Under the pieces are notes generated by a model, which ran no database searches, was not told where the DNA came from, and saw nothing but the letters and a program-made list of their open reading frames with translations. Below are positions 1 to 64,000 of a DNA stretch of 64,000 bases, piece after piece. The position numbers and the translations under genes were made by a program. Origin of the DNA: Croceivirga radicis. Lineage in GTDB: Bacteria > Bacteroidota > Bacteroidia > Flavobacteriales > Flavobacteriaceae. The stretch spans positions 124,001-188,000 of the forward strand of contig NZ_MTBC01000006.1 of NCBI RefSeq assembly GCF_002072105.2, read 5' to 3'. Each line of letters begins with the position of its first letter. Positions within the stretch are counted from its first letter, which is position 1.

Positions 1-1044
1 TTCTAGACCTAGTTTTCTAGGCAGCGTCATGGCACTCCGCCAATTACCGGTAGGGGTTTTTAATGCGTATTGCCAATTACTCATCCACCCTATAAACACC
101 CTTTCGTTTTTAGGCGCATCGTTATAGGTAACCCCAGCATAATTATCTGTACCCCAATCTAACCAACGGTGTACTTTTTGTTCCGAAGTAAAGGTTGTAC
201 CATCAAAATCACCCACAAAATATTGCGTAGCACTACCTCCATTAGGGCCGCCCGATCCAATACTAATAAGCATTACCCATTTTTCCTCATCGTTATCTTT
301 AACCTTTAACTTAAACAAATCTGGACATTCCCAAACGCCACCATGAGCACCTTGCTCCAAACCAAAATCACTAATATTATCCCACTTTTTTAAGTTTTTA
401 GAGCGGTATAATTTGGCATGGTCTCCAGCAACCAATACCATAATCCAACTTTTGGTTTCCTTATGCCAAAATACTTTTGGATCCCTAAAATCCTTATTTT
501 TTTCATCTACCAAAATGGGATTACCTTCATATTTTGTCCATGTTTCACCCTCATCTAGACTATACGCCAAACTTTGGTATTGGTAAACCGGCCCGCCTTC
601 TTTTTCTATCTTCATATTATGATGGGTAAAAATTGCCACAAGAGGCGCTTTGCCATCTTTTCCAAAGCCTGATGTATTTTCAACATCAACTACGGCAGAA
701 CCAGAAAAAATAAACCCTAAATCGTCTGGATATAGTGCAATTGGCTTATGTTCCCACTTTTTAAAATTTTTGGTTGTAGCATGGCCCCAATGCATAGGCC
801 CCCAAACCGTAGCATTTGGATAGTATTGATAAAATAAATGATACATACTGTCTTTGTACACCAAACCATTAGGGTCGTTCATCCAACCTTTTTCCGGACT
901 AAAATGATATTGCCCCCTATAGTTTTCGTCATAGATGGTGGTTGCATCCGTTTCACTATTCTCTTGGTTGGTTCCTTTACTTTGCGTTTTCCTTTGGCAA
1001 GAAAACAGTAGAAACAATACCCCTATTATATATAATTTATTCAT
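1..1044 (-). CDS. Glycoside hydrolase family 32 lipoprotein (levanase/fructanase-like), 3' end cut by window edge
   Basis: The frame is open from an ATG at 1044 to the left edge (348 codons, no stop), so the C-terminus is missing. It starts with a short lipoprotein signal (LLFSC before Gln). The GH32 catalytic triad is visible: WMNDPNG near 865-890 (Asp nucleophile), FRDPK near 480-495 (transition-state Asp) and WECPD near 322-340 (Glu acid/base). GH32 enzymes hydrolyse beta-fructosides such as levan, inulin or sucrose. The lipid anchor suggests action at the periplasmic or outer cell surface. It is divergent from the arsenosugar-like operon, and any fructan utilisation genes would lie to the left of the window. 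Whether it acts on levan, inulin or sucrose cannot be read from the sequence. Confidence 0.93.
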   Translation of the reverse strand, partial: MNKLYIIGVLFLLFSCQRKTQSKGTNQENSETDATTIYDENYRGQYHFSPEKGWMNDPNGLVYKDSMYHLFYQYYPNATVWGPMHWGHATTKNFKKWEHKPIALYPDDLGFIFSGSAVVDVENTSGFGKDGKAPLVAIFTHHNMKIEKEGGPVYQYQSLAYSLDEGETWTKYEGNPILVDEKNKDFRDPKVFWHKETKSWIMVLVAGDHAKLYRSKNLKKWDNISDFGLEQGAHGGVWECPDLFKLKVKDNDEEKWVMLISIGSGGPNGGSATQYFVGDFDGTTFTSEQKVHRWLDWGTDNYAGVTYNDAPKNERVFIGWMSNWQYALKTPTGNWRSAMTLPRKLGLE

Positions 1045-1109
1045 GACAGTACTTTTCAAAATATGACCTCTTGAATATAACAAATACTTTAATTGGTATC
1101 TTTGAAAGT

Positions 1110-1613
1110 ATGAAAAAGAATCATTGGATATGGCTAACTGTTTTTGTTAGTTTTATTTCTGCATGCGCACAAAAAACCATACCCGAATCCCTAGCCGCGC
1201 TCAATAAAGAGAGCGTTACCTACATTAGTGTTGACGAACTACGTAGCAACCCAACCTCATACATTATTTTAGACGCAAGGGAACAAGAGGAATTTGCCGT
1301 AAGCCATTTACCCAATGCCGTATTTGTTGGCTATAAGAATTTTGAACTAAAAAGTATTAGTGAAAAACTTCCTAAAAAAACGGAAACACCTATTGTTGTT
1401 TATTGTTCTATAGGTGTACGCTCAGAAAATATTGGAGAAAGACTACAAAAGGCAGGTTTTACCAATGTCAAGAATTTATATGGAGGTATTTTTGAATGGT
1501 CTAATAAGGGTTATCCTCTGATTGATAAAAATAATAACACCACAAAAAAAGTACATGCCTACAGTAAGCAATGGGGTAAACTTTTGACGAATGGTGAAAA
1601 AGTATACGATTAA
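1110..1613 (+). CDS. Rhodanese-domain lipoprotein, first gene of arsenosugar-like operon
   Basis: A single rhodanese domain (about residues 38-140 of 167) carries the active-site loop YCSIGVR, with the catalytic Cys in a CxxGxR arrangement. The N-terminus MKKNHWIW...SACAQ is a lipoprotein signal. I chose the ATG at 1110 rather than the one at 1071 because it places the signal peptide at the very start. A TAtcTTTG promoter-like element lies only a few bases upstream, implying a very short leader. Rhodaneses move sulfur or, in arsenic loci, may act on arsenate or related oxyanions. It lies 12 nt before the TIGR04282 gene. The family call is firm, the substrate unknown. Confidence 0.88.
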   Translation: MKKNHWIWLTVFVSFISACAQKTIPESLAALNKESVTYISVDELRSNPTSYIILDAREQEEFAVSHLPNAVFVGYKNFELKSISEKLPKKTETPIVVYCSIGVRSENIGERLQKAGFTNVKNLYGGIFEWSNKGYPLIDKNNNTTKKVHAYSKQWGKLLTNGEKVYD

Positions 1614-1625
1614 AAAAATTATAAA

Positions 1626-2246
1626 TTGATAAAAAATAGCACCAACCTCTTACTCATCTTTACTAGAAATCCAGAATTAGGTAAATGTAAAACTAGGTTA
1701 GCAGCAACTGTTGGTGACCAAGCCGCGTTAGACATTTATAACTTTTTATTACAACATACCGCCAAGGTTACCAGCCAATTATCTTGTGATAAAGCAGTGT
1801 ATTATTCCGAAGAAATTTGGCAAGACGATGTTTGGGATGCCAACACGTATGAGAAAAAATTACAAGAAGGCTCAGATTTAGGCGAAAAAATGATAAATGC
1901 ATTTAAAGAGGGTTTTGCCGCGGGCTACAAAAACATTATTGTTATTGGAAGTGATTTGTATGATGTACATCCAGTAGATTTAAACCATGCTTTTGAACAA
2001 CTAGCAGAACATGATTTTGTAGTTGGCCCTGCAGAAGATGGCGGCTATTATTTATTAGGGATGAACAAATTATTGCCAGCGCTATTTACCAACAAAAAAT
2101 GGGGCACAGATGATGTGCTACAAAGCACCCTACAAGATTTACAAAAAGAGACCTACTTTTTATTGGAAGAAAAAAATGATGTTGATTACTTTGAGGACAT
2201 CAAAGACATACCTGCCTTTGACCCTTTTATAAAACACGTAAAATAA
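1626..2246 (+). CDS. TIGR04282-family transferase (DUF2064), arsenosugar-associated
   Basis: The 206-aa protein has the nucleotidyl/glycosyltransferase-A-like fold motifs of this family: an N-terminal FTRNPELGKCKTRLA, a central IVIGSDLYDVHP and VVGPAEDGGYYLLGM. TIGR04282 was defined as a transferase associated with the rSAM/selenodomain protein now called ArsS. The start is TTG at 1626; the first internal Met is far too late and would remove the nucleotide-binding motif. The stop overlaps the next start (TAATG), so it is translationally coupled to the phosphorylase gene. I infer that it helps activate or transfer the sugar moiety in arsenosugar assembly; the exact reaction is not established. 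Confidence 0.87.
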   Translation: MIKNSTNLLLIFTRNPELGKCKTRLAATVGDQAALDIYNFLLQHTAKVTSQLSCDKAVYYSEEIWQDDVWDANTYEKKLQEGSDLGEKMINAFKEGFAAGYKNIIVIGSDLYDVHPVDLNHAFEQLAEHDFVVGPAEDGGYYLLGMNKLLPALFTNKKWGTDDVLQSTLQDLQKETYFLLEEKNDVDYFEDIKDIPAFDPFIKHVK

Positions 2247-3061
2247 TGACAAAAAAACAATTGCAAGAATCGGTTGCTTATTTACAAAGTAAAGGATTTG
2301 AAAACCCAGAAATAGGTATTGTATTAGGTACCGGGCTTGGGCAATTAGTAGACCAAATAGAAGACCCAATAGTTGCCCATTATAACAACATTCCGTTTTT
2401 TCCCCTTGCTACCGTAGAATTCCATACAGGTAAATTAATCTATGGTTCCATTGCGGGCAAAAAAGTTGTGGTTATGCAAGGGCGTTTTCATTTATACGAG
2501 GGATATGATTTTTTAGACATCACCTATCCTATCCGCATAATGCAACAACTGGGCATTCAAAAATTGTTTGTATCCAATGCATCAGGTGCCGTTAACCTAG
2601 ATTTTAAAAAGGGAGATATTATGCTCATAGAAGACCACATTAACTTGCAAGGTGGTTCTCCTTTAGCCTTTAAAAATGTTGGCGATTTTGGAGAACGTTT
2701 TGTAGATATGAGCGAACCTTATGATGTAGAAATGCGCAGTATTTTAAAAGATATAGCTTCAACCCATAACATTACCCTTAGACAAGGGGTTTATGCATCT
2801 GTTGTAGGGCCGCAACTAGAGACCAAAGCAGAATACCGTATGTTAAAAATCTTAGGAGCAGATGCCGTGGGTATGAGTACCGTGCCAGAGGTAATCGTGG
2901 CCAATCACTTAAAATTACCCGTAGTGGCTGTTTCTGTGCTAACAGACGAGTGCGACCCAGACAACCTAAAACCTATCAACGTACAAGAAATCATAGAAAT
3001 TGCCGGTAAAGCAGAACCAAAAATGATAACACTATTTAAGGAATTAATAAAAAGAATATGA
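2246..3061 (+). CDS. Purine nucleoside phosphorylase (trimeric PNP/MTAP family)
   Basis: At 271 aa it has the usual length for trimeric PNP. Visible motifs are GTGLGQL (phosphate loop), QGRFHLYEGY, SNASGAVN, GPQLETKAEYRML (Glu192, equivalent to human Glu201) and GADAVGMSTVPEV. Aligned without gaps to human PNP, which I recalled from memory, Asp234 replaces Asn243, the residue that reads the 6-oxo group. Asp there favours 6-aminopurines. It overlaps the TIGR04282 stop and the ArsM start (ATGA), so it sits inside the operon. I infer a dedicated role in removing adenine from an adenosyl-arsenical intermediate, while housekeeping purine salvage remains possible. Confidence 0.92.
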   Translation: MTKKQLQESVAYLQSKGFENPEIGIVLGTGLGQLVDQIEDPIVAHYNNIPFFPLATVEFHTGKLIYGSIAGKKVVVMQGRFHLYEGYDFLDITYPIRIMQQLGIQKLFVSNASGAVNLDFKKGDIMLIEDHINLQGGSPLAFKNVGDFGERFVDMSEPYDVEMRSILKDIASTHNITLRQGVYASVVGPQLETKAEYRMLKILGADAVGMSTVPEVIVANHLKLPVVAVSVLTDECDPDNLKPINVQEIIEIAGKAEPKMITLFKELIKRI

Positions 3062-4023
3062 GTTATTTAGATGCCACCCAAGACCTTTACAAAGCAGCTG
3101 CGCTTACTCCAGATGTAGGCCTTTGCTGCACCACCAACCCCATCTGGCAATTTCCAGGGCTTTCTATCCCTAAAATAATGCAAGAAATGAACTATGGTTG
3201 CGGGAGCACCGTATCTGCTCAAGATTTGGTAAACAATCCAAAAATTCTTTACGTAGGTGTTGGCGGTGGTATGGAACTTTTGCAATTTTCCTACTTCTCT
3301 AGGCAAACTGGTGGTGTAACCGGGGTAGATTCTGTAGATGAAATGCTAGAAGCGTCCAAAAAGAATTTTAAAATAGCCGAAGAGGAAAACGATTGGTTCC
3401 AAAGTGATTTTGTAAATCTGGTTAAGGGCGATGCCTTGGCTTTACCTGTAGCAGATGAAAGTATTGATGTAGCAGCACAAAACTGTTTGTTCAATATTTT
3501 TAAGATGGAAGATTTAAAAAAAGCGGTAGCAGAAATGTACCGTGTATTAAAACCACATGGCAGATTGGTAATGAGCGACCCTATTTGCGAACAACCCATG
3601 AACGATGCCTTACGTAATGACGACCGTCTAAGGGCTCTTTGCCTAAGCGGAAGTATTCCTATGAAAGACTACATTAAGGTTCTTACGGATGCTGGTTTTG
3701 GAACCATAGAAATTAGAGCAAAGCACTCTTACCGTGTGCTGAGCCCCAACCATTACCCTACGGACGAATTAATTCACATTGAATCCATAGAAATAGCAGC
3801 TATAAAAGACCCCATGCCCGCAGACGGACCCTGCGTTTTTACAGGTAAAACCGCTATTTATTATGGCGATGAAGCTTATTTTGACGATGGTGCAGGACAC
3901 GTGTTAATGCAAAATCAGCCATTGGCCGTTTGCGACAAAACTGCAGCCGCTTTGGGTAAAGCCCACCCACAAATACACATAAGTGAAAGCACCTATCATT
4001 ACAATGGAGGTGGCTGTTGCTAA
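3058..4023 (+). CDS. arsM: ArsM-type arsenite methyltransferase, arsenosugar clade
   Basis: The 321-aa SAM-dependent methyltransferase starts ALTPDVGLCCTTNPIWQFPG, the conserved Cys-pair opening of the arsenosugar-cluster ArsM clade, followed by NYGCGST. The SAM-binding GxGGG motif is YVGVGGGMEL. The C-terminus ends in GGGCC. Cys residues (two near residue 23, further ones at 178 and the C-terminal pair) are candidates for As(III) coordination. ArsM methylates arsenite to mono- and dimethylated arsenicals. It overlaps PNP by 4 nt and is followed 7 nt later by the TIGR04283 gene. Family assignment is from recognised sequence; catalytic Cys identity is inferred. Confidence 0.9.
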   Translation: MSYLDATQDLYKAAALTPDVGLCCTTNPIWQFPGLSIPKIMQEMNYGCGSTVSAQDLVNNPKILYVGVGGGMELLQFSYFSRQTGGVTGVDSVDEMLEASKKNFKIAEEENDWFQSDFVNLVKGDALALPVADESIDVAAQNCLFNIFKMEDLKKAVAEMYRVLKPHGRLVMSDPICEQPMNDALRNDDRLRALCLSGSIPMKDYIKVLTDAGFGTIEIRAKHSYRVLSPNHYPTDELIHIESIEIAAIKDPMPADGPCVFTGKTAIYYGDEAYFDDGAGHVLMQNQPLAVCDKTAAALGKAHPQIHISESTYHYNGGGCC

Positions 4024-4030
4024 AGATTAA

Positions 4031-4735
4031 ATGAATAGTGGTCCGGAAATAAGCATAATTATCCCCACCTTAAACGAAGAGGTTGCAATTGGTAGTTTAC
4101 TTAATTGGTTAACTACCAATGCTTCTAGCACTATTTCTAAAGAAATTATAATTGTAGATGGGGGTAGTACAGACCAAACAATACAAATAGCCGAGAACTA
4201 CCCTGTTCTGGCCTTAAGGTGCAATAAAGGTAGGGCCAAACAAATGAACCATGGGGCAAAACATGCTAGCGGAAAAATCCTTTACTTTCTGCATGCAGAT
4301 ACTTTTCCGCCCAAAAAGTTTGATATCACAATACAAAACGCCTACAAAAAGGGGAGCAAAGCAGGCTGTTTTAGAATGAAATTTGAAACCAATAACTTCA
4401 TCTTAAAAGGTTTTGCTTGGTTTACCCGTTTTAATTTTAGCATATGTAGAGGTGGAGACCAATCACTCTTCATAACCAAAAATCTATTTTTAAAATTAAA
4501 CGGATTTAACGAGGCGTATACCATTTACGAAGACAGTGAATTTATAAGGCGGATCTATAAAACCACTAATTTTAAGATTTTGCCCGATTTCGTAAGAACC
4601 TCAGCTAGAAAATACCATGAATTTGGATGGGCTAAAACACAGTTTCATTTTGGCGTTATACATGTTAAAAGTTGGCTGGGAGCACCTCCACATCAACTGT
4701 ATGCGTATTACCAAAAACACTTTAGTTATAACTAA
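4031..4735 (+). CDS. TIGR04283-family glycosyltransferase 2, arsenosugar-associated
   Basis: A 234-aa GT-A glycosyltransferase. Motifs are ISIIIPTLNEE, IIIVDGGSTDQT and GRAKQMNHGAKHASG followed by FLHADTFPP, which holds the DxD-type metal site. The family was named for association with the rSAM/selenodomain protein (ArsS). It ends the operon two bases before the stop of the convergent LysM gene. Its likely role is transfer of the dimethylarsinoyl-ribosyl group to an acceptor such as a glycerol derivative, which is inference. No ArsS gene follows it in this window. Confidence 0.9.
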   Translation: MNSGPEISIIIPTLNEEVAIGSLLNWLTTNASSTISKEIIIVDGGSTDQTIQIAENYPVLALRCNKGRAKQMNHGAKHASGKILYFLHADTFPPKKFDITIQNAYKKGSKAGCFRMKFETNNFILKGFAWFTRFNFSICRGGDQSLFITKNLFLKLNGFNEAYTIYEDSEFIRRIYKTTNFKILPDFVRTSARKYHEFGWAKTQFHFGVIHVKSWLGAPPHQLYAYYQKHFSYN

Positions 4736-4737
4736 GC

Positions 4738-5667
4738 CTAATTGGTCAAAGACAACGAGCTATAATCTTTTTCAATACCAGAAGTTATTAACTTATGTAG
4801 AATATTAGGCTCTCTAAGTATTAAACTCTTGGCATCTTTAGAAGTTTCTAATTTAATAAGCGTAACTGGAGGTAAGGTATTACGTGCCAGGAACAAATTA
4901 CGCTCATTTTTAAAGGTATCCGTATATTTTAGAGTAGAATTAGCTTTGTTTTCATTTACGAATATTTCATTTAGATGGAAAGCAAAACGTTCACCAACAT
5001 CACTCTTTTTATGATGAAAAATTGTTACGGCCACATTGTTTTCACTGGTTTTAACTTTAGATAAATCTACCACCAATATACGTTGGTATGCCCCTCTATT
5101 TTTTAAGTAATTCTGGTTAATTCTATCTACATATGCCTTTAGGTTATCTAGATTAGAAATAGGATCCTCTGCCATAGCTTGTTCTACGGTCATTGCTGTT
5201 GAATTTGCCATTTGTGATTCTAGACCAATAGGTACTATGGTAGCTCCTTTTAACATTAACTCTTTTGAAAGATTCATTAGAAAATTCTCAGAGCTATTGG
5301 TGTTAGTTATTGGACCATTAACCACCAAGTAGATTATGGCTTCTTTTAAACTATTGGTTTCTGGTACTATTTGGGGAATTACCAAATTATCTTTCTCAAC
5401 GGTCTCCGTTTCAGAAACTGTTCTTACCATAGCCATATGGTACGGAATCTTATATTCTTTACCCAATACCAGTTCATTATCATTCTTTAGCAAATCTTTA
5501 TTTAGGGCTATAAACTGCTTAGCGTATTTGGTGGGTTCTACCCCATTTTTCCTTAGGAGTGAATAAACACCGTCACCTGCTACAGCTGTTACTTTTATGT
5601 ATTGTTCTTGTGCATAGCTAGCTGCAATCGAATACACAAAAAATAGCGTAAGAATGGATGATTTCAT
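4738..5667 (-). CDS. Secreted LysM protein with degenerate amidase-like C-terminal domain
   Basis: The 309-aa product has a signal peptide (MKSSILTLFFVYSIAASYAQ), then a LysM-like domain around residues 24-76 (VTAVAGDGVYSLLRKNGV ... KEYKIPY). Residues about 110-305 resemble the N-acetylmuramoyl-L-alanine amidase (Amidase_3) fold in layout: an IYLVVNGP strand where active enzymes have the DPGHGG zinc motif, a central alpha/beta region, and LFLARNTLPPVTLIKLE at the position of the late strand with the catalytic Glu. The zinc His and first Glu are not visible, so it is probably not a hydrolase. It may bind or regulate peptidoglycan. The LysM call is moderate, the amidase relationship tentative. 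Confidence 0.65.
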   Translation of the reverse strand: MKSSILTLFFVYSIAASYAQEQYIKVTAVAGDGVYSLLRKNGVEPTKYAKQFIALNKDLLKNDNELVLGKEYKIPYHMAMVRTVSETETVEKDNLVIPQIVPETNSLKEAIIYLVVNGPITNTNSSENFLMNLSKELMLKGATIVPIGLESQMANSTAMTVEQAMAEDPISNLDNLKAYVDRINQNYLKNRGAYQRILVVDLSKVKTSENNVAVTIFHHKKSDVGERFAFHLNEIFVNENKANSTLKYTDTFKNERNLFLARNTLPPVTLIKLETSKDAKSLILREPNILHKLITSGIEKDYSSLSLTN

Positions 5668-5740
5668 GATTATAGAATTAGCTGTAACACTAACAAATAT
5701 AGACCTTAATCGATGAAATGCAAATTTTAACGTTGAAATG

Positions 5741-6994
5741 TTAAAAATACTGCCCTATCCCAAATACAAAACCTTTGGAACTGTCTGGCGTAATGCCATG
5801 ACCATAATCTATTCTAAATATGGCATTGAAAATCTTTTTATGCATCACCCTAATACCTATCCCAGGATATACCCGTAAGTTTTCGCTCTGAATAAAATCG
5901 TCAAAAGTACCACCTGGGTTACGCCAACTTCCGCTATCTATAAAAGCATTTCCTTGCAGTACCAACCAATTTCTATCTAGCAGGGTAAATCTATATTCCG
6001 TGTTCAATACAACAGACCCGGTGCCACGATCAATAGTATTACCCACACCCCTTATATTTAAATTGTTATCTACCGCAAAAGGAGCAAACGGTGATGCAAT
6101 GTTTTTAGCCAGCCCAAGGCGTAATCTAGTCGCAAAGTTCCCTCTTTTTCCAATCCGTTTAAAAAAGGTGAAATCGTTAAAACCCAACCAAAACGGCAAT
6201 AAATTACCATCGTTAGATTGTACATACTGTAAGTTTAAACTGCTTTTAAATCCATCTAAATAGTAGTAGAAATAGTTGATGTTATCATACGTATACAACA
6301 ATTTTACAAGCCATTTATCTACTTTGAGTTCTTGCGGCACATTAGGGTCCGTACTCCCAAAAAGGTAGGCGTAATCTTCTTGAAAACTAGACAGGCCTAA
6401 TGCAAAGTTATGTTTATAGGAAGGCGCGTAAAGCCCAAAAACCTCTATAGATCTGTTGTTGTATTTGTAATCTGCCGTTCCATTTGCCAAAAACACCGGT
6501 TCTTGTGTGGTTAAGTCTTGGTAGTTTACTTCTAAACCCCATTGTGGAGAAAATAAATACGGAGCACGAAATTGCAACCCGTAACTATGAAACACATCGT
6601 ATTGGTAAAATCCCCCAACGGTCATCATCTGACCGGCAAAGTTGAATTCCTGCAAGCCCAATCTAAAAGCCAAATCTTCATTGTCCGAACTGTAAACATT
6701 GGCAAAAGGAATAAATGTATGTTGCTCCTCTACGGTATAAACAATCTTTGCGCCATTGGATTTCTCCTCTACCGTAAAATAGGCATGGGCAATCCCGGGC
6801 AAACGTATTAAACGGGCGGCAGTGTTTGCTAATTTGGTACTATCTACCACCGTACCTAATTCCAGATTTATAAGCTTCTTTAGGAGTGCTGTTTTAGTGC
6901 GTGTATTACCTGTTACCGTAATTTCTTTTATGGTGTGTGTTGTCTGCCCAAAAGCCAGAGAACTTAATAAACAGCACAACAGAAGGAATCGCAT
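5741..6994 (-). CDS. BamA/TamA-like outer-membrane protein with one POTRA domain
   Basis: The 417-aa protein has a signal peptide (to about residue 16), one POTRA domain (TIKEITVTGNTRTKTALLKKLI, residues 19-90) and a C-terminal surface-antigen beta-barrel ending in aromatic FGIGQYF, as outer-membrane barrels do. BamA itself has five POTRAs and about 800 residues, so this is a short relative, not the essential assembly factor. It follows the GH113-like gene with no gap and is probably co-transcribed with it. It may insert or export a partner across the outer membrane, possibly one encoded next to it. Confidence 0.85.
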   Translation of the reverse strand: MRFLLLCCLLSSLAFGQTTHTIKEITVTGNTRTKTALLKKLINLELGTVVDSTKLANTAARLIRLPGIAHAYFTVEEKSNGAKIVYTVEEQHTFIPFANVYSSDNEDLAFRLGLQEFNFAGQMMTVGGFYQYDVFHSYGLQFRAPYLFSPQWGLEVNYQDLTTQEPVFLANGTADYKYNNRSIEVFGLYAPSYKHNFALGLSSFQEDYAYLFGSTDPNVPQELKVDKWLVKLLYTYDNINYFYYYLDGFKSSLNLQYVQSNDGNLLPFWLGFNDFTFFKRIGKRGNFATRLRLGLAKNIASPFAPFAVDNNLNIRGVGNTIDRGTGSVVLNTEYRFTLLDRNWLVLQGNAFIDSGSWRNPGGTFDDFIQSENLRVYPGIGIRVMHKKIFNAIFRIDYGHGITPDSSKGFVFGIGQYF

Positions 6995-8017
6995 TTAGCC
7001 TTGATTTTCTAATTGGTTTTTATAGTGTTGGCGTATGGTTTCTTCTGCGGGTTTGTTTTGAGGGGTAAACCGGTTGTTTTCTTTGCCTCCAACTTCATTA
7101 TGGTGCGGAAACCATTTCCAGATAAAACCACCTGCAAACCACTCTTCTTTCCACAACTCATCAAAAACCACTTGCAACGCCAATGCTTGTGCGTCTAGAT
7201 TTACATTTTCTTGATTACGGTCTACCAGCCATGGTTTCTTAGCCGTATAATCCATACTTCTGTACCCAAATTCAGTAAATAAAATAGGTTTATCCAAAGC
7301 CACATGCAACTTTTGCATTTGGTCTTTCCATTTTTGCCAACCTTTCACCAAATCTTCTTTTTTTGGTGATTTTTCTTCAGAAAGCGGAAAATAACCATCT
7401 ATACCTATATAATCTAGGTCTTTCCAAAAAGGGGTTTTGGTATACTCGTCCCAATTGGCGGCATAGGTAAGTTTACCTTTGTATTGTTGTTTTACTTGGG
7501 TTACCAAGTTATGCCAATATTCAGGGCGATTCTCTACAAACCTGTGCAATTCTGTGCCAATACAAAAAATATCTACCTTGCTCTCTTGAGCTACTTTGGC
7601 AAAAGTCAAAATAAAATCAGAATAGCTTTTTTCTAATGCCAGCCACTGCGCTTCAGTGTTCGGCTTAAATTCACCTGTAAATTCGCCATTTCTAATCCAG
7701 ATTTGCGGTTTTAGCATTACTTTAATGCCTTTGCTGTGTAATTCTTTGGTGTATTGCTTTACACCTTCTTCTGTTTCTCCAAACCATTGGCGCTCCCTAT
7801 TAAAAATAACAGTTGGTTCGTCCACACTTCTAATAAAGGCAAAGGGCATTATGGCGGCGTAATTGGCATGTAGTTGTTCTACAGGCCCCAAATGTTCAGG
7901 ACCAACCGCATCACGGGTAGCAACAAAACTTACTCCATTTATTTTCTCTTCAACGGTTTGTTGCCCTTGACACCCAGAAAAAAGTATACACAAAAAAATT
8001 AGCCCTAAACTCCTCAT
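6995..8017 (-). CDS. GH113-like glycoside hydrolase lipoprotein
   Basis: The 340-aa TIM-barrel-type protein starts with the lipoprotein signal LCILFSGCQG. Candidate catalytic residues are Glu in FCIGTELHRF (acid/base) and Glu in ILFTEFGYRS (nucleophile), in the order and spacing of GH113 beta-mannanases of clan GH-A. KVMLKPQIWIRNGEFTG is also typical of the family, and FIWKWFPHH near the end lines the active site. It is placed between an outer-membrane barrel gene and the BamA-like gene. The fold and active-site call are good. Activity on mannan is a family-level expectation, and many flavobacterial members have no tested substrate. Confidence 0.85.
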   Translation of the reverse strand: MRSLGLIFLCILFSGCQGQQTVEEKINGVSFVATRDAVGPEHLGPVEQLHANYAAIMPFAFIRSVDEPTVIFNRERQWFGETEEGVKQYTKELHSKGIKVMLKPQIWIRNGEFTGEFKPNTEAQWLALEKSYSDFILTFAKVAQESKVDIFCIGTELHRFVENRPEYWHNLVTQVKQQYKGKLTYAANWDEYTKTPFWKDLDYIGIDGYFPLSEEKSPKKEDLVKGWQKWKDQMQKLHVALDKPILFTEFGYRSMDYTAKKPWLVDRNQENVNLDAQALALQVVFDELWKEEWFAGGFIWKWFPHHNEVGGKENNRFTPQNKPAEETIRQHYKNQLENQG

Positions 8018-8064
8018 TCTTACGTTGGTTTAGGACTAATTTAAATGTTTTAACGCTATCTCCA

Positions 8065-8955
8065 CTAGAATATACCTCTAAGACCTATGTTAAATGTTTC
8101 TCCTAAGCCTGTATCCGTACCTCTTACAAAATTGGTATAGAGTGCTTCTATATTCAATGCTTTGGTTAATTGGTATTTAATACCACCGCCCAAGGCGGTA
8201 AAATCTTGCGAGAATTCTGTACCCCCAGTATCTATGAGTTGTGAATGTTGCGCTAAAGCCAACACGGTAAACTTAGCACTTGGAAAATAACTTAAGAAAA
8301 CTCCTGGAGTTAACCGCAAACTATTGTTTGCAAAACTATCTGCAGCATCTCCAAAATTAAGTTCCGAATTAATTTCTGAAAACAACTGCCATTTACCACT
8401 TGCAAAGGAATAGTCATAGAAAAAACGGTTTTGCCAGGTGTATCCCTTTTGGTCTAAAAACACGCCGTTTTCGGTTTCATTGTCAACTAATGGAATAAAG
8501 AAAGAGCTTTGAATAGAAAAATTACTTACCGAAGCTATTGGAACAAACTTTACAGAAGGTGCTATAGAAGTAAGACCGGAACGCGCAGAACCTTCTTCTC
8601 CATCAAACTTAAAAACATCTAGCGCGCTACGGTCATTTACTACATTAGACCTAAATTCTACGATAGCACCAACATTCCATCTTTTATTTGTTCCTACTCC
8701 AGTGTAAGCCTCTAGTGTAGAGGTAAAAAAGGATTCCCTAGGCTCTTTCCCCTCAGAAAAAGTACTTTCTGTTTGGGTGTATAAATTGTTGAACCATTTA
8801 AGGTCCCACTGTCCTTTGCCAATAAGTTTAGAAGGTGTGTATTGCTGAATGTTACTTTTCGCAGGTGGGTCTGTACCTTGGTCGTCTTGTGCATTTACGT
8901 TTAATTGAGCCACTAGTAGGGCTGCCGCCGCTAGGCAGAATTTAAAATTTTTCAT
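8065..8955 (-). CDS. Outer-membrane beta-barrel protein of unknown role
   Basis: The 296-aa protein has a signal peptide (cleavage after NVNAQ) and from about residue 45 alternating amphipathic strands rich in Phe, Tyr and Trp ending in GLRGIF, which indicates an outer-membrane barrel. No plug or TonB box is visible. It resembles flavobacterial proteins labelled transporter or porin-like, but I do not recognise a specific substrate. It is flanked by a GH113-like gene and a DUF547 gene in one minus-strand group with 25-48 nt gaps. Confidence 0.75.
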   Translation of the reverse strand: MKNFKFCLAAAALLVAQLNVNAQDDQGTDPPAKSNIQQYTPSKLIGKGQWDLKWFNNLYTQTESTFSEGKEPRESFFTSTLEAYTGVGTNKRWNVGAIVEFRSNVVNDRSALDVFKFDGEEGSARSGLTSIAPSVKFVPIASVSNFSIQSSFFIPLVDNETENGVFLDQKGYTWQNRFFYDYSFASGKWQLFSEINSELNFGDAADSFANNSLRLTPGVFLSYFPSAKFTVLALAQHSQLIDTGGTEFSQDFTALGGGIKYQLTKALNIEALYTNFVRGTDTGLGETFNIGLRGIF

Positions 8956-8980
8956 TACTGGTTTATTTATTTTGTTGAAA

Positions 8981-9700
8981 TTATTTGGTGTCGTTCAATG
9001 TCCAATCGTAAGGGTAGTACCCCACCTTGGTTTTTGGGTCTAAAGGTTCTTTTCTAAAGCGATTTATAAAGTCGATTTCATCCCCATTTCTTGTAAAATC
9101 TTCCTTATACCATTCAAAGATTTGACTCAGTAATACTTTTTTTCCTTTTAGCTGAATAAAAGAAGGATTGTTCAACGCTAAAACAGTCTGTTCTTGCAAC
9201 TGGGATTCTAAAGTACTGGGCAAATATGCTTTATTAATGATGGGCGGACAGCCCAATCCTGCACATACCAATACAAAGTGAAACCGTGCCTCTTCCTTAA
9301 AGTTTTTCCGCAACAAATCATTTTCAATAGCATTTAGGGTGATGTTTTCCCCACCTACTTCATGCTTTTTACCATCAAAAAAACCATTGATTGCTAAAGG
9401 CGATTTTACCGGATATGCAGCTAGAATACCCTCTATCACCAATAAATTGTAAGTGTTAATCCAAAAAGCTTGGTACGTCTTAGCATCTTCTGGGTTTACA
9501 CGTACCGTTTTAGCCAATCTCAGTGCTTCTTGCAACGCTTCTGGATTTTCTTTTACTGCTTTATAATTTACCCGCCCATTTGAAACATAACTTTTAAAAA
9601 AACTATCTGCCTTGGCAAAAAATTGGTCTGTGACTTGTGAAGTTCCTTGTTGCACTACCAACAAAAGGCCTGCTAGTAATATGGTTTTTATATATTTCAT
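8981..9700 (-). CDS. DUF547 secreted protein
   Basis: The 239-aa protein has a signal peptide (ending near QQGTSQ) and a full DUF547 domain: YKAVKENPEAL, the conserved TYQAFWINTYNLLVI, and FHFVLVCAGLGCPPI with an invariant Cys. The DUF547 fold is related to transglutaminase-like or cysteine-protease folds, but its activity is not established. It heads the minus-strand envelope group (DUF547, barrel, GH113-like, BamA-like), divergent from the redox/glycosyltransferase operon. DUF547 genes commonly neighbour redox and heavy-element genes in Bacteroidota, so a link to the divergent operon is possible but unproved. Confidence 0.88.
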   Translation of the reverse strand: MKYIKTILLAGLLLVVQQGTSQVTDQFFAKADSFFKSYVSNGRVNYKAVKENPEALQEALRLAKTVRVNPEDAKTYQAFWINTYNLLVIEGILAAYPVKSPLAINGFFDGKKHEVGGENITLNAIENDLLRKNFKEEARFHFVLVCAGLGCPPIINKAYLPSTLESQLQEQTVLALNNPSFIQLKGKKVLLSQIFEWYKEDFTRNGDEIDFINRFRKEPLDPKTKVGYYPYDWTLNDTK

Positions 9701-9933
9701 AGCTATCGTTTAATTGTCATTCCCTCATTCTGTCGCAATAAAAAATAATACCCTACACTCCACCTCAATTTTTTTTAATTTTTTATCACACTGAACTACA
9801 GTGGATTGCCTGTTCGAAAAGGGATACTATTCCTTACACCCTCCCTGTGTATTTATAATGCATCTAAATTATACCTGGGGTGTAAAGTTCGTAACTTTAA
9901 GTGCGACACATTTAAGAACATCAACAAACCAAT
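9701..9933. promoter_or_regulatory. Divergent promoter region with a 7-bp inverted repeat
   Basis: This 233-bp gap separates divergent operons. Near the plus-strand gene is an inverted repeat, TAAAGTT (9885-9891), cgt, AACTTTA (9895-9901). Its right arm coincides with a TAACTTTA element at 9894-9901, 33 nt before the ATG, that fits the Bacteroidota TAnnTTT(G/A) -7 box. The left side holds a T-rich tract (about 9770-9785) but no clear hairpin. A repressor or activator site overlapping the promoter is an inference. Confidence 0.45.
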
Positions 9934-11280
9934 ATGGAGCATATTGTAATCATTGGTAATGGCATTGCAGGCGTAACTGCCGCAAGGCATATCCGAAAGT
10001 TGTCGGATAAGCGCATTACCATTATTTCTGGAGAAACCCCTTATTTTTTTTCGCGTACAGCGCTCATGTATGTGTACATGGGTCATATGAAATTTGAGCA
10101 TACGCAACCTTATGAAAATGGGTTTTGGAAGAAAAATCGAATTGATTTGCTGCAGGCTTTTGTAGAAAAGGTAGATACTGATGCAAAAGTTTTGCATTTG
10201 GCTATGGGTAATACCATTAGTTATGATAAACTCATCATTGCAACGGGTTCTAAACCTAATAAATTTGGATGGCCAGGTCAAGATTTACAGGGTGTACAGG
10301 GCTTATATTCTAAACAGGATTTAGAACAGTTAGAAGAAAACGCTCCAAACAACAAAGTTTGTAAACGGGCTGTTATTGTTGGTGGCGGTTTAATTGGTAT
10401 TGAGTTGGCAGAAATGCTACGTACAAGAGAAATTCCAGTAACCTTTTTGGTAAGAGAAGATAGTTTTTGGAATGGCGTTTTACCAGCAGGTGAATCGGCC
10501 ATGATAAATGAACACATTAAGGAACACCATATAGACTTAAGATTGAGCACGAATCTAGATACCATTATTGATAATGGTTCTGGCCGGGTAAAGGCTGTGA
10601 CTACAGACCAAGGCGAAACTATTGAATGTGATTTAGTAGGTTTAACGGCAGGGGTAAGTCCTAATATTGATTTCCTAGAAGATTCTACAATAGAAACCGG
10701 CCGTGGCGTGCTCGTAAACAGAAAATTAGAAACCAACATCCCAGATGTGTATGCCATTGGCGATTGTGCCGAACAACATTCGGGTATTGGCAATAGAAGA
10801 CCAATAGAAGCTGTTTGGTACACCGGCAGGATGATGGGCGAAACCGTTGCACAGACCATCTGTGGCAACCCTACCGAATACAAACCAGGACACTGGTTCA
10901 ACTCCGCAAAATTCTTAGACATTGAATACCAAACTTATGGTTGGGTTTTTGGTAGAAAAGGCAAGCCAGAGTATGAAGCCCATTACCATTGGCGCCACCC
11001 TGAAGAAAAAATCTGTGTTACCATAGCGTATGATAAAAACACCGAAAAATTCTTGGGTATTAACACCTTTGGTATGCGTATGCGCCATCAAATGTTTGAT
11101 AGGTGGTTAACCGAAGAAAAGAACATAGACTACGTGGTAGCCCATCTTAAAGATGCCAATTTTGACCCAGAATTCTACAAACCCTACGAGCGCCTCATTA
11201 TGGCGGACTACAACCAAACTAGAATTAAGAATATCAAACTAAAATCTAAAAGCCTTAAACGCATTTTTCAACTAGGCTAA
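9934..11280 (+). CDS. FAD/NAD(P)-dependent pyridine nucleotide-disulfide-type oxidoreductase
   Basis: The 448-aa flavoprotein has an N-terminal FAD Rossmann motif (IVIIGNGIAGVTAARH), KLIIATGSKP, a second NAD(P)-binding motif (AVIVGGGLIGIELAEML, about residues 148-165) and the C-terminal FAD contact VYAIGDCAE. There is no CxxxxC disulfide motif near the first Rossmann fold, so it is more like NADH:rubredoxin/ferredoxin or nitrite-reductase-type FAD subunits than a thioredoxin reductase. It is the first gene of a six-gene operon and the next gene is a membrane polyferredoxin 20 nt downstream. I infer it passes electrons from NAD(P)H to that protein. Confidence 0.88.
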   Translation: MEHIVIIGNGIAGVTAARHIRKLSDKRITIISGETPYFFSRTALMYVYMGHMKFEHTQPYENGFWKKNRIDLLQAFVEKVDTDAKVLHLAMGNTISYDKLIIATGSKPNKFGWPGQDLQGVQGLYSKQDLEQLEENAPNNKVCKRAVIVGGGLIGIELAEMLRTREIPVTFLVREDSFWNGVLPAGESAMINEHIKEHHIDLRLSTNLDTIIDNGSGRVKAVTTDQGETIECDLVGLTAGVSPNIDFLEDSTIETGRGVLVNRKLETNIPDVYAIGDCAEQHSGIGNRRPIEAVWYTGRMMGETVAQTICGNPTEYKPGHWFNSAKFLDIEYQTYGWVFGRKGKPEYEAHYHWRHPEEKICVTIAYDKNTEKFLGINTFGMRMRHQMFDRWLTEEKNIDYVVAHLKDANFDPEFYKPYERLIMADYNQTRIKNIKLKSKSLKRIFQLG

Positions 11281-11300
11281 CCTAAATACAAATTAAGAAC

Positions 11301-12905
11301 ATGAGTACTGTAGATAAAAGTATGGCGCTTACTGGGCAACCACCGGCAAGCTTATCGTTACCGCAAAAATTGGCAGTTGTATTGGGTATGTCTGGCTTAG
11401 GCATAATGCTTTTGGCGGCCTTCAACATAAATTTCCCCCAGCAAGGTTTATGGCTAAGTGTATCACTTCTTGCTTTATTTGTAGGTATAACTTGGTTTTC
11501 TTGGGAAGCCTATAAAGACAAACAACCAGGCATTAAAAACGATGGCGTTTGGTTTAAATCAGTTTCTAGTCGTGGACTTTGGGGATGGGTAGCAGGTATT
11601 GCCCTTACTGGATTTTACATTGTCTTGTATTTTTATCCACAATACCTTGGCTTGGTCAATGATGGTGACAACAAGGGTGTTATTGCTTTGTTTGACCCCT
11701 TGAGCAAAGCTCTTAGTGGTAACCCAGCCAGCCAATGGTTTGTTTATGGTACTTTGTACACGGTTGCCATTTTAGCTTTCGGAATCAAATTCTTATGGAA
11801 ATATAGACACAATAGATACGAACGTTTACGTACCGCCAGTGTAATGTTTTTCCAAACCGCTTTTGCATTCATTATTCCCGAATTAATGGCGCGTTTAAAT
11901 GGTAGCTCAGTACTTAACGGAGGCAGCCTACCGTATTACGATTTAAAAAACATCTGGCCGTTAAACTATTACAATTTTGAAGGTTACCGCATAAAAGGAT
12001 TTTTGAGCTCTGGGGAAATAGGCTTTGCCTTACTCATTTTTGGTATCGCTTCTATATTTGTTATCACCCCAATCCTAACCTACAAATACGGCAAACGCTG
12101 GTATTGCTCTTGGGTTTGTGGCTGCGGTGGCTTAGCAGAAACTGCAGGAGATGCCTTTAGGCAATTGAGCGACAAATCTACCTTTGCTTGGAAAGTAGAA
12201 CGTTGGGTTATACATAGTGTAGTGGTTTTTGTTACTTTAATGACCACGGCGGTTATCTACTCTTATTTGGGCACAGATACTAGCAAGTATTGGCTAACCA
12301 AGTCTAGCTTTTTAATTGGCGTAGGCGTATTCTTAACTTTAGTATTTGGATGGGTCATGCTATTTAAAAGAGAACAATTGCAAAAAGATGCACAGTATGG
12401 GGCTATAGGTTATTTTGTCATCATATTGGCATTAATAGGTATGCATTTTTTCAGTGGTGAAGGCAATGTATTTTTATTCAAATCAGAATCCTTACGCAAA
12501 ACCTATTCCTTTTTAATTGGTAGTATTTTTTCTGGTGTTATTGGCACTGGCTTTTATCCCATTTTTGGAAATAGGGTGTGGTGCCGTTTTGGATGCCCAA
12601 TGGCTGCTATTCTAGGATTTCAACAACGTATGTTCTCAAAATTTAGAATTACTACCAATGGTGGCCAGTGTATTTCTTGTGGTAATTGCTCTACCTATTG
12701 TGAAATGGGTATAGACGTACGCGCATATGCTCAAAAAGGAGAAAATATTGTGCGTTCTAGCTGTGTTGGTTGCGGCATCTGTTCCGCTGTTTGCCCAAGA
12801 GGTGTTCTTAAGTTGGAGAACGGGCCGTTAGAGGGCAGAATAGACAGCAACCAAGTGTTGTTGGGGAATGATGTTGATTTAATGCAATTGGTAAACAAAA
12901 AATAA
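11301..12905 (+). CDS. Membrane 4Fe-4S polyferredoxin (NapH/NosR/RdxA-like)
   Basis: The 534-aa protein has about nine hydrophobic segments. Cys clusters of the NapH/NosR type are WYCSWVCGCGG (about residue 270) and WCRFGCP (about 430). Two ferredoxin motifs near the C-terminus are CISCGNCSTYCEMG and CVGCGICSAVCPRG. Such proteins carry electrons across or along the inner membrane. Neither nitrate nor N2O reductase genes are near, so the acceptor is unknown. It follows the FAD oxidoreductase and precedes the YwqK-like gene by 4 nt, so a small electron chain linked to the downstream glycosyltransferase genes is likely by position only. Confidence 0.88.
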   Translation: MSTVDKSMALTGQPPASLSLPQKLAVVLGMSGLGIMLLAAFNINFPQQGLWLSVSLLALFVGITWFSWEAYKDKQPGIKNDGVWFKSVSSRGLWGWVAGIALTGFYIVLYFYPQYLGLVNDGDNKGVIALFDPLSKALSGNPASQWFVYGTLYTVAILAFGIKFLWKYRHNRYERLRTASVMFFQTAFAFIIPELMARLNGSSVLNGGSLPYYDLKNIWPLNYYNFEGYRIKGFLSSGEIGFALLIFGIASIFVITPILTYKYGKRWYCSWVCGCGGLAETAGDAFRQLSDKSTFAWKVERWVIHSVVVFVTLMTTAVIYSYLGTDTSKYWLTKSSFLIGVGVFLTLVFGWVMLFKREQLQKDAQYGAIGYFVIILALIGMHFFSGEGNVFLFKSESLRKTYSFLIGSIFSGVIGTGFYPIFGNRVWCRFGCPMAAILGFQQRMFSKFRITTNGGQCISCGNCSTYCEMGIDVRAYAQKGENIVRSSCVGCGICSAVCPRGVLKLENGPLEGRIDSNQVLLGNDVDLMQLVNKK

Positions 12906-12909
12906 AACC

Positions 12910-13383
12910 ATGAGGTATTGGGTTCTTTTAGTTTTTAGTTGGATGACTCTCGTCTCCTTCGCCAAGGAATACGTAAAAGTATATCACGAAAATGGTGAAC
13001 TCAAAGAACAAGGTTGGATTAAGAACGATAAAAAAGTGGGCTATTGGCACCAATACCACGCAAATGGCACACTGGCCGCAAAAGGCAAGTACACAGAGGG
13101 GAATCGCAATGGCTATTGGTTTCATTTTGATACATCGGGCGCTAAATCGGCAGAAGGCAGATACCAAAAAAATAAAAAGACCGGTTGGTGGTTGTTTTAT
13201 GATGACAAAGGCAACATCAACCACAAATGCCAACTGCAAAAAGGTATTAAAAATGGCTATTGCTTAAAGTATAGGAACAACGATTTAAAATCGGCAGAAA
13301 AATATAGCAAGGGTAAAAAAATCAAAGAATGGTTTAGCTTTGCCAGCTTTAAAAGAGAAAATAACCTAGCCGATTTAAGATAA
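12910..13383 (+). CDS. YwqK/MORN_2 repeat secreted protein
   Basis: The 157-aa product has a signal peptide (VLLVFSWMTLVSFA) and at least five YwqK/MORN_2-type repeats, for example YHENGELKEQGWIKNDKKVG, HANGTLAAKGKYTEGNRNG and DTSGAKSAEGRYQKNKKTG. Proteins with this repeat are often annotated as YwqK-family antitoxins, but a signal peptide and operon position argue against a toxin-antitoxin role here. The stop overlaps the GT2 start (TAATG). It is probably an envelope protein; the function is unknown. Confidence 0.8.
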   Translation: MRYWVLLVFSWMTLVSFAKEYVKVYHENGELKEQGWIKNDKKVGYWHQYHANGTLAAKGKYTEGNRNGYWFHFDTSGAKSAEGRYQKNKKTGWWLFYDDKGNINHKCQLQKGIKNGYCLKYRNNDLKSAEKYSKGKKIKEWFSFASFKRENNLADLR

Positions 13384-14072
13384 TGCCTGTACTAAAAGTT
13401 ATTATTCCCGCCTATAACGAGGCGGATTCCATAGGCAAGGTCATTGCAGAAATACCAGCTATTGTGGCAGAGATTATTGTGGTGAACAACAACTCTACGG
13501 ACCAAACGGTAGCAGTAGCCAAACAAGCAGGCGCCACTGTACTTACAGAAACTAGAAAGGGTTACGGTTATGCTTGCCTTTGTGGCTTAAATTATGTGGC
13601 ATCCACATCCAATACCCCAGACATTATCGTATTTCTAGACGGAGACTACTCTGATTATCCAGAAGAATTAGAGAAAATTGTAGCTCCCATTTTAGAAGAA
13701 GATATGGATTTAGTTATTGGAGCGAGAAAAAAATCGCTTCGCGAGCCTGGGTCAATGACACCGCAACAGGTTTTTGGCAATGCATTAGCCACATTTTTAA
13801 TGCGATTATTTTTTGGCGCAAAATTTACGGATTTAGGACCTTTTAGGGCCATTAAATACGAAAAGCTCAAAGAATTACAAATGCAAGACACCACCTACGG
13901 ATGGACGGTAGAAATGCAATTGAAAGCTTTACGTAAAAAATTGAAATACAAAGAGGTACCTGTGCGTTACAAACAACGAATAGGTGTCTCAAAAGTTTCA
14001 GGAACCGTAAAAGGTACTATATTTGCAGGCATAAAAATATTGGGTTGGATTTTTAAATACAGCATTAAATAA
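13383..14072 (+). CDS. GT2 glycosyltransferase, polyprenyl-phosphate sugar synthase-like
   Basis: The 229-aa GT-A enzyme has VIIPAYNEADSIGKVI, IIVVNNNSTDQTVAVA, RKGYGYACLCGL and the metal-binding IVFLDGDYSDYP (DxD). Overall it resembles dolichol-phosphate mannose or glucose synthases (DPM1/DpgS type) without a membrane tail. It is translationally coupled to the YwqK-like gene and precedes a processive GT2 by 2 nt. With the GT-C gene two positions downstream, the simplest inference is that it makes a polyprenyl-phosphate-linked sugar that the GT-C protein uses outside the membrane. Confidence 0.85.
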   Translation: MPVLKVIIPAYNEADSIGKVIAEIPAIVAEIIVVNNNSTDQTVAVAKQAGATVLTETRKGYGYACLCGLNYVASTSNTPDIIVFLDGDYSDYPEELEKIVAPILEEDMDLVIGARKKSLREPGSMTPQQVFGNALATFLMRLFFGAKFTDLGPFRAIKYEKLKELQMQDTTYGWTVEMQLKALRKKLKYKEVPVRYKQRIGVSKVSGTVKGTIFAGIKILGWIFKYSIK

Positions 14073-14074
14073 TC

Positions 14075-15559
14075 ATGGGAATTACAATCGCTTACATCAT
14101 CATCGCTATCTATAGCATCGCCTTGATTTTAATTTTTTGCTACAGCTTGGCGCAGTTAAACCTGCTAATCAACTACCTAAGCAATAAAAGACAGAATGAA
14201 GAGGCTCCAAAATACAATCTTTTGGACCCTAAAGAGATTCCTTTTGTAACCATACAATTACCGGTATACAATGAGGAATATGTAATGGAACGTCTATTGG
14301 ACAATATTGCCAAAATAGAATATCCAAAGAGTAAATTAGAAATTCAGGTTTTAGACGATTCCACAGACGACTCCGTAGTAGACACCGCTGCTCGTGTGCA
14401 GGAATTAAAAGAAACCGGATTGGATATACAGCATATAAGAAGGGAAAACCGAGTAGGTTTTAAGGCCGGTGCACTAAAAGAAGGTTTAGAAATTGCTAAA
14501 GGTGATTTTATCGCCATTTTTGATGCGGATTTTTTACCAGAAACAGACTGGCTTAAGAAAACGGTTCCGTATTTTAAAGACCCTGAAATTGGCGTGGTGC
14601 AAACCCGTTGGGGACACATAAATAGAGACTACTCCACCCTTACCCGTATACAGGCCTTTGCTTTAGATGCCCACTTTACCCTAGAACAGGTTGGTAGAAA
14701 CGCAAAAGGGCACTTTATCAATTTTAATGGTACGGCTGGTATTTGGCGTAAAGATTGCATCTTAGACGCTGGTAACTGGGAAGGAGATACCCTTACAGAA
14801 GATTTGGATTTAAGCTACCGTGCACAGTTAAAGAACTGGAAGTTTAAATATTTAGAAGATGTAGAAACCCCAGCAGAATTACCCGTGGTAATGAGTGCTG
14901 CCCGTTCACAGCAATTCCGTTGGAACAAAGGTGGTGCAGAAAACTTCAGAAAAACAGTTTGGAGTGTTGTTTCTGCTAAAAACATCAACTTTAAAACTAA
15001 ATTTCATGGGGTTATGCACTTGCTAAACAGCTCTATGTTCCTTTGCGTATTTATAGTAGCGGTTTTAAGTGTACCTATGCTTATTATTAAAAATACTTTT
15101 GGCCACTTGGCTTGGGTGTTCGAGGTAACCAGCTTTTTTATAGCTAGTACCGTAATCTTATTCTTTTGCTATTGGTTTACCTACAAAAGCATTCAAGGCA
15201 GTGGTTTTGATAAGTTTGTAGACTATGTAAAACTATTTTTTACCTTCTTCTCCGTAGCCTTAGGATTGTCTTTACACAATGCTTTGGCAGTTATAGAAGG
15301 CCACATGGGTAAAAAGAGTGAGTTTGTACGCACACCAAAATTCAACATTAATAGCTTGTCTGATAGTTGGAAGGGTAACAAATACCTTGCAAAAAAGCTA
15401 TCGCCTAACATGATTTTGGAGTTTGCCCTTATGCTATATTTCTTATATGGCATGTACATTGCAATTCCGTTTAATGATTATGGATTGTTCCCATTTCATT
15501 TAATGTTGTTCTTAGGTTTTGGCTTTGTATTCTTTAAATCCTTGACAGCAAAAGCATAA
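14075..15559 (+). CDS. Processive membrane GT2 glycosyltransferase (cellulose-synthase/CslA-like)
   Basis: The 494-aa protein has an N-terminal membrane helix, then a GT2 domain (QLPVYNEEYVMERLL at about 66, IQVLDDSTDDS, IFDADFLPE) and the processive-synthase motifs EDLDLSYR and QQFRWNKG (QxxRW) near residue 290. Four or so C-terminal helices follow. This arrangement is that of beta-glycan synthases (cellulose, mannan or glucomannan CslA-like). No BcsB/BcsC or PilZ domain is nearby, so it is not a standard cellulose operon. It is part of the redox/glycosyltransferase operon and the next gene starts 4 nt later. Confidence 0.87.
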   Translation: MGITIAYIIIAIYSIALILIFCYSLAQLNLLINYLSNKRQNEEAPKYNLLDPKEIPFVTIQLPVYNEEYVMERLLDNIAKIEYPKSKLEIQVLDDSTDDSVVDTAARVQELKETGLDIQHIRRENRVGFKAGALKEGLEIAKGDFIAIFDADFLPETDWLKKTVPYFKDPEIGVVQTRWGHINRDYSTLTRIQAFALDAHFTLEQVGRNAKGHFINFNGTAGIWRKDCILDAGNWEGDTLTEDLDLSYRAQLKNWKFKYLEDVETPAELPVVMSAARSQQFRWNKGGAENFRKTVWSVVSAKNINFKTKFHGVMHLLNSSMFLCVFIVAVLSVPMLIIKNTFGHLAWVFEVTSFFIASTVILFFCYWFTYKSIQGSGFDKFVDYVKLFFTFFSVALGLSLHNALAVIEGHMGKKSEFVRTPKFNINSLSDSWKGNKYLAKKLSPNMILEFALMLYFLYGMYIAIPFNDYGLFPFHLMLFLGFGFVFFKSLTAKA

Positions 15560-15562
15560 TCC

Positions 15563-16909
15563 ATGCTTACGTATTGGAAACTCCATAAATTCCCAATTCT
15601 TATGGTATTGGGTAGTATGGCGTTCTACTATATATTCGGCTACCAGTTGGTTCGAGAAGATTTTATTCGCCTCATCACCTTGGTAGCCGCTTTGTTTTTT
15701 TTCTTGTTTAAATTGATGCAATTAGAACGGTGGAATTTTACATTTCTACTCGTTGCTGGAATTGCCTTTAGGGCGATATTTCTTTTTAGCACTCCTAATT
15801 TATCTCAAGATTTTTACCGATTTATATGGGATGGGCAACTTATGCTAAATGGGGTTAACCCCTACCTATTTACCCCAAATGAATTGCTATCCCAATTGGA
15901 TGCTTCTTTCCCCAATAAAGAACTACTGCATCAATCTATGGGCAGTTTAAGTGCAAAGCATTACAGCAATTATCCTCCTTTAAATCAACTACTCTTTACT
16001 GTAGCCGCTTTTTTAGGTTTTGGCAGTATAAAAGGAGGAATTGTTGCACTACGTTTACTAATACTATTGGCAGATGTTGGTGTGTTGTGGTTCGGCAAAA
16101 AAATACTGCAACAAAACAATTTGTCTCCACATTTAATCTTTTGGTATTTTCTTAATCCTTTGATCATAATAGAACTTACGGGCAACCTACATTTTGAAGG
16201 TGTTATGTTCTTTTTGTTTATTACCAGTATTTATCTTTTACAAAAACAACAACCCATTTTTGCGGGCCTAATTTATGCCATGGCCATTCTTCTTAAACTG
16301 GTTCCGCTATTATTTTTACCGCTATTTTTACCTTTTCTAGGCCTTAAAAAATCGGCAGTGTTTTATGCAAGTATCGCAGTTAGCTGCGTATTGCTCTTTT
16401 TGCCTTTCTATACGGAAGATTTTGCCGCTAATTATAGTAAAACTATTGCCTTGTGGTTTTCTAATTTTGAATTTAACGCTAGCATTTATAATACAGCTGA
16501 ATATGTAGCTACAACGTATTTTGATGCCAAACCCTGGTTATTTATTAAAACCTACGGTAAAATAATACCGCTACTTACTATTGGTATTGCGCTTGGGCTT
16601 TTGATTTTTAAACGGATGAAAAGTATAGGCGGCCTACTAACTGGCATGCTTATACTAATGACGGGCTATTACTTTATAACAAGCACAGTGCATCCATGGT
16701 ATCTTGTATTCCCAATCGGGCTTTGTTTATTTACTACATATAGATTTCCATTGCTTTGGTCTGCCACCGTATTTTTGAGTTACTATACTTACTCACAACC
16801 AGACTTTAAGGAATATTTGCCACTGCTCGTTGTTGAATATATTTTGGTGTTTGGCTACATGACCTACGAAATATTAAAAAACCGAAACAAAACGTTTCAT
16901 TTTCGTTAA
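15563..16909 (+). CDS. GT-C type integral-membrane glycosyltransferase (GT87/mannosyltransferase-like)
   Basis: The 448-aa protein has about ten hydrophobic segments. Between the second and third it has LSQDFYRFIWDGQLMLNGVNPYLFTPNE, where a D/E pair followed by YRFIWDG...GxNPY is typical of polyprenyl-phosphate-sugar-dependent GT-C enzymes. Related families include GT87 and the PIG-M/alpha-1,6-mannosyltransferases. It is the last gene of the redox/glycosyltransferase operon, and the arginine leader region follows. Sugar and acceptor are unknown. (The motif quoted is split here for length: it begins LSQDFYRFIWDG and ends NPYLFTPNE.). Confidence 0.8.
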   Translation: MLTYWKLHKFPILMVLGSMAFYYIFGYQLVREDFIRLITLVAALFFFLFKLMQLERWNFTFLLVAGIAFRAIFLFSTPNLSQDFYRFIWDGQLMLNGVNPYLFTPNELLSQLDASFPNKELLHQSMGSLSAKHYSNYPPLNQLLFTVAAFLGFGSIKGGIVALRLLILLADVGVLWFGKKILQQNNLSPHLIFWYFLNPLIIIELTGNLHFEGVMFFLFITSIYLLQKQQPIFAGLIYAMAILLKLVPLLFLPLFLPFLGLKKSAVFYASIAVSCVLLFLPFYTEDFAANYSKTIALWFSNFEFNASIYNTAEYVATTYFDAKPWLFIKTYGKIIPLLTIGIALGLLIFKRMKSIGGLLTGMLILMTGYYFITSTVHPWYLVFPIGLCLFTTYRFPLLWSATVFLSYYTYSQPDFKEYLPLLVVEYILVFGYMTYEILKNRNKTFHFR

Positions 16910-16923
16910 AAATTTAGAATCGG

Positions 16924-16955
16924 TTAGGTCAGTTTCTCACTATTTGTACATTTAC
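16924..16955 (+). promoter_or_regulatory. Putative promoter of the arginine leader and operon
   Basis: TTA at 16924-16926, a 20-nt spacer and TACATTTAC at 16947-16955 match the Bacteroidota -33/-7 pattern (TTG-N19-TAnnTTTG) with G to A at the last base. The predicted transcript start falls a few bases before the leader ATG at 16963, so the leader mRNA would have almost no 5' untranslated region. Confidence 0.5.
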
Positions 16956-16962
16956 ATCAACA

Positions 16963-17052
16963 ATGAAAGAACAAAGACACATACCAGTATCTAGAAACGC
17001 GAGCATCCCGTCTCCCGTTCGTCCTTTCTTTACACGCCGCCGTCGCCCGTAA
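16963..17052 (+). CDS. Arginine-rich leader peptide (29 aa), candidate attenuator of the arginine operon
   Basis: The ORF ATG AAA GAA CAA AGA CAC ... ends CGC CGC CGT CGC CCG TAA. The 29-residue product has 7 Arg, with four in a row just before the last residue (FFTRRRRP at the end). It sits between a promoter-like element and the GNAT-argG-argC... operon and is followed by two hairpins. Runs of the regulated amino acid near the stop of a short ORF are the hallmark of ribosome-mediated attenuation, as in his, thr and trp leaders. Three of the four consecutive Arg codons are CGC, while AGA and CGT are common in neighbouring genes. The ORF is certain as sequence, its translation and regulatory role inferred. 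Confidence 0.8.
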   Translation: MKEQRHIPVSRNASIPSPVRPFFTRRRRP

Positions 17053-17092
17053 GGGTGCAATTCTATTATTGGGATTAGGTGAGTCCAATCCC
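17044..17092 (+). promoter_or_regulatory. Two hairpins after the arginine leader ORF
   Basis: Hairpin A: CGCCC (17044-17048), loop GTAA (17049-17052, a GNRA-type tetraloop overlapping the leader stop), GGGTG (17053-17057), a 5-bp stem with one G-U pair. Hairpin B spans 17071-17092: GGGATT pairs with AATCCC and, after a bulged A at 17077, GG (17078-17079) pairs with CC (17085-17086), loop 17080-17084. A ribosome stalled on the four Arg codons would cover the left arm of A. No T-run follows B directly, so it is not a standard intrinsic terminator. A Rho-dependent or translational mechanism is possible. Confidence 0.55.
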
Positions 17093-17142
17093 GTATTTCA
17101 CAGCAAACAAATTCATTTTTAAATTTAATTCATACGCCAACG

Positions 17143-17760
17143 ATGAAAATTGTTGTAGCCAACGCATCGCATTTACAATATGCAACTATTATTAGCGAGA
17201 CTATTACAGACTCTGCCAAGGTTCGCGGTACGGGTATAGCCAAACGTACACCAGAATATATTGCGCAACGTCTTAGAAATGGCAACGCTATCATTGCCTT
17301 AGATGGTGATAAATTTGCTGGCTTCTGCTATATAGAAGTTTGGGGCAACAAAGACTTTGTGGCCAATTCTGGTCTTATTGTGCACCCAGACTATAGAGGC
17401 GAAGGCCTTGCCAGCAAGATAAAACAGCGCATTTTTGAATTATCCCGAGAAAAATTCCCAGACGCCAAAATTTTTGGTATTACCACGGGGCTTGCGGTAA
17501 TGAAAATGAATTATGCCTTGGGTTATAAGCCGGTTACTTTTTCTGAATTAACAGACGACCCAGAATTCTGGAAAGGGTGCCAAACTTGCAAAAATTTTGA
17601 CATTCTAACGCGTACGGAACGCAAAATGTGTTTGTGTACCGGCATGTTATATGATCCACTGGCAAAAGAAAACCAAAAACATAAAAACCTAAATAACAAA
17701 GCATTTGAACGTCTTAAAAGTATTAAGGACAAAATGCTAGTAAAGAAGAAAGAAAAATGA
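17143..17760 (+). CDS. GNAT acetyltransferase at head of arginine operon, candidate N-acylglutamate synthase
   Basis: The 205-aa protein has a GNAT fold: FAGFCYIEVW, SGLIVHPDYRGEGLASKIK (acetyl-CoA loop, R/QxxGxG/A type, about residues 86-103) and IFGITTGLAVMKMNYALGYKP. A four-Cys stretch follows (CQTCKNF... KMCLCTGM, about residues 146-170), which could bind metal and is unusual for a GNAT. No classical ArgA or ArgJ is in the operon. As first gene, overlapping argG by 4 nt (ATGA), it is the best candidate for the N-acetyl- or N-succinylglutamate-forming step. That assignment is by context. Confidence 0.78.
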   Translation: MKIVVANASHLQYATIISETITDSAKVRGTGIAKRTPEYIAQRLRNGNAIIALDGDKFAGFCYIEVWGNKDFVANSGLIVHPDYRGEGLASKIKQRIFELSREKFPDAKIFGITTGLAVMKMNYALGYKPVTFSELTDDPEFWKGCQTCKNFDILTRTERKMCLCTGMLYDPLAKENQKHKNLNNKAFERLKSIKDKMLVKKKEK

Positions 17761-18938
17761 AAAAACTTGTATTGGCTTATAGTGGCGGTTTAGATACATC
17801 TTATTGCGCCATGAATTTATCTAAAGAGCATGGTTTTGAAGTACACGCCGTAAGCGTTAACACAGGTGGTTTTTCACCTGAAGAAATTAAAACCATAGAA
17901 GAAAAAGCCTTGGCTTTAGGGGCTAGCACCTACACTTCTATAGATGCCGTACAGAATTTTTATGATAAAGTGGTTAAATACCTCATTTTTGGCAATGTCC
18001 TTAGAAACAACACCTATCCACTTTCTGTAAGTGCAGAACGTATTGTACAAGCGGTAGAAATTGTAGAACACGCCAAAAAAATAGGAGCTAAATATATTGC
18101 TCATGGTAGTACCGGAGCGGGTAACGACCAAGTACGTTTTGATATGATTTTTCAAACGCTTGCTCCTGAAATTGAAATTATAACTCCTATTAGAGACAAT
18201 AAACTCGCAAGAGAAGAAGAGATTGCTTATTTACAAGCCAATGGGGTAGATTATTCTTGGGAAAAAGCAAAATATTCAATCAACAGGGGACTTTGGGGTA
18301 CATCTGTAGGCGGTGAAGAAACCTTGACCAGTGAAAAACCTTTACCAGATAGTGCTTACCCTAGCCAACTAAAAGAAAAAGAACCTACACAAGTAAGTCT
18401 TTCTTTTGAAAAAGGCGAATTGGTAGCGATTAATGGCGAGAAGGATGCGCCCGTAGCTAATATTGAAAAGTTAGAAGCTATTGCCAACAAATATGCCATC
18501 GGTAGGGACATTCACGTGGGTGACACCATCATCGGAATTAAAGGTAGGGTTGGTTTTGAAGCAGCTGCACCATTAATTATCTTAAAAGCACACCATTTGC
18601 TAGAGAAACACACCTTGAGTAAGTGGCAGCAATTTCAAAAAGAACAGTTGGGCAACTTCTATGGTATGTTGTTGCACGAAGGCAACTACCTAGACGAAGT
18701 GATGCGCAACATAGAAGCTTTTTTAACTGATACGCAGAAGAACGTTACGGGCGAGGTATTTGTTAGCTTGTATCCTTTCCAATTTAGATTAGACGGAATT
18801 AAATCACCCAACGATTTAATGAATGCCTCTTTTGGCAGCTATGGCGAAATGAACAAAGGTTGGACAGCTGATGATGCAAAGGGTTTCATTAAAATCCTAT
18901 CCAATCCAGGTAAAATCTCTAATCACGTAAACGGCTAA
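17757..18938 (+). CDS. argG: Argininosuccinate synthase
   Basis: The 393-aa protein has the ATP pyrophosphatase P-loop LAYSGGLDTSYC at the N-terminus and the conserved HGSTGAGNDQVRF. It condenses citrulline and aspartate to argininosuccinate with ATP cleavage to AMP and PPi, the penultimate step of arginine synthesis. The length is typical of the family. It is coupled to the GNAT gene and followed by an unusual 243-bp spacer before argC, the largest gap inside the operon. Confidence 0.96.
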   Translation: MKKLVLAYSGGLDTSYCAMNLSKEHGFEVHAVSVNTGGFSPEEIKTIEEKALALGASTYTSIDAVQNFYDKVVKYLIFGNVLRNNTYPLSVSAERIVQAVEIVEHAKKIGAKYIAHGSTGAGNDQVRFDMIFQTLAPEIEIITPIRDNKLAREEEIAYLQANGVDYSWEKAKYSINRGLWGTSVGGEETLTSEKPLPDSAYPSQLKEKEPTQVSLSFEKGELVAINGEKDAPVANIEKLEAIANKYAIGRDIHVGDTIIGIKGRVGFEAAAPLIILKAHHLLEKHTLSKWQQFQKEQLGNFYGMLLHEGNYLDEVMRNIEAFLTDTQKNVTGEVFVSLYPFQFRLDGIKSPNDLMNASFGSYGEMNKGWTADDAKGFIKILSNPGKISNHVNG

Positions 18939-19181
18939 ATTCCATGAGAACAATCTTTATACGCAGTATAAAATCAATCATTCGTTTAGAATTTTGGAAG
19001 CCTTGGAGAAAATTTAGAATGATGAATTTGGTTTTTTCGATGTTCGAAAAAAATACCTCGTATAAAGTGTCTTTTCTTTTGGTTCGTTTGCTTTGGACAA
19101 GCAAGGAAAATGAACAGCTAAAATTACAGCATATCATTCTAGGAAATAATAAAGACCCAATGACTCAAAATACAATTTATA
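18939..19181 (+). other. argG-argC spacer with a perfect AT-rich hairpin and a doubtful 81-codon ORF
   Basis: Most joints in this operon are tight, but here 243 bp separate argG and argC. It contains a 9-bp perfect inverted repeat, TTTTTTCGA (19032-19040), tgt, TCGAAAAAA (19044-19052). An ORF of 81 codons (18944-19189, MRTIFIRSIKSII...) runs through it and overlaps the argC start by 8 nt; its composition (many Arg, Trp, Phe) looks non-coding and I recognise no family. It may be a small protein, an internal regulatory or RNA-processing site, or decayed sequence. Confidence 0.35.
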
Positions 19182-20156
19182 ATGGCTAAAATTGGAATAA
19201 TAGGAGGTTCTGGTTACACAGGAGGTGAGTTAATTCGCCTGCTATTAAACCATAGTGATGTTACTATAGATTTTGTATACAGCACTACCAGAGCTGGTAA
19301 AAAAATTAGTAGTGCCCATTCGGATTTAATTGGCGCTACAGACCTTACTTTTACGGGTGAGGTTAATACCCAGGTTGATGTGGTATTCTTGTGCTTAGGA
19401 CATGGAAATTCTAGCAACTTTTTAAAGGAGCATAAGTTTTCAGAAGAAACGGTGATTATTGACTTGAGTAACGATTTTAGGCTTCAAGCAGATGCTACAT
19501 TTCAAGGTAGAACCTATGTTTATGGCTTACCTGAACTGAACAAAGAGGCGATTAAAAAAACAGATGCCTTGGCTAATCCAGGCTGTTTTGCCACCGCCAT
19601 TCAATTGGGATTATTGCCCTTGGCAAAAGCCGGTGTGCTACAAGAAGATATTCATGTAAATGCGGTAACGGGCAGCACTGGTGCTGGTGTAAAACCAGGG
19701 GACACCACCCATTTTAGCTGGCGAAACAACAACGTAAGTTGGTACAAACCCTTTACTCATCAACACTTAGGAGAAATTGGGGAGAGCTTAAATTCATTTG
19801 GCAATCCTACAGGTAAAATTTATTTTTTACCCAATCGTGGTAATTTTACTAGAGGCATATTGGCTACAACCTATACCAAATTCAATGGTAGTGCGGAAGA
19901 AGCAAAAAGTCTATTTACAGATTTTTACCAGGAGGCCAAATTTACCCAAGTAGTAGATGAACCCATACACTTAAAACAAGTGGTAAATACCAATAATTGC
20001 CATATTCACTTACACAAACATGATGATATCTTATTGGTAACCTCTGCTATAGACAACCTATTAAAAGGCGCATCTGGACAAGCAGTACAAAACATGAATT
20101 TAATGCTAGGCTTTAAAGAATCTAAAGGATTAAAATTAAAGGCAGGCGTATTTTAA
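19182..20156 (+). CDS. argC: N-acetyl-gamma-glutamyl-phosphate reductase
   Basis: The 324-aa protein has the NADP-binding GIIGGSGYTGGELIRLL and the catalytic NPGCFATA (Cys nucleophile). It reduces N-acyl-glutamyl phosphate to the semialdehyde, the third step of arginine synthesis. The ATG at 19182 sits directly before the Rossmann motif. The length is on the short side of the family (about 310-350). It is followed 23 nt later by proC. Confidence 0.96.
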   Translation: MAKIGIIGGSGYTGGELIRLLLNHSDVTIDFVYSTTRAGKKISSAHSDLIGATDLTFTGEVNTQVDVVFLCLGHGNSSNFLKEHKFSEETVIIDLSNDFRLQADATFQGRTYVYGLPELNKEAIKKTDALANPGCFATAIQLGLLPLAKAGVLQEDIHVNAVTGSTGAGVKPGDTTHFSWRNNNVSWYKPFTHQHLGEIGESLNSFGNPTGKIYFLPNRGNFTRGILATTYTKFNGSAEEAKSLFTDFYQEAKFTQVVDEPIHLKQVVNTNNCHIHLHKHDDILLVTSAIDNLLKGASGQAVQNMNLMLGFKESKGLKLKAGVF

Positions 20157-20179
20157 AAACCAAACCGTAAAACTTTACC

Positions 20180-20974
20180 ATGAAAATTGCAATTATAGGA
20201 ACCGGGAACTTGGGTCAATCTATTGCCAATGGCATTCTAAATTCTAATGGTGCAACCAGTATGTACCTTACCAAACGTAATCCTGAAAAATTAAAGCATT
20301 TTGAAGATTACGGTAATGTAACCGTTACGGCTAGCAACGAAGAAGCGGTAAACAATTCGGATATTTTAATTTTTGCCGTGCAACCAGGTCATTTTGAAGC
20401 CATTTTGTACGACGTTAAAGACCAACTTACTGAAAAACATGTGGTAATTAGTGTAATTACCGGCTTTCCAATTTCCAGAATTGAGTCTATCATTGGAGCA
20501 GATAAATACATATTACGTTGTATGCCCAACACCGCTATTTCCGTAGGCAAATCCATGACTTGTATTTGTAGTAACGGCGTTGGTAAAAAACGAGTAGACT
20601 TGGCCAAGGCCATTTTTAATAGAATGGGACATACCTTGGAAATTCCAGAAGAGCAAATGCAAGCGGCAACCGTTATTTGTGCCAGTGGCATTGCTTTTTG
20701 GATGCGTTTAATACGCGCTACCACACAAGGTGCCATACAATTGGGATTCGAATCTAAGGAAGCGCAAGAATTGGCCATGCATACCTGTAACGGCGCCGCA
20801 GCTTTATTAATTGAAACCGGCAACCATCCGGAGCAAGAAATAGACCGTGTAACCACACCCAAAGGTTGTACTATAGAAGGTTTGAATGAAATGGAACATC
20901 AGGGATTGAGCTCTTCCCTAATCCAAGGTATTGTAAGCTCTTACAAGAAAATTAGCGACATAAAAAACAACTAG
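20180..20974 (+). CDS. proC: Pyrroline-5-carboxylate reductase
   Basis: The 264-aa protein has the NAD(P) motif IAIIGTGNLGQSIANGIL, RCMPNTAISVGKSMT and the C-terminal VTTPKGCTIEGLNEME, the P5CR signature (TxGGxT-like region). It reduces P5C to proline, the last proline step. Its presence between argC and argD makes this a joint arginine/proline operon. P5C is formed from glutamate semialdehyde, and the kinase (proB) is two genes downstream, but no proA is present. Confidence 0.94.
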   Translation: MKIAIIGTGNLGQSIANGILNSNGATSMYLTKRNPEKLKHFEDYGNVTVTASNEEAVNNSDILIFAVQPGHFEAILYDVKDQLTEKHVVISVITGFPISRIESIIGADKYILRCMPNTAISVGKSMTCICSNGVGKKRVDLAKAIFNRMGHTLEIPEEQMQAATVICASGIAFWMRLIRATTQGAIQLGFESKEAQELAMHTCNGAAALLIETGNHPEQEIDRVTTPKGCTIEGLNEMEHQGLSSSLIQGIVSSYKKISDIKNN

Positions 20975-21014
20975 ACTTAGGCTATACTACCAAGTAACTA
21001 GAAAAACCAATAAC

Positions 21015-22139
21015 ATGAAATTATTTGATGTTTACCCGTTATATGATGTTACCCCTGTAAGTGCAAAAGGCATTGAGGTGATTGATGATAAGGGTCAAAA
21101 ATATTACGATTTTTACGGCGGCCATGCCGTGATTTCCATAGGGCATTCCCACCCACATTATGTAAATATGCTTACCGACCAATTGCAACAGATAGGTTTT
21201 TATAGTAACTCTATAAAAAATCCATTACAAGAAGAGTTAGCAAATAAATTAGGCCAGCTCTCTGGTTGTGAAGATTACAACTTATTCTTATGCAATTCTG
21301 GAGCAGAAGCGAATGAGAATGCCTTGAAAATGGCATCTTTCCATACTGGAAAATCCAAGGTCTTGGCCTTTAAAAAAGCCTTTCATGGGCGTACCTCAGC
21401 TGCAGTGGCCACAACGGACAATCCAAAAATCAACGCGCCTATTAATCAACAGCAAAAGGTAACTTTTATTGATTTTAACGATGCTGAAAGCCTGAAAAAA
21501 GAACTAGCTTCTGGTGACTATTGTGCGGTTATTTTAGAAGCCATACAAGGTGTTGGCGGTTTGGATGAACCTACTACCGAATTTTACCAGCTTATTCAAA
21601 ATGAATGTAAAAACCATGGTGTAGTGCTTATTGCAGACGAGGTGCAGGCCGGTTTTGGTAGAAGTGGTAAATTCTTTGGGTTTCAACACCACAACATACA
21701 ACCAGATATTATCTCTATCGCCAAAGGTATGGGTAATGGGTTTCCCGTAGGTGGCATCTTAATTCATGAAGATATTAAGGCTTCTTATGGTTTACTAGGC
21801 ACCACTTTTGGTGGAAACCACCTTGCTTGTGCTGCAACCCTAGCGGTTCTAGAAGTAATTGAAAAAGAAAACCTATTGGCTAACGCCGAAGCTATGGGAA
21901 CATACTTCACAGCTGAGGCAGCCAAAATTCCACAAGTAAAAAAGGTAAAAGGTAGAGGGTTAATGTTAGGCCTCGAGTTTGATTTTGAGGTAGCGGAACT
22001 TCGCAAGAAACTTATTTTTAATCAGCATGTATTTACTGGTGGCGCAGCCAATAAACATGTACTTCGATTTTTACCTGCCTTAAACATTGGCAAACCAGAA
22101 ATAGACCTGTTCTTTAACGCCCTTAAAGCGGAATTGTAG
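21015..22139 (+). CDS. argD: N-acylornithine aminotransferase (class III PLP aminotransferase)
   Basis: The 374-aa PLP enzyme has YDFYGGHAVISIGHSHP near the N-terminus, LCNSGAEANENALK (phosphate cup), VILEAIQGVGG, LIADEVQAGFGRSG and the PLP lysine in ISIAKGMGNGFPVGG. It converts N-acylglutamate semialdehyde to N-acylornithine with glutamate as donor. Position after argC/proC and before proB, argF' and argB supports ArgD over other class III aminotransferases. The next gene starts 2 nt after its stop. Confidence 0.93.
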   Translation: MKLFDVYPLYDVTPVSAKGIEVIDDKGQKYYDFYGGHAVISIGHSHPHYVNMLTDQLQQIGFYSNSIKNPLQEELANKLGQLSGCEDYNLFLCNSGAEANENALKMASFHTGKSKVLAFKKAFHGRTSAAVATTDNPKINAPINQQQKVTFIDFNDAESLKKELASGDYCAVILEAIQGVGGLDEPTTEFYQLIQNECKNHGVVLIADEVQAGFGRSGKFFGFQHHNIQPDIISIAKGMGNGFPVGGILIHEDIKASYGLLGTTFGGNHLACAATLAVLEVIEKENLLANAEAMGTYFTAEAAKIPQVKKVKGRGLMLGLEFDFEVAELRKKLIFNQHVFTGGAANKHVLRFLPALNIGKPEIDLFFNALKAEL

Positions 22140-22140
22140 C

Positions 22141-22905
22141 ATGAAAAAGCGCGTTCTCATCAAAATTGGTTCCAATACGCTGACCAAAGAAACAGACCAA
22201 ATATCCCGCGGTAAAATAGAGGATATTGGCAGGCAATTGGCGGCATTAAAAGACCAATACGAATTTATCTTGGTCTGCTCTGGGGCCATTGCAACTGCAA
22301 AGCAGTTTGTACAATTAGAACATACTGGTAAAGACATTAATGTTAAACAAGCTTTAGCAGCCATTGGGCAGCCCCGATTAATGCATATTTTTCAGGAGAA
22401 TTTTAGAGAATTGGGCTTGTTTACTTCGCAATGCTTGTTTTCGTATTCGGATTTACAGGATGATAAATCGCGCCAAAACATAAAAAATACCATAGATGTT
22501 TTATTACAAAACAACGTAGTACCCATCATCAATGAGAACGACACCGTAGCCACAGAGGAGATTAAGTTTGGTGATAATGACAAGCTAGCTGCCTACACCG
22601 CGGCTTTTTTAGAGGCAGATTTACTTATAATCGCTACCAATACCAATGGCGTGTATAGCAAAGCATCCATGGAAAAAGGAACACCAGAAACCATTTTAGA
22701 AGTACGTGATTTGCAAGCCATGCAAAAGGAAATTAGTACCACAAAATCCTCTCACGGAACAGGCGGTATGCAATCAAAAATAGAAGCTTCTGCAATTGCG
22801 CAAGAAGCACATATAGAAACTTGGATAGTGAACGGCTTATTGGATAATTTTATCCTAGATAGTTTTAATGCTACGCAGCCTTTCACCAAAATAATAGCAA
22901 CATAA
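22141..22905 (+). CDS. proB: Glutamate 5-kinase without PUA domain
   Basis: The 254-aa amino-acid kinase has RVLIKIGSNTLT, LVCSGAIATA, NENDTVATEEIKFGDNDKLAA and SSHGTGGMQSKIEAS. It lacks the C-terminal PUA domain of E. coli ProB (367 aa), a truncation seen in several phyla. It phosphorylates glutamate for proline synthesis. The product gamma-glutamyl phosphate needs ProA (glutamate-5-semialdehyde dehydrogenase), which many related operons have next to proB but which is absent here. It is separated from argD and argF' by 2 nt each. Confidence 0.93.
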   Translation: MKKRVLIKIGSNTLTKETDQISRGKIEDIGRQLAALKDQYEFILVCSGAIATAKQFVQLEHTGKDINVKQALAAIGQPRLMHIFQENFRELGLFTSQCLFSYSDLQDDKSRQNIKNTIDVLLQNNVVPIINENDTVATEEIKFGDNDKLAAYTAAFLEADLLIIATNTNGVYSKASMEKGTPETILEVRDLQAMQKEISTTKSSHGTGGMQSKIEASAIAQEAHIETWIVNGLLDNFILDSFNATQPFTKIIAT

Positions 22906-22907
22906 CA

Positions 22908-23846
22908 ATGAAGCATTACTTACAAATCAACGATTTAGACAGTTTACAACAAACGGTACAAGAAGCTATCGAACTAAAAAAAGAACCCACCCAGTTTAAA
23001 AAACTAGGTGCAGGCAAAACCATTTGCTTGTTGTTCTTTAACAATAGCCTACGTACCCGTTTAAGCACACAAAAAGCTGCCATAAATTTAGGATTGGATA
23101 CCATTGTTATGAATTTTGGCAGTGAAGGGTGGCAATTAGAGTTTGAAGAAGGTGCCGTTATGGACCAAGGCAAAGCAGAACACGTAAAAGAAGCGGCACA
23201 AGTGGTGAGCCAATACGCAGATATCGTGGCTATACGCGCTTTTGCCGGTTTAACGGATAAAGAGGCCGACGAGGCCGAGTTGGTTTTAAACGCCTTTAAA
23301 AAATATGCGAACATTCCCGTGGTAAATATGGAAAGCTCTGTAGGCCATCCTCTACAAGCATTGGCAGATGCCATTACCTTGGAAGAAAACAAAACCGCTC
23401 AAAAACCTAAAGTAGTTTTGTCTTGGGCACCACATCCACGCGCTTTGCCGCATGCGGTTGCCAATAGTTTTGTAGCTATGATGAAATTGCAAGATGCCGA
23501 TTTTGTAATTACCCATCCAGAGGGATATGAATTAAACCCGGAAGTAACAAAAGGATGTAAAATTGTTCACGACCAGGAAGAAGCACTTAAAAATGCGAAT
23601 TTTGTATACGTTAAAAACTGGAGCAATTACCAAGATTATGGTCAAGTAAAAAACACCGATAGCAATTGGATGATGACCAAAGAAAAATTGGGTAAGGCCA
23701 AGTTTATGCATTGTTTACCGGTACGTAGAAATGTAGTGGTAGAAGATGCTGTTATGGATAGTGACCAAAGCCTATGTATGGAACAGGCAAACAATAGAAC
23801 TTTTGCTGCACAGGTGGTGCTAAAGCAACTATTAAAAGACCTATAA
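22908..23846 (+). CDS. argF': N-acylornithine carbamoyltransferase (AOTC/SOTC family, ArgF')
   Basis: The 312-aa transcarbamylase has FNNSLRTRLSTQKAA, the STRT-type carbamoyl-phosphate loop with the first Ser/Thr variation (SLRT) of the acyl-ornithine enzymes, HPLQALADAIT, WAPHPRALPHAV and HCLPVRRN. It carbamoylates N-acetyl- or N-succinylornithine, not ornithine. From memory of the Bacteroides fragilis enzyme, residue 90 is Pro in succinyl-specific and Glu in acetyl-specific enzymes. Here residue 90 is Ala (QGKAEHV), so the acyl group cannot be stated. The argE product would remove it from N-acylcitrulline. Confidence 0.93.
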   Translation: MKHYLQINDLDSLQQTVQEAIELKKEPTQFKKLGAGKTICLLFFNNSLRTRLSTQKAAINLGLDTIVMNFGSEGWQLEFEEGAVMDQGKAEHVKEAAQVVSQYADIVAIRAFAGLTDKEADEAELVLNAFKKYANIPVVNMESSVGHPLQALADAITLEENKTAQKPKVVLSWAPHPRALPHAVANSFVAMMKLQDADFVITHPEGYELNPEVTKGCKIVHDQEEALKNANFVYVKNWSNYQDYGQVKNTDSNWMMTKEKLGKAKFMHCLPVRRNVVVEDAVMDSDQSLCMEQANNRTFAAQVVLKQLLKDL

Positions 23847-23865
23847 GCCTACACAAAAAATTTAA

Positions 23866-24642
23866 ATGGAAGATTTAAGCATAGTTAAAATTGGTGGTAA
23901 TATTATTGAGGATAGCGATGCGCTAGACCAGTTCCTTACCCTATTTGCACAATTGCCTGGTCATAAAGTTTTGGTGCATGGCGGTGGCAAAAAGGCAACA
24001 CAGTTGTTACCCCAGTTAGGTATAGAACCAAAAATGGTAAACGGCCGCCGTATTACCGATGCGGCGACGCTAGAGGTGGTTACCATGGTTTACGGTGGAC
24101 TCGTAAATAAAAACGTGGTGGCACAATTACAGGCCAAAGGCATAAATGCCATTGGGTTAAGCGGTGCGGATGCAAATACCATACAAGCACAAAAACGCTC
24201 CGTTACAGAAATTGATTACGGGTTTGCTGGTGATGTTAAAGGAGTGGATGGAGAAACCATTGGTAAATTAATACACATAGGTTTAACTCCCGTATTTTGT
24301 GCACTAACGCATAATAAAAAAGGGCAATTGCTAAACACAAATGCAGATACCATTACCGCCGAAGTAGCTATTGGTCTTAGCAACCATTTTAACACGACCA
24401 TCTATTATTGTTTTGAACTAGATGGGGTCTTGGAAGACATCAACAGAAAAGATTCTGTTATTAAGCATATTAATACAACTACTTACGATACCTTGGTTGC
24501 AAAAGGCATTATTGTAGACGGTATGTTGCCCAAGATGCATAATTGTTTTCACGCCTTAAAAAATGGGGTGAAACAAGTAAAAATTGGAAATTTAGGAATG
24601 TTTCAAACAGCAAACACCAACTATACAACATTGGTTTTATGA
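23866..24642 (+). CDS. argB: N-acetylglutamate kinase
   Basis: The 258-aa amino-acid kinase has VKIGGNIIEDSDAL, HGGGKKATQLLPQL, MVNGRRITDAATLEVVTMVYGG and a C-terminal VDGMLPKMHN. RRITD with a downstream GGLVNKN is the N-acylglutamate-binding signature. It phosphorylates N-acylglutamate, the second step of the pathway. The length (258) is that of non-feedback-inhibited ArgB, lacking the N-terminal helix of arginine-inhibited hexameric enzymes, so arginine control may rest on transcription or attenuation. It overlaps argE by 4 nt. Confidence 0.95.
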   Translation: MEDLSIVKIGGNIIEDSDALDQFLTLFAQLPGHKVLVHGGGKKATQLLPQLGIEPKMVNGRRITDAATLEVVTMVYGGLVNKNVVAQLQAKGINAIGLSGADANTIQAQKRSVTEIDYGFAGDVKGVDGETIGKLIHIGLTPVFCALTHNKKGQLLNTNADTITAEVAIGLSNHFNTTIYYCFELDGVLEDINRKDSVIKHINTTTYDTLVAKGIIVDGMLPKMHNCFHALKNGVKQVKIGNLGMFQTANTNYTTLVL

Positions 24643-25706
24643 AGTTAGATAAAAAAGCCTTGGGCACAGAAGCCCTAGAATTACTAAAACAATTAATCGC
24701 TATACCTTCTTTTTCTGAAGAGGAAGATGAAACGGCTACGTTAATAGACAATTGGTTAAAAGGTCATGGGGTGGCAACCAAAAGACAGTACAATAATATA
24801 TATGCTTTTAACAAGTATTATGATGAGAACAAACCCAACTTGTTGTTGAATTCCCATCACGATACGGTTAAACCAAACAAAGCCTATACCAAAGACCCTT
24901 TTCATCCGCATATAGAAGACGGCAAATTATACGGATTAGGGAGTAATGATGCTGGTGGTGCTCTGTGTTCCTTGTTGGCCACGTTCGTGCATTTTTATGA
25001 GCGAGAAGATTTGAGCTATAACATTATCATGAGTGCCACGGCAGAAGAAGAAGATGCTGGCGATAAAAGTATTTCGGCCTTGTTACCCATTCTACCTGAG
25101 ATTGATGTGGCCATAGTGGGTGAGCCAACCCAAATGCAATTGGCTATTGCGGAAAAAGGCTTGGTAGTTTTTGAAGGCACCGTCGAAGGCACTCCCTCGC
25201 ACGCCGCCCACCCAAACGATAATAATGCCATTTACAATACCATACAAGTGTTGGAATGGTTTAAAAACTACCAATTTGAAAAGGTATCTGATGTATTAGG
25301 CCCGGTAAAAATGACGGTTACCCAAATTAAAGCGGGTAGCCAACATAATGTAGTACCCGCTCAAGTTGATTTAGTTATAGATACCCGTGTTAACGATTGT
25401 TATACCAATGAAGAAATCAATGAAATGCTACAGCGTGAAGCTCCTTGCAAGTTAAGACCACGGTCATTGAATTTAAGCAGTAGTTCTATACCAATTGAGC
25501 ATCCATTGGTGCAATCTGGTATTGCCTTGGGTAGGGAAACTTATGGTAGCCCTACACTATCAGACCAAGCGGAACTTAGCTGTCAATCCTTAAAATTAGG
25601 CCCTGGCTATAGCCCTAGAAGTCATTCAGCAGATGAGTTTATCTATGTGGATGAAGTGTATGAAGGGGTACAACTTTATATAGATATTTTAGAGGGATTT
25701 TTGTAA
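24639..25706 (+). CDS. argE: M20 family N-acyl-citrulline/ornithine deacylase (ArgE)
   Basis: From the ATG at 24639 (ATGA overlap with argB) the protein has 355 aa. A longer frame starting at 24543 lies inside argB and is not used. Metal ligands of the M20 family are visible: LLNSHHDTVKP (His, Asp), LGSNDAGGAL (bridging Asp), SATAEEEDAG (catalytic Glu pair), VGEPTQ and PRSHSADEFI (C-terminal His). In this pathway the acylated substrate is N-acylcitrulline, because argF' acts on acylornithine. Relatives were also called DapE. The operon makes ArgE most likely. Confidence 0.92.
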   Translation: MKLDKKALGTEALELLKQLIAIPSFSEEEDETATLIDNWLKGHGVATKRQYNNIYAFNKYYDENKPNLLLNSHHDTVKPNKAYTKDPFHPHIEDGKLYGLGSNDAGGALCSLLATFVHFYEREDLSYNIIMSATAEEEDAGDKSISALLPILPEIDVAIVGEPTQMQLAIAEKGLVVFEGTVEGTPSHAAHPNDNNAIYNTIQVLEWFKNYQFEKVSDVLGPVKMTVTQIKAGSQHNVVPAQVDLVIDTRVNDCYTNEEINEMLQREAPCKLRPRSLNLSSSSIPIEHPLVQSGIALGRETYGSPTLSDQAELSCQSLKLGPGYSPRSHSADEFIYVDEVYEGVQLYIDILEGFL

Positions 25707-25774
25707 CTCTCTAATAAAAAACATAGTACTAGTTAATCACTCATAACTACTAACTAAAATCTAATAACTAGAAA

Positions 25775-27055
25775 ATGAAACTCTGGGACAAAGGATTCAG
25801 TACCGATAAAAAAATAGACACATTCACTGTTGGTAACGACAGGGAGCTCGATTTACTATTGGCCAAGTATGATGTAATCGCCTCCACAGCGCATGCAAAA
25901 ATGTTGGCCAAAGTAGGGTTGATATCTGATGAGGAAGCGAAGCTTTTGGTCAAAGAATTGACGGCTATTGGTAAATCCATAGAAAAAGGAAATTTTACCA
26001 TAGAAGACGATTTTGAGGATATGCACTCAAAGATAGAGTACATTCTTACCGAAAAATTGGGAGATGTAGGTAAAAAAATTCATACCGCACGGTCAAGAAA
26101 CGACCAAGTTTTAGTTGCCATGCAGTTGTATTTAAAGGCAGAACTATCAGAAATTAAAATTCAGACCAAACAGCTGTTTGATTTACTGATGAAACTGGCC
26201 GAGAAACATCAAAAAACCCTTTTGCCTGGTTATACACATTTGCAGATTGCCATGCCATCTTCTTTTGGATTGTGGTTTTCGGCCTATGCGGAGAGTTTAA
26301 TAGACGATTTGTACTTTGTAGATGCTGCGTATAAAATTGCAGACCAAAATCCGTTAGGCAGCGCAGCCGGCTATGGAAGCTCTTTTCCTATAGATAGAAG
26401 TTTTACAACAGCAGAATTGGATTTTGCTACACAAAAGTACAACGTGGTGGCAGCTCAAATGGGACGTGGAAAAGTAGAAAAAGCAACGGCTTTTGGCATT
26501 TCTAGTTTAGGAGCCACCTTGTCTAAAATGGCCATGGATATTACGCTGTATATGAGCCAAAATTTCAATTTTATCTCTTTTCCAAATGAGCTTACTACGG
26601 GTAGTAGTATAATGCCACACAAGAAGAATCCGGATGTATTTGAACTAATTCGTGCCAAATGCAATAAAGTACAAGCTACGCCCAATCAGTTAATCCTAAT
26701 TATGAATAATTTACCAAGTGGATATCATAGGGATTTGCAGTTGGTAAAGGAAGTAATTGTACCTGCTATTCAGGATATGAAAGCCTGTTTGGAAATGCTC
26801 CACTTTAGTTTAAAAGAAATAAAAGTGAATGCGGACATTATAACGGACACCAAGTACGATTACCTGTTTAGCGTAGATACGTTAAATGAGATGGTTAAAA
26901 GCGGTATGCCCTTTAGGGATGCTTACAAAACCATGGGCAAGGCCATAGAAAATGGCAATTTTAAACCCAAAAGAGATATAAAGCACACTCATGAAGGTAG
27001 TTTGGGAAATCTGTGTTTAGAAGAAATAAAAAAGAAGATGGAAGCTATTGCCTAA
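25775..27055 (+). CDS. argH: Argininosuccinate lyase
   Basis: The 426-aa protein has HTARSRNDQV, the GSSIMPHKKNPD signature with the catalytic Ser on the flexible loop, and the expected helical core. It cleaves argininosuccinate to arginine and fumarate, the last step. It starts 68 nt after argE, the second largest gap in the operon. Its stop overlaps by 4 nt the stop of the convergent EEP-family gene. It completes the arginine pathway within one operon. Confidence 0.96.
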   Translation: MKLWDKGFSTDKKIDTFTVGNDRELDLLLAKYDVIASTAHAKMLAKVGLISDEEAKLLVKELTAIGKSIEKGNFTIEDDFEDMHSKIEYILTEKLGDVGKKIHTARSRNDQVLVAMQLYLKAELSEIKIQTKQLFDLLMKLAEKHQKTLLPGYTHLQIAMPSSFGLWFSAYAESLIDDLYFVDAAYKIADQNPLGSAAGYGSSFPIDRSFTTAELDFATQKYNVVAAQMGRGKVEKATAFGISSLGATLSKMAMDITLYMSQNFNFISFPNELTTGSSIMPHKKNPDVFELIRAKCNKVQATPNQLILIMNNLPSGYHRDLQLVKEVIVPAIQDMKACLEMLHFSLKEIKVNADIITDTKYDYLFSVDTLNEMVKSGMPFRDAYKTMGKAIENGNFKPKRDIKHTHEGSLGNLCLEEIKKKMEAIA

Positions 27056-28128
27056 TGGCCAGCTGTTTGGCTAGTTTCTTTCTCAGAGATTTGTTCAAAA
27101 GCTTTTGCTACTTCTTCTTTTGAAGGTGGTGGAAGCTTTTGTTCTTCTGCCAATTTGGGTTCCAAGGAAAGTTTAGCATAAAATGGATAGTGGTCAGAGC
27201 CAATATCGGCACCTCGTTCTATTTGCATCACCCTAAAATCTGCAGAGGTGAATACGTGATCCAACGGCCACCGCATCAACCAACTATTGGCATTGTAGGT
27301 ATTAAAAAACCCTCTTCCTTTTCGCATATCCAACAGTCCACTAACCCTTTGAAATAATGCTGTGGTTTCTGACCATGCTACATCATTAAAGTCTCCTAAA
27401 ACAATTACAGGGTATTCTGTTTCTCGAGTTAACTGGGTAATCTTCATCATCTCTGCATCCCGATCTACGGAAGAAGGATTGTGTTGTGGAGTAGGCGGTG
27501 CGGGATGAATAGCAAATAATTGAATAGTGTCTTTTGTATCTATTATTACCTTGGTATGTATAGACGGTATGGTGTCTTCTACAAGATACTTCACCTTGGT
27601 TTCATATAACGGATATTTAGAGAACAACAGCATGCCATAGGTGTTTTCTTTTGGTACTAAGAACGAATGTTTATATGCTGCTTCTAATTTATTCACTACA
27701 GCGTTTTTCCACCTCTCGTTAGTTTCGGTTAACAAAACCACATCAGACTGATATTTTGAAACATCTTTTACTACCGCTTCTACTTTTTTGTTTTTCTGCA
27801 ATACATTTGCGGCATAAACGCTCAAAGAGGTGGTGACATTGGCGCTTGCATTACCCATCTCCTTATCAGCAAAAGCCGTATAGGGATAAATTTTAACGCT
27901 CTGAAACAAGAAGCACCCAGTGAGGGCCAAGACTACCGCATAATCCGATTTACTTTTTAAATTGAACTTAATAAAATAAAGTGCTATGGCAAATAAAGTT
28001 AATAGCGCAATCTGTAGGTGTGGAAAATCCCAAATACGAACGTACCATTGATTAAAAGATAAATACGGAAATAAGGTTAATAAAATAACCAGAATAGCAA
28101 ATACCCGTAAAATCCATTTTACTACCAT
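27052..28128 (-). CDS. Endonuclease/exonuclease/phosphatase-family membrane protein
   Basis: The 358-aa product has about three N-terminal hydrophobic segments (residues 4-25, 35-52, 62-80) and a C-terminal EEP domain: LLTETNERW (metal Glu), VIVLGDFNDVAWS, the catalytic DHVFTSADF and IGSDHYPFYAKL. The family covers DNases, sphingomyelinases and lipid phosphatases, and membrane-anchored members are common in Flavobacteriia. The domain follows the membrane segments, so it probably faces the periplasm. It lies 5 nt after a 49-aa gene on the same strand and overlaps argH tail to tail. Confidence 0.87.
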   Translation of the reverse strand: MVVKWILRVFAILVILLTLFPYLSFNQWYVRIWDFPHLQIALLTLFAIALYFIKFNLKSKSDYAVVLALTGCFLFQSVKIYPYTAFADKEMGNASANVTTSLSVYAANVLQKNKKVEAVVKDVSKYQSDVVLLTETNERWKNAVVNKLEAAYKHSFLVPKENTYGMLLFSKYPLYETKVKYLVEDTIPSIHTKVIIDTKDTIQLFAIHPAPPTPQHNPSSVDRDAEMMKITQLTRETEYPVIVLGDFNDVAWSETTALFQRVSGLLDMRKGRGFFNTYNANSWLMRWPLDHVFTSADFRVMQIERGADIGSDHYPFYAKLSLEPKLAEEQKLPPPSKEEVAKAFEQISEKETSQTAGH

Positions 28129-28133
28129 TTTGC

Positions 28134-28283
28134 TTACTCTTGAGTAATTTCTGCCTTATTTTGATTTCTATTTTTTAGATATGTATAACCCAGATACCCC
28201 AACTGGGCACCAACCAATAGAATCTTTACCTTTTTACTTTTAGCAAAAACTTTTGCTATGCTTAATAACGAGCCTGCTTTCAT
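28134..28283 (-). CDS. Small 49-aa membrane-associated protein of unknown function
   Basis: A short ORF starts with ATG at 28283 and stops at 28134, 5 nt before the EEP-family start, so it is the likely first gene of a two-gene operon. The product begins MKAGSLLSIAKVFAKSKKVK and has one moderately hydrophobic segment (ILLVGAQLGYLGYTYL, about residues 21-36) with a basic N-terminal side and a polar tail. That is the pattern of a small single-pass inner-membrane protein. I do not recognise a family. Tight spacing to the next gene supports that it is real. Confidence 0.55.
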   Translation of the reverse strand: MKAGSLLSIAKVFAKSKKVKILLVGAQLGYLGYTYLKNRNQNKAEITQE

Positions 28284-28377
28284 GTTTTTGTTTGCAATAT
28301 ACCAGCCTATAAATTTATAATTTACTGTATATCAAAATAGTATTAACTCTTTTAATCAACTATAGTCTTTTTTAACG

Positions 28378-28419
28378 GAAAACAGGGGTTAAAACATTAC
28401 CTGTCTTCCTTAATTTTAC
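28378..28419 (+). promoter_or_regulatory. Promoter with GAAAACAGGG box upstream of first paralogous lipoprotein
   Basis: GAAAACAGGG at 28378-28387 is followed by a TTA -33 element (28389-28391), exactly 19 nt and TAATTTTAC (28411-28419). The same box-to-TA distance occurs at 29062-29103. The outer sequence TTTAAC ... GTTAAA forms an inverted repeat around the box. The predicted leader is very short (ATG at 28438). Confidence 0.55.
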
Positions 28420-28437
28420 GGCAAACAAAAACGCATC

Positions 28438-28968
28438 ATGAAAAACTTCTTTTCCTTAATATTTATAGGTGTACTGGTTACCGCTTGCAACTTTACATCT
28501 GCAGAAAATTATTTTGATAGGGCCGCATTAAACAGCAACAAGCTTGTGGGTTTTGGAAGTAATGATCTAATACGATTTATAGAATTAAAAGAAACCAATA
28601 ACTTGTTCATAGTCAAAGGAAATCAAGTAAAACCTACAACCAAGGTAGAAGAATACATTAAAGGGTATATAATACCAGACATTGAAACAAACATTGAGAC
28701 AATTAGAACGCTAAAAGCAACTGAGGAAACAAAAGAAATGATAGTAAAAAGTTTGGAGGTTTTTGAATATGCCAAGAACACGTATTCCAAAGAATACATT
28801 GCTATTGCTAAAATGATAGACAACAATGAATCTGCAGATGCAATTAATCTGGAACTTATTAAACTAGATAGTTTAAAAGTTCCAAGATTTGATGTATTAC
28901 ATTCAGAATTATGGGCCTTGGCACTGCCCTATGCAGAAGCCAATAACATTGAGGTAATTATCCATTAA
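28438..28968 (+). CDS. Paralogous lipoprotein 1, unknown function
   Basis: The 176-aa protein has a lipoprotein signal (IFIGVLVTACNF). It then shares a colinear pattern with the next gene: VGFGSNDLIRFIELKETNNL, YIIPDIETNIETIRTLKATEETKEMI, YAKNTYSKEYIAIAKMIDNNE and ALPYAEANNI. The mature part looks mostly helical. I do not recognise a named domain. The two copies probably arose by tandem duplication, then diverged strongly. It is located just before a TPR/AraC-type regulator and has a promoter that shares elements with its neighbours, so it may be part of the same sensing or surface system. Confidence 0.8.
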   Translation: MKNFFSLIFIGVLVTACNFTSAENYFDRAALNSNKLVGFGSNDLIRFIELKETNNLFIVKGNQVKPTTKVEEYIKGYIIPDIETNIETIRTLKATEETKEMIVKSLEVFEYAKNTYSKEYIAIAKMIDNNESADAINLELIKLDSLKVPRFDVLHSELWALALPYAEANNIEVIIH

Positions 28969-28985
28969 TTAATAACAAATAGTTC

Positions 28986-29013
28986 AAAAACCGACGCAAG
29001 GTCGGTTTTTTTT
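28986..29013 (+). terminator. Intrinsic terminator after paralogous lipoprotein 1
   Basis: AAAAACCGAC (28986-28995), loop GCAAG, GTCGGTTTTT (29001-29010) with a T-run to 29013. The CCGAC/GTCGG stem is also used by the terminator at 40610-40633. Confidence 0.85.
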
Positions 29014-29050
29014 GTTTGATCTTGAGATAAAATCACGCTATTCCGTTAGG

Positions 29051-29103
29051 TGTAAACCCCTGAAAACAGGGATTGATCCATGTTGGCCCCAAGGTAATTT
29101 TAC
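29051..29103 (+). promoter_or_regulatory. Promoter with CCCTG-AAAA-CAGGG operator upstream of paralogous lipoprotein 2
   Basis: TGTAAACCCCT (29051-29061) runs into GAAAACAGGG (29062-29071), forming the palindrome CCCTG-AAAA-CAGGG. A TTG -33 element (29073-29075), exactly 19 nt and TAATTTTAC (29095-29103) follow. The spacing from box to TA element is identical to that at 28378-28419. The 11-mer TGTAAACCCCT recurs at 31525-31535 upstream of the giant adhesin. Confidence 0.6.
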
Positions 29104-29123
29104 AACCTCAAAAACCAACATCA

Positions 29124-29660
29124 ATGACACGATTTTTCACATCCACTTTAGTACTATTATTAATTACGTTTGCCAGCTGTAAAACACAATCGCCAGATTT
29201 ATATTATAGTAAAACCACCAAGTCTACAGATATATTTTGGGGGTTTGGAAGCAAAGACCTTAAGAGCTTTATAGAATTTAGAGATGCTAATAATTTGGTA
29301 GCCATTCAAAACAACAGAAAGGTTAAGACCATAAGCATACAAGAGCATATAGAGACATTTTTAATTCCAAATGTTGAAAGCTATATAATGGAAATTGAAA
29401 GTTTAAAGCCAACAGAAGAAACCAAAGACATGATCAATGCTTCTTTAGCCCTTTATAATTTTGCCCATGAAACTTATAAAAACGATTATATAGCCATTGC
29501 CCAGCTCATTGACAATAGAGAAGATGCCACTACCATACAAGACTTGATGATTCATTTAGATCAAGAAAAACGTAAAAAATTAAAGTCGTTATACCAAGAT
29601 TTAATGCAAACCTCGGTACCCTATGCCAAACAACATGATTTAACAGTTAGCAGGTTTTAA
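29124..29660 (+). CDS. Paralogous lipoprotein 2, unknown function
   Basis: The 178-aa protein is counted from the ATG at 29124, which gives a clean lipoprotein signal (VLLLITFASCKT). A longer frame from 29073 would put 17 residues in front of the signal and place the start inside the promoter. It is homologous to the previous gene along its length: WGFGSKDLKSFIEFRDANNL, FLIPNVESYIMEIESLKPTEETKDMI, YIAIAQLIDNRED and SVPYAKQHDL. No named family is recognised. It is 35 nt before the TPR/AraC-type gene, so both may be one transcript. Confidence 0.78.
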   Translation: MTRFFTSTLVLLLITFASCKTQSPDLYYSKTTKSTDIFWGFGSKDLKSFIEFRDANNLVAIQNNRKVKTISIQEHIETFLIPNVESYIMEIESLKPTEETKDMINASLALYNFAHETYKNDYIAIAQLIDNREDATTIQDLMIHLDQEKRKKLKSLYQDLMQTSVPYAKQHDLTVSRF

Positions 29661-29695
29661 CTATATTTAGTTTTACTTTAAAGATTTAATTTTAA

Positions 29696-31303
29696 ATGAG
29701 ATTATCCCCCAACTTATTTATTTTACTCTTTTTAGGTCAACTATTTATTTACGGACAGGAAGTTGATACCTTAAAAAGCAACATAGACCAAAAAGCCAAT
29801 AGCTATCTTAAAAAGCTACAAACGGCATATGCCAATGGTGACTATGAACAGCATAAGCTATTGAGTGATTCTCTTGTACTTCTTGGAAAAACAAACCAAA
29901 ACACCAAATTTCAAGTACTTGGCATGGTTAACCAAGCTATCTATTTTAACAATAGGGCACAACAGGATAAGGCAATTAGACTTTACAGAAATGCATTGGA
30001 ACTTTGTGATGCATCACCAGAAGATTATAGGTCTAAAATTATTGTATTGGTAAATCTTGGCAATGTTTATAATGCTATTGGATCACACAATAAAGCCATT
30101 AATGTAATGGAAACCGTGTTATCACTTTTAGATGAATATGAAGACAATCCCAAAATAAGAGCCTCTGCCTATAACGGTCTTGCTACTAATTATCAAAAAA
30201 TTGGGCAGCTAGATAAAGTGTTAGAATACCACACCAAAACCAAAGAATTAGGTTTGGCTATTAATAATGAAATAATTGTAGCAACGGCCTTTAACAGTAT
30301 TAGTGAACTTTATTTTAAAGAGAAAAAATTTAAAAAAGCTAAACTTGCCGCATTGGACGGCTTAAACTTAAAACATACCGCCGCACCAACGAAAGAACGT
30401 GCTTGGCTACTCACTAGTTTGGCATTGGCCAAATGGAAACTAGGAGAAATTGAAGCAGCTATAACATTCTTAGAAGAAGCCACCAAAATAGCCCAAACCA
30501 AAAAACTAAACCAAATTGAAGCGGAGACCTATTTACATTTAAGCGAAGTTTTAAAAGCTACCGGTAATCTAGAAGCTAGTAGCAAAGCCAAGGAAAGTTA
30601 TCTACAAATACAAAATGAGATTTTGGCAACGCAGCAAGATGCCATAAAAGTTGATTTACAAAAAGACCTATCTGACAAAAATGCGATTATAAAAGATAAG
30701 GACCGTGCAATATTTGACTTGGCACAAAATGAAAGCAAGTTTAAAAAATTTAGTTTGATCTTTGGTGGTTGTTTGGTGTTGTTGAGTTCGTTATTGTTGT
30801 TTTATAGGATTAAAACCAAAAAACAAAATACACTATTAAGAGAACAATTTTTGGTACTTCAAAAAGAAACAGAAGAACCTTTGGATGCTCAACAAAAATC
30901 CTCTAAAACGGATGCAAAACAGAAGGCCTCCTACAAGAGCTCTTCTATTAACGAAGAAGATTTTGAAGCATACAAAGCAAGATTAACCACACATATAAAA
31001 ACTAATAGACCATACTTAGATAGCGAACTATCACAAAAAGATTTAGCGGAACAAATTAACATCAGTAGCCATCATCTTTCCGAAGTTTTAAATAAAGGAT
31101 TCAATCAAAACTTTTACAACTTTATAAATTCTTATCGTATACTGGCCGCACAAGAAATGCTTAAGAACAAAAAGCATAAAGAGACCAAACTTATAGCCAT
31201 TGCATTTGATTCCGGGTTTAAAAGCAAAACTACCTTTAACCGATTGTTTAAAAATTATACCGGCCTTACCCCTTCTGAATACAGAAATAAGTTCTTGGGG
31301 TAA
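29696..31303 (+). CDS. Membrane-bound TPR-AraC-type transcription regulator
   Basis: The 535-aa protein has a signal-like start (LFILLFLGQLFIYGQ), about six tetratricopeptide repeats (residues 40-310), a short coiled-coil-like stretch, one membrane helix (about 353-373) and a C-terminal AraC-type HTH pair (about 430-535: DLAEQINISSHHLSEVLN and IAFDSGFKSKTTFNRLFKNYTGLTPSEYR). This layout, with a periplasmic TPR sensor and a cytoplasmic DNA-binding domain, is common in Flavobacteriia and suggests signal transfer across the membrane without a kinase. A TAGTTTTAC element (29668-29676) is upstream. It is the obvious candidate to bind the GAAAACAGGG boxes nearby, which is inference. Confidence 0.87.
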   Translation: MRLSPNLFILLFLGQLFIYGQEVDTLKSNIDQKANSYLKKLQTAYANGDYEQHKLLSDSLVLLGKTNQNTKFQVLGMVNQAIYFNNRAQQDKAIRLYRNALELCDASPEDYRSKIIVLVNLGNVYNAIGSHNKAINVMETVLSLLDEYEDNPKIRASAYNGLATNYQKIGQLDKVLEYHTKTKELGLAINNEIIVATAFNSISELYFKEKKFKKAKLAALDGLNLKHTAAPTKERAWLLTSLALAKWKLGEIEAAITFLEEATKIAQTKKLNQIEAETYLHLSEVLKATGNLEASSKAKESYLQIQNEILATQQDAIKVDLQKDLSDKNAIIKDKDRAIFDLAQNESKFKKFSLIFGGCLVLLSSLLLFYRIKTKKQNTLLREQFLVLQKETEEPLDAQQKSSKTDAKQKASYKSSSINEEDFEAYKARLTTHIKTNRPYLDSELSQKDLAEQINISSHHLSEVLNKGFNQNFYNFINSYRILAAQEMLKNKKHKETKLIAIAFDSGFKSKTTFNRLFKNYTGLTPSEYRNKFLG

Positions 31304-31333
31304 CCCTTAATTCTACTACATTTTAAAAAAACA

Positions 31334-31357
31334 TGTACCACTCGGACGAGTGGTACA
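31334..31357. promoter_or_regulatory. Perfect 11-bp inverted repeat after the regulator gene
   Basis: TGTACCACTCG (31334-31344), GA, CGAGTGGTACA (31347-31357) is perfect. On the minus strand it is followed by TGTTTTTTT, so it could terminate leftward transcription. On the plus strand no T-run follows. It could also be an operator between the regulator and the adhesin gene. Confidence 0.5.
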
Positions 31358-31447
31358 AATGGCATACTACCTAGCTTTTCTCTGCCGTTAACCAAAAAAA
31401 CAAAGACAACGATTTTCTGGTTAGGGTTAACCTGTTATTTAAAAAAA

Positions 31448-31494
31448 CCCTGTTTTCGGGGTATCCCTTAAAGCTACTTAAAATATAGTTTTAC
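31448..31494 (+). promoter_or_regulatory. Promoter region of the giant adhesin with reverse GAAAACAGGG box
   Basis: CCCTGTTTTC (31448-31457) is the reverse complement of the GAAAACAGGG box and runs into GGGG, giving CCC-N8-GGG symmetry as at 29058-29071. TAGTTTTAC follows at 31486-31494, then TGTAAACCCCT at 31525-31535. The ATG is at 31573. Box-to-TA spacing is a few bases longer than in the two lipoprotein promoters. Confidence 0.5.
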
Positions 31495-31572
31495 GGAAAA
31501 ACCCACTGTGTTTTTCTAACGCAATGTAAACCCCTAACCTATCATCATTGTTACCAAACCAAACCTAAGTAT

Positions 31573-34500
31573 ATGTTTAAAAAATTACTTTTCAGTTGTA
31601 TTTTTTTACTAGTAGTAAATGTACATGGTCAGTCTTTTAGATCTATATGGAATACCAATAATACAGAATCGGGTTCTTCTGCCAATAACGAAGTAACCAT
31701 ACCCACCAACCCAGCCTTCACTACTTACAATTATGATGTTGATTGGGGAGACGGCAACATAGATACTGGTGTTACCGGAAACATAACCCACACTTATGCA
31801 ACTGCTGGCACGTATACTATAGAAATTAGCGGCACCTTTCCATCTATCTATTTTAACGATGAAAATGCCAGTGATAAATTAAAAATCATAGAAATATTGG
31901 CATGGGGCAATATCCAATGGCAAACCATGGAGAACGCATTCTATGGCTGCGAAAACTTAAATTTTGATGCTATTGATTCACCAGACCTCTCTCAGGTTAC
32001 CACACTACAAAATATGTTTAATGGCTGCGAAGCCTTCAATGGTATTGTTAACAATTGGGATGTTAGCACTATAACCAATATATCAGGAATGTTTCAGGAA
32101 TGTACCATTTTTAATAGGCCTTTGGATCTTTGGAACACAGCTAACATTACCGATATGTCTTACACCTTTCACAGAGCAAGGGCATTTAATGAACCTTTGG
32201 ACAATTGGAATGTTGCAGCTGTCACTGATATGGAGTTTTTCTTATCAGAAGCATCTTCCTTTAACCAAAATATCAACAATTGGAACATCTCAAATCTCAC
32301 CAATTTAATTGGAACGTTTAGATATACAGGCAATTTTAATCAGCCCTTAGACAATTGGGACGTAAGTAATATTACCGACCTTACGGGTACATTTCAAGGC
32401 TCTGCATTCAATAGACCAATAAACAACTGGAACGTAAGTAATGTGGTTACTATGGAAGCTACTTTTAGGGAATCACAATTCAACCAGCCTTTAAACCTAT
32501 GGGATGTGAGTACTGTAACCAATATGTCTCAAATGTTTCATAGAAACCGATCATTTGACCAACCCATAAACAATTGGAACGTAAGCAACGTTACGGACAT
32601 GTCCGAGATGTTTGATGGTTGGATATGGGGAGCAGTCTTCAACCAACCCTTAGATAATTGGGATGTGAGTAACGTAACAGACATGGAATACATGTTTAGG
32701 GATAATTCTGCATTTAATCAAGACATAAGTATGTGGAACGTTAGTGGCGTAACCAACATGCGAGGTATGTTCGAAGAAAACCCTGCTTTTAATCAAAATA
32801 TAGATAACTGGGACGTTAGCAATGTTACAAATATGAGTCAAATGTTTAATGAAGCAACGGCTTTTAACCAACCCTTGAACTCATGGAATATTGGTAGTGT
32901 TACAGCAATTGAAGGTATGTTCTTTGATGCAACGGCTTTTAACCAACCTTTAGATAATTGGGATGTATCTGGTATTACAAGCTTTAGGGATATGTTCCGC
33001 TTAGCAACAGATTTTAACCAAGACATTAGCACGTGGAACGTCTCCAATGTAACACAGTTTACCGCAATGTTTTTGAATGCGAGTTCATTTGATCAAAATC
33101 TAGCCAATTGGAATATTGCTAACGCCACTCAAATGAGTAACATGCTTTCTAATAGTGGAATATCTCAAGAAAATTATGATAATACCTTAATTGGTTGGGC
33201 AGGCCAAGCCGTTCAGAATGGAGTTAGCCTAGGAGCAAATGGACTACAATATTGCGATGCATTAAATCAAAGGCAAGGATTAATAGACACAAACGGTTGG
33301 ACCATTACTGGAGACAATGTAAACTGTTCTTATGTACTCTGTACGGAAATTACCATGCCGGCCGCAGGAGACACTATGACACCTGCCAACAGTGATATTA
33401 GATGGAATCCTGCTCCTAATGCCGATGGTTATCGTATTACCTTAGAAATTGAACGTGGCGGTAATAGAAATTACGCTTCTCTAAACGGGAACACATTAAA
33501 CAACTATGATGTAGGTAATGTGGTTGGTCTTAGTTTTTCCAATGAATTTCAAGCCGGTGATACGGTTTACGTAACAGTAGTGCCTTATAATACTGAAGGA
33601 CCTGCAACCGGCTGCCAAGAACTTTCGTTTACAGTAGTTGAAAGTTGGGTTAATAGTCCTGATGCCTTCAAATTAACCTATGATACTAGCATCACAGAAT
33701 CTGGCTCAACACCTGCCAATCAGTTAAAAATTGAAGCAAATACAGGTTATCCAGGTTACTTAACCTATAATTATTCAATTGATTGGGGAGACGGACAGTA
33801 TAATAATAATGTTACCGGTGAAATTACACATACATACTTAACACCAGGTGTTTATACAGTAGCTATTATTGGAGATTTTCCGGCTCCCTATCATTATGTA
33901 AGTAATTCTGATCATATTAAACTTATTTCTATTGATCAATGGGGCACCCAAGTTTGGCAATCTATGAATTATGCATTTTATGGTTGCGAAAATATGGAAT
34001 ACAACGCTACAGATGTGCCCAACCTTTCGCAAGTAGAGATAGCCTCCAACATGTTTTCCGGTTGTTACTTATTTGATGGTGCAATAGACAATTGGGATGT
34101 TAGCAATATTACCAACATGCAGAGCATGTTTATTTCTGCACGAATTTTTAATCAGCCATTAAACAGTTGGGACACCAGCAATGTTACCAATATGTATGGA
34201 ATGTTTGGGGCTGCTCAATTATTTAACCAACCTTTGGACAATTGGGATGTTAGCCAAGTGACCAACATGAATTTTATGTTCGCCCAAACACAGGATTTCA
34301 ACCAAGATTTAAGTAGTTGGGATACTGGTAGTGTTACAAATATGGGACGTATGTTTCAAAGCTCACAGGCTTTTGACCAACCTATTAACAGTTGGAATGT
34401 AAGTCAGGTAACAGATATGTCAGAAATGTTCCAAAGAGCAGAAGTATTTAATCAACCTTTAAATAACTGGAATACTGGGAACGTCATAGACATGTCTGCC

Positions 34501-37500
34501 ATGTTCTATGATGCAGAATTGTTTAACCAGAACATCAATAGTTGGGATGTATCGTCTGTTACAGATATGAGCCAAATGTTCTACGACGCAACAGCATTTG
34601 ACCAACCACTGAATAATTGGAATGTTGGTGCTGTTACCACCATGAACTCCATGTTTTCTAGAGCAGAGGCTTTTAATCAAAATATTGATAGCTGGAACGT
34701 AACTAACGTAACCAACATGAGCAACATGTTTAACTATGCCATCTCTTACAACCAACCAATGAACAATTGGGATGTGAACTCTGTTGTAAACATGAGCGGT
34801 ATGTTTAGGAGCGCCCAAGTATTTAACCAACCCTTAGATAATTGGGATGTAAGTGCTGTTGCTAATATGAGCGCTATGTTTGAGCATGCCGAAGTATTTG
34901 ATCAACCCATCAATACTTGGAATGTAAGTTCGGTAACCCTAATGCCATCCATGTTCGATGCAGCTTTAGCTTTTAACCAACCTTTGAACAATTGGAACGT
35001 AGGGGTGGTCACCAATTTCAATTCCATGTTCAAAGAGGCCGAGGCTTTTAACCAACCCCTTAATACTTGGGATACCGGTGAGGCTCAAAATATGGCCGAA
35101 ATGTTCTATGGAGCAATTGTTTTTGACCAAGATATTTCTGCTTGGAACACTTCCTTTGTTACCACCCTGCAAGAAATGTTTAGAGAGGCAAGTGCCTTTA
35201 ATCAATCTTTAAACGCATGGAACGTGGCATCTGTAACTACTATGCGTGGCATGTTCCAAGAGGCTACTTCCTTCAATAGCTCCATAAACGATTGGAATGT
35301 TAGGGCGGTAACTACAATGCAAGATATGTTCAATGGTGCTAGTAGTTACAATCAAAGTTTAAACAATTGGCGGGTAAACGGGGTAACCAATATGGAGAGA
35401 ATGTTCTTTGGTGCTAGTGCGCTAGACCAATCTTTTGATCAATGGCTAATTGGTACCGTTTCTATGCGAGATATGTTTCATGATGCGACTTCGTTTAATC
35501 AATTTTTAGGGGATTGGGATGTAAGTAATGTAACCAACATGCAAGGCATGCTGGATGATACAGCTCTTTCAAGAGAAAATTATGACAACACCTTAATCGC
35601 ATGGTCAGAACAAATAGTAACTCCTGGTATTAACCTAGGAGCCAATACCCTACCGTATTGTGATGCGGTTGAAGAACGCCAATCTATGATAGACAATTTT
35701 GGGTGGACTTTTACTGGCGATGTACTTGATTGCCCCATCCCAGATTGTACCCAACTGGTTGCACCTTTGAATGGCGACACGGATGTTCCCGTTAATACTA
35801 ATATTACCTGGGAAGCGGTTCAATTTGCAAGAGAATACAAATTATTTGTTGGCACCTCACCAGGAGGAACAGATATCTTAAATAACGAAGTGGTCGTAAA
35901 TAACACCTCATTTGAATTCGCTGCGGATTTTAACCCCGGTGTTACCGTTTATGTTACCATTATTCCATCCAATGAAAATGGTGATGCGGTTGGGCCTTGT
36001 ACGGAAGAAAGTTTTACCGTTACAAACGACCCACCAACCGTTCCAGATTGCACCAACTTAACCTTACCGCTGAATAACGCTACCGATGTTCCTTTTGACA
36101 CAGATTTAAACTGGACTGTTGTTGGCAATGCAGATGGATACAGAATCAATGTAGGAACAACCCCCGGAGGTACAGATTTAGTTAACAATGAAGATGTAGG
36201 TAATGTAACCGAATATGATTTTTCTACGGATTTACCAGAAGACACTTTAATTTATGTTACTATTCTACCTTACAATGAAGAAGGCCTTGCCACTGGGTGT
36301 ATTGAAGAATCTTTTAGAACGGAATTTATTCCAGTTCCTCCATCATGTACTACAATTTCCAGTCCAACCAACGGAGCTGTAAATGTACCTATTGATACAG
36401 ATTTAAGCTGGAATGCCATTGCAGATGCAACTGGATACTTAGTTAGTGTAGGTATAACCTCTGGTGGAATAGAAGTAGTAAATAATATAGATGTTGGTAA
36501 TACCACCACCTATTCCTTTAGTTCAGACCTCCAAGCAAATAGGACGCATTTCGTTCGTATTATTCCTTACAACGCTATAGGAGATGCAACTGGTTGTATC
36601 GAAGAATCATTTACAACAGGAGCAGGGACTTTATCAGACCCACCAAACTGTACGTCAATGAGCAATCCATTAAATGCTGCAACAGACGTAGCTATAGGAA
36701 CCAATATTAGTTGGAATGCATCAGCCAATGCTGATGGGTACTATTTAACCGTGGGAACCATCGCTGGTGGTAATGATATCTTGAATGCTGAAGATGTTAC
36801 GGGGACTACTTTTGACTTGCCTTCCGATTTGCCAGAAAACACTCAAATTTTCGTGACGCTAGTTCCTTACAATTCTTTTGGAAGTGCTACTGGATGTACC
36901 GAAGAATCGTTTACTACCGAGACCTTACCAACCGTACCTAGTTGTACCAATTTGAATACGCCTTTGAACGGTGCTACAGATGTTTCAATCACTACCGATT
37001 TAAGTTGGAATGCTATTGCTAATGCAGACGGGTACTACTTAACTGTAGGTACAACTACTGGTGGCAACGATATATTGAATGCCGAAGATGTTGCAGGAAC
37101 TACCTTTGACCTACCAGCCAATTTACCGGAAAACACTCAAATTTTCGTGACACTAGTTCCTTACAATGCTGTAGGAAGTGCTACCGGATGTACCGAAGAA
37201 TCGTTTACTACCGAGACCTTACCAACCGTACCTAGTTGTACCAATTTGAGCATGCCTTTGAACGGTGCTACCGATGTTTCGATCACTACCGATTTAACTT
37301 GGAACGCAGTTGCCAATGCAGATGGGTACTATTTGACCGTGGGAAACACCGCTGGTGCTAGCGATATCTTGGACGCCGAAGATGTTACAGGAACTACATT
37401 TGATTTACCTGCCGATTTACCGGAGAACACACAAATATTCGTAACTGTTGTTCCGTACAACGGTGTTGGTAATGCAACAGGCTGTACCGAAGAATCGTTT

Positions 37501-38709
37501 ACTACCGAGACCATGGCTACTGTTCCAAATTGTACTAGTTTAAGTGCACCGCTTAATGCTGCTACAGGTGTCTCCGTTTCTACCGATTTAAGTTGGAACC
37601 CTATTGCTAACGCTGATGGCTATTACTTGACCGTAGGTACTACAGCTGGCGGCAATGATATCTTGGATGCCGAGGATGTTACCGGTACTACTTTTGATTT
37701 GCCTACCGATTTACCAGAGAACACACAAATATTCGTAACTGTTGTTCCGTACAACGGAGTGGGTAACGCAACAAGCTGTACCGAAGAATCCTTTACCTCC
37801 GAGACCTTGGCTACTGTTCCAAATTGTACTAGTTTAAGTGCACCACTTAATGCTGCTACAGGTGTCTCCGTTGCTACCGATTTAAGTTGGAACGCAGTTG
37901 CCAATGCCGATGGCTACTATTTAACCGTAGGTACCACAGCTGGTGCTAGCGATATCTTGGACGCCGAGGATGTTACCGGTACTACATTTGATTTGCCTGC
38001 CGATTTACCGGAGAACACACAAATATTCGTAACGCTAGTTCCGTACAACGGAGTGGGTAACACAACAGGTTGTACCGAAGAATCGTTTACTACCGAAACG
38101 GTCGCTACCATACCAAGCTGTACCAGCTTGACAGCTCCTTTGAACGGGGCAACATCAGTTTCCATTTCAACCGATTTAAGATGGAACGCCATTGACAATG
38201 CAGATGGCTACTATTTGACCGTAGGAACCACCGCTGGAGGTGATGAAATAGTACCAAGAACCGACCTTGGTATCTTGACCAATTATTCCTTTACGGCCGA
38301 CTTACCATATGGACAGGAGCTATTTGTTAGCATAATCCCTTATAATGCCTTAGGGGATGCTGAAAATTGCAGCATAGAATCATTCGTAACGGAAGAAGAG
38401 CCAGAGGAGGAAAAAGTTGCTTCTAAATATGGCTTTTCACCAGATGGCGACGGAGTTAACGAATTCTGGGAAATTAACGGTATAGAAGCCTATCCGGAAA
38501 ACACCGTATACATCTATAACAGATGGGGGGACTTGGTCTTTAAAATAGAGGGCTATAACAATGCGGACAAAGTATTCAGCGGGCAGGCGAACCAACTTAT
38601 GGGATTGGGCGCGGACCAACTACCGGAGGGAACCTATTTCTTCACGATAATCTTACCTGAAAATCATAACCTACAAACAACCAAAGGCTTTGTTGTCTTA
38701 AAAAGATAA
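31573..38709 (+). CDS. Giant T9SS-secreted BspA-type leucine-rich repeat protein with Fn3-like repeats
   Basis: The 2378-aa protein has a signal peptide (to about residue 20), a PKD-like domain (about 30-95, VDWGDG), about 16 BspA/DUF285-type 25-residue repeats (about 124-528, consensus FNQPLDNWDVSNVTNMSxMF), one Fn3-like unit (about 590-689), a second PKD-like domain (about 698-783), about 21 further BspA-type repeats (about 806-1330), nine Fn3-like units (about 1392-2274) and a C-terminal T9SS type B gliding-motility-associated domain (about 2285-2378, SPDGDGVNEFW ... YIYNRWGDLVF). It should be exported by T9SS and held at the cell surface. BspA-type repeats bind host or matrix proteins in other species. 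The partner PorP/SprF gene follows 3 nt later. Confidence 0.93.
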   Translation: MFKKLLFSCIFLLVVNVHGQSFRSIWNTNNTESGSSANNEVTIPTNPAFTTYNYDVDWGDGNIDTGVTGNITHTYATAGTYTIEISGTFPSIYFNDENASDKLKIIEILAWGNIQWQTMENAFYGCENLNFDAIDSPDLSQVTTLQNMFNGCEAFNGIVNNWDVSTITNISGMFQECTIFNRPLDLWNTANITDMSYTFHRARAFNEPLDNWNVAAVTDMEFFLSEASSFNQNINNWNISNLTNLIGTFRYTGNFNQPLDNWDVSNITDLTGTFQGSAFNRPINNWNVSNVVTMEATFRESQFNQPLNLWDVSTVTNMSQMFHRNRSFDQPINNWNVSNVTDMSEMFDGWIWGAVFNQPLDNWDVSNVTDMEYMFRDNSAFNQDISMWNVSGVTNMRGMFEENPAFNQNIDNWDVSNVTNMSQMFNEATAFNQPLNSWNIGSVTAIEGMFFDATAFNQPLDNWDVSGITSFRDMFRLATDFNQDISTWNVSNVTQFTAMFLNASSFDQNLANWNIANATQMSNMLSNSGISQENYDNTLIGWAGQAVQNGVSLGANGLQYCDALNQRQGLIDTNGWTITGDNVNCSYVLCTEITMPAAGDTMTPANSDIRWNPAPNADGYRITLEIERGGNRNYASLNGNTLNNYDVGNVVGLSFSNEFQAGDTVYVTVVPYNTEGPATGCQELSFTVVESWVNSPDAFKLTYDTSITESGSTPANQLKIEANTGYPGYLTYNYSIDWGDGQYNNNVTGEITHTYLTPGVYTVAIIGDFPAPYHYVSNSDHIKLISIDQWGTQVWQSMNYAFYGCENMEYNATDVPNLSQVEIASNMFSGCYLFDGAIDNWDVSNITNMQSMFISARIFNQPLNSWDTSNVTNMYGMFGAAQLFNQPLDNWDVSQVTNMNFMFAQTQDFNQDLSSWDTGSVTNMGRMFQSSQAFDQPINSWNVSQVTDMSEMFQRAEVFNQPLNNWNTGNVIDMSAMFYDAELFNQNINSWDVSSVTDMSQMFYDATAFDQPLNNWNVGAVTTMNSMFSRAEAFNQNIDSWNVTNVTNMSNMFNYAISYNQPMNNWDVNSVVNMSGMFRSAQVFNQPLDNWDVSAVANMSAMFEHAEVFDQPINTWNVSSVTLMPSMFDAALAFNQPLNNWNVGVVTNFNSMFKEAEAFNQPLNTWDTGEAQNMAEMFYGAIVFDQDISAWNTSFVTTLQEMFREASAFNQSLNAWNVASVTTMRGMFQEATSFNSSINDWNVRAVTTMQDMFNGASSYNQSLNNWRVNGVTNMERMFFGASALDQSFDQWLIGTVSMRDMFHDATSFNQFLGDWDVSNVTNMQGMLDDTALSRENYDNTLIAWSEQIVTPGINLGANTLPYCDAVEERQSMIDNFGWTFTGDVLDCPIPDCTQLVAPLNGDTDVPVNTNITWEAVQFAREYKLFVGTSPGGTDILNNEVVVNNTSFEFAADFNPGVTVYVTIIPSNENGDAVGPCTEESFTVTNDPPTVPDCTNLTLPLNNATDVPFDTDLNWTVVGNADGYRINVGTTPGGTDLVNNEDVGNVTEYDFSTDLPEDTLIYVTILPYNEEGLATGCIEESFRTEFIPVPPSCTTISSPTNGAVNVPIDTDLSWNAIADATGYLVSVGITSGGIEVVNNIDVGNTTTYSFSSDLQANRTHFVRIIPYNAIGDATGCIEESFTTGAGTLSDPPNCTSMSNPLNAATDVAIGTNISWNASANADGYYLTVGTIAGGNDILNAEDVTGTTFDLPSDLPENTQIFVTLVPYNSFGSATGCTEESFTTETLPTVPSCTNLNTPLNGATDVSITTDLSWNAIANADGYYLTVGTTTGGNDILNAEDVAGTTFDLPANLPENTQIFVTLVPYNAVGSATGCTEESFTTETLPTVPSCTNLSMPLNGATDVSITTDLTWNAVANADGYYLTVGNTAGASDILDAEDVTGTTFDLPADLPENTQIFVTVVPYNGVGNATGCTEESFTTETMATVPNCTSLSAPLNAATGVSVSTDLSWNPIANADGYYLTVGTTAGGNDILDAEDVTGTTFDLPTDLPENTQIFVTVVPYNGVGNATSCTEESFTSETLATVPNCTSLSAPLNAATGVSVATDLSWNAVANADGYYLTVGTTAGASDILDAEDVTGTTFDLPADLPENTQIFVTLVPYNGVGNTTGCTEESFTTETVATIPSCTSLTAPLNGATSVSISTDLRWNAIDNADGYYLTVGTTAGGDEIVPRTDLGILTNYSFTADLPYGQELFVSIIPYNALGDAENCSIESFVTEEEPEEEKVASKYGFSPDGDGVNEFWEINGIEAYPENTVYIYNRWGDLVFKIEGYNNADKVFSGQANQLMGLGADQLPEGTYFFTIILPENHNLQTTKGFVVLKR
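32035..33154 (+). repeat. BspA-type leucine-rich repeat block 1 (about 16 units of 75 bp)
   Basis: Units of usually 25 codons, with the pattern FNQPLDNWDVSNVTxM followed by xxMF. One unit is 28 codons long (an insertion around GWIWGA near 32620) and two are 24. DNA identity between units is moderate, protein identity higher. Confidence 0.85.
34072..35562 (+). repeat. BspA-type leucine-rich repeat block 2 (about 21 units of 75 bp)
   Basis: The same 25-codon unit as block 1, with one 24-codon unit near the end (SMRDMF). Both blocks are followed by a homologous closing segment (ENYDNTLIxW ... LGAN ... YCDA ... GWTxTGD), so the block, its preceding PKD-like domain and this segment were duplicated together. 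Confidence 0.85.
36643..38112 (+). repeat. Five tandem Fn3-like repeats with an exact 294-bp period
   Basis: Units begin at 36643, 36937, 37231, 37525 and 37819, each 294 bp (98 codons), and a sixth diverging unit starts at 38113. Stretches of tens of bases are identical between neighbouring units, for example around GATGGCTACTA and the downstream GAAGAATCGTTTAC segments. This indicates recent expansion or gene conversion. Confidence 0.9.
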
Positions 38710-38712
38710 GCT

Positions 38713-39636
38713 ATGAACCAAATAAAAAAACTACTTTACCTAGGTCTTTTAATGGCAGGAACACATTTTTCCTTTTGCCAACAAACACCCGTATTCGCAG
38801 AATATAATGTAAATCCGTTCTTGATCAACCCCGCGTATTCCGGCTCCTTTAATGGTACAGAGGCGGTATTGAGCAATTCTGGATTTGGAAGTGAAATACA
38901 AAACACGCCCAAGAACCTAAGCTTTAGCTTTACTGCGCCTTTACAACAAGGGAAAATGGGACTGGGTGCGGCCGTAATTTCAGACGAAATAGGCGTTACA
39001 AAGGCTACGCAAGGTTTTGCTGCATTTTCATACAAACTATTTTTTGATTGGAAGAAGAACAGGCCTTATTGGCAGGTCTTTGAACGAACTGTGCTCTCTT
39101 TTGGCGTAACGGCAGGTGTACTTAGTTATAATGAAGACCTGCTGAGTCTACAAATTCAGAACGATGCCAATTTCTCCGAAAACATAAACGAGACTTTGCC
39201 AATGGCTGGATTAGGCTTTCTATTTGGGCATGAAAATTTTTTTGCAGGTATTTCCGCACCAAATATTTTGGGGGATACTTTTGCCAATTCCCAAAATTTA
39301 AACCTAACGCGGCCTATCTATGGCTATTTAGGTTATCATTTCATCACGAACAAATACGACCCAACCTACATAATGAAACCAAGTGTTTTACTTAAACACG
39401 AAGCAGGGGCTCCCTTTCAGGTAGATGCGAATATATCCGTAAGCTATAAAAATGTATTAGAAGTAGGTGCTGGCTTTAGAAGTAGCAGTAGCTTAAATTT
39501 ATTCGCCGGTCTGTATGCCTTTAAAAACTTTAGGGTATTGTATAATTACTCTAGCGCCAACGCAAATTCACCCTTGGGGAATTTTCATGGTATCGTATTA
39601 AATTATAGAGGTGGCAGGGGTTTTGCGTTTAATTGA
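38713..39636 (+). CDS. Type IX secretion system membrane protein, PorP/SprF family
   Basis: The 307-aa outer-membrane barrel has a signal peptide (to about residue 22) and the family opening QQTPVFAEYNVNPFLINPAYSG. Alternating strands extend to the C-terminus (IVLNYRGGRGFAFN). PorP/SprF proteins partner with T9SS cargo carrying type B C-terminal domains and are typically encoded next to it, as SprF follows sprB in Flavobacterium johnsoniae. Here it follows the giant adhesin by 3 nt, so it is its likely dedicated export or attachment partner. Its last 34 nt overlap the convergent YihY gene. Confidence 0.93.
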   Translation: MNQIKKLLYLGLLMAGTHFSFCQQTPVFAEYNVNPFLINPAYSGSFNGTEAVLSNSGFGSEIQNTPKNLSFSFTAPLQQGKMGLGAAVISDEIGVTKATQGFAAFSYKLFFDWKKNRPYWQVFERTVLSFGVTAGVLSYNEDLLSLQIQNDANFSENINETLPMAGLGFLFGHENFFAGISAPNILGDTFANSQNLNLTRPIYGYLGYHFITNKYDPTYIMKPSVLLKHEAGAPFQVDANISVSYKNVLEVGAGFRSSSSLNLFAGLYAFKNFRVLYNYSSANANSPLGNFHGIVLNYRGGRGFAFN

Positions 39637-40541
39637 TCTAAACTAGAATCAGTTAGGTATTTATCTTGAAATACCTTGGTGAAATTGGCTCCAAAAAAAA
39701 CGATTAAACTAGAATAAGAGACCCAAAGCATTACCAATATAACAGAGCCTGCTGTTCCGTAGGTAGAACTGGGCTCTGCTTCGCTAAAATAAAATGCCAG
39801 CACGTATTTACCTACTAGAAATAAAATTGCAGTTAAAATGGCTCCCCTACTTACAGCTTTCCAAGGAACTACCGTACTGGGAAGGTATTTGAACATAGCC
39901 GCGAACAAGAGTGATATAAATACAAAGGAGAACAAGAAATCTACAACCATGGCCCACCTTAGGTCTACTATGCTAAACAAAGCAGATAATTGTTCTGAAA
40001 ATACGGATAACAAAGAGGTTAATATAAAGCTAATCAACAATAGAAAACCAAGAATTAATATAAAACCCAAACCTTTGACCCTACCAATGAACATGGCAAT
40101 TATGCCATTGGCATAATTGGTCTTGGCGTTCCAAATTTCATTAAGGGAGTTTTGTAATTGATAAAAGACTCCGGTGGCACCATATAGCAAAATACCCACA
40201 CCCAATATGGTGGTGGTCAAAGAAGTATTTTCATTACCCTTATTGGCGATCATATTTTGAATGGCCATTGCGGTGTCTGGACCCAAGGCACTTGCAATTT
40301 CTCCAAATAATTTACCATGGACCAAGTCTTTTTCCCAAACGGAACCTACTAAATTAAGTACCATGATCAAAAATGCCGGTAAGGACAAAATAGCATAATA
40401 GGCGGTAACCGCACTAAGCTTAAATGGGTCTTTATCTATCCAAGAAAAATAGGTTTCCTTAAGCAAGAACGGCAGGTGTTTCCAGCTAAAACGAACGTTT
40501 TTCTCTGGAGATTCAAATAGTATATTCAACCACTTCTTCAC
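39603..40541 (-). CDS. YihY/BrkB family inner-membrane protein
   Basis: The 312-aa protein has about six membrane segments and the family motifs DPFKLSAVTAYYAILSLPAFL and LYGATGVFYQLQNSLNEIW near residue 130, with SSTYGTAGSVILVMLWVSYSS near 260. The function of YihY is not established; older annotations as ribonuclease BN are incorrect. Its 3' end overlaps the porP stop by 34 nt on the opposite strand. (Motifs longer than a few residues are quoted in parts.). Confidence 0.9.
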   Translation of the reverse strand: MKKWLNILFESPEKNVRFSWKHLPFLLKETYFSWIDKDPFKLSAVTAYYAILSLPAFLIMVLNLVGSVWEKDLVHGKLFGEIASALGPDTAMAIQNMIANKGNENTSLTTTILGVGILLYGATGVFYQLQNSLNEIWNAKTNYANGIIAMFIGRVKGLGFILILGFLLLISFILTSLLSVFSEQLSALFSIVDLRWAMVVDFLFSFVFISLLFAAMFKYLPSTVVPWKAVSRGAILTAILFLVGKYVLAFYFSEAEPSSTYGTAGSVILVMLWVSYSSLIVFFGANFTKVFQDKYLTDSSLDQLNAKPLPPL

Positions 40542-40609
40542 ACAAAGAAAGGTACTATATTAACCTAATTAAAGTGAGCGCAAAACCATAAAAGACGACT
40601 TCAATTCAT

Positions 40610-40633
40610 AAAAAAACCGACGTGTAAGTCGGT
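40610..40633 (-). terminator. Intrinsic terminator of the pseudouridine synthase gene
   Basis: On the minus strand, ACCGAC (40633-40628), loop TTACAC, GTCGGT (40621-40616) followed by a T-run (40615-40610). It sits 8 nt past the stop at 40642 of the pseudouridine synthase gene. Confidence 0.8.
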
Positions 40634-40641
40634 CTTTATGT

Positions 40642-41484
40642 TTATCGTATCATTCCAAGATTAATCACCTCTTGTTCTGTTAAAAAGCGCCAATGTCCTC
40701 TTGGCAAATCTTTTTTGGTAAGCCCAGCAAACACCACACGGTCTAGCTTAACCACAGTATAACCAAGATGTTCAAATATGCGACGTACAATTCTATTCTT
40801 ACCAGAATGTATTTCAATACCCACTTCTTTTTTGGTTGCTCCTTGCACATAACTAACCTCATCTACCGTAATAGGCCCGTCTTCTAAGGTTAGTCCTTCC
40901 ATAATTTGCTGCAAATCTCTCATGGTTAGGGCCTTGTCCAAGTGCACATGGTATATTTTACGAACATTATGTTTTGGATGCGTTAGCTTCTTAGCCAGCT
41001 CACCATCATTGGTGAACAATAATAGACCGGTTGTATTTCTATCCAATCGGCCAACGGGGTATAATCTATTTTTAGACGCACTGGAAACCAATTCCATTAC
41101 CGTTCTTCTGCCCTTATCATCAGAGGTGGTGGTAATAAAGTTTTTTGGCTTGTTCAACAGCACGTATTCCTTTTTCTCTGGGTTTAATCTTCTTCCGTCA
41201 AACCGAACATCATCAGATTTCTTTACCTTATAACCAAGTTCTGTAACTGGTTTACCGTTTACCGTTACATTACCCGCCGTAATAAATGTATCTGCTTCTC
41301 TACGCGAGCAAATACCAGCATTGGCTATGTACTTGTTTAAACGAATTAAATCCGGGTTGCTATTTGTTTTTTTAGGAGCCGATTTAAATGGCTTTGAACC
41401 TCCCTTATTGAAAGGTTTCTTTTTAAAGTTGCCTCCTTTATTGTTAGAAGGTCTACGATTGCGTTCGTTGTCTGATTTTCTCAT
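40642..41484 (-). CDS. Pseudouridine synthase, RluB/RsuA family
   Basis: The 280-aa protein has a Lys/Asn/Gly-rich N-terminal tail of about 45 residues, an S4 RNA-binding domain (IRLNKYIANAGICSRREAD, about 47-95) and the RsuA-type catalytic region with LYPVGRLDRNTTGLLLFTNDG (catalytic Asp). HSGKNRIVRRIFEHLGY is the C-terminal family motif. The family isomerises uridine in 16S (RsuA) or 23S (RluB/RluE/RluF) rRNA; I cannot tell which. The basic tail is typical of Bacteroidota members. Confidence 0.92.
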   Translation of the reverse strand: MRKSDNERNRRPSNNKGGNFKKKPFNKGGSKPFKSAPKKTNSNPDLIRLNKYIANAGICSRREADTFITAGNVTVNGKPVTELGYKVKKSDDVRFDGRRLNPEKKEYVLLNKPKNFITTTSDDKGRRTVMELVSSASKNRLYPVGRLDRNTTGLLLFTNDGELAKKLTHPKHNVRKIYHVHLDKALTMRDLQQIMEGLTLEDGPITVDEVSYVQGATKKEVGIEIHSGKNRIVRRIFEHLGYTVVKLDRVVFAGLTKKDLPRGHWRFLTEQEVINLGMIR

Positions 41485-41562
41485 CAGTCTTTAAATTTTT
41501 TGCAAATGTAGTTGATAAAAGAAAGCAACTATTACTATTATCAATTATTTAGCTATTCTTTT

Positions 41563-42468
41563 CTAAATCACCCTATTTAAAACTAAATCCACATCTATCA
41601 ATAAAATACTAAAAACGCCTAGTACTATAATCAGCTTAAGTAGATTATGCATATAGACATACTGTTTTTTTGAAGTGCCTCTAAAGAGAAGTACTAATAC
41701 AGCCAAAATTAATCCAATACACAAATAAAAATAGAGATACATATAGCCCACTTTAAAATCATGTATTAATAAATAGGCCGGTATCATAGTAAACAATAAC
41801 AGACAACCAATTAATAATTTAGCTTTAGAAACTCCGTATACAACAGCAAATGTTTTATAGTTTTGGGCAATATCTCCTGCCAAGTTTTCCAAATCCTTTA
41901 TAATTTCCCTAGATAGAATGAGTAAGAATAAAAAGATAGCGTGAACAAATATTACAGGCTCGAAATTTTTGTAGTACACAAAAACGACGAAGAACGGAGA
42001 AATTGCCAAGGTGGCAGAAACTAAATTTCCTAGCAGTGGAATCCGTTTTAACTTGTGTGAGTAAATCCATATTCCAAAAATATATGCAGAAAAAAACACC
42101 ACTGCCTTAAACGATATATAACTTGCTGCAACTATGGACACAAAATTGAGAACAAAATAGGTGGTTAACTTAAACTTTTGACTCACCAAACGATCTAGCA
42201 TGCTTTTGGTAGGCTTGTTAATTAAATCCTTTTCCGCATCGTAGAAGTTGTTTATAATGTAACCCGCGGCAATGACCAAGGCAGATGCCGTTACAATTAA
42301 AAAGAGGTTAATATCTAAGACTACCTTTCTCAACGGCCAATCCGGAGCTAATATATAAATACTGGCCAAGTACTGTGCCAAGGTAATTATAAGCACATTA
42401 TACCCTCTTACAACAGAGAAGAGACTTAATAATTTAAATAAAAGAAGTTTGTTTTTTCGGCTTAGCAT
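41563..42468 (-). CDS. UbiA-family prenyltransferase (geranylgeranylglycerol-phosphate synthase type)
   Basis: The 301-aa integral-membrane enzyme has about nine hydrophobic segments and the two Asp-rich motifs of UbiA: NNFYDAEKDLINKP (NDxxDxxxD-like, about 68-81) and REIIKDLENLAGD (DxxxD, about 184-196). Relatives in Flavobacteriia are annotated as geranylgeranylglycerol-phosphate geranylgeranyltransferase. It lies 6 nt from the mevalonate kinase gene in an isoprenoid operon, which supports a prenyl-diphosphate substrate. The acceptor is uncertain. Confidence 0.88.
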   Translation of the reverse strand: MLSRKNKLLLFKLLSLFSVVRGYNVLIITLAQYLASIYILAPDWPLRKVVLDINLFLIVTASALVIAAGYIINNFYDAEKDLINKPTKSMLDRLVSQKFKLTTYFVLNFVSIVAASYISFKAVVFFSAYIFGIWIYSHKLKRIPLLGNLVSATLAISPFFVVFVYYKNFEPVIFVHAIFLFLLILSREIIKDLENLAGDIAQNYKTFAVVYGVSKAKLLIGCLLLFTMIPAYLLIHDFKVGYMYLYFYLCIGLILAVLVLLFRGTSKKQYVYMHNLLKLIIVLGVFSILLIDVDLVLNRVI

Positions 42469-42474
42469 AGTCTG

Positions 42475-43407
42475 CTAAAAGTTGTAGACTACTTCTAGTT
42501 TATGCCCTTTTAAAGCTTGTTTTGCCTTTTCTATATCTTCTGTAAAACCTAAGATATAGCCCCCACCTCCAGAACCACAAAGTTTTAAATAGTAATCGTT
42601 AGATTCAATTCCTTTTTGCCAAAGTTGATGAAATTGTTTTGGAATCATTGGTTTAAAATTATCCAAAACAACATGAGATAGTTGTTTTACGTGACCAAAT
42701 AGCCCTTTGATATCCCCATTTAGAAAATGCTCTACACAAGCATCTGTATGTTTTACAAATTTTTCTTTAATGATATTTCTGAAGCCCTCATTTTTCATTT
42801 GCTCCATGAATATTTGAACCATAGGAGCCGTTTCCCCTACCATTCCACTATCTAACAAGAAAACAGCACCTTTACCTTCTTTATTCTGAGTTGGTAAAAT
42901 AGTAGATTCTATATTATCCTTGGAGTTAATAAGAATAGGTAAACTCAAATAGCTATTTAACGGGTCCAATCCAGAGCTTTTACCATGAAAAAAGGATTCC
43001 ATTTTACCAAAAATGGTCTTTAATTTCAACAATTTTTCTCTTGTTAAATTCTCTAGAACCGTGATTTTATCTTGTGCATATTTGTCATAAATAGCGGCAA
43101 CCAAGGCACCACTACTACCAACACCATAGCCTTGCGGAATAGAACTATCAAAATACATACCGTTGGCAATGTCGTTTTTAAGTGTTTTTATATCAAACAA
43201 CACCAAATCTTCTGATTGTAAGTTTTCCAGATAATTGGCAAACCTATTTAAGCTTTCGTTAGACTGCTTTGCACTATCAGACAGGTTATTTGATGATTTT
43301 AAAGCACCCTTATAAAAATTATATGGTATAGAAAGTCCTTTAGAATCTTTGATAATTCCATACTCACCAAAGAGTAAAATTTTTGAATAAAATAATGGTC
43401 CCTTCAT
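42475..43407 (-). CDS. Mevalonate kinase (GHMP superfamily)
   Basis: The 310-aa GHMP kinase has LLFGEYGIIKDSKGLSIP near the N-terminus, the ATP loop IPQGYGVGSSGALVAAIYD (about 93-111) and the C-terminal LCGSGGGGYILGF. It phosphorylates mevalonate in the bacterial mevalonate pathway. It lies between the diphosphomevalonate decarboxylase and the UbiA gene. No phosphomevalonate kinase is in the window. Confidence 0.87.
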   Translation of the reverse strand: MKGPLFYSKILLFGEYGIIKDSKGLSIPYNFYKGALKSSNNLSDSAKQSNESLNRFANYLENLQSEDLVLFDIKTLKNDIANGMYFDSSIPQGYGVGSSGALVAAIYDKYAQDKITVLENLTREKLLKLKTIFGKMESFFHGKSSGLDPLNSYLSLPILINSKDNIESTILPTQNKEGKGAVFLLDSGMVGETAPMVQIFMEQMKNEGFRNIIKEKFVKHTDACVEHFLNGDIKGLFGHVKQLSHVVLDNFKPMIPKQFHQLWQKGIESNDYYLKLCGSGGGGYILGFTEDIEKAKQALKGHKLEVVYNF

Positions 43408-43539
43408 AATTTCTAACCAAAAAGCTGTTTGTTAAACAGACACTTTAATAAAGTTAAACAAAAATAGATGAAAATCTAATTCTACCTTAATTTATACCGT
43501 TAATTTAAGAACTCAATAACGCTAAATACTGTAAGAAAA

Positions 43540-44628
43540 TTATTTCAATTCTATTTTTTTAGCGCCATTCCCCACCTTATCACAAATATAATGCCCATTC
43601 TCACAATATTGAACTAGCTCCGTTTTAATAAAAGCAATAACTTCTTTACTGTAGGATTCTGGATAAAGCACATGTACATTTGCTCCTGCATCTAATGTAA
43701 AACACACAGGAATTTGAGTCTTTTTACGGTAAGTCCAAATTGCATTAATAATATTTAAAGTATTGGGCATCATGAGTATAAAATATGGGGTACTACTCAT
43801 CATCATGGCATGTAACGTAAGTGCCTCACTTTCCACAATATTTATAAATTGGTTCAAATCGCCATTTGCAAAGACAGCTTCCAGTGCCGCTAAATTTGTA
43901 TGGGCATGTACAAACCTACTTGCTGCATACGGATGCCCGTTCATCAAATTATGTCCCACCGTACTACTTACCGTCTTTTGGCCCTTATGCACCAATAAAA
44001 TAGTATCATGAAAGCTTTTGAAAACATTGTTAACCTTATTTGGATAGTTTACTCCAAACAAATCCGTACTGTTTTCCAGACCTTCATGCTTTCCCCACTG
44101 TACCAAATTCCCCTTAATGCTTCGGCACGCACTACCAGAACCTAGTCTGGCCAAAAAAGAAGCTTTTTTATTAAAAAATTCTGAATCCTGGTTTACCGTT
44201 GCTTCCTTTTCTATTTCCAGTAAACATAAAGCTAGGGCTGCCATACCACTGGCAGAAGATGCAATACCACTACTATGCGGAAATGAATTAGAAGTTTCTA
44301 TAGTAAAATGATATTCTCTTAGATATGGTAAATAACTTTCTATACGTTTTAAAAAAGTTTCAATTTTTGGTTTAAAGTCTTCTTTTGGTTTGCCTTCAAA
44401 AAACAAATCAAAGGAAAAATCACTTTTATCTTCCTTTTGATGATAAGTAAGCGTAGTTCTTGTAGCGCAGGCATCAAGTGTAAAACTAACCGATGGATTA
44501 GCAGGGATTTGATTCTCTTTCTTACCCCAATATTTGACTAAAGCAATATTACTTGGTGCTTTATAGGCTACCTTTCCTTTTTTAGGATAATTTAAATTTT
44601 CTTGTGGAATAAAATCTTTTTCCGTCAT
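43540..44628 (-). CDS. mvaD: Diphosphomevalonate decarboxylase
   Basis: The 362-aa GHMP-fold enzyme has ALVKYWGKKENQIPANPSVSF, the conserved substrate loop of mevalonate diphosphate decarboxylases, and TSNSFPHSSGIASSASGMAALA as ATP loop. CFTLDAGANVHVLYPE is near the C-terminus. It converts diphosphomevalonate to isopentenyl diphosphate with ATP. It heads the isoprenoid group on the minus strand, 132 nt before mevalonate kinase. That gap is A/T-rich and may hold a second promoter, but I see no clear element. (Long motifs are quoted by their key parts only.). Confidence 0.93.
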   Translation of the reverse strand: MTEKDFIPQENLNYPKKGKVAYKAPSNIALVKYWGKKENQIPANPSVSFTLDACATRTTLTYHQKEDKSDFSFDLFFEGKPKEDFKPKIETFLKRIESYLPYLREYHFTIETSNSFPHSSGIASSASGMAALALCLLEIEKEATVNQDSEFFNKKASFLARLGSGSACRSIKGNLVQWGKHEGLENSTDLFGVNYPNKVNNVFKSFHDTILLVHKGQKTVSSTVGHNLMNGHPYAASRFVHAHTNLAALEAVFANGDLNQFINIVESEALTLHAMMMSSTPYFILMMPNTLNIINAIWTYRKKTQIPVCFTLDAGANVHVLYPESYSKEVIAFIKTELVQYCENGHYICDKVGNGAKKIELK

Positions 44629-44719
44629 GCCAAAAGCGTTTGCGCAAATATACTAGATGTATAAATGAAGCCTGTTTTACAAACAAAATAAATTGCTACT
44701 TTAGTACAAAGCACTTAAA

Positions 44720-45193
44720 ATGAAGAAAAAACTAGTAAAAGTAGGCGTTGCCATTTTAATTTGTTTACTCATTGGTTTCCTTTCTAGTTTTGCCACACAA
44801 TCTTCTGTTAACGATTGGTACGTTACACTTAACAAACCAAGTTTTAATCCGCCAAATTGGCTTTTTGCTCCGGTTTGGACCGTACTCTACATAATGATGG
44901 GATTGGCTGCTGGCTTGGTATGGGCTAAAGGATTTCATCATCTATGGGTTAAAACGGCCCTATACCATTTTGGATTTCAACTATTGCTAAACGCACTATG
45001 GAGTATTGTATTTTTTGGCCTTAAAAAACCTGAATTGGCGCTAATAATTATCATTGCCTTACTTGTTTTAATAGCGCTTACCTACAAATGGTTTAAAGTT
45101 GTATCTAAAAAAGCTGCATTATTACTTATACCTTATTTTGCATGGGTAGCTTTTGCCACAGTGTTGAATTACAAAATATGGGTACTTAACTAG
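44720..45193 (+). CDS. TspO/MBR family tryptophan-rich sensory protein
   Basis: The 157-aa protein has five membrane segments and many Trp: WYVTLNKPSFNPPNWLFAPVWTVLYIMMG is the family core, with LNALWSIVFFGLKKP and PYFAWVAFATVLNYKIW further on. TspO binds porphyrins and related tetrapyrroles and may modulate stress responses. It is monocistronic, and its end overlaps the convergent DUF1697 gene by 8 nt. (The core motif runs from WYVTLNKPSFNPPNW to VWTVLYIMMG.). Confidence 0.94.
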   Translation: MKKKLVKVGVAILICLLIGFLSSFATQSSVNDWYVTLNKPSFNPPNWLFAPVWTVLYIMMGLAAGLVWAKGFHHLWVKTALYHFGFQLLLNALWSIVFFGLKKPELALIIIIALLVLIALTYKWFKVVSKKAALLLIPYFAWVAFATVLNYKIWVLN

Positions 45194-45725
45194 GATTATT
45201 GGCCAACTCTAGCATCTTATGCATGGTTTTATCATTTCTGGTAGTTGCCACCAATTTTAATTTTTTCTCTACTAGGTTGTTATTCAATTTTGCTTTTCCG
45301 TAACCCGCGTTGCACTTAAGATAGATACAAGAATCAGTTATTATAAAATCCTCATTCACAAACGTTTCTTTCTCAAATATTTTTTTTCTTTCTATATCAA
45401 TATTAGTGAACGGAAGCACGTAGTATAATTTTGAAACTTCCTGTTCACCTTTAAAGGGATTATTTTCAATAAGCTTTTGTAATAGTTCTGGGGCATAGGC
45501 CTTGACCGGCACATCAAAATCATATGTTGTCTTAATTATCTGCGCTATTTTCCTAGAAAGCTCTTCACTATCCATATTGGTTTGCACAACTAAGTTTCCA
45601 CTTTGGATATAAGTTAATACCTCTTTTAAACCATTATCTTTTAAAACTCCTTTAAGGTGTACCATTTTAATTTTTTTGGCACCGCTAACATTAATACCCC
45701 TCAAAAAAACAATATGGTTTTTCAT
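45186..45725 (-). CDS. DUF1697 protein
   Basis: The 179-aa protein has the DUF1697 opening IVFLRGINVSGAKKIKM and TYIQSGNLVV, with TTRNDKTMHKMLELA at the end. The family is widespread, soluble and of unknown biochemical function. It lies alone between tspO and glpK, tail to tail with tspO. Confidence 0.92.
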   Translation of the reverse strand: MKNHIVFLRGINVSGAKKIKMVHLKGVLKDNGLKEVLTYIQSGNLVVQTNMDSEELSRKIAQIIKTTYDFDVPVKAYAPELLQKLIENNPFKGEQEVSKLYYVLPFTNIDIERKKIFEKETFVNEDFIITDSCIYLKCNAGYGKAKLNNNLVEKKLKLVATTRNDKTMHKMLELANNPS

Positions 45726-45779
45726 AATAATGCAATTAACAAAGGATAAAATTATTATTTTCAGACTGAAATCTACTTT

Positions 45780-47273
45780 ATGGAAGAATATATTTTAGCA
45801 CTAGATCAAGGCACAACAAGTTCTAGGGCGGTAGTAGTAAATAAAAAAGGGGCAATTATCTCCGTTGCACAAAAAGAGTTTACACAGTATTTCCCAAAAC
45901 CGGGTTGGGTAGAGCATGATGCAAACGAAATCTGGTCTACACAAGCGGGTATGGCAGCAGAGGCAATTTCCAGCAAAGGAATTCTAGCAACACAAATTGT
46001 AGGTATTGGCATTACCAACCAGAGAGAAACCGCCGTAGTATGGAATAAAAAAACCGGAGTTCCTGTTTACAATGCAATTGTATGGCAAGATAAAAGAACA
46101 GCATCTTTCTGTGATGAATTAAAAAAAAACGGCCATTCCAAAACTATTAGGGAAAAAACCGGATTGGTCATCGACTCCTACTTTTCTGCAACTAAAGTCA
46201 AATGGATTTTGGATAATGTGCCAAACGCCAGAACACAAGCAGAAAATGGGGAGTTGGCTTTTGGCACCATAGATTCTTGGTTAATTTGGAAAATGACCCA
46301 AGGTCAACTACACGTAACCGACGTTACCAATGCTAGTAGAACTTTACTATTTAACATAAATACAATGGAGTGGGACAATGAACTACTAGAACTATTCAAT
46401 ATTCCTTCTAGTATGTTGCCCGTGGTAAAAGAATCTAGCGAAGTCTATGGCAAAACCAAACCAAACATATTTGCGAATGAAATTCCTATTGCAGGCATAG
46501 CAGGAGACCAACAAGCTGCCTTGTTTGGCCAAATGTGCACTAAGAAAGGAATGGTTAAAAACACCTATGGCACAGGCTGTTTTATGCTTATGAATATTGG
46601 CGATAGCCCAACCGTATCCAAAAACAACTTATTAACTACCGTTGCCTGGAAAATCAAAGGCAAAACTACTTATGCTTTTGAAGGTAGTATTTTCATAGCC
46701 GGTGCAGTAGTACAATGGCTAAGAGACGGTTTAGGAATTATAAGAAAATCTAACCAAGTAGAATTATTGGCTAAATCCGTAACAGATACAGACGGGGTAT
46801 ATTTTGTGCCAGCGTTTGCAGGTCTAGGCGCTCCTTATTGGAACCAAAACGCCAAAGGTTCTTTTTTTGGTTTAACTAGAGGCAGTACAGATGCACACAT
46901 AGCTAGAGCTAGTTTGGAATCTATTGCCTACCAAACCATGGATGTCTTAAAAGCAATGGAAATAGATTCTGGTATTGCTATTAAGGAACTTAGAGTAGAT
47001 GGTGGTGCAACCGTGAACGATTTGTTAATGCAATTTCAGGCCGATGTTTTAGACACCACTACGGTTAGACCCAAATCTATAGAAACAACCGTGCTAGGTG
47101 CAGCTTATTTGGCAGGTCTGGCTGTTGGTTTTTGGGATAATATTGAAGACATACAAGATATCTGGGATGCCGATGTACATTTTGAACCAACTAAAAAACG
47201 TGAACCAATTGAACAAGGAATAGCTGGTTGGCATAAAGCAATAAAAGCTTTAGAATATTGGTCTACACTCTAA
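45780..47273 (+). CDS. glpK: Glycerol kinase
   Basis: The 497-aa FGGY kinase has [64 protein letters not shown] and [12 protein letters not shown]. The length matches GlpK (about 500). It phosphorylates glycerol to glycerol 3-phosphate. glpF follows 21 nt downstream in the same orientation. A glycerol-3-phosphate dehydrogenase is not in the window. A glycerophosphodiesterase gene is two positions downstream on the other strand and could feed glycerol into the pathway. Confidence 0.97.
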
Positions 47274-47294
47274 ATTTAAACCCCAACTTTACAC

Positions 47295-48023
47295 ATGACT
47301 CCCTTTATTGCAGAAATTATAGGCACCGCGCTTTTAATGTTATTAGGAATTGGCGTAAATGCGAACGTTACACTAAATAAAACATATGGCCAAGGTTCTG
47401 GCTGGATAGTAATAACAACAGGATGGGCCTTTGCAGTATATGTTGGCGTGGTGGTAGCCGCACCACATAGTGGCGCACATTTAAACCCCGCAGTATCCAT
47501 TGGCCTGGCCGTTGCCAATAAATTTGATTGGAATTTAGTACCCATTTATATTTTAGCGCAGTTCATTGGAGCCATGCTAGGGGCACTCTTGATTTGGATT
47601 ACGCATAAGGATCACTTTGATGTTACAGCAGACGGCGATAGCAAAAGAGGTGTGTTTTGTACCGGACCGGCCATACCAAACACAACCATAAACCTCTTTA
47701 ATGAAATACTGGGCACCTTTGTATTGGTTTTCACCGTTTTATATTTTACGGATGCCATTATATCGGATAGTGAAACCATTATAGGTTTAGGCTCCCTTGG
47801 GGCATTGCCAGTAGCTTTATTGGTCTGGGCCATTGGTATTTCTTTGGGCGGTACAACTGGTTATGCCATAAATCCTGCAAGAGATTTAGGTCCTAGAATA
47901 GTACATGCGTTATTACCTCTCAAGAATAAGGGAAATATGGGTTGGGGTTATGCTTGGATACCTGTAGTAGGACCTATTATAGGTGCTAGTTTGGCAGCAT
48001 TATTGGCCCTTGTACTTGCTTAG
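47295..48023 (+). CDS. glpF: Glycerol uptake facilitator (MIP/aquaglyceroporin)
   Basis: The 242-aa protein has six membrane segments with two half-helices carrying HLNPAVSIG (first NPA) and YAINPARDLGPR (second NPA). Asp after NPAR is the mark of aquaglyceroporins rather than water-only aquaporins. It lets glycerol diffuse into the cell for GlpK. The last 4 nt overlap the stop of the convergent HI0933-type gene. Confidence 0.95.
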   Translation: MTPFIAEIIGTALLMLLGIGVNANVTLNKTYGQGSGWIVITTGWAFAVYVGVVVAAPHSGAHLNPAVSIGLAVANKFDWNLVPIYILAQFIGAMLGALLIWITHKDHFDVTADGDSKRGVFCTGPAIPNTTINLFNEILGTFVLVFTVLYFTDAIISDSETIIGLGSLGALPVALLVWAIGISLGGTTGYAINPARDLGPRIVHALLPLKNKGNMGWGYAWIPVVGPIIGASLAALLALVLA

Positions 48024-49294
48024 ATTTTCTCAGCAATAGCTTTAGCCGCCAAGTAAGCCGTAGTCCAAGCATTTTGAAAGTTAAAACCGCCTGTTATGGC
48101 GTCTACATTTATAATTTCACCCGCAAAATATAACCTAGGAATAACTTTACTCTCCATAGTTTTAAAGTTGACTTCGGTTAAAGCTACACCACCTGCGGTA
48201 ACAAATTCATCTTTAAATGTACTTTTTCCATTAACGGCCAACGTTGTTTCTGTTATTGCTTTTGCCAAAGTCTTAAGGGTGTCATTGTTGGCATCTGCCC
48301 ACTTATCCGAAGCTAAAATACCAGAAGATTTAACTAAGCTATTCCACAACCGCTTTGGCATATCTACCACCTTGGATTTTAAGATCGTTTTTTTAGGTTC
48401 TTGTTCCCTACACACCTTAAAATAGGCTAACAAAGAGGACGAAGTATAATCTGGCAACCAATTTATTTGAATCGTGAATTGATAATTCATCTGATTCAAT
48501 ACCAAAGCCCCCCAAGCCGATAAACGCAAAATAGCCGGACCCGTTAATCCCCAATGTGCAATTAATACCGGACCTGTTTCTTCCAAAACAGCATGGTTAA
48601 CGTTTTTGCTAGCAATGGTATATCCCTTTAGTTTTAATTTGGTGGGGTTTAGAACTTTTACCGTTGCCTGGGTAGCCACACCTTGTAAACCATCTATACG
48701 GGTATCTTTAATATTGAACGTGAACAAAGAAGGCACCGGCGTACTAATGGTATGTCCCAAACTTTTTAATTGCTCCCAAATCTTTGGATTACTACCTGTA
48801 GATAACACCAAGTTTTTGGACAAATAGGTTTTATTATTGGTCACCAATTGCCAGTTGTCCTCTGTTTCTAAAGGAGCAATAATCTGTTTTACCGAACTAT
48901 TTTTTAATATTTCTATATTATATTTTGCCGCCTCTGCTAAAAAACAATCTATGATACTTTGTGATGAATCTGAAAGGGGAAAAATACGTCCGTCATCCTC
49001 AATTTTAAGGGGTACACCCCTTTCTTCAAAAAATTGCATAACGTCTCCTGCAGAAAATTGATGAAAAGGCCCAAGTAGTTCTTTTTCTCCCCTAGGATAA
49101 TTAACTACCAGTTCTTTGGGGTCAAACGCCGCGTGGGTAACATTACATCTTCCACCGCCACTTATTTTAACTTTGGAAAGAACGGTTTTACCCCGCTCTA
49201 GGATAGCAATTTTTAAATCTGGGCGCCGACTAGCCAATTGTATTGCGCCAAAAAAGCCAGCCGCACCGCCACCAACAAATACAACGTTGAACAT
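48020..49294 (-). CDS. HI0933/BaiN-family NAD(P)/FAD-dependent oxidoreductase
   Basis: The 424-aa flavoprotein has VVFVGGGAAGFFGAIQLA (FAD Rossmann), KISGGGRCNVTHA, VLSTGSNPKIW and TAGGVALTEVNFKTMES followed by LYFAGEIINVDAITGGFN. These are all signatures of the HI0933 (YhiN/BaiN) family, whose members reduce enoyl or flavin-linked substrates; the natural role in most bacteria is unclear. It overlaps the glycerophosphodiesterase gene by 1 nt at its start, so it is the last gene of the LacI-GH65-GH13 minus-strand group. Confidence 0.92.
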   Translation of the reverse strand: MFNVVFVGGGAAGFFGAIQLASRRPDLKIAILERGKTVLSKVKISGGGRCNVTHAAFDPKELVVNYPRGEKELLGPFHQFSAGDVMQFFEERGVPLKIEDDGRIFPLSDSSQSIIDCFLAEAAKYNIEILKNSSVKQIIAPLETEDNWQLVTNNKTYLSKNLVLSTGSNPKIWEQLKSLGHTISTPVPSLFTFNIKDTRIDGLQGVATQATVKVLNPTKLKLKGYTIASKNVNHAVLEETGPVLIAHWGLTGPAILRLSAWGALVLNQMNYQFTIQINWLPDYTSSSLLAYFKVCREQEPKKTILKSKVVDMPKRLWNSLVKSSGILASDKWADANNDTLKTLAKAITETTLAVNGKSTFKDEFVTAGGVALTEVNFKTMESKVIPRLYFAGEIINVDAITGGFNFQNAWTTAYLAAKAIAEKI

Positions 49295-50040
49295 TAGTTA
49301 ACCCTATCGGGATAGTTTGTTATGATACCATCTACGCCAAAATCTTCCATGGTCGTAATATCAGTAGGTTCATTCACCGTCCAAGTATATACCTTTAAAC
49401 CTTCATTTTGTATGGCCTTTACTTTTTCTAAGGTTAACTTTTTAAAATATGGGTTAATAGCAACTGCGTTTAGTTCTTTAGCTATGGGTATTGCTTTTAA
49501 AGGGTCTTCTTCCGTAAGAATAGCTATGGCAATATCTGGATTTAATCTTCTCATCTCTCTAAGCTCGTCCCAATTAAAACTAGAGATAAGGATATTCTTT
49601 GCCTCCCACCCCTTGTTTTTAATGTAATAGTTTATGATAAAATTTACCCTGTCTGAAGTACCTGCACCCTTTAGTTCAATATTTAAACCAACCTTATTGT
49701 CTATCAACTTTAAAACATCTTGCAATTTTGGAATTTGATGGTTGCCCTCTAGCACCACTTTATTCAAGTCTACAATGTTATATGTTTCAATATTACCGCC
49801 AGCATTACTTAACCGTTCTAAACGCTCATCATGAAAAACAACAGTTTCACCACTGGCGATATTAAAAACATCAATCTCTATCATATCTACCTGCATATCC
49901 AACGCTTTTTGCACGGAAGCTAAAGTATTCTCGGTTTCATAGCCCATTGCTCCACGATGACCTATAACTAGTGGTTTTGTTTTCATTTGACAAGAGGTTA
50001 AAATTAATACCGATACAATGGTTAATGCATTTAATTTCAT
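49294..50040 (-). CDS. Glycerophosphodiester phosphodiesterase lipoprotein
   Basis: The 248-aa product has a lipoprotein signal (ILTSCQM), VIGHRGAMGYETENTLAS, MIEIDVF and VVFHDERLERLSN (GDPD active-site His/Glu/Asp set), and IITNYPDRV at the end. It hydrolyses glycerophosphodiesters to glycerol 3-phosphate and an alcohol, here at the periplasmic or outer surface. It sits between the GH13 and the HI0933-type gene, near glpFK, which fits a role in glycerol or glycerophosphate supply. Confidence 0.93.
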   Translation of the reverse strand: MKLNALTIVSVLILTSCQMKTKPLVIGHRGAMGYETENTLASVQKALDMQVDMIEIDVFNIASGETVVFHDERLERLSNAGGNIETYNIVDLNKVVLEGNHQIPKLQDVLKLIDNKVGLNIELKGAGTSDRVNFIINYYIKNKGWEAKNILISSFNWDELREMRRLNPDIAIAILTEEDPLKAIPIAKELNAVAINPYFKKLTLEKVKAIQNEGLKVYTWTVNEPTDITTMEDFGVDGIITNYPDRVN

Positions 50041-50066
50041 TTGGTGGTTGATTTGTAGTTGTTATT

Positions 50067-51950
50067 CTATTGATTTAGTTTAAAAATATAACTTTCTAAT
50101 GGTGCCAATTTTAAATCTACCCTGCCCACTTCACCATCAACCATAAGCGTTGGATTATAAGCTCCATACAATTGTTCCTGCAATAGAAATTCTCCGGAAT
50201 TTAGCTTCCAATGTTTTACTATTTCAGGAGGTAACTTAAAGTCTATTTGGTATGTTTTTTCGGCGTCAAAGTTGGAAATGATCAGCAACCTATCTTCGCC
50301 GAACCATCTAACAAAAGAATATATTCTGTGGTCATAGCCATGTGTATTTTCTTTGTTATAATAATGTGTTTCTTGATATTCTCCCATCAAGGCATCGCTA
50401 GTAATAGTAAAATTCAATAGCCTTTGGTAAAAATCTCGAAGTGCTTTTTCTTCATCCGTAGAAAGGCCACCATCGAACTTTTTATGGTTCATCCATCGCT
50501 GGTGTGCGGGAACGCCTATGTAATCAAAAATTGAAGTCCGGGATGGAGACCCAAATCCAGCGTTTTCAGAACCATCCTCACCAACTTCTTGACCAAAATA
50601 TATCATGGTTGGGGATGTACTTAAAGTAGCACTCACCACCATGGCTGGTTTGGCCAGGGCTGCATTGCCCACAAATTCCGGACTTGCAATTCGTTGCTCA
50701 TCATGATTTTCCAAAAAATGTAGCATATGGTGCTCAATATCTTTCATACCGCTTTGTACGGTATGTATATGGTCCGTCCAACCGTAACCTTTCATGATAT
50801 GTCTTAAACTATCATATAGTTCTACCTTATCATACAAGTAGTCCATCTTGCCCTTGAACAGATATTCGCGATATAAGGATGGATTATAAACTTCTGCTAA
50901 TAGAAATGCATCTGGATTTTTTACTTTAATGGAAGAGTTTAGATAACTCCAGAATTCTACCGGAACCATTTCTGCCATATCATACCTAAAGCCATCCACT
51001 CCTTTTTCTTGCCAATACAAGGCTATATCCTTAAACTTGGTCCAAGAATCTGGCACTTCTTTTTCTTTCCAAAAGTTATAGTGTGCCTGGTAATCCATGT
51101 TGGCATACGCATCTGGTAAGGTGTCAAAATCTTTTGTACCATCAGGTCTAACCCCGTAATTTATTTTTACGGTTTCGTACCAATCGTTAAAATTTGGCTG
51201 GGCCAACCTAGAACCGTTACCGGTCCATTTTGCTGGTATCTCCGTAAATTTCCCATCTTCCTTGTTTGTATTTTCCTCTCCTAGTGGCGAATAATCATCT
51301 TGCCAGTTGGGCACTTTAAATTCTTCACCGGGTATGTAGTAGAAATTATTATGCTTACTATAAACTACTGAGGTATCGTCTTTGGCTCCAAAATCGTCTA
51401 CACCTTCAGGGTTGGTTTTTCCTTCGTACTTTCTGGCTATATGGTTTGGTACAATGTCTATAATTACTTTTAAACCCATGTTATGGGTTCTTGCTATCAA
51501 TGCCTCAAACTCTTGTAGCCTATTTGCAGGATTATCTGCCAAATCTGGATTTACATTATAATAGTCCTTTACGGCATATGGAGAACCTGCCCTGCCTTTT
51601 ACAACATCTGGATCATCATTAGAAATTCCATATTGGGTATAGTCTCCTATCAACGCGTGGTGTGGAACTCCAGTATACCAAATATGGGTTACCCCTAGAT
51701 TTTTTATGGCCATAAGGGCTTTATGGTCAAAATCTGAGAACTTACCCACGCCATTCTCTTCCTTTGTACCCCAAGGCTTGTTATTTGTTTCTGTGTTACC
51801 AAAGAGTCTGGTAAATACTTGATAAACAACCGCCTTTTTTTTCATATTTGGACTATTGGATTCCTTTTTATTTTTTGAACTAGGTGCATCTGAATTGCAG
51901 GATGCACCTAGAACAATTAGTAAGATAAATACAATTCTAACTAATTTCAT
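50067..51950 (-). CDS. GH13 alpha-amylase family lipoprotein
   Basis: The 627-aa protein has a lipoprotein signal (LIVLGASCNS) and the GH13 motifs: IIDIVPNHIA (region I), GFRYDMAEMV (region II, nucleophile Asp), FLLAEVYNP (region III, acid Glu) and FLENHDEQR (region IV, Asp). A C-terminal beta-sandwich follows. It should cut alpha-glucans in the periplasm or on the surface, feeding maltose or related disaccharides to the GH65 enzyme. It overlaps GH65 by 1 nt. Confidence 0.93.
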   Translation of the reverse strand: MKLVRIVFILLIVLGASCNSDAPSSKNKKESNSPNMKKKAVVYQVFTRLFGNTETNNKPWGTKEENGVGKFSDFDHKALMAIKNLGVTHIWYTGVPHHALIGDYTQYGISNDDPDVVKGRAGSPYAVKDYYNVNPDLADNPANRLQEFEALIARTHNMGLKVIIDIVPNHIARKYEGKTNPEGVDDFGAKDDTSVVYSKHNNFYYIPGEEFKVPNWQDDYSPLGEENTNKEDGKFTEIPAKWTGNGSRLAQPNFNDWYETVKINYGVRPDGTKDFDTLPDAYANMDYQAHYNFWKEKEVPDSWTKFKDIALYWQEKGVDGFRYDMAEMVPVEFWSYLNSSIKVKNPDAFLLAEVYNPSLYREYLFKGKMDYLYDKVELYDSLRHIMKGYGWTDHIHTVQSGMKDIEHHMLHFLENHDEQRIASPEFVGNAALAKPAMVVSATLSTSPTMIYFGQEVGEDGSENAGFGSPSRTSIFDYIGVPAHQRWMNHKKFDGGLSTDEEKALRDFYQRLLNFTITSDALMGEYQETHYYNKENTHGYDHRIYSFVRWFGEDRLLIISNFDAEKTYQIDFKLPPEIVKHWKLNSGEFLLQEQLYGAYNPTLMVDGEVGRVDLKLAPLESYIFKLNQ

Positions 51951-54253
51951 TATACGGCAACGGTTTCTCCTGGTTTTAACACCACACGTTCTCCGTTTAC
52001 GCGAATACTCATTTCTTCCGTACCATTTAATTGGTACGAAGAACCTGTCTTAGAAACCTTAACGGTAATAATTCTATTCCTAAAGTTAACCTTAAAGGAA
52101 TAGCCTTCCCAATTTTCTGGAATTTGAGGAAAAAAGTTTAGTTTATCTTCCAAAACGCGCATACCACCAAATCCTTCTACAATACTCATCCAAGTACCTG
52201 CCATACTGGTAATGTGCAAGCCTTCTTCTACCTCTTTGTTGTAATCGTCCAAATCTAACCTAGAAGTTCTAAGGTAAAAGGTATAGGCTTGTTCCATTCT
52301 ACCAAGCTTGGCTGCCTGTATACTGTGCACACATGGAGAAAGAGAAGACTCGTGAACAGTAAAGGGCTCATAGAAATCAAAATGCTTTTCTAATTGTTCT
52401 GTAGTAAAATGGTCTTCAAAGAAATAAAAACCTTGTAGTACATCTGCCTGTTTAATATAGGGCGAACGTAAAATACGATCCCAGCTCCATTTTTGATTAA
52501 TAGGTCTTTCGGTCTTATCCAACTCGGTCACTGGCATTAATTCTTTATCCAAGAAACCGTCTTGTTGCAAATACACATCGTGGGTTTCAGAATAAGGAAA
52601 ATACATATTGCTTGCTACCTTTTTCCAATCGTCTAGCTCTGCATCGGTTAATTTGGTGTGGCCAATAATACGTTGGTAATCTTCAGAATATCCGTCTTTT
52701 ACTTTTTGTATCTGTTCCAAACAATAATCTATGCACCATTTTGCCAAGTAGTTGGTGTACCAATTGTTGTTTACATTATTCTCATATTCATTTGGACCTG
52801 TTACGCCCAAAATCATGTATTTGTTCTTATGGGTAGAATAGTTAGCCCTTTGGTGCCAGAAACGTGCTATACCAATTAACACCTCTAGCCCCATTTCTGG
52901 TATGTAACTATAATCTCCCGTAAACCTGTAGTAGTTATAAATTGCGAAAGCAATGGCACCATTCCTGTGGATTTCCTCAAAGGTAATTTCCCACTCATTA
53001 TGGCATTCCTCACCATTCATTGTTACCATAGGATAGAGGGCGGCACCATTAGAAAAACCAAGTTTTTCAGCATTTTCTATGGCTTTCTCCAAATGATCGT
53101 AACGATACTTTAATAAATTACGGGCTACCGTTTCGTTCTTAGTAGTCATATAAAACGGCAAACAATACGCTTCTGTATCCCAATAGGTACTTCCTCCATA
53201 TTTTTCACCAGTGAATCCTTTTGGTCCAATATTTAGTCTAGAATCTGTACCTAGATAAGTTTGGTTTAGTTGAAAAATATTAAAACGTATTCCCTGTTGA
53301 GCCTTCACATCACCCTCAATTGTAATGTCACTCATTTCCCAAATCTTAGCCCATTCCTCTTTTTGGCGTTGTAACAAGCCTTCAAAACCAATAGAATCTG
53401 CCGCTGCAAGGGTTTGCTTAGCAGCTGCTATTAATTGCGATTTATCATGGTTTCTTGAAACGGTATAACCGCCATACTTTGTTATTAGAATTGTATCATT
53501 GGCATTGGCCTCAAATTCGTATTCTAAAACCGCCTGTTTTTCTTCTTCTCTAGAATTGGTAATAGAAACGGGTTGCCCATTCTTAGTTACCGTACTAGAC
53601 ATAAAAGTACAGGTGTTAAAATTGGTCTTTAATGTATGCGCCTCTATAAAAGCGGTATTGTCTTGAACAGAAACATTGGTGGTTTCCCAAAACTTATCGT
53701 CCCAATTGGTATCTCTATTGGTTATTCCACTATCCAAGTAAGGAGTTATCTTAATGGCTACTGCCTTATTTTTAGGCGTTATACTATAAGCTATTGCACC
53801 TAACTCGTCCAAAGCAATACTTAAAAAACGAGTTACGGATACAGCTACTTCTACATTGTTCTTGGTAACGGCATTAAAGCTACGTTTATACCAGCCTTCT
53901 TTCATGTTTAGCTCCCTTTTAAAATCGTTTACCGATTTACAAGTAGCCAAATCCAACTTTTCGCCATCCAATGTTATACCAATCCCAATCCAGCTTGGCG
54001 CATTTAAAACCTTTGCAAAATATTCTGGGTAACCGTTTTTCCACCAACCAACTTTTGTTTTGTCTGGATAATAAACACCGGCTATGTAACTACCTTGGAA
54101 TGTTTCGCCTGAATAGTCTTCTTCAAAATTAGCTCGTTGCCCCATGGCACCGTTACCTATACTAAAAAGACTCTCAGAAGATTGCACTCGTTCTGCATCA
54201 AAACCTTCTTCTATAATAGACCAAGGATTTGGTATAATATAATCTTGATTCAT
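51950..54253 (-). CDS. GH65 disaccharide phosphorylase (maltose/kojibiose phosphorylase-like)
   Basis: The 767-aa cytoplasmic enzyme has no signal peptide. It shows the GH65 features EKYGGSTYWDTEAYCLPFY, MNGEECHNEWEITFEEIHRNGAI (catalytic Glu in the EIHR region) and HESSLSPCVHS (phosphate-binding region). It phosphorolyses an alpha-glucoside disaccharide to beta-glucose 1-phosphate. Maltose is likely by its pairing with GH13, but trehalose or kojibiose cannot be excluded. Similar operons carry a beta-phosphoglucomutase and a sugar transporter, and neither is here. (The catalytic motif is described from the NGEECHNEW half to EEIHRNGAI.). Confidence 0.9.
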   Translation of the reverse strand: MNQDYIIPNPWSIIEEGFDAERVQSSESLFSIGNGAMGQRANFEEDYSGETFQGSYIAGVYYPDKTKVGWWKNGYPEYFAKVLNAPSWIGIGITLDGEKLDLATCKSVNDFKRELNMKEGWYKRSFNAVTKNNVEVAVSVTRFLSIALDELGAIAYSITPKNKAVAIKITPYLDSGITNRDTNWDDKFWETTNVSVQDNTAFIEAHTLKTNFNTCTFMSSTVTKNGQPVSITNSREEEKQAVLEYEFEANANDTILITKYGGYTVSRNHDKSQLIAAAKQTLAAADSIGFEGLLQRQKEEWAKIWEMSDITIEGDVKAQQGIRFNIFQLNQTYLGTDSRLNIGPKGFTGEKYGGSTYWDTEAYCLPFYMTTKNETVARNLLKYRYDHLEKAIENAEKLGFSNGAALYPMVTMNGEECHNEWEITFEEIHRNGAIAFAIYNYYRFTGDYSYIPEMGLEVLIGIARFWHQRANYSTHKNKYMILGVTGPNEYENNVNNNWYTNYLAKWCIDYCLEQIQKVKDGYSEDYQRIIGHTKLTDAELDDWKKVASNMYFPYSETHDVYLQQDGFLDKELMPVTELDKTERPINQKWSWDRILRSPYIKQADVLQGFYFFEDHFTTEQLEKHFDFYEPFTVHESSLSPCVHSIQAAKLGRMEQAYTFYLRTSRLDLDDYNKEVEEGLHITSMAGTWMSIVEGFGGMRVLEDKLNFFPQIPENWEGYSFKVNFRNRIITVKVSKTGSSYQLNGTEEMSIRVNGERVVLKPGETVAV

Positions 54254-54279
54254 GTTAAGCTAAGTTTAGTGAGGCAAAC

Positions 54280-55302
54280 TTAGTTAATTGTAGAATCCCG
54301 TTCAATTAATGTGGGTTGTAAAATTTTAGTTTGGAAAGGAAATTCATCATCTGACTCATCCTCTATTCGTTTAATTAACATTCTAGCGGCCGTTTCTCCC
54401 ATAAGCTCACCATGCTGTGCAATTGCGGTAAGGGATGGGTTGGCATATTTGGATAAGAGACCGTCTGTGAAACCTATTACAGAAACATCTTGTGGTATTT
54501 TTTTACCTGTTTCTTTGGCCACCTTCATTCCAAAGACAGCAAAAATTTCGTTTACACATATAATGGCATCGTAATCTGCTTTGGTAAGAAATTCACGGAT
54601 TATGCCCTCTTCCATTTCCATGGTAGGCATTTTTAAAATGTTTTTCTCTAGATAAGGAATACCTAAATCTTTGTGAGCCCGTATAAAACCCTTGGTCCTT
54701 TCCGTACCAACGCTTAAATAATCATCTACGGTAATTAAAGCAATTTTACGTTTACCTTGGTTAAGTAACTTTTTGGTAGCCTCGTAAGCTCCTAATTGAT
54801 CATCTATAATCACTTTATCACAATCTACAGATTGTGTTACCCGATCAAACAATACCAAAGGAATACCTTGATCTGTAACTTCTTTTAAATGATTATAATC
54901 TTTCTTTTGTTGTGTCTCTGAAGATAAAGACATAATAAAGCCATCAATACTACCATTGGCAAGCATTTCCATATTGATCACCTCTTTATCAAAAGACTCA
55001 TCGGATAAGCAAACAATAACGTTATAGCCTTTGCTGTTCGCTTCCTTTTCTACCCCACTTATGACGGTAGTAAAAAAATGATGCACAATATCTGGAATAA
55101 TAACACCAATATTCTTTGTACGCTTATTCTTTAAACTAACCGCGATATTGTTGGGCCTGTAGTTATACAGCTTGGCAAAAGCTTGGATTTTCTCTTTAGT
55201 GTCCCTGCTAATTTCCTCACTGTTCTTTAAAGCCTTTGAAACTGTAGAAATGGATACTTCTAATTCTTTAGCTATATGCTTTAACGTTATCTTTCTTTTC
55301 AA
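54280..55302 (-). CDS. LacI-family transcription regulator
   Basis: The 340-aa protein has an N-terminal LacI HTH (KITLKHIAKELEVSISTVSKALKN), the hinge (KTKNIGVIIPDI) and a periplasmic-binding-protein-like sugar domain ending FGMKVAKETGKKIPQDVSVIGFTD. It faces the SusC gene across a 341-bp gap with a LacI-type palindrome and is the first gene of the GH65/GH13 group. It likely controls both directions in response to a glucoside or its phosphate. (The HTH begins ITLKHIAKELEVSIS.). Confidence 0.92.
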   Translation of the reverse strand: MKRKITLKHIAKELEVSISTVSKALKNSEEISRDTKEKIQAFAKLYNYRPNNIAVSLKNKRTKNIGVIIPDIVHHFFTTVISGVEKEANSKGYNVIVCLSDESFDKEVINMEMLANGSIDGFIMSLSSETQQKKDYNHLKEVTDQGIPLVLFDRVTQSVDCDKVIIDDQLGAYEATKKLLNQGKRKIALITVDDYLSVGTERTKGFIRAHKDLGIPYLEKNILKMPTMEMEEGIIREFLTKADYDAIICVNEIFAVFGMKVAKETGKKIPQDVSVIGFTDGLLSKYANPSLTAIAQHGELMGETAARMLIKRIEDESDDEFPFQTKILQPTLIERDSTIN

Positions 55303-55643
55303 CCCTAATATTGTATTACTATCCTGAATTTTCTAAAAGCCTTTTTTCTTAACAAAAAGTAAGAGTAAGCTAAGCTTTGCAAATTACAAAATTCCTTAAA
55401 CAAAGAACAACGTTTAAGGTTCAAACAAAATTTTACAATTAACAATATTATACATCCAAAACCTTTTCGTTTGAATTTTTTATAATTTTTAATATAAATT
55501 ATTACCATATAATCATTTTGTTATATTTATTAACACGAAAACGTTTGCGAGACACTTAACTGTTAAAAAGTATATTCTTTAACATTTATTTTATATATGT
55601 TTAAGTAATAATTAAAAATTAACTAAACTTTAAATCAACTCTC
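55303..55643. promoter_or_regulatory. LacI-SusC intergenic region with putative LacI operator
   Basis: This 341-bp A/T-rich gap separates divergent genes. AAACGTTT at 55539-55546, in the context CGAAAACGTTTGCG, is a palindrome of the LacI-family type with central CG. A weaker AACGTTT lies near 55409-55416. TATGTTTA at 55596-55603 could be the -7 element of susC, but no clear -33 element is at the right distance. The left part is unassigned. Confidence 0.5.
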
Positions 55644-58600
55644 ATGAAAATTAAACTGCTCAGGAGTTTGGTGCTTTTTTGTGCGTTTATTTGCGCAGGA
55701 AGTATCCAGGCTCAGACAATTTCCGGAACAGTTTCGGATTCTAGCGGCCCCTTGCCAGGAGCTAACGTGATTGAAAAAGGTACCACCAACGGGACACAAA
55801 CTGATTTTGATGGAAATTATTCCATTACCGTAGGAGAAGGCGCCACTTTAATCTTTAGCTATGTGGGCTACAAAACACAAGAAGTTGTTGTAGGTAGCCA
55901 AACCAACATTAGCTTAACCTTAAGTGAAGATGCAGCCGCACTTGATGAAGTGGTGGTAACTGGTTACTCTGTACAAACACGGGGAGATCTTACTGGGTCT
56001 GTAGCTAGTGTTGACATTTCAGAAGCCACCAAAACACCTATTGTAAATGCGGCAGAAGCGCTACAAGGTAGAGTATCCGGTGTTACCATCACCAACAATG
56101 GAGCTCCTGGAGCCACCCCAGTTGTTAGAGTACGTGGCTTTGGTACTGGTAATAGTAATGACCCATTGTACATCATTGACGGTGTACAAACCGATGATGC
56201 CAGTATTTTAAATTCTATAAATCCGGCAGACATTGAACAGATGAACGTACTAAAGGATGGTGCCGCGGCCATTTATGGAGCAAGGGCGTCTAATGGTGTA
56301 GTAATTATTACCACTAAAGGCGGCGGCTACAACATGGATTCTGCTAAGGTTTCTTTAGACATGTACACTGGCTTTTCAGTTGCTGCAAATTTGCCAGAGC
56401 TTTTAGATACGGAACAACATGGCCAAATGATTTGGCAGAGTATTTTAAATGACGGTGGAACGCCTACACATCCGCAATATGGAGATGGTCCAAACCCAGT
56501 AACACCTACAACGTTGCAAAGAGCACCAGTTAGCGCTACCGTAAAACCAGGTGGTGGCACAGATTGGTTAGACGAGCTTTATAGAACTGCTATTACCCAA
56601 AACGCCTCCATTACATTTGAAAATGGAAATGAAAAATCTAAGGTATTATTTTCAGCAGGGTATTTAAACAGACAAGGTATCCAAATTGCTACCGGCTTTA
56701 AAAGAGGCTCGGTTAGGTTGAACTCTGAATTTAAAATTGGTGATAGAATTAGAGTTGGAGAACATGCAAATATTTCTTTTGACAGAATAGGTGGCGGACA
56801 ATCTTGGTACAATTTTGCCACAAGAATGTCTCCATTGGTTCCTGTTTTTGATGACGAGGGCAACTATGCCGGAAATTACAGTAATGATACCGGCCTATCC
56901 AATCCAAACAATCCAATTGCCGAAGCCAACAGACAAGCAGACGATTTTAATAAAACACTCCGCGTTTTTGGTGATATCTACGCCACATTAGATATTATGG
57001 ATGGGTTACAATTTAAAACCTCTATAGGTGGATCAATTAGAGCATATAACGACAGAAGGTTTAGACCTTTAATTCCTGAGTCTTCTGAACCAATTGCAAC
57101 GAATACCTTAAGAGAAGCGGACCAAGACACGTACGAGTGGGTTTGGACCAACACTTTAAATTTCAACAAAAGTTTTGGTGATCATAGCATAAATGCATTA
57201 GCAGGTATTGAAGCCTTAAACGTGCATGGAAAAGGCAAGGAAATCTCAAGAACCAATTATTTCTTTGAAACTCCAGAATATTATCTTCTAAGCAATGGTG
57301 GAGGCGCACCAAATGTATCTTACGCATATGACAACATGTCTTCATTATTTTCTTTATTTGGATCAGTTAACTACAATTATGCAGGCAAATATCTACTAAC
57401 AGCCACAGTACGTCAAGATGAATCCTCAAGGTTTCTTGGAGATAACAAGAGTGATGTCTTCCCATCCTTTAGTGCAGGTTGGGTAGCTAGTAATGAAGAT
57501 TTCTGGCCACAAGACTTTTTTATAGACCGTTTTAAGCTTAAAGGGTCATGGGGTCAATTAGGAAACCAAACGTTACCAGTTAACAATCCTACTTCCAATA
57601 TTTCCGTTTTAAGCGATCAATATGCGAATTACGTATTTACCGGAAGCGGTGGGGCCACACAGGGGGCAATATTAAATGCTGTTGGTAACCCCGATTTAAG
57701 ATGGGAAACAAGTGAGACCACCAATTTTGGTGTTGAGTTAGGTTTTTTCAACGGAAAATTGAATTTAGCCGCAGAATATTTTACCATTAAAACCAAGGAT
57801 TTAATTAATCAAGACGGGAGTCTTATAAGCTCTACAGCTATAGATGCCGCACCGCCTTATGTAAATTTAGGTTCTATAGAAAATAAAGGTATAGACGCAA
57901 CCTTGAGCTTTGCAGACACCACTCCATCTGATTTTAGATATGGTATAGATATAAATTTCTCCTCATATAAAAACGAGGTAACAGAATTAATTAGTGCATT
58001 CCAAACAGGATTTGGCGGCTTTAGAACAACAGGAACTGTAACTAGAACACAAGAGGGCCAACCTATTTCTTCCTTTTACGGAAGAATTGTAGATGGCATA
58101 TTCAATACGGCCGCAGAGGTGTCTAGCCATGCAAGTCAAGGCTTTGAGACCCCGGAAGATGGTGTTGGAAGGTTTAAGTACAGAGACATAAATAACGATG
58201 GGGTAATCAATGATGATGATAGAACGTTTATAGGATCACCACACCCAGATTTTACCTATGGTGTAAACATTACCATGGGTTACAAAGGTTTTGATATGTC
58301 CGCATTTTTTCAAGGCTCTCAAGGAAATGAAATCTTTAACAACGATAAAGTATATACGGATTTCCCAACATTCTTTAATGCGAACAGAAGTATTAGAGTA
58401 TTGGATTCATGGACTCCAGAAAATACGGACGCTAGCTTACCGGCTCTTAGCCAAAGTATAACCAACAATGAAGGTACCGCCAGTTCCTTCTTTGTGGAAG
58501 ATGGTTCATACCTAAGACTAAAGAACCTACAAATTGGGTATACCTTTAACGATGAGGTGTCTGATTTATTAGGTATGGATAGCGTTAGATTTTACCTCCA

Positions 58601-58763
58601 AGGAACAAATTTATTTACCATAACAGGGTATGACGGTATAGACCCAGAATTAAGACCAAGATTGTTAGATAACGGAGCTATCGACAACTTAACCATTGGT
58701 GTTTCTGACAACAACTATCCAGTTGCTTCTATTTATTCACTAGGTGTAAATCTTAAATTTTAA
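55644..58763 (+). CDS. SusC/RagA-family TonB-linked outer-membrane transporter
   Basis: The 1039-aa protein has a signal peptide (to about residue 23), a carboxypeptidase-D-like regulatory domain (TISGTVSDSSGPLPGANV ... VGYKTQEVVV, about 25-95), the TonB-box region LDEVVVTGYS, a plug domain (GVTITNNGAPGATPVVRVRG ... IYGARASNGVVIITTK) and a 22-strand barrel ending YSLGVNLKF. It imports glycan oligomers with its SusD partner, which starts 3 nt later. Regulation by the divergent LacI is suggested by the operator-like palindrome. The substrate is probably alpha-glucan, from the neighbouring GH13/GH65 genes. Confidence 0.94.
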   Translation: MKIKLLRSLVLFCAFICAGSIQAQTISGTVSDSSGPLPGANVIEKGTTNGTQTDFDGNYSITVGEGATLIFSYVGYKTQEVVVGSQTNISLTLSEDAAALDEVVVTGYSVQTRGDLTGSVASVDISEATKTPIVNAAEALQGRVSGVTITNNGAPGATPVVRVRGFGTGNSNDPLYIIDGVQTDDASILNSINPADIEQMNVLKDGAAAIYGARASNGVVIITTKGGGYNMDSAKVSLDMYTGFSVAANLPELLDTEQHGQMIWQSILNDGGTPTHPQYGDGPNPVTPTTLQRAPVSATVKPGGGTDWLDELYRTAITQNASITFENGNEKSKVLFSAGYLNRQGIQIATGFKRGSVRLNSEFKIGDRIRVGEHANISFDRIGGGQSWYNFATRMSPLVPVFDDEGNYAGNYSNDTGLSNPNNPIAEANRQADDFNKTLRVFGDIYATLDIMDGLQFKTSIGGSIRAYNDRRFRPLIPESSEPIATNTLREADQDTYEWVWTNTLNFNKSFGDHSINALAGIEALNVHGKGKEISRTNYFFETPEYYLLSNGGGAPNVSYAYDNMSSLFSLFGSVNYNYAGKYLLTATVRQDESSRFLGDNKSDVFPSFSAGWVASNEDFWPQDFFIDRFKLKGSWGQLGNQTLPVNNPTSNISVLSDQYANYVFTGSGGATQGAILNAVGNPDLRWETSETTNFGVELGFFNGKLNLAAEYFTIKTKDLINQDGSLISSTAIDAAPPYVNLGSIENKGIDATLSFADTTPSDFRYGIDINFSSYKNEVTELISAFQTGFGGFRTTGTVTRTQEGQPISSFYGRIVDGIFNTAAEVSSHASQGFETPEDGVGRFKYRDINNDGVINDDDRTFIGSPHPDFTYGVNITMGYKGFDMSAFFQGSQGNEIFNNDKVYTDFPTFFNANRSIRVLDSWTPENTDASLPALSQSITNNEGTASSFFVEDGSYLRLKNLQIGYTFNDEVSDLLGMDSVRFYLQGTNLFTITGYDGIDPELRPRLLDNGAIDNLTIGVSDNNYPVASIYSLGVNLKF

Positions 58764-58766
58764 AAA

Positions 58767-60467
58767 ATGAAAAGGAAAATAATTTATTCATTAACAATGG
58801 CTTGCATGTTATTAGTAGCATGTAGTGATGATTTTACGGAAATTACGCCCACCGGTGCGCTTTCTGATGATGCCCTGCAAAACGCTACTGGGGTAGACTT
58901 AAAGCTCACAGCTGCTTATTCCGTTTTAGATGGTGAACGAATCAATAGGCAAGGTGAAGGTGTTGCTGCTGGAGGGGATAACTGGTGGACAGATGTTGTA
59001 TCTGATGATGCACACAGAGGAAGTACCGATGGTGATAATACCGCCCTATTTCAAGTAGAAACTTTAGATTGGCAAACAGGTAACTCTTGGTTTTTAGGTA
59101 GATGGAGCGCTCTCTTTGGAGGTGTAAATAGATGTAACGCGGTTATAGACTTAATTAACCAAATTCCTGATGGTGATTTTACCCAACAATTGGGCGAAGC
59201 ACAATTCTTAAGAGGCTACTATAATTTTGAACTTCAAAAATTTTATGGAAATGTTCCGTTCATTTCGGTAGAAAATTTAGCCAATCAAGAATTCAACCAG
59301 CCTAACCCAGGCCCAATTTGGTCAGAAATTGAAGCCGATTTACAAGCTGCCATAGATAATCTTGGAGATGAAGTTGTTGCTGGTAGAGCAAACGCATGGA
59401 TCGCAAAAGCCTATTTGGGCAAAGCCTATTTGTACCAAGAAAAATGGGATCAAGCCTTACCCTTGCTAAAAGATGTAATTGACAACGGACCGTATGCATT
59501 AAATGCAGAATATGTAGATAATTTTAGATTAGCTGGTGAAAATGCTGCAGAGTCTATGTTTGCCATACAATTTGCTGCTGATGACGGACAATCTTACAAC
59601 GGCAATGGAGCCGGAACGCTAAATTTCCCTGGTGGCGGTCCACTAGGAACCTGCTGTGGTTTTTACCAACCAACACAAGATTTGGTAAATGCCTATCAAA
59701 CAGACGGTACTGGATTACCATTATTAGACACCTATGCAGATACAGATGTTGCCAATGATTATGGTATTAATAGCGCAGATCCGTTTACACCTCATACAGG
59801 ACCACTAGATCCTAGATTAGACTATACCGTTTCCAGAAGAGGTATTGATTACAATGGCTTTGGGGCTAACCCAGGGAAAGAGTGGATCAGAGCAACTTTT
59901 CAAGATATTTCTGGACCCTACCTACCTAAGAAAAATGTGTACCAAGCAGATGAAGTAGATGCACAAAGAGGTACTGGTGGATGGGGGTCAGACTGGTCTG
60001 GCATAAATTACAATATCCTTCGCTTTGCAGATGTTTTGTTAATGGCAGCAGAAGCAGCTGTAGAACAGTCTACACCAGATCTAGCATTAGCCTTAGACTA
60101 TGTAAATCGAGTTAGAAACAGAGCAAAAAACATGACGTACGTTCAAGATACGGAAAGTGACGCCCCAGCGGCAAATTACCAAATTGAACCCTATACCAGT
60201 TTTACTGATCAAGCTTTTGCAAGAAAAGCTGTTCGATTTGAAAGAAGATTAGAATTTGGAATGGAAGGCCATCGCTTATTTGATTTAAGAAGGTGGAACG
60301 TTGCCGAAGAAACTATTAATACTTATATAGAAAGAGAAGCAGAAGATATCTATCTCTCAGACTATACTAGATTTGGCACCTATACGGATAAACACGACTT
60401 ATTTCCGATTCCTGTTAACGCTATTGACCAAAGTGGTGGTGTTTTAACACAGAATCCAGGTTACTAA
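58767..60467 (+). CDS. SusD/RagB-family glycan-binding lipoprotein
   Basis: The 566-aa lipoprotein (MLLVACSDD) has the SusD TPR-like N-terminal region (QFLRGYYNFELQKFYGNVPF), NAWIAKAYLGKAYLYQEKW, LRFADVLLMAAEAA and RRLEFGMEGHRLFDLRRWN near the C-terminus. All are diagnostic of SusD/RagB. It binds glycans at the outer face of the SusC pore. It is followed by a strong terminator, so the SusC-SusD pair appears to be a bicistronic unit without a SusE/F-type gene. Confidence 0.94.
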   Translation: MKRKIIYSLTMACMLLVACSDDFTEITPTGALSDDALQNATGVDLKLTAAYSVLDGERINRQGEGVAAGGDNWWTDVVSDDAHRGSTDGDNTALFQVETLDWQTGNSWFLGRWSALFGGVNRCNAVIDLINQIPDGDFTQQLGEAQFLRGYYNFELQKFYGNVPFISVENLANQEFNQPNPGPIWSEIEADLQAAIDNLGDEVVAGRANAWIAKAYLGKAYLYQEKWDQALPLLKDVIDNGPYALNAEYVDNFRLAGENAAESMFAIQFAADDGQSYNGNGAGTLNFPGGGPLGTCCGFYQPTQDLVNAYQTDGTGLPLLDTYADTDVANDYGINSADPFTPHTGPLDPRLDYTVSRRGIDYNGFGANPGKEWIRATFQDISGPYLPKKNVYQADEVDAQRGTGGWGSDWSGINYNILRFADVLLMAAEAAVEQSTPDLALALDYVNRVRNRAKNMTYVQDTESDAPAANYQIEPYTSFTDQAFARKAVRFERRLEFGMEGHRLFDLRRWNVAEETINTYIEREAEDIYLSDYTRFGTYTDKHDLFPIPVNAIDQSGGVLTQNPGY

Positions 60468-60489
60468 TAACAACTGCAATTTTAAATTT

Positions 60490-60521
60490 ATACAAGGCGC
60501 AAATTGCGCCTTGTATTTTTT
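60490..60521 (+). terminator. Strong intrinsic terminator after susD
   Basis: ATACAAGGCGCAA (60490-60502), A, TTGCGCCTTGTAT (60504-60516) is a perfect 13-bp inverted repeat followed by a T-run (60516-60521). The real loop will be a few bases larger. Confidence 0.93.
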
Positions 60522-60635
60522 AGAGGATTCTCACCTTGATTAATTGTTATTCAAAACTTATCTTCAATCTTGATATAGCATTAGAACACGTACCAAATAT
60601 TAACTAAATATTACAACCAACGCCAACAATCTATA

Positions 60636-63600
60636 ATGCGACCATTATTAATTACCCTTATTTTTCTAGCTACCTTAAGCACCTCCTGTAGTAACAAAAA
60701 CAAAACGCTATTTAAGGTATTACCTGCATCCAAAACCGGAATCTATTTTAATAATAAAATCACGGAAACCGATAGCTTCAATATCATTACCAGTGAGTAT
60801 ATTTTCAATGGAGGCGGTGTAGCTTCTGGGGATTTTAATAATGATGGGTTGCCAGATATTTTCTTTTCGGGAAACCAAGTACCCAACAAACTTTACCTAA
60901 ACAAAGGCAATCTTAAATTTGAAGACATTTCTGAAAAAGCAGGTATACAAGCACAAAATAGTTGGAATACAGGCGTAGCCGTAGTAGACATCAATAGCGA
61001 TGGTTGGCTAGATATTTATGTATGTTCTGCTATGCTTCCTACAGACAATGAAAAAAAGAACAAACTTTTTGTTAATCAAGGAACAGACAATTCTGGGGTT
61101 CCAGTGTTTAAAGAGGAGGCCGAAGCCTATGGTATTGCGGGGAAACACAATAGTATGAACGCTACATTTTTTGACTACGACAAGGATGGCCTATTGGATT
61201 TATATGTATTAAACAATGTGGATATCCATGTACTGCCAGCGCACTATAGAGAAAAAATAATTGACGGTTCCTCTCTTAGTAATGATAAGCTTTACCGGAA
61301 TAATGGTAATGGCACTTTTACTGATGTAACGTTGAAAGCGGGTATTGTATATGAAGGTTATGGTTTGGGGTTAGCCATATCTGATATTAATTATGATGGT
61401 TGGCCAGATATATATGTAAGCAACGACTACCTTACCAATGATTTACTTTACATCAACAACCAAGATGGTACGTTTTCTAATAACATAAGTGATTTTATTA
61501 AACATCAGAGTAAATTTTCCATGGGCTCAGATATTGCGGATTATGACAACGATGGGCTGGTAGACATAATTACTCTAGACATGTTGGGAGAAACCAACGA
61601 ACGTCTTAAAACTACAATTCCAAACAATAAATACACCGGTTACATTTTAAATGAAAAATTTGGCTATGATTATCAATACATGCGAAATATGCTTCAAAAG
61701 GGTAATGGCGCGGACCTACCTTTTAGCGAAGTTGGCTTAATGGCTGGTGTAGCCAAAACCGACTGGAGCTGGTCTCCCCTTTTTGCAGACATGGATAACG
61801 ATGGCCATAAAGACCTCTTAATAACCAACGGTTTTCCTAGAGACATTACCGATTTGGATTTTGGGGAATTTAAATTTAACGTAAGCCGATATTTAACACC
61901 TGTTCAAATTTTAGATAGTATACCTACTATTAAGATACCAAACTATGCCTACAAAAACATTGGCGAAAACAAGTTTAATGATGTTGGCCGCAATTGGGGA
62001 TTAGATATTCCATCTTTTTCAAATGGGGCCGTATTCTCAGATTTAGACTTAGATGGAGATTTAGACTACATAGTCAATAATATTAATGATGAAGCATTTC
62101 TTTTTGAAAACAAATCTGATAAAATACCTAATCCCAACAATTACCTTTCTATCAATTTAAAGGGACCAAAAGCAAATCCTCTGGGTATTGGTTCAAAATT
62201 GGCGTTATGGTATGGTAATGGAAAAATGCAAATTAAAGAGCAATACCTTTCTAGAGGGTACATGTCTTCCGTAGACCCTACCCTTGTTTTTGGAATTGGC
62301 TACGAAGTAGCTATTGATAGTTTGGAAATTATATGGCCAGATGGCAAACATCAAACTGTCCGCACTCCAAAATCAAATAATTCTATCACCCTAAAACATT
62401 TGGATGCTAAAGTTATAGATAGATCTAAGTCTCACTTCCCTTTTAAACCTGCAAAAAATACAGCAACTTTATTTAATGATGTTACAGATGAAATAACAAA
62501 TGGGTTTATTCATGAAGAATTAGATATTGTAGACTACAACGTACAAAGAATACTACCTCATAAATTAACTCAAAACGGTCCTTCATTAGCTAAAGGCGAC
62601 ATTAATGGTGATGGTTTGGAAGATTTTATAGTAGGTAGTTCTTCTGGGTATTCTCCAACTATTTTCTTTCAAACCAGTACAAGTAGCTTTACCCAAAAAA
62701 AGCTTTTTAGTTTGGAGGAGGATAAAAAATACGAGGAAGAAAGCCTGGTATTGTTTGATTTGGAAAACGATGGTGATTTAGACTTGTACCTAGTTTCTGG
62801 CAGTAATGAATTTCAACCCAATAGCATTTATTATAAAGACAGATTATTAATTAACGATGGTAATGGAAATTTCAATATTTCACAAAACTATATACCTGAA
62901 ATTTCCTCTAGCGGCTCTATAGCCATAGCCAACGATTTTGATAGCGATGGATTCACCGATATTTTTATCGGGGGTAGAACACCTTTTGGAAAATACCCCA
63001 TGGCAGACCAAAGCTTTCTACTGAAAAACGATAAGGGAAAACTAAAGGATGTTACCGAAGAAATAGCGCCAGAGTTAAAACATATAGGAATGGTAACCGA
63101 TGCCATATGGGAAGACGTAAATGGAGACACTACTTTAGATTTGATTCTTGTTGGCGAATTAATGCCCGTTACCATTTTTATTAATGAAAATTCAAAATTC
63201 AGAAAACTAGAACAGACAGGTTTAGAGCAATATAAAGGTTGGTGGGAAAGTATTGCGGCAGGGGACTTTGACAATGATGGGGACGTTGATTTTGTAATAG
63301 GAAATTTGGGTGAAAATAACTTTTACCAACCATCTCAAAAAAATCCAATTACTGTAATCGCAAAAGATTTTGACAAAAATGGAACCATAGACCCGGTAAT
63401 GTTTGCCCATTTTAGACCAACATATAAAGACACGAATACAAAAGCGTTTCCCGTAAATTTTTGGGGTGATCTTTATGGTCAAAGTCCGCTTTTTAGATCA
63501 AAGTTCAATTCATATAAAACCTATTCTAGGGCAACGATAGATTCTCTTTTCAAAAAAGAAGAATTGGAGGGAACTACAAAATTATTAGGCAATCATGACC

Positions 63601-64000
63601 AATCAGTGGTTGTAGAGAATCTTGGAAACAATAAATTTAAAATTGTTCCACTTCCTTGGCAAGCTCAGATTGCTCCTATTAACAAGACATTGGTAAGAGA
63701 TATTAATAAAGATGGCAACCAAGATATTCTATTGATTGGAAATGACTTTGGTAATGAGATTTTTATTGGCAGATTGGATGCATTTAATGGAAGTTTAATG
63801 TTAGGGGATGGTACTGGTAATTTTTCTGCGGTCACGACTTTGGATTCGGGCTTTTTTGTTTCTGAAGATGCCAAAGACATGATAGCGATAAATAACAAGC
63901 AAGGAGATGAATATGTAATTGTTTCACAAAACAGAGGACCTCTAAAGGTTTTTAAATATAGACAACGTGCATTACCCAATCCTTTGAAAAACAAAAGGAA
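60636..64000 (+). CDS. VCBS/FG-GAP and ASPIC/UnbV-type lipoprotein, 3' end cut by window edge
   Basis: The frame is open from the ATG at 60636 to the right edge (1121 codons). It starts with a lipoprotein signal (LSTSCSN). Repeated FG-GAP/VCBS calcium-binding units are visible (for example ASGDFNNDGLPDIFFSG, VVDINSDGWLDIYV, ISDINYDGWPDIYVSN, DMDNDGHKDLLITN), and an ASPIC/UnbV-type segment SLEIIWPDGKHQTV lies near residue 565. Such large lipoproteins often sit beside SusC/SusD pairs in Flavobacteriia, but their function is unproved. Here a terminator separates it from susD, so it probably has its own promoter. Confidence 0.9.
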   Translation, partial: MRPLLITLIFLATLSTSCSNKNKTLFKVLPASKTGIYFNNKITETDSFNIITSEYIFNGGGVASGDFNNDGLPDIFFSGNQVPNKLYLNKGNLKFEDISEKAGIQAQNSWNTGVAVVDINSDGWLDIYVCSAMLPTDNEKKNKLFVNQGTDNSGVPVFKEEAEAYGIAGKHNSMNATFFDYDKDGLLDLYVLNNVDIHVLPAHYREKIIDGSSLSNDKLYRNNGNGTFTDVTLKAGIVYEGYGLGLAISDINYDGWPDIYVSNDYLTNDLLYINNQDGTFSNNISDFIKHQSKFSMGSDIADYDNDGLVDIITLDMLGETNERLKTTIPNNKYTGYILNEKFGYDYQYMRNMLQKGNGADLPFSEVGLMAGVAKTDWSWSPLFADMDNDGHKDLLITNGFPRDITDLDFGEFKFNVSRYLTPVQILDSIPTIKIPNYAYKNIGENKFNDVGRNWGLDIPSFSNGAVFSDLDLDGDLDYIVNNINDEAFLFENKSDKIPNPNNYLSINLKGPKANPLGIGSKLALWYGNGKMQIKEQYLSRGYMSSVDPTLVFGIGYEVAIDSLEIIWPDGKHQTVRTPKSNNSITLKHLDAKVIDRSKSHFPFKPAKNTATLFNDVTDEITNGFIHEELDIVDYNVQRILPHKLTQNGPSLAKGDINGDGLEDFIVGSSSGYSPTIFFQTSTSSFTQKKLFSLEEDKKYEEESLVLFDLENDGDLDLYLVSGSNEFQPNSIYYKDRLLINDGNGNFNISQNYIPEISSSGSIAIANDFDSDGFTDIFIGGRTPFGKYPMADQSFLLKNDKGKLKDVTEEIAPELKHIGMVTDAIWEDVNGDTTLDLILVGELMPVTIFINENSKFRKLEQTGLEQYKGWWESIAAGDFDNDGDVDFVIGNLGENNFYQPSQKNPITVIAKDFDKNGTIDPVMFAHFRPTYKDTNTKAFPVNFWGDLYGQSPLFRSKFNSYKTYSRATIDSLFKKEELEGTTKLLGNHDQSVVVENLGNNKFKIVPLPWQAQIAPINKTLVRDINKDGNQDILLIGNDFGNEIFIGRLDAFNGSLMLGDGTGNFSAVTTLDSGFFVSEDAKDMIAINNKQGDEYVIVSQNRGPLKVFKYRQRALPNPLKNKR

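Follow-up and report, generated by a model that had tools for sequence, protein, structure and literature searches.

A putative ribosome-mediated arginine sensor, mostly lacking an intrinsic terminator, in front of the arginine genes of Croceivirga radicis

How does a marine member of the Flavobacteriaceae adjust its arginine genes to the arginine supply, and does the short, arginine-rich reading frame in front of these genes in Croceivirga radicis take part in this? Arginine operons are best known under the control of the ArgR repressor, of T-boxes or, in fungi, of the arginine attenuator peptide. ArgR (PF01316) was not found in any of 60 Flavobacteriales genomes, including the 3.6-Mb genome of C. 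radicis, and the same profile detected the protein in 9 of 14 control genomes, Bacteroides included. In the window, by which we mean the whole 64-kb stretch of DNA that was analysed, no Rfam family reached its gathering score, and near the leader just three eukaryotic families appeared at E values up to 10, which is chance level.

A first-pass annotation had read from this DNA a 29-codon ORF with seven Arg codons, among them CGC CGC CGT CGC followed by CCG TAA, located between a promoter-like element and the arginine genes, with one hairpin (A, CGCCC-GTAA-GGGTG) straddling the leader stop and a second one (B) behind it. All these features were recovered as described (Table 1), and the comparison it had suggested, for a conserved short ORF, clustered Arg codons and covarying hairpins, was clearly in its favour: at the level of sequence, the conservation of leader ORF, Arg codons and hairpin B was confirmed to exceed chance by far. 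We propose that the region probably acts in cis on the arg operon, as a sensor of arginine that works through the translating ribosome and for the most part does without an intrinsic terminator.

Table 1. Features of the leader region and the genes behind it (positions in the window)
Feature	Position	Strand	Remarks
Promoter-like -7 element	16947-16954	+	TACATTTA; 8 nt before the leader ATG; near match to TAnnTTTG
Leader ORF	16963-17052	+	29 sense codons, MKEQRHIPVSRNASIPSPVRPFFTRRRRP-stop; ATG at 16963, TAA at 17050-17052; 7 Arg; ORF reading, frame kept in relatives
Arg4-Pro codon run	17035-17049	+	CGC CGC CGT CGC CCG, codons 25-29; adjoins the stop
Hairpin A	17044-17057	+	CGCCC (17044-17048)-GUAA-GGGUG (17053-17057); leader stop UAA in the loop
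Linker A-B	17058-17070	+	start of A to tip of B 31-36 nt in 148/148 loci
Hairpin B	17071-17092	+	GGGATT-A-GG-TGAGT-CC-AATCCC; covarying stem
Spacer, hairpin B to first gene	17093-17142	+	AU-rich, G-poor; window copy shows no hairpin with U-tract
GNAT N-acetyltransferase (first gene)	17143-17760	+	PF00583, PF13508
argG, argC, proC, argD, proB, argF', argB, ArgE/DapE-type deacylase, argH	17757-27055	+	argF', N-acetylornithine carbamoyltransferase

The leader reading frame and its arginine codons

The ten same-strand genes downstream of the leader (17143-27055), which start 90 nt behind its end, are taken as one operon from their order and strand. The gap of 243 nt between argG and argC (18939-19181) holds no ORF of at least 100 aa and may be a remnant or regulatory DNA. 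Near its C-terminus the GNAT protein carries a cysteine cluster, GCQTCKN...RKMCLCTGMLYDP, perhaps a metal site.

The -7 consensus of Bacteroidota promoters is TAnnTTTG. Exact copies ending 6-9 nt before the ATG were present in 45 of 118 ATG leaders, compared to 3.6 expected from shuffles, and a TTGTAC-TTT block is kept across 68 non-redundant named relatives. A promoter-like element so near to the ATG suggests a very short 5' end.

A query with the 29-residue peptide against 199 family genomes gave matches in 20 of them at E ≤1, mostly noise, and the downstream gene was used as anchor instead. With the first gene, 198 relatives were searched, of which 106 match at E ≤1e-20, 78 of them in the family (hand count), and the upstream DNA was collected for all 78 family loci. 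Set 1 comprises 69 of these (L001, L003, L005 and L021 being additional loci from genomes that the set otherwise includes), with the exclusion of L025, whose leader is identical to that of L026, and of the late-fetched L103, L115 and L119-L124. Set 2 comprises 79 of 80 named loci, the window's own leader (L197) being excluded; strains of Zobellia, Maribacter and Croceivirga are among the named carriers of the element. Judged by the first gene, 'Flavobacterium sp. ASW18X' (100%) and Croceivirga lutea (88%) are the closest named relatives. Since the two sets share species, the 148 loci are not independent; they represent 139 distinct regions, and 106 are less than 80% identical. Because the counts are anchored on the tip of hairpin B, this tip is present in all 148 loci by construction. 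It occurs in 80 of 80 named loci and throughout set 1 except for L079 and L090, whose tip variants were caught with widened patterns. Among the eight late loci it is present in L119, L121, L122 and L123 and absent in L103, L115, L120 and L124, so that four of the 78 family loci having the first gene are without it.

Upstream of the hairpin, the leader frame runs without a stop for 20 codons or more in 147 of the 148 loci, compared to 32 and 78 for the other two frames, and in 106 of the 106 non-redundant loci (<80% identical), compared to 25 and 47. An in-frame ATG within an open stretch of 15 or more codons was found in 125 of 148 loci for the leader frame vs. 1 and 6 for the others. The codon preceding the hairpin codon encodes Arg in 144 of 148 loci (102 of 106 non-redundant ones). 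This codon lies outside hairpin A and is spelled CGT, CGC, CGA or CGG; since it varies at the third base, it is the amino acid that is conserved and not a string of bases. Over the final 14 codons of the leader, counted in 68 of 69 loci (the pattern did not catch L079), Arg is encoded 144 times by CGC, 119 times by CGT and 19 times by other codons. CGY accounts for 263 of these 282 Arg codons; in the first genes of those loci it accounts for 144 of 552, and AGA is the commonest Arg codon there (226 of 552).

Pro comes next after the hairpin codon in 146 of 148 loci, then a stop in 140, and the whole RRP is present in 142. The TnaC peptide has a similar end, and a nascent-chain arrest of the TnaC/SpeFL kind, in which the RRP-stop peptide would sense free arginine and hold the ribosome at the stop, would be in line with the Pro behind the Arg run and with the VRPF or ISPF that recurs ahead of this run within the window's clade (by eye). 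However, the peptide is not conserved family-wide outside the Arg run and Pro (by eye), the stop directly behind the Arg-Pro codons is missing in 8 of 148 leaders, and the Pro codon doubles as part of hairpin A. We therefore regard such an arrest as unlikely.

Hairpins A and B and the route to termination

The fold energy of the window's leader is ordinary (z -0.84; 44 of 200 shuffles fold equally well). Since shuffled sequences fold as well, the folding of a single sequence provides no evidence and conservation counts instead. In alignment A1, which spans 67 loci without the near-copies L031 and L032, 93.9% of the cells of A and B are paired compared to 87.3% after shuffling, and 53 cells are changed on both sides compared to 15.1; neither value was reached in any of 500 shuffles. 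The number of further pair types is unremarkable (18 vs. 16.0; 55 of 500 shuffles), and pairing falls to 33-58% if the partners are slid by 1 to 3 columns. Nearly all of the covariation signal stems from B, with both-sided changes in 7 of its 8 pairs. In hairpin A, 93.6% of the cells are paired and a single pair covaries (CG to AU in L052 and L059); as A is nearly invariant, its support lies in the conservation of its non-coding 3' arm. RNAalifold, with the structure not supplied, finds B plus two pairs of A.

The tip of hairpin B consists of a bulged A (17077), GG/CC and the pentaloop UGAGU (17080-17084). This tip, GGUGNGUCC, is near-invariant in relatives (bulged A, GG-UGNGU-CC), although the stem is freely variable, and its AGGUG is a candidate anti-Shine-Dalgarno complement. 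Hairpin A, about 10-12 nt ahead of B, could act as an RNA polymerase pause hairpin. The diverged loci L103, L106, L107 and L109 also show, by eye, a stem resembling A and a hairpin resembling B whose loop is UACGU or UCCGU.

Three further ideas on the hairpins were discarded. A docking of the GUAA tetraloop of A on the GG/CC of B is at odds with alignment A1 (by eye): the GG/CC of B is retained next to A loops reading CUAG or UUAA, and the three GA/UC changes in B co-occur with GUAA (L053, L071) and UUA (L084). For a pairing of the 5' arm CGCC with the GGUG of the B tip, a matching double change was found in L084 alone and the helix is absent from the folding scan. A mimicry of the tRNA-Arg anticodon by B was suggested by the UUACGUA loop of L106, L107 and L109, but the main family reads GAG, GUG or GCG there.

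The first-pass annotation had also stated that hairpin B has no adjacent T-run. This is true of the copy in the window and of 142 of the 148 loci; in the other six (L078, L081, L082, L087, L090 and L092), a direct test detected a U-rich tail behind B. A general terminator scan, which allowed loops of up to 16 nt, was combined with this direct test and detected the C. radicis his leader as positive control, gave no site in 127 of 148 loci, a site at A in 17, at B in 1 and elsewhere in 4 (one also at A). Terminator-like sites were thus present in 21 of 148 loci vs. 11 of 740 shuffled sequences. A narrower scan with loops of ≤10 nt, which is blind to B in part of the family, found 0 of 148 at B and 16 at A. 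In some lineages hairpin A with a U-rich linker thus occurs above chance, and it may terminate there.

A search for a mutually exclusive antiterminator in 106 non-redundant leaders folded with A masked revealed no alternative helix. When a ribosome footprint of assumed limits, placed either on the Arg codons or on the stop, was masked in the 106 leaders, A was lost or weakened and B remained; B forms in every ribosome state modelled. Since masking leaves B and no competing helix appears, the ribosome signal would pass by another route than a choice between helices.

These results bear on a classical attenuator of the trp/his type, in which A pauses, B (or A) terminates intrinsically and an antiterminator competes. 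Leaders of trp and his operons have a hairpin near the leader stop and regulatory codons, a resemblance that counts in favour of this reading together with the U-rich tails at B and at A. Moreover, the same genome carries in front of hisG (L196) the leader MKRNHVHHHTFTIAQAR-stop, followed by GACCCGTTTGAGCATTCAAACGGG-T7, which by its sequence is a classical attenuator with a U-tract and indicates that the organism uses leader attenuation. Against it stand the 142 loci in which B has no U-tract and the absence of a conserved alternative helix, and a classical attenuator in front of the arg genes has, like the nascent-chain arrest, a low probability.

For a hairpin without T-run, a Rho-dependent or a translational mechanism had initially been offered. 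Rho would be the likeliest effector, and the translational variant is less likely, since the spacing between B and the first gene varies and that gene can be exchanged for another. The C/G content behind B is 0.176/0.064, compared to 0.170/0.118 in a control before 21 ORFs of the window, and this G-poor stretch fits Rho weakly. Under translational control, as in erm leaders, translation of the leader would open or close the start of the first gene. The spacing of 57-71 nt between B tip and start in 142 of 148 loci would suit such a mechanism, but it amounts to 84-253 nt in the other six and to 116, 225 and 247 nt in the loci L136, L156 and L181, respectively, and neither A nor B shows conserved pairing with the start of the first gene in the 106 non-redundant leaders. 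In L136 and L156 an intact element is followed by the gene of a different protein in place of the usual first gene (GNAT by Pfam in L156, no hit in L136) and then by argG; the element is linked to the operon rather than to the first gene. Translational control therefore appears rather improbable.

That A and B form the binding site of a trans-acting factor (RNA-binding protein or elongation factor), with the ORF tuning access, is highly improbable: the near-invariant tip on a freely varying stem and the hairpins retained in the four diverged loci favour it, but the conservation of Arg codons and frame indicates that translation matters, no candidate factor was found, and the product of the first gene is unlikely to be this factor because B persists when that gene is exchanged.

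Distribution of the leader and neighbouring elements

With covariance model R1, matches at E ≤0.01 were obtained in 191 of 299 family genomes, including at least six weak ones that are false. Within 29 genomes that were followed up, mostly for second or weak matches, L186-L189, L192 and L193 are not at arg genes; the weak matches L186, L188, L189 and L192-L195 fall inside other genes and L187 is without an adjoining first gene. The C. radicis genome has one match with 78.4 bits, and the next one (L160, 17.2 bits) looks like coding sequence. Three other exact copies of TAGGTGNGTCC in this genome were dismissed, as they are in the control range (3 hits with the reversed pattern) and show no such hairpin by eye.

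Among the family genomes with the first gene that were also searched with the model, a hand tally gave 66 of 69 with a match, a weak one in G081; the exceptions are G033, G065 and G069. At least 20 family genomes are without the first gene and none of them is among the model matches; 18 of these 20 lack argG, and the remaining two, G017 and G051, have a diverged leader and element X (see below). Five genomes of the genus g128 possess argG and the first gene and have no model match; three carry a different leader peptide without Arg run (by eye), and in two none was seen. In a sample of the class, 9 of 395 genomes match at E ≤1e-4, every one in Flavobacteriaceae. The diverged loci with similar hairpins, L103 from within the family and L106, L107 and L109 from a sister family, lie outside the model. 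The f5 and f16 loci that were inspected by eye have no such leader.

Different leader ORFs precede the same genes in other lineages (L099-L102 and L287-L289), with peptides such as MKQVNKYTP...ERPVLTIGIG... or MNKISLHITSLSRTNSPITSPEVRTLSL and no Arg run (by eye). In a subset of the family a second Arg-rich leader, such as MKNLKNKIRCTVPGFPVRFRRRY, lies further upstream, with RRR near the stop and often a stop-spanning hairpin (by eye; L053, L060-L063, L067, L069, L074-L077, L081-L083, L085, L086, L088, L089 and similar loci). It is located about 220-310 nt before the first gene, in some loci farther, so that some genomes have tandem arginine leaders. An exchange of the first arg gene was observed with argG seen downstream in L136, L156, L291 and L292, and with that gene alone read in L300-L302, L306-L310 and L312-L314; a replaced acetyltransferase step is possible.

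A separate element, X (AACGAAAGGGGCUNNNGCCGACGAUUUAGAG), was found in 18 of 397 family genomes from 11 genera, with one copy each and no hit for the reversed pattern (17 exact matches, 1 with one mismatch; L298-L315). As UUAACGAAAGGGGCUNNNGCCGACGAUUUAGAGUUA it is nearly invariant and in 18 of 18 genomes sits directly behind a promoter-like site, ahead of arg leader and first gene; argG downstream was read in four. The outer helix UAAC/GUUA shows no variation; UAU/AUA lengthens it in 13 genomes and UAG/CUA with a bulged U in 5 (the latter by eye). In the inner GGC-UNNN-GCC the loop is free, and the internal loop is constant, an outcome towards which the search pattern is biased. The B tip is lost and the first gene is of a second type in 13 of the 18 genomes (by eye). 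Element X is absent from the C. radicis genome, and six X-bearing loci scanned against Rfam gave no match. It looks like a small aptamer or a protein site.

A proposed arginine switch and its relation to known leaders

It is very likely that the leader responds to arginine, and probable that it does so by acting on transcription. We propose that transcription probably starts almost at the leader ATG and that the ribosome translating the leader would meet the CGY Arg run just ahead of the stop inside hairpin A. If charged Arg-tRNA is scarce, the ribosome would wait on the Arg run, hold A open and cover the C-rich end of the leader, and transcription would continue into the arg genes. If arginine is plentiful, the ribosome would end at RRP-stop and depart, A would fold beside B, and transcription would be cut ahead of the first gene. 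Hairpin B, with its bulged A and GG-UGNGU-CC, would function as a fixed recognition or pausing module. As B mostly lacks a U-tract and the search for a competing pairing gave none, the step that halts transcription would most likely depend on Rho, an effector that we name with some reserve. A stalled ribosome hiding the C-rich leader end from Rho would fit the anatomy. Since a terminating ribosome would cover A as well, A alone cannot distinguish a ribosome that is stalled from one at the stop. A bolder and more doubtful reading is that of a terminator-less class of amino-acid leaders, with Arg codons set against a stop in a hairpin loop and a B tip read by a dedicated factor, be it Rho, an elongation factor or an RNA-binding protein; where the B tip is lost, the aptamer-like X may head the same mRNA, so that two unrelated RNA sensors would serve it.

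With his/trp-type leaders, including that of C. radicis itself, the arg leader shares an ORF with codons for the end product. However, the his/trp type has a U-tract terminator and competing helices, whereas in the arg leader a U-rich tail behind B was detected in just 6 of 148 loci and no such helices were found. According to the passages on orf34 in the account of Salmonella speF, pausing at two Arg codons senses arginine, translation of the leader prevents Rho termination, and arginine acts via mRNA structure and RNase G decay (PMC6386406). As far as these passages go, orf34 sets a precedent for pausing on Arg codons as well as for control by Rho, two layers that are separate in Salmonella. 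Both leaders are short ORFs with consecutive Arg codons, and both have a hairpin shortly after the leader stop; neither has an intrinsic terminator, which for the arg leader applies to the window copy and to most loci. In contrast to the arg leader, orf34 targets ornithine decarboxylase, with speF located 516 nt from the transcription start, has its Arg pair at codons 12-13, and differs in peptide and RNA (PMC6386406, same passages).

For Flavobacterium psychrophilum, which belongs to the same bacterial family, leader-peptide attenuators before amino-acid operons are mentioned in general terms and structured elements before pheA and hisG are named; section 19 of that article names no arg leader, and 'arginine' occurs once in its main text, about cyanophycin, while the supplementary tables may list an arg leader (PMC9723704). 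Excerpts of another report list Bacteroid-trp RNA (RF01692), as likely cis-regulatory, and Flavo-1 (RF01705) among structured RNA candidates of Bacteroidota (PMC2864571); unlike these two, the window's leader matches no Rfam family. Leader ORF motifs in the relevant part of a further study concern other amino acids and lie outside Bacteroidota (PMC8632094). In the PMC literature, with subscription papers and supplements outside the scope of the search, we found no described arginine leader in Bacteroidota.

By means of this leader, a mostly aquatic family in which ArgR was not found would use the position of a ribosome on CGY codons. The element is compact and single in its genome, and hairpin B would be a clean bait for a factor. 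As a U-tract terminator is generally absent, one may ask how, in Bacteroidota, the translation of a leader becomes a decision about transcription.
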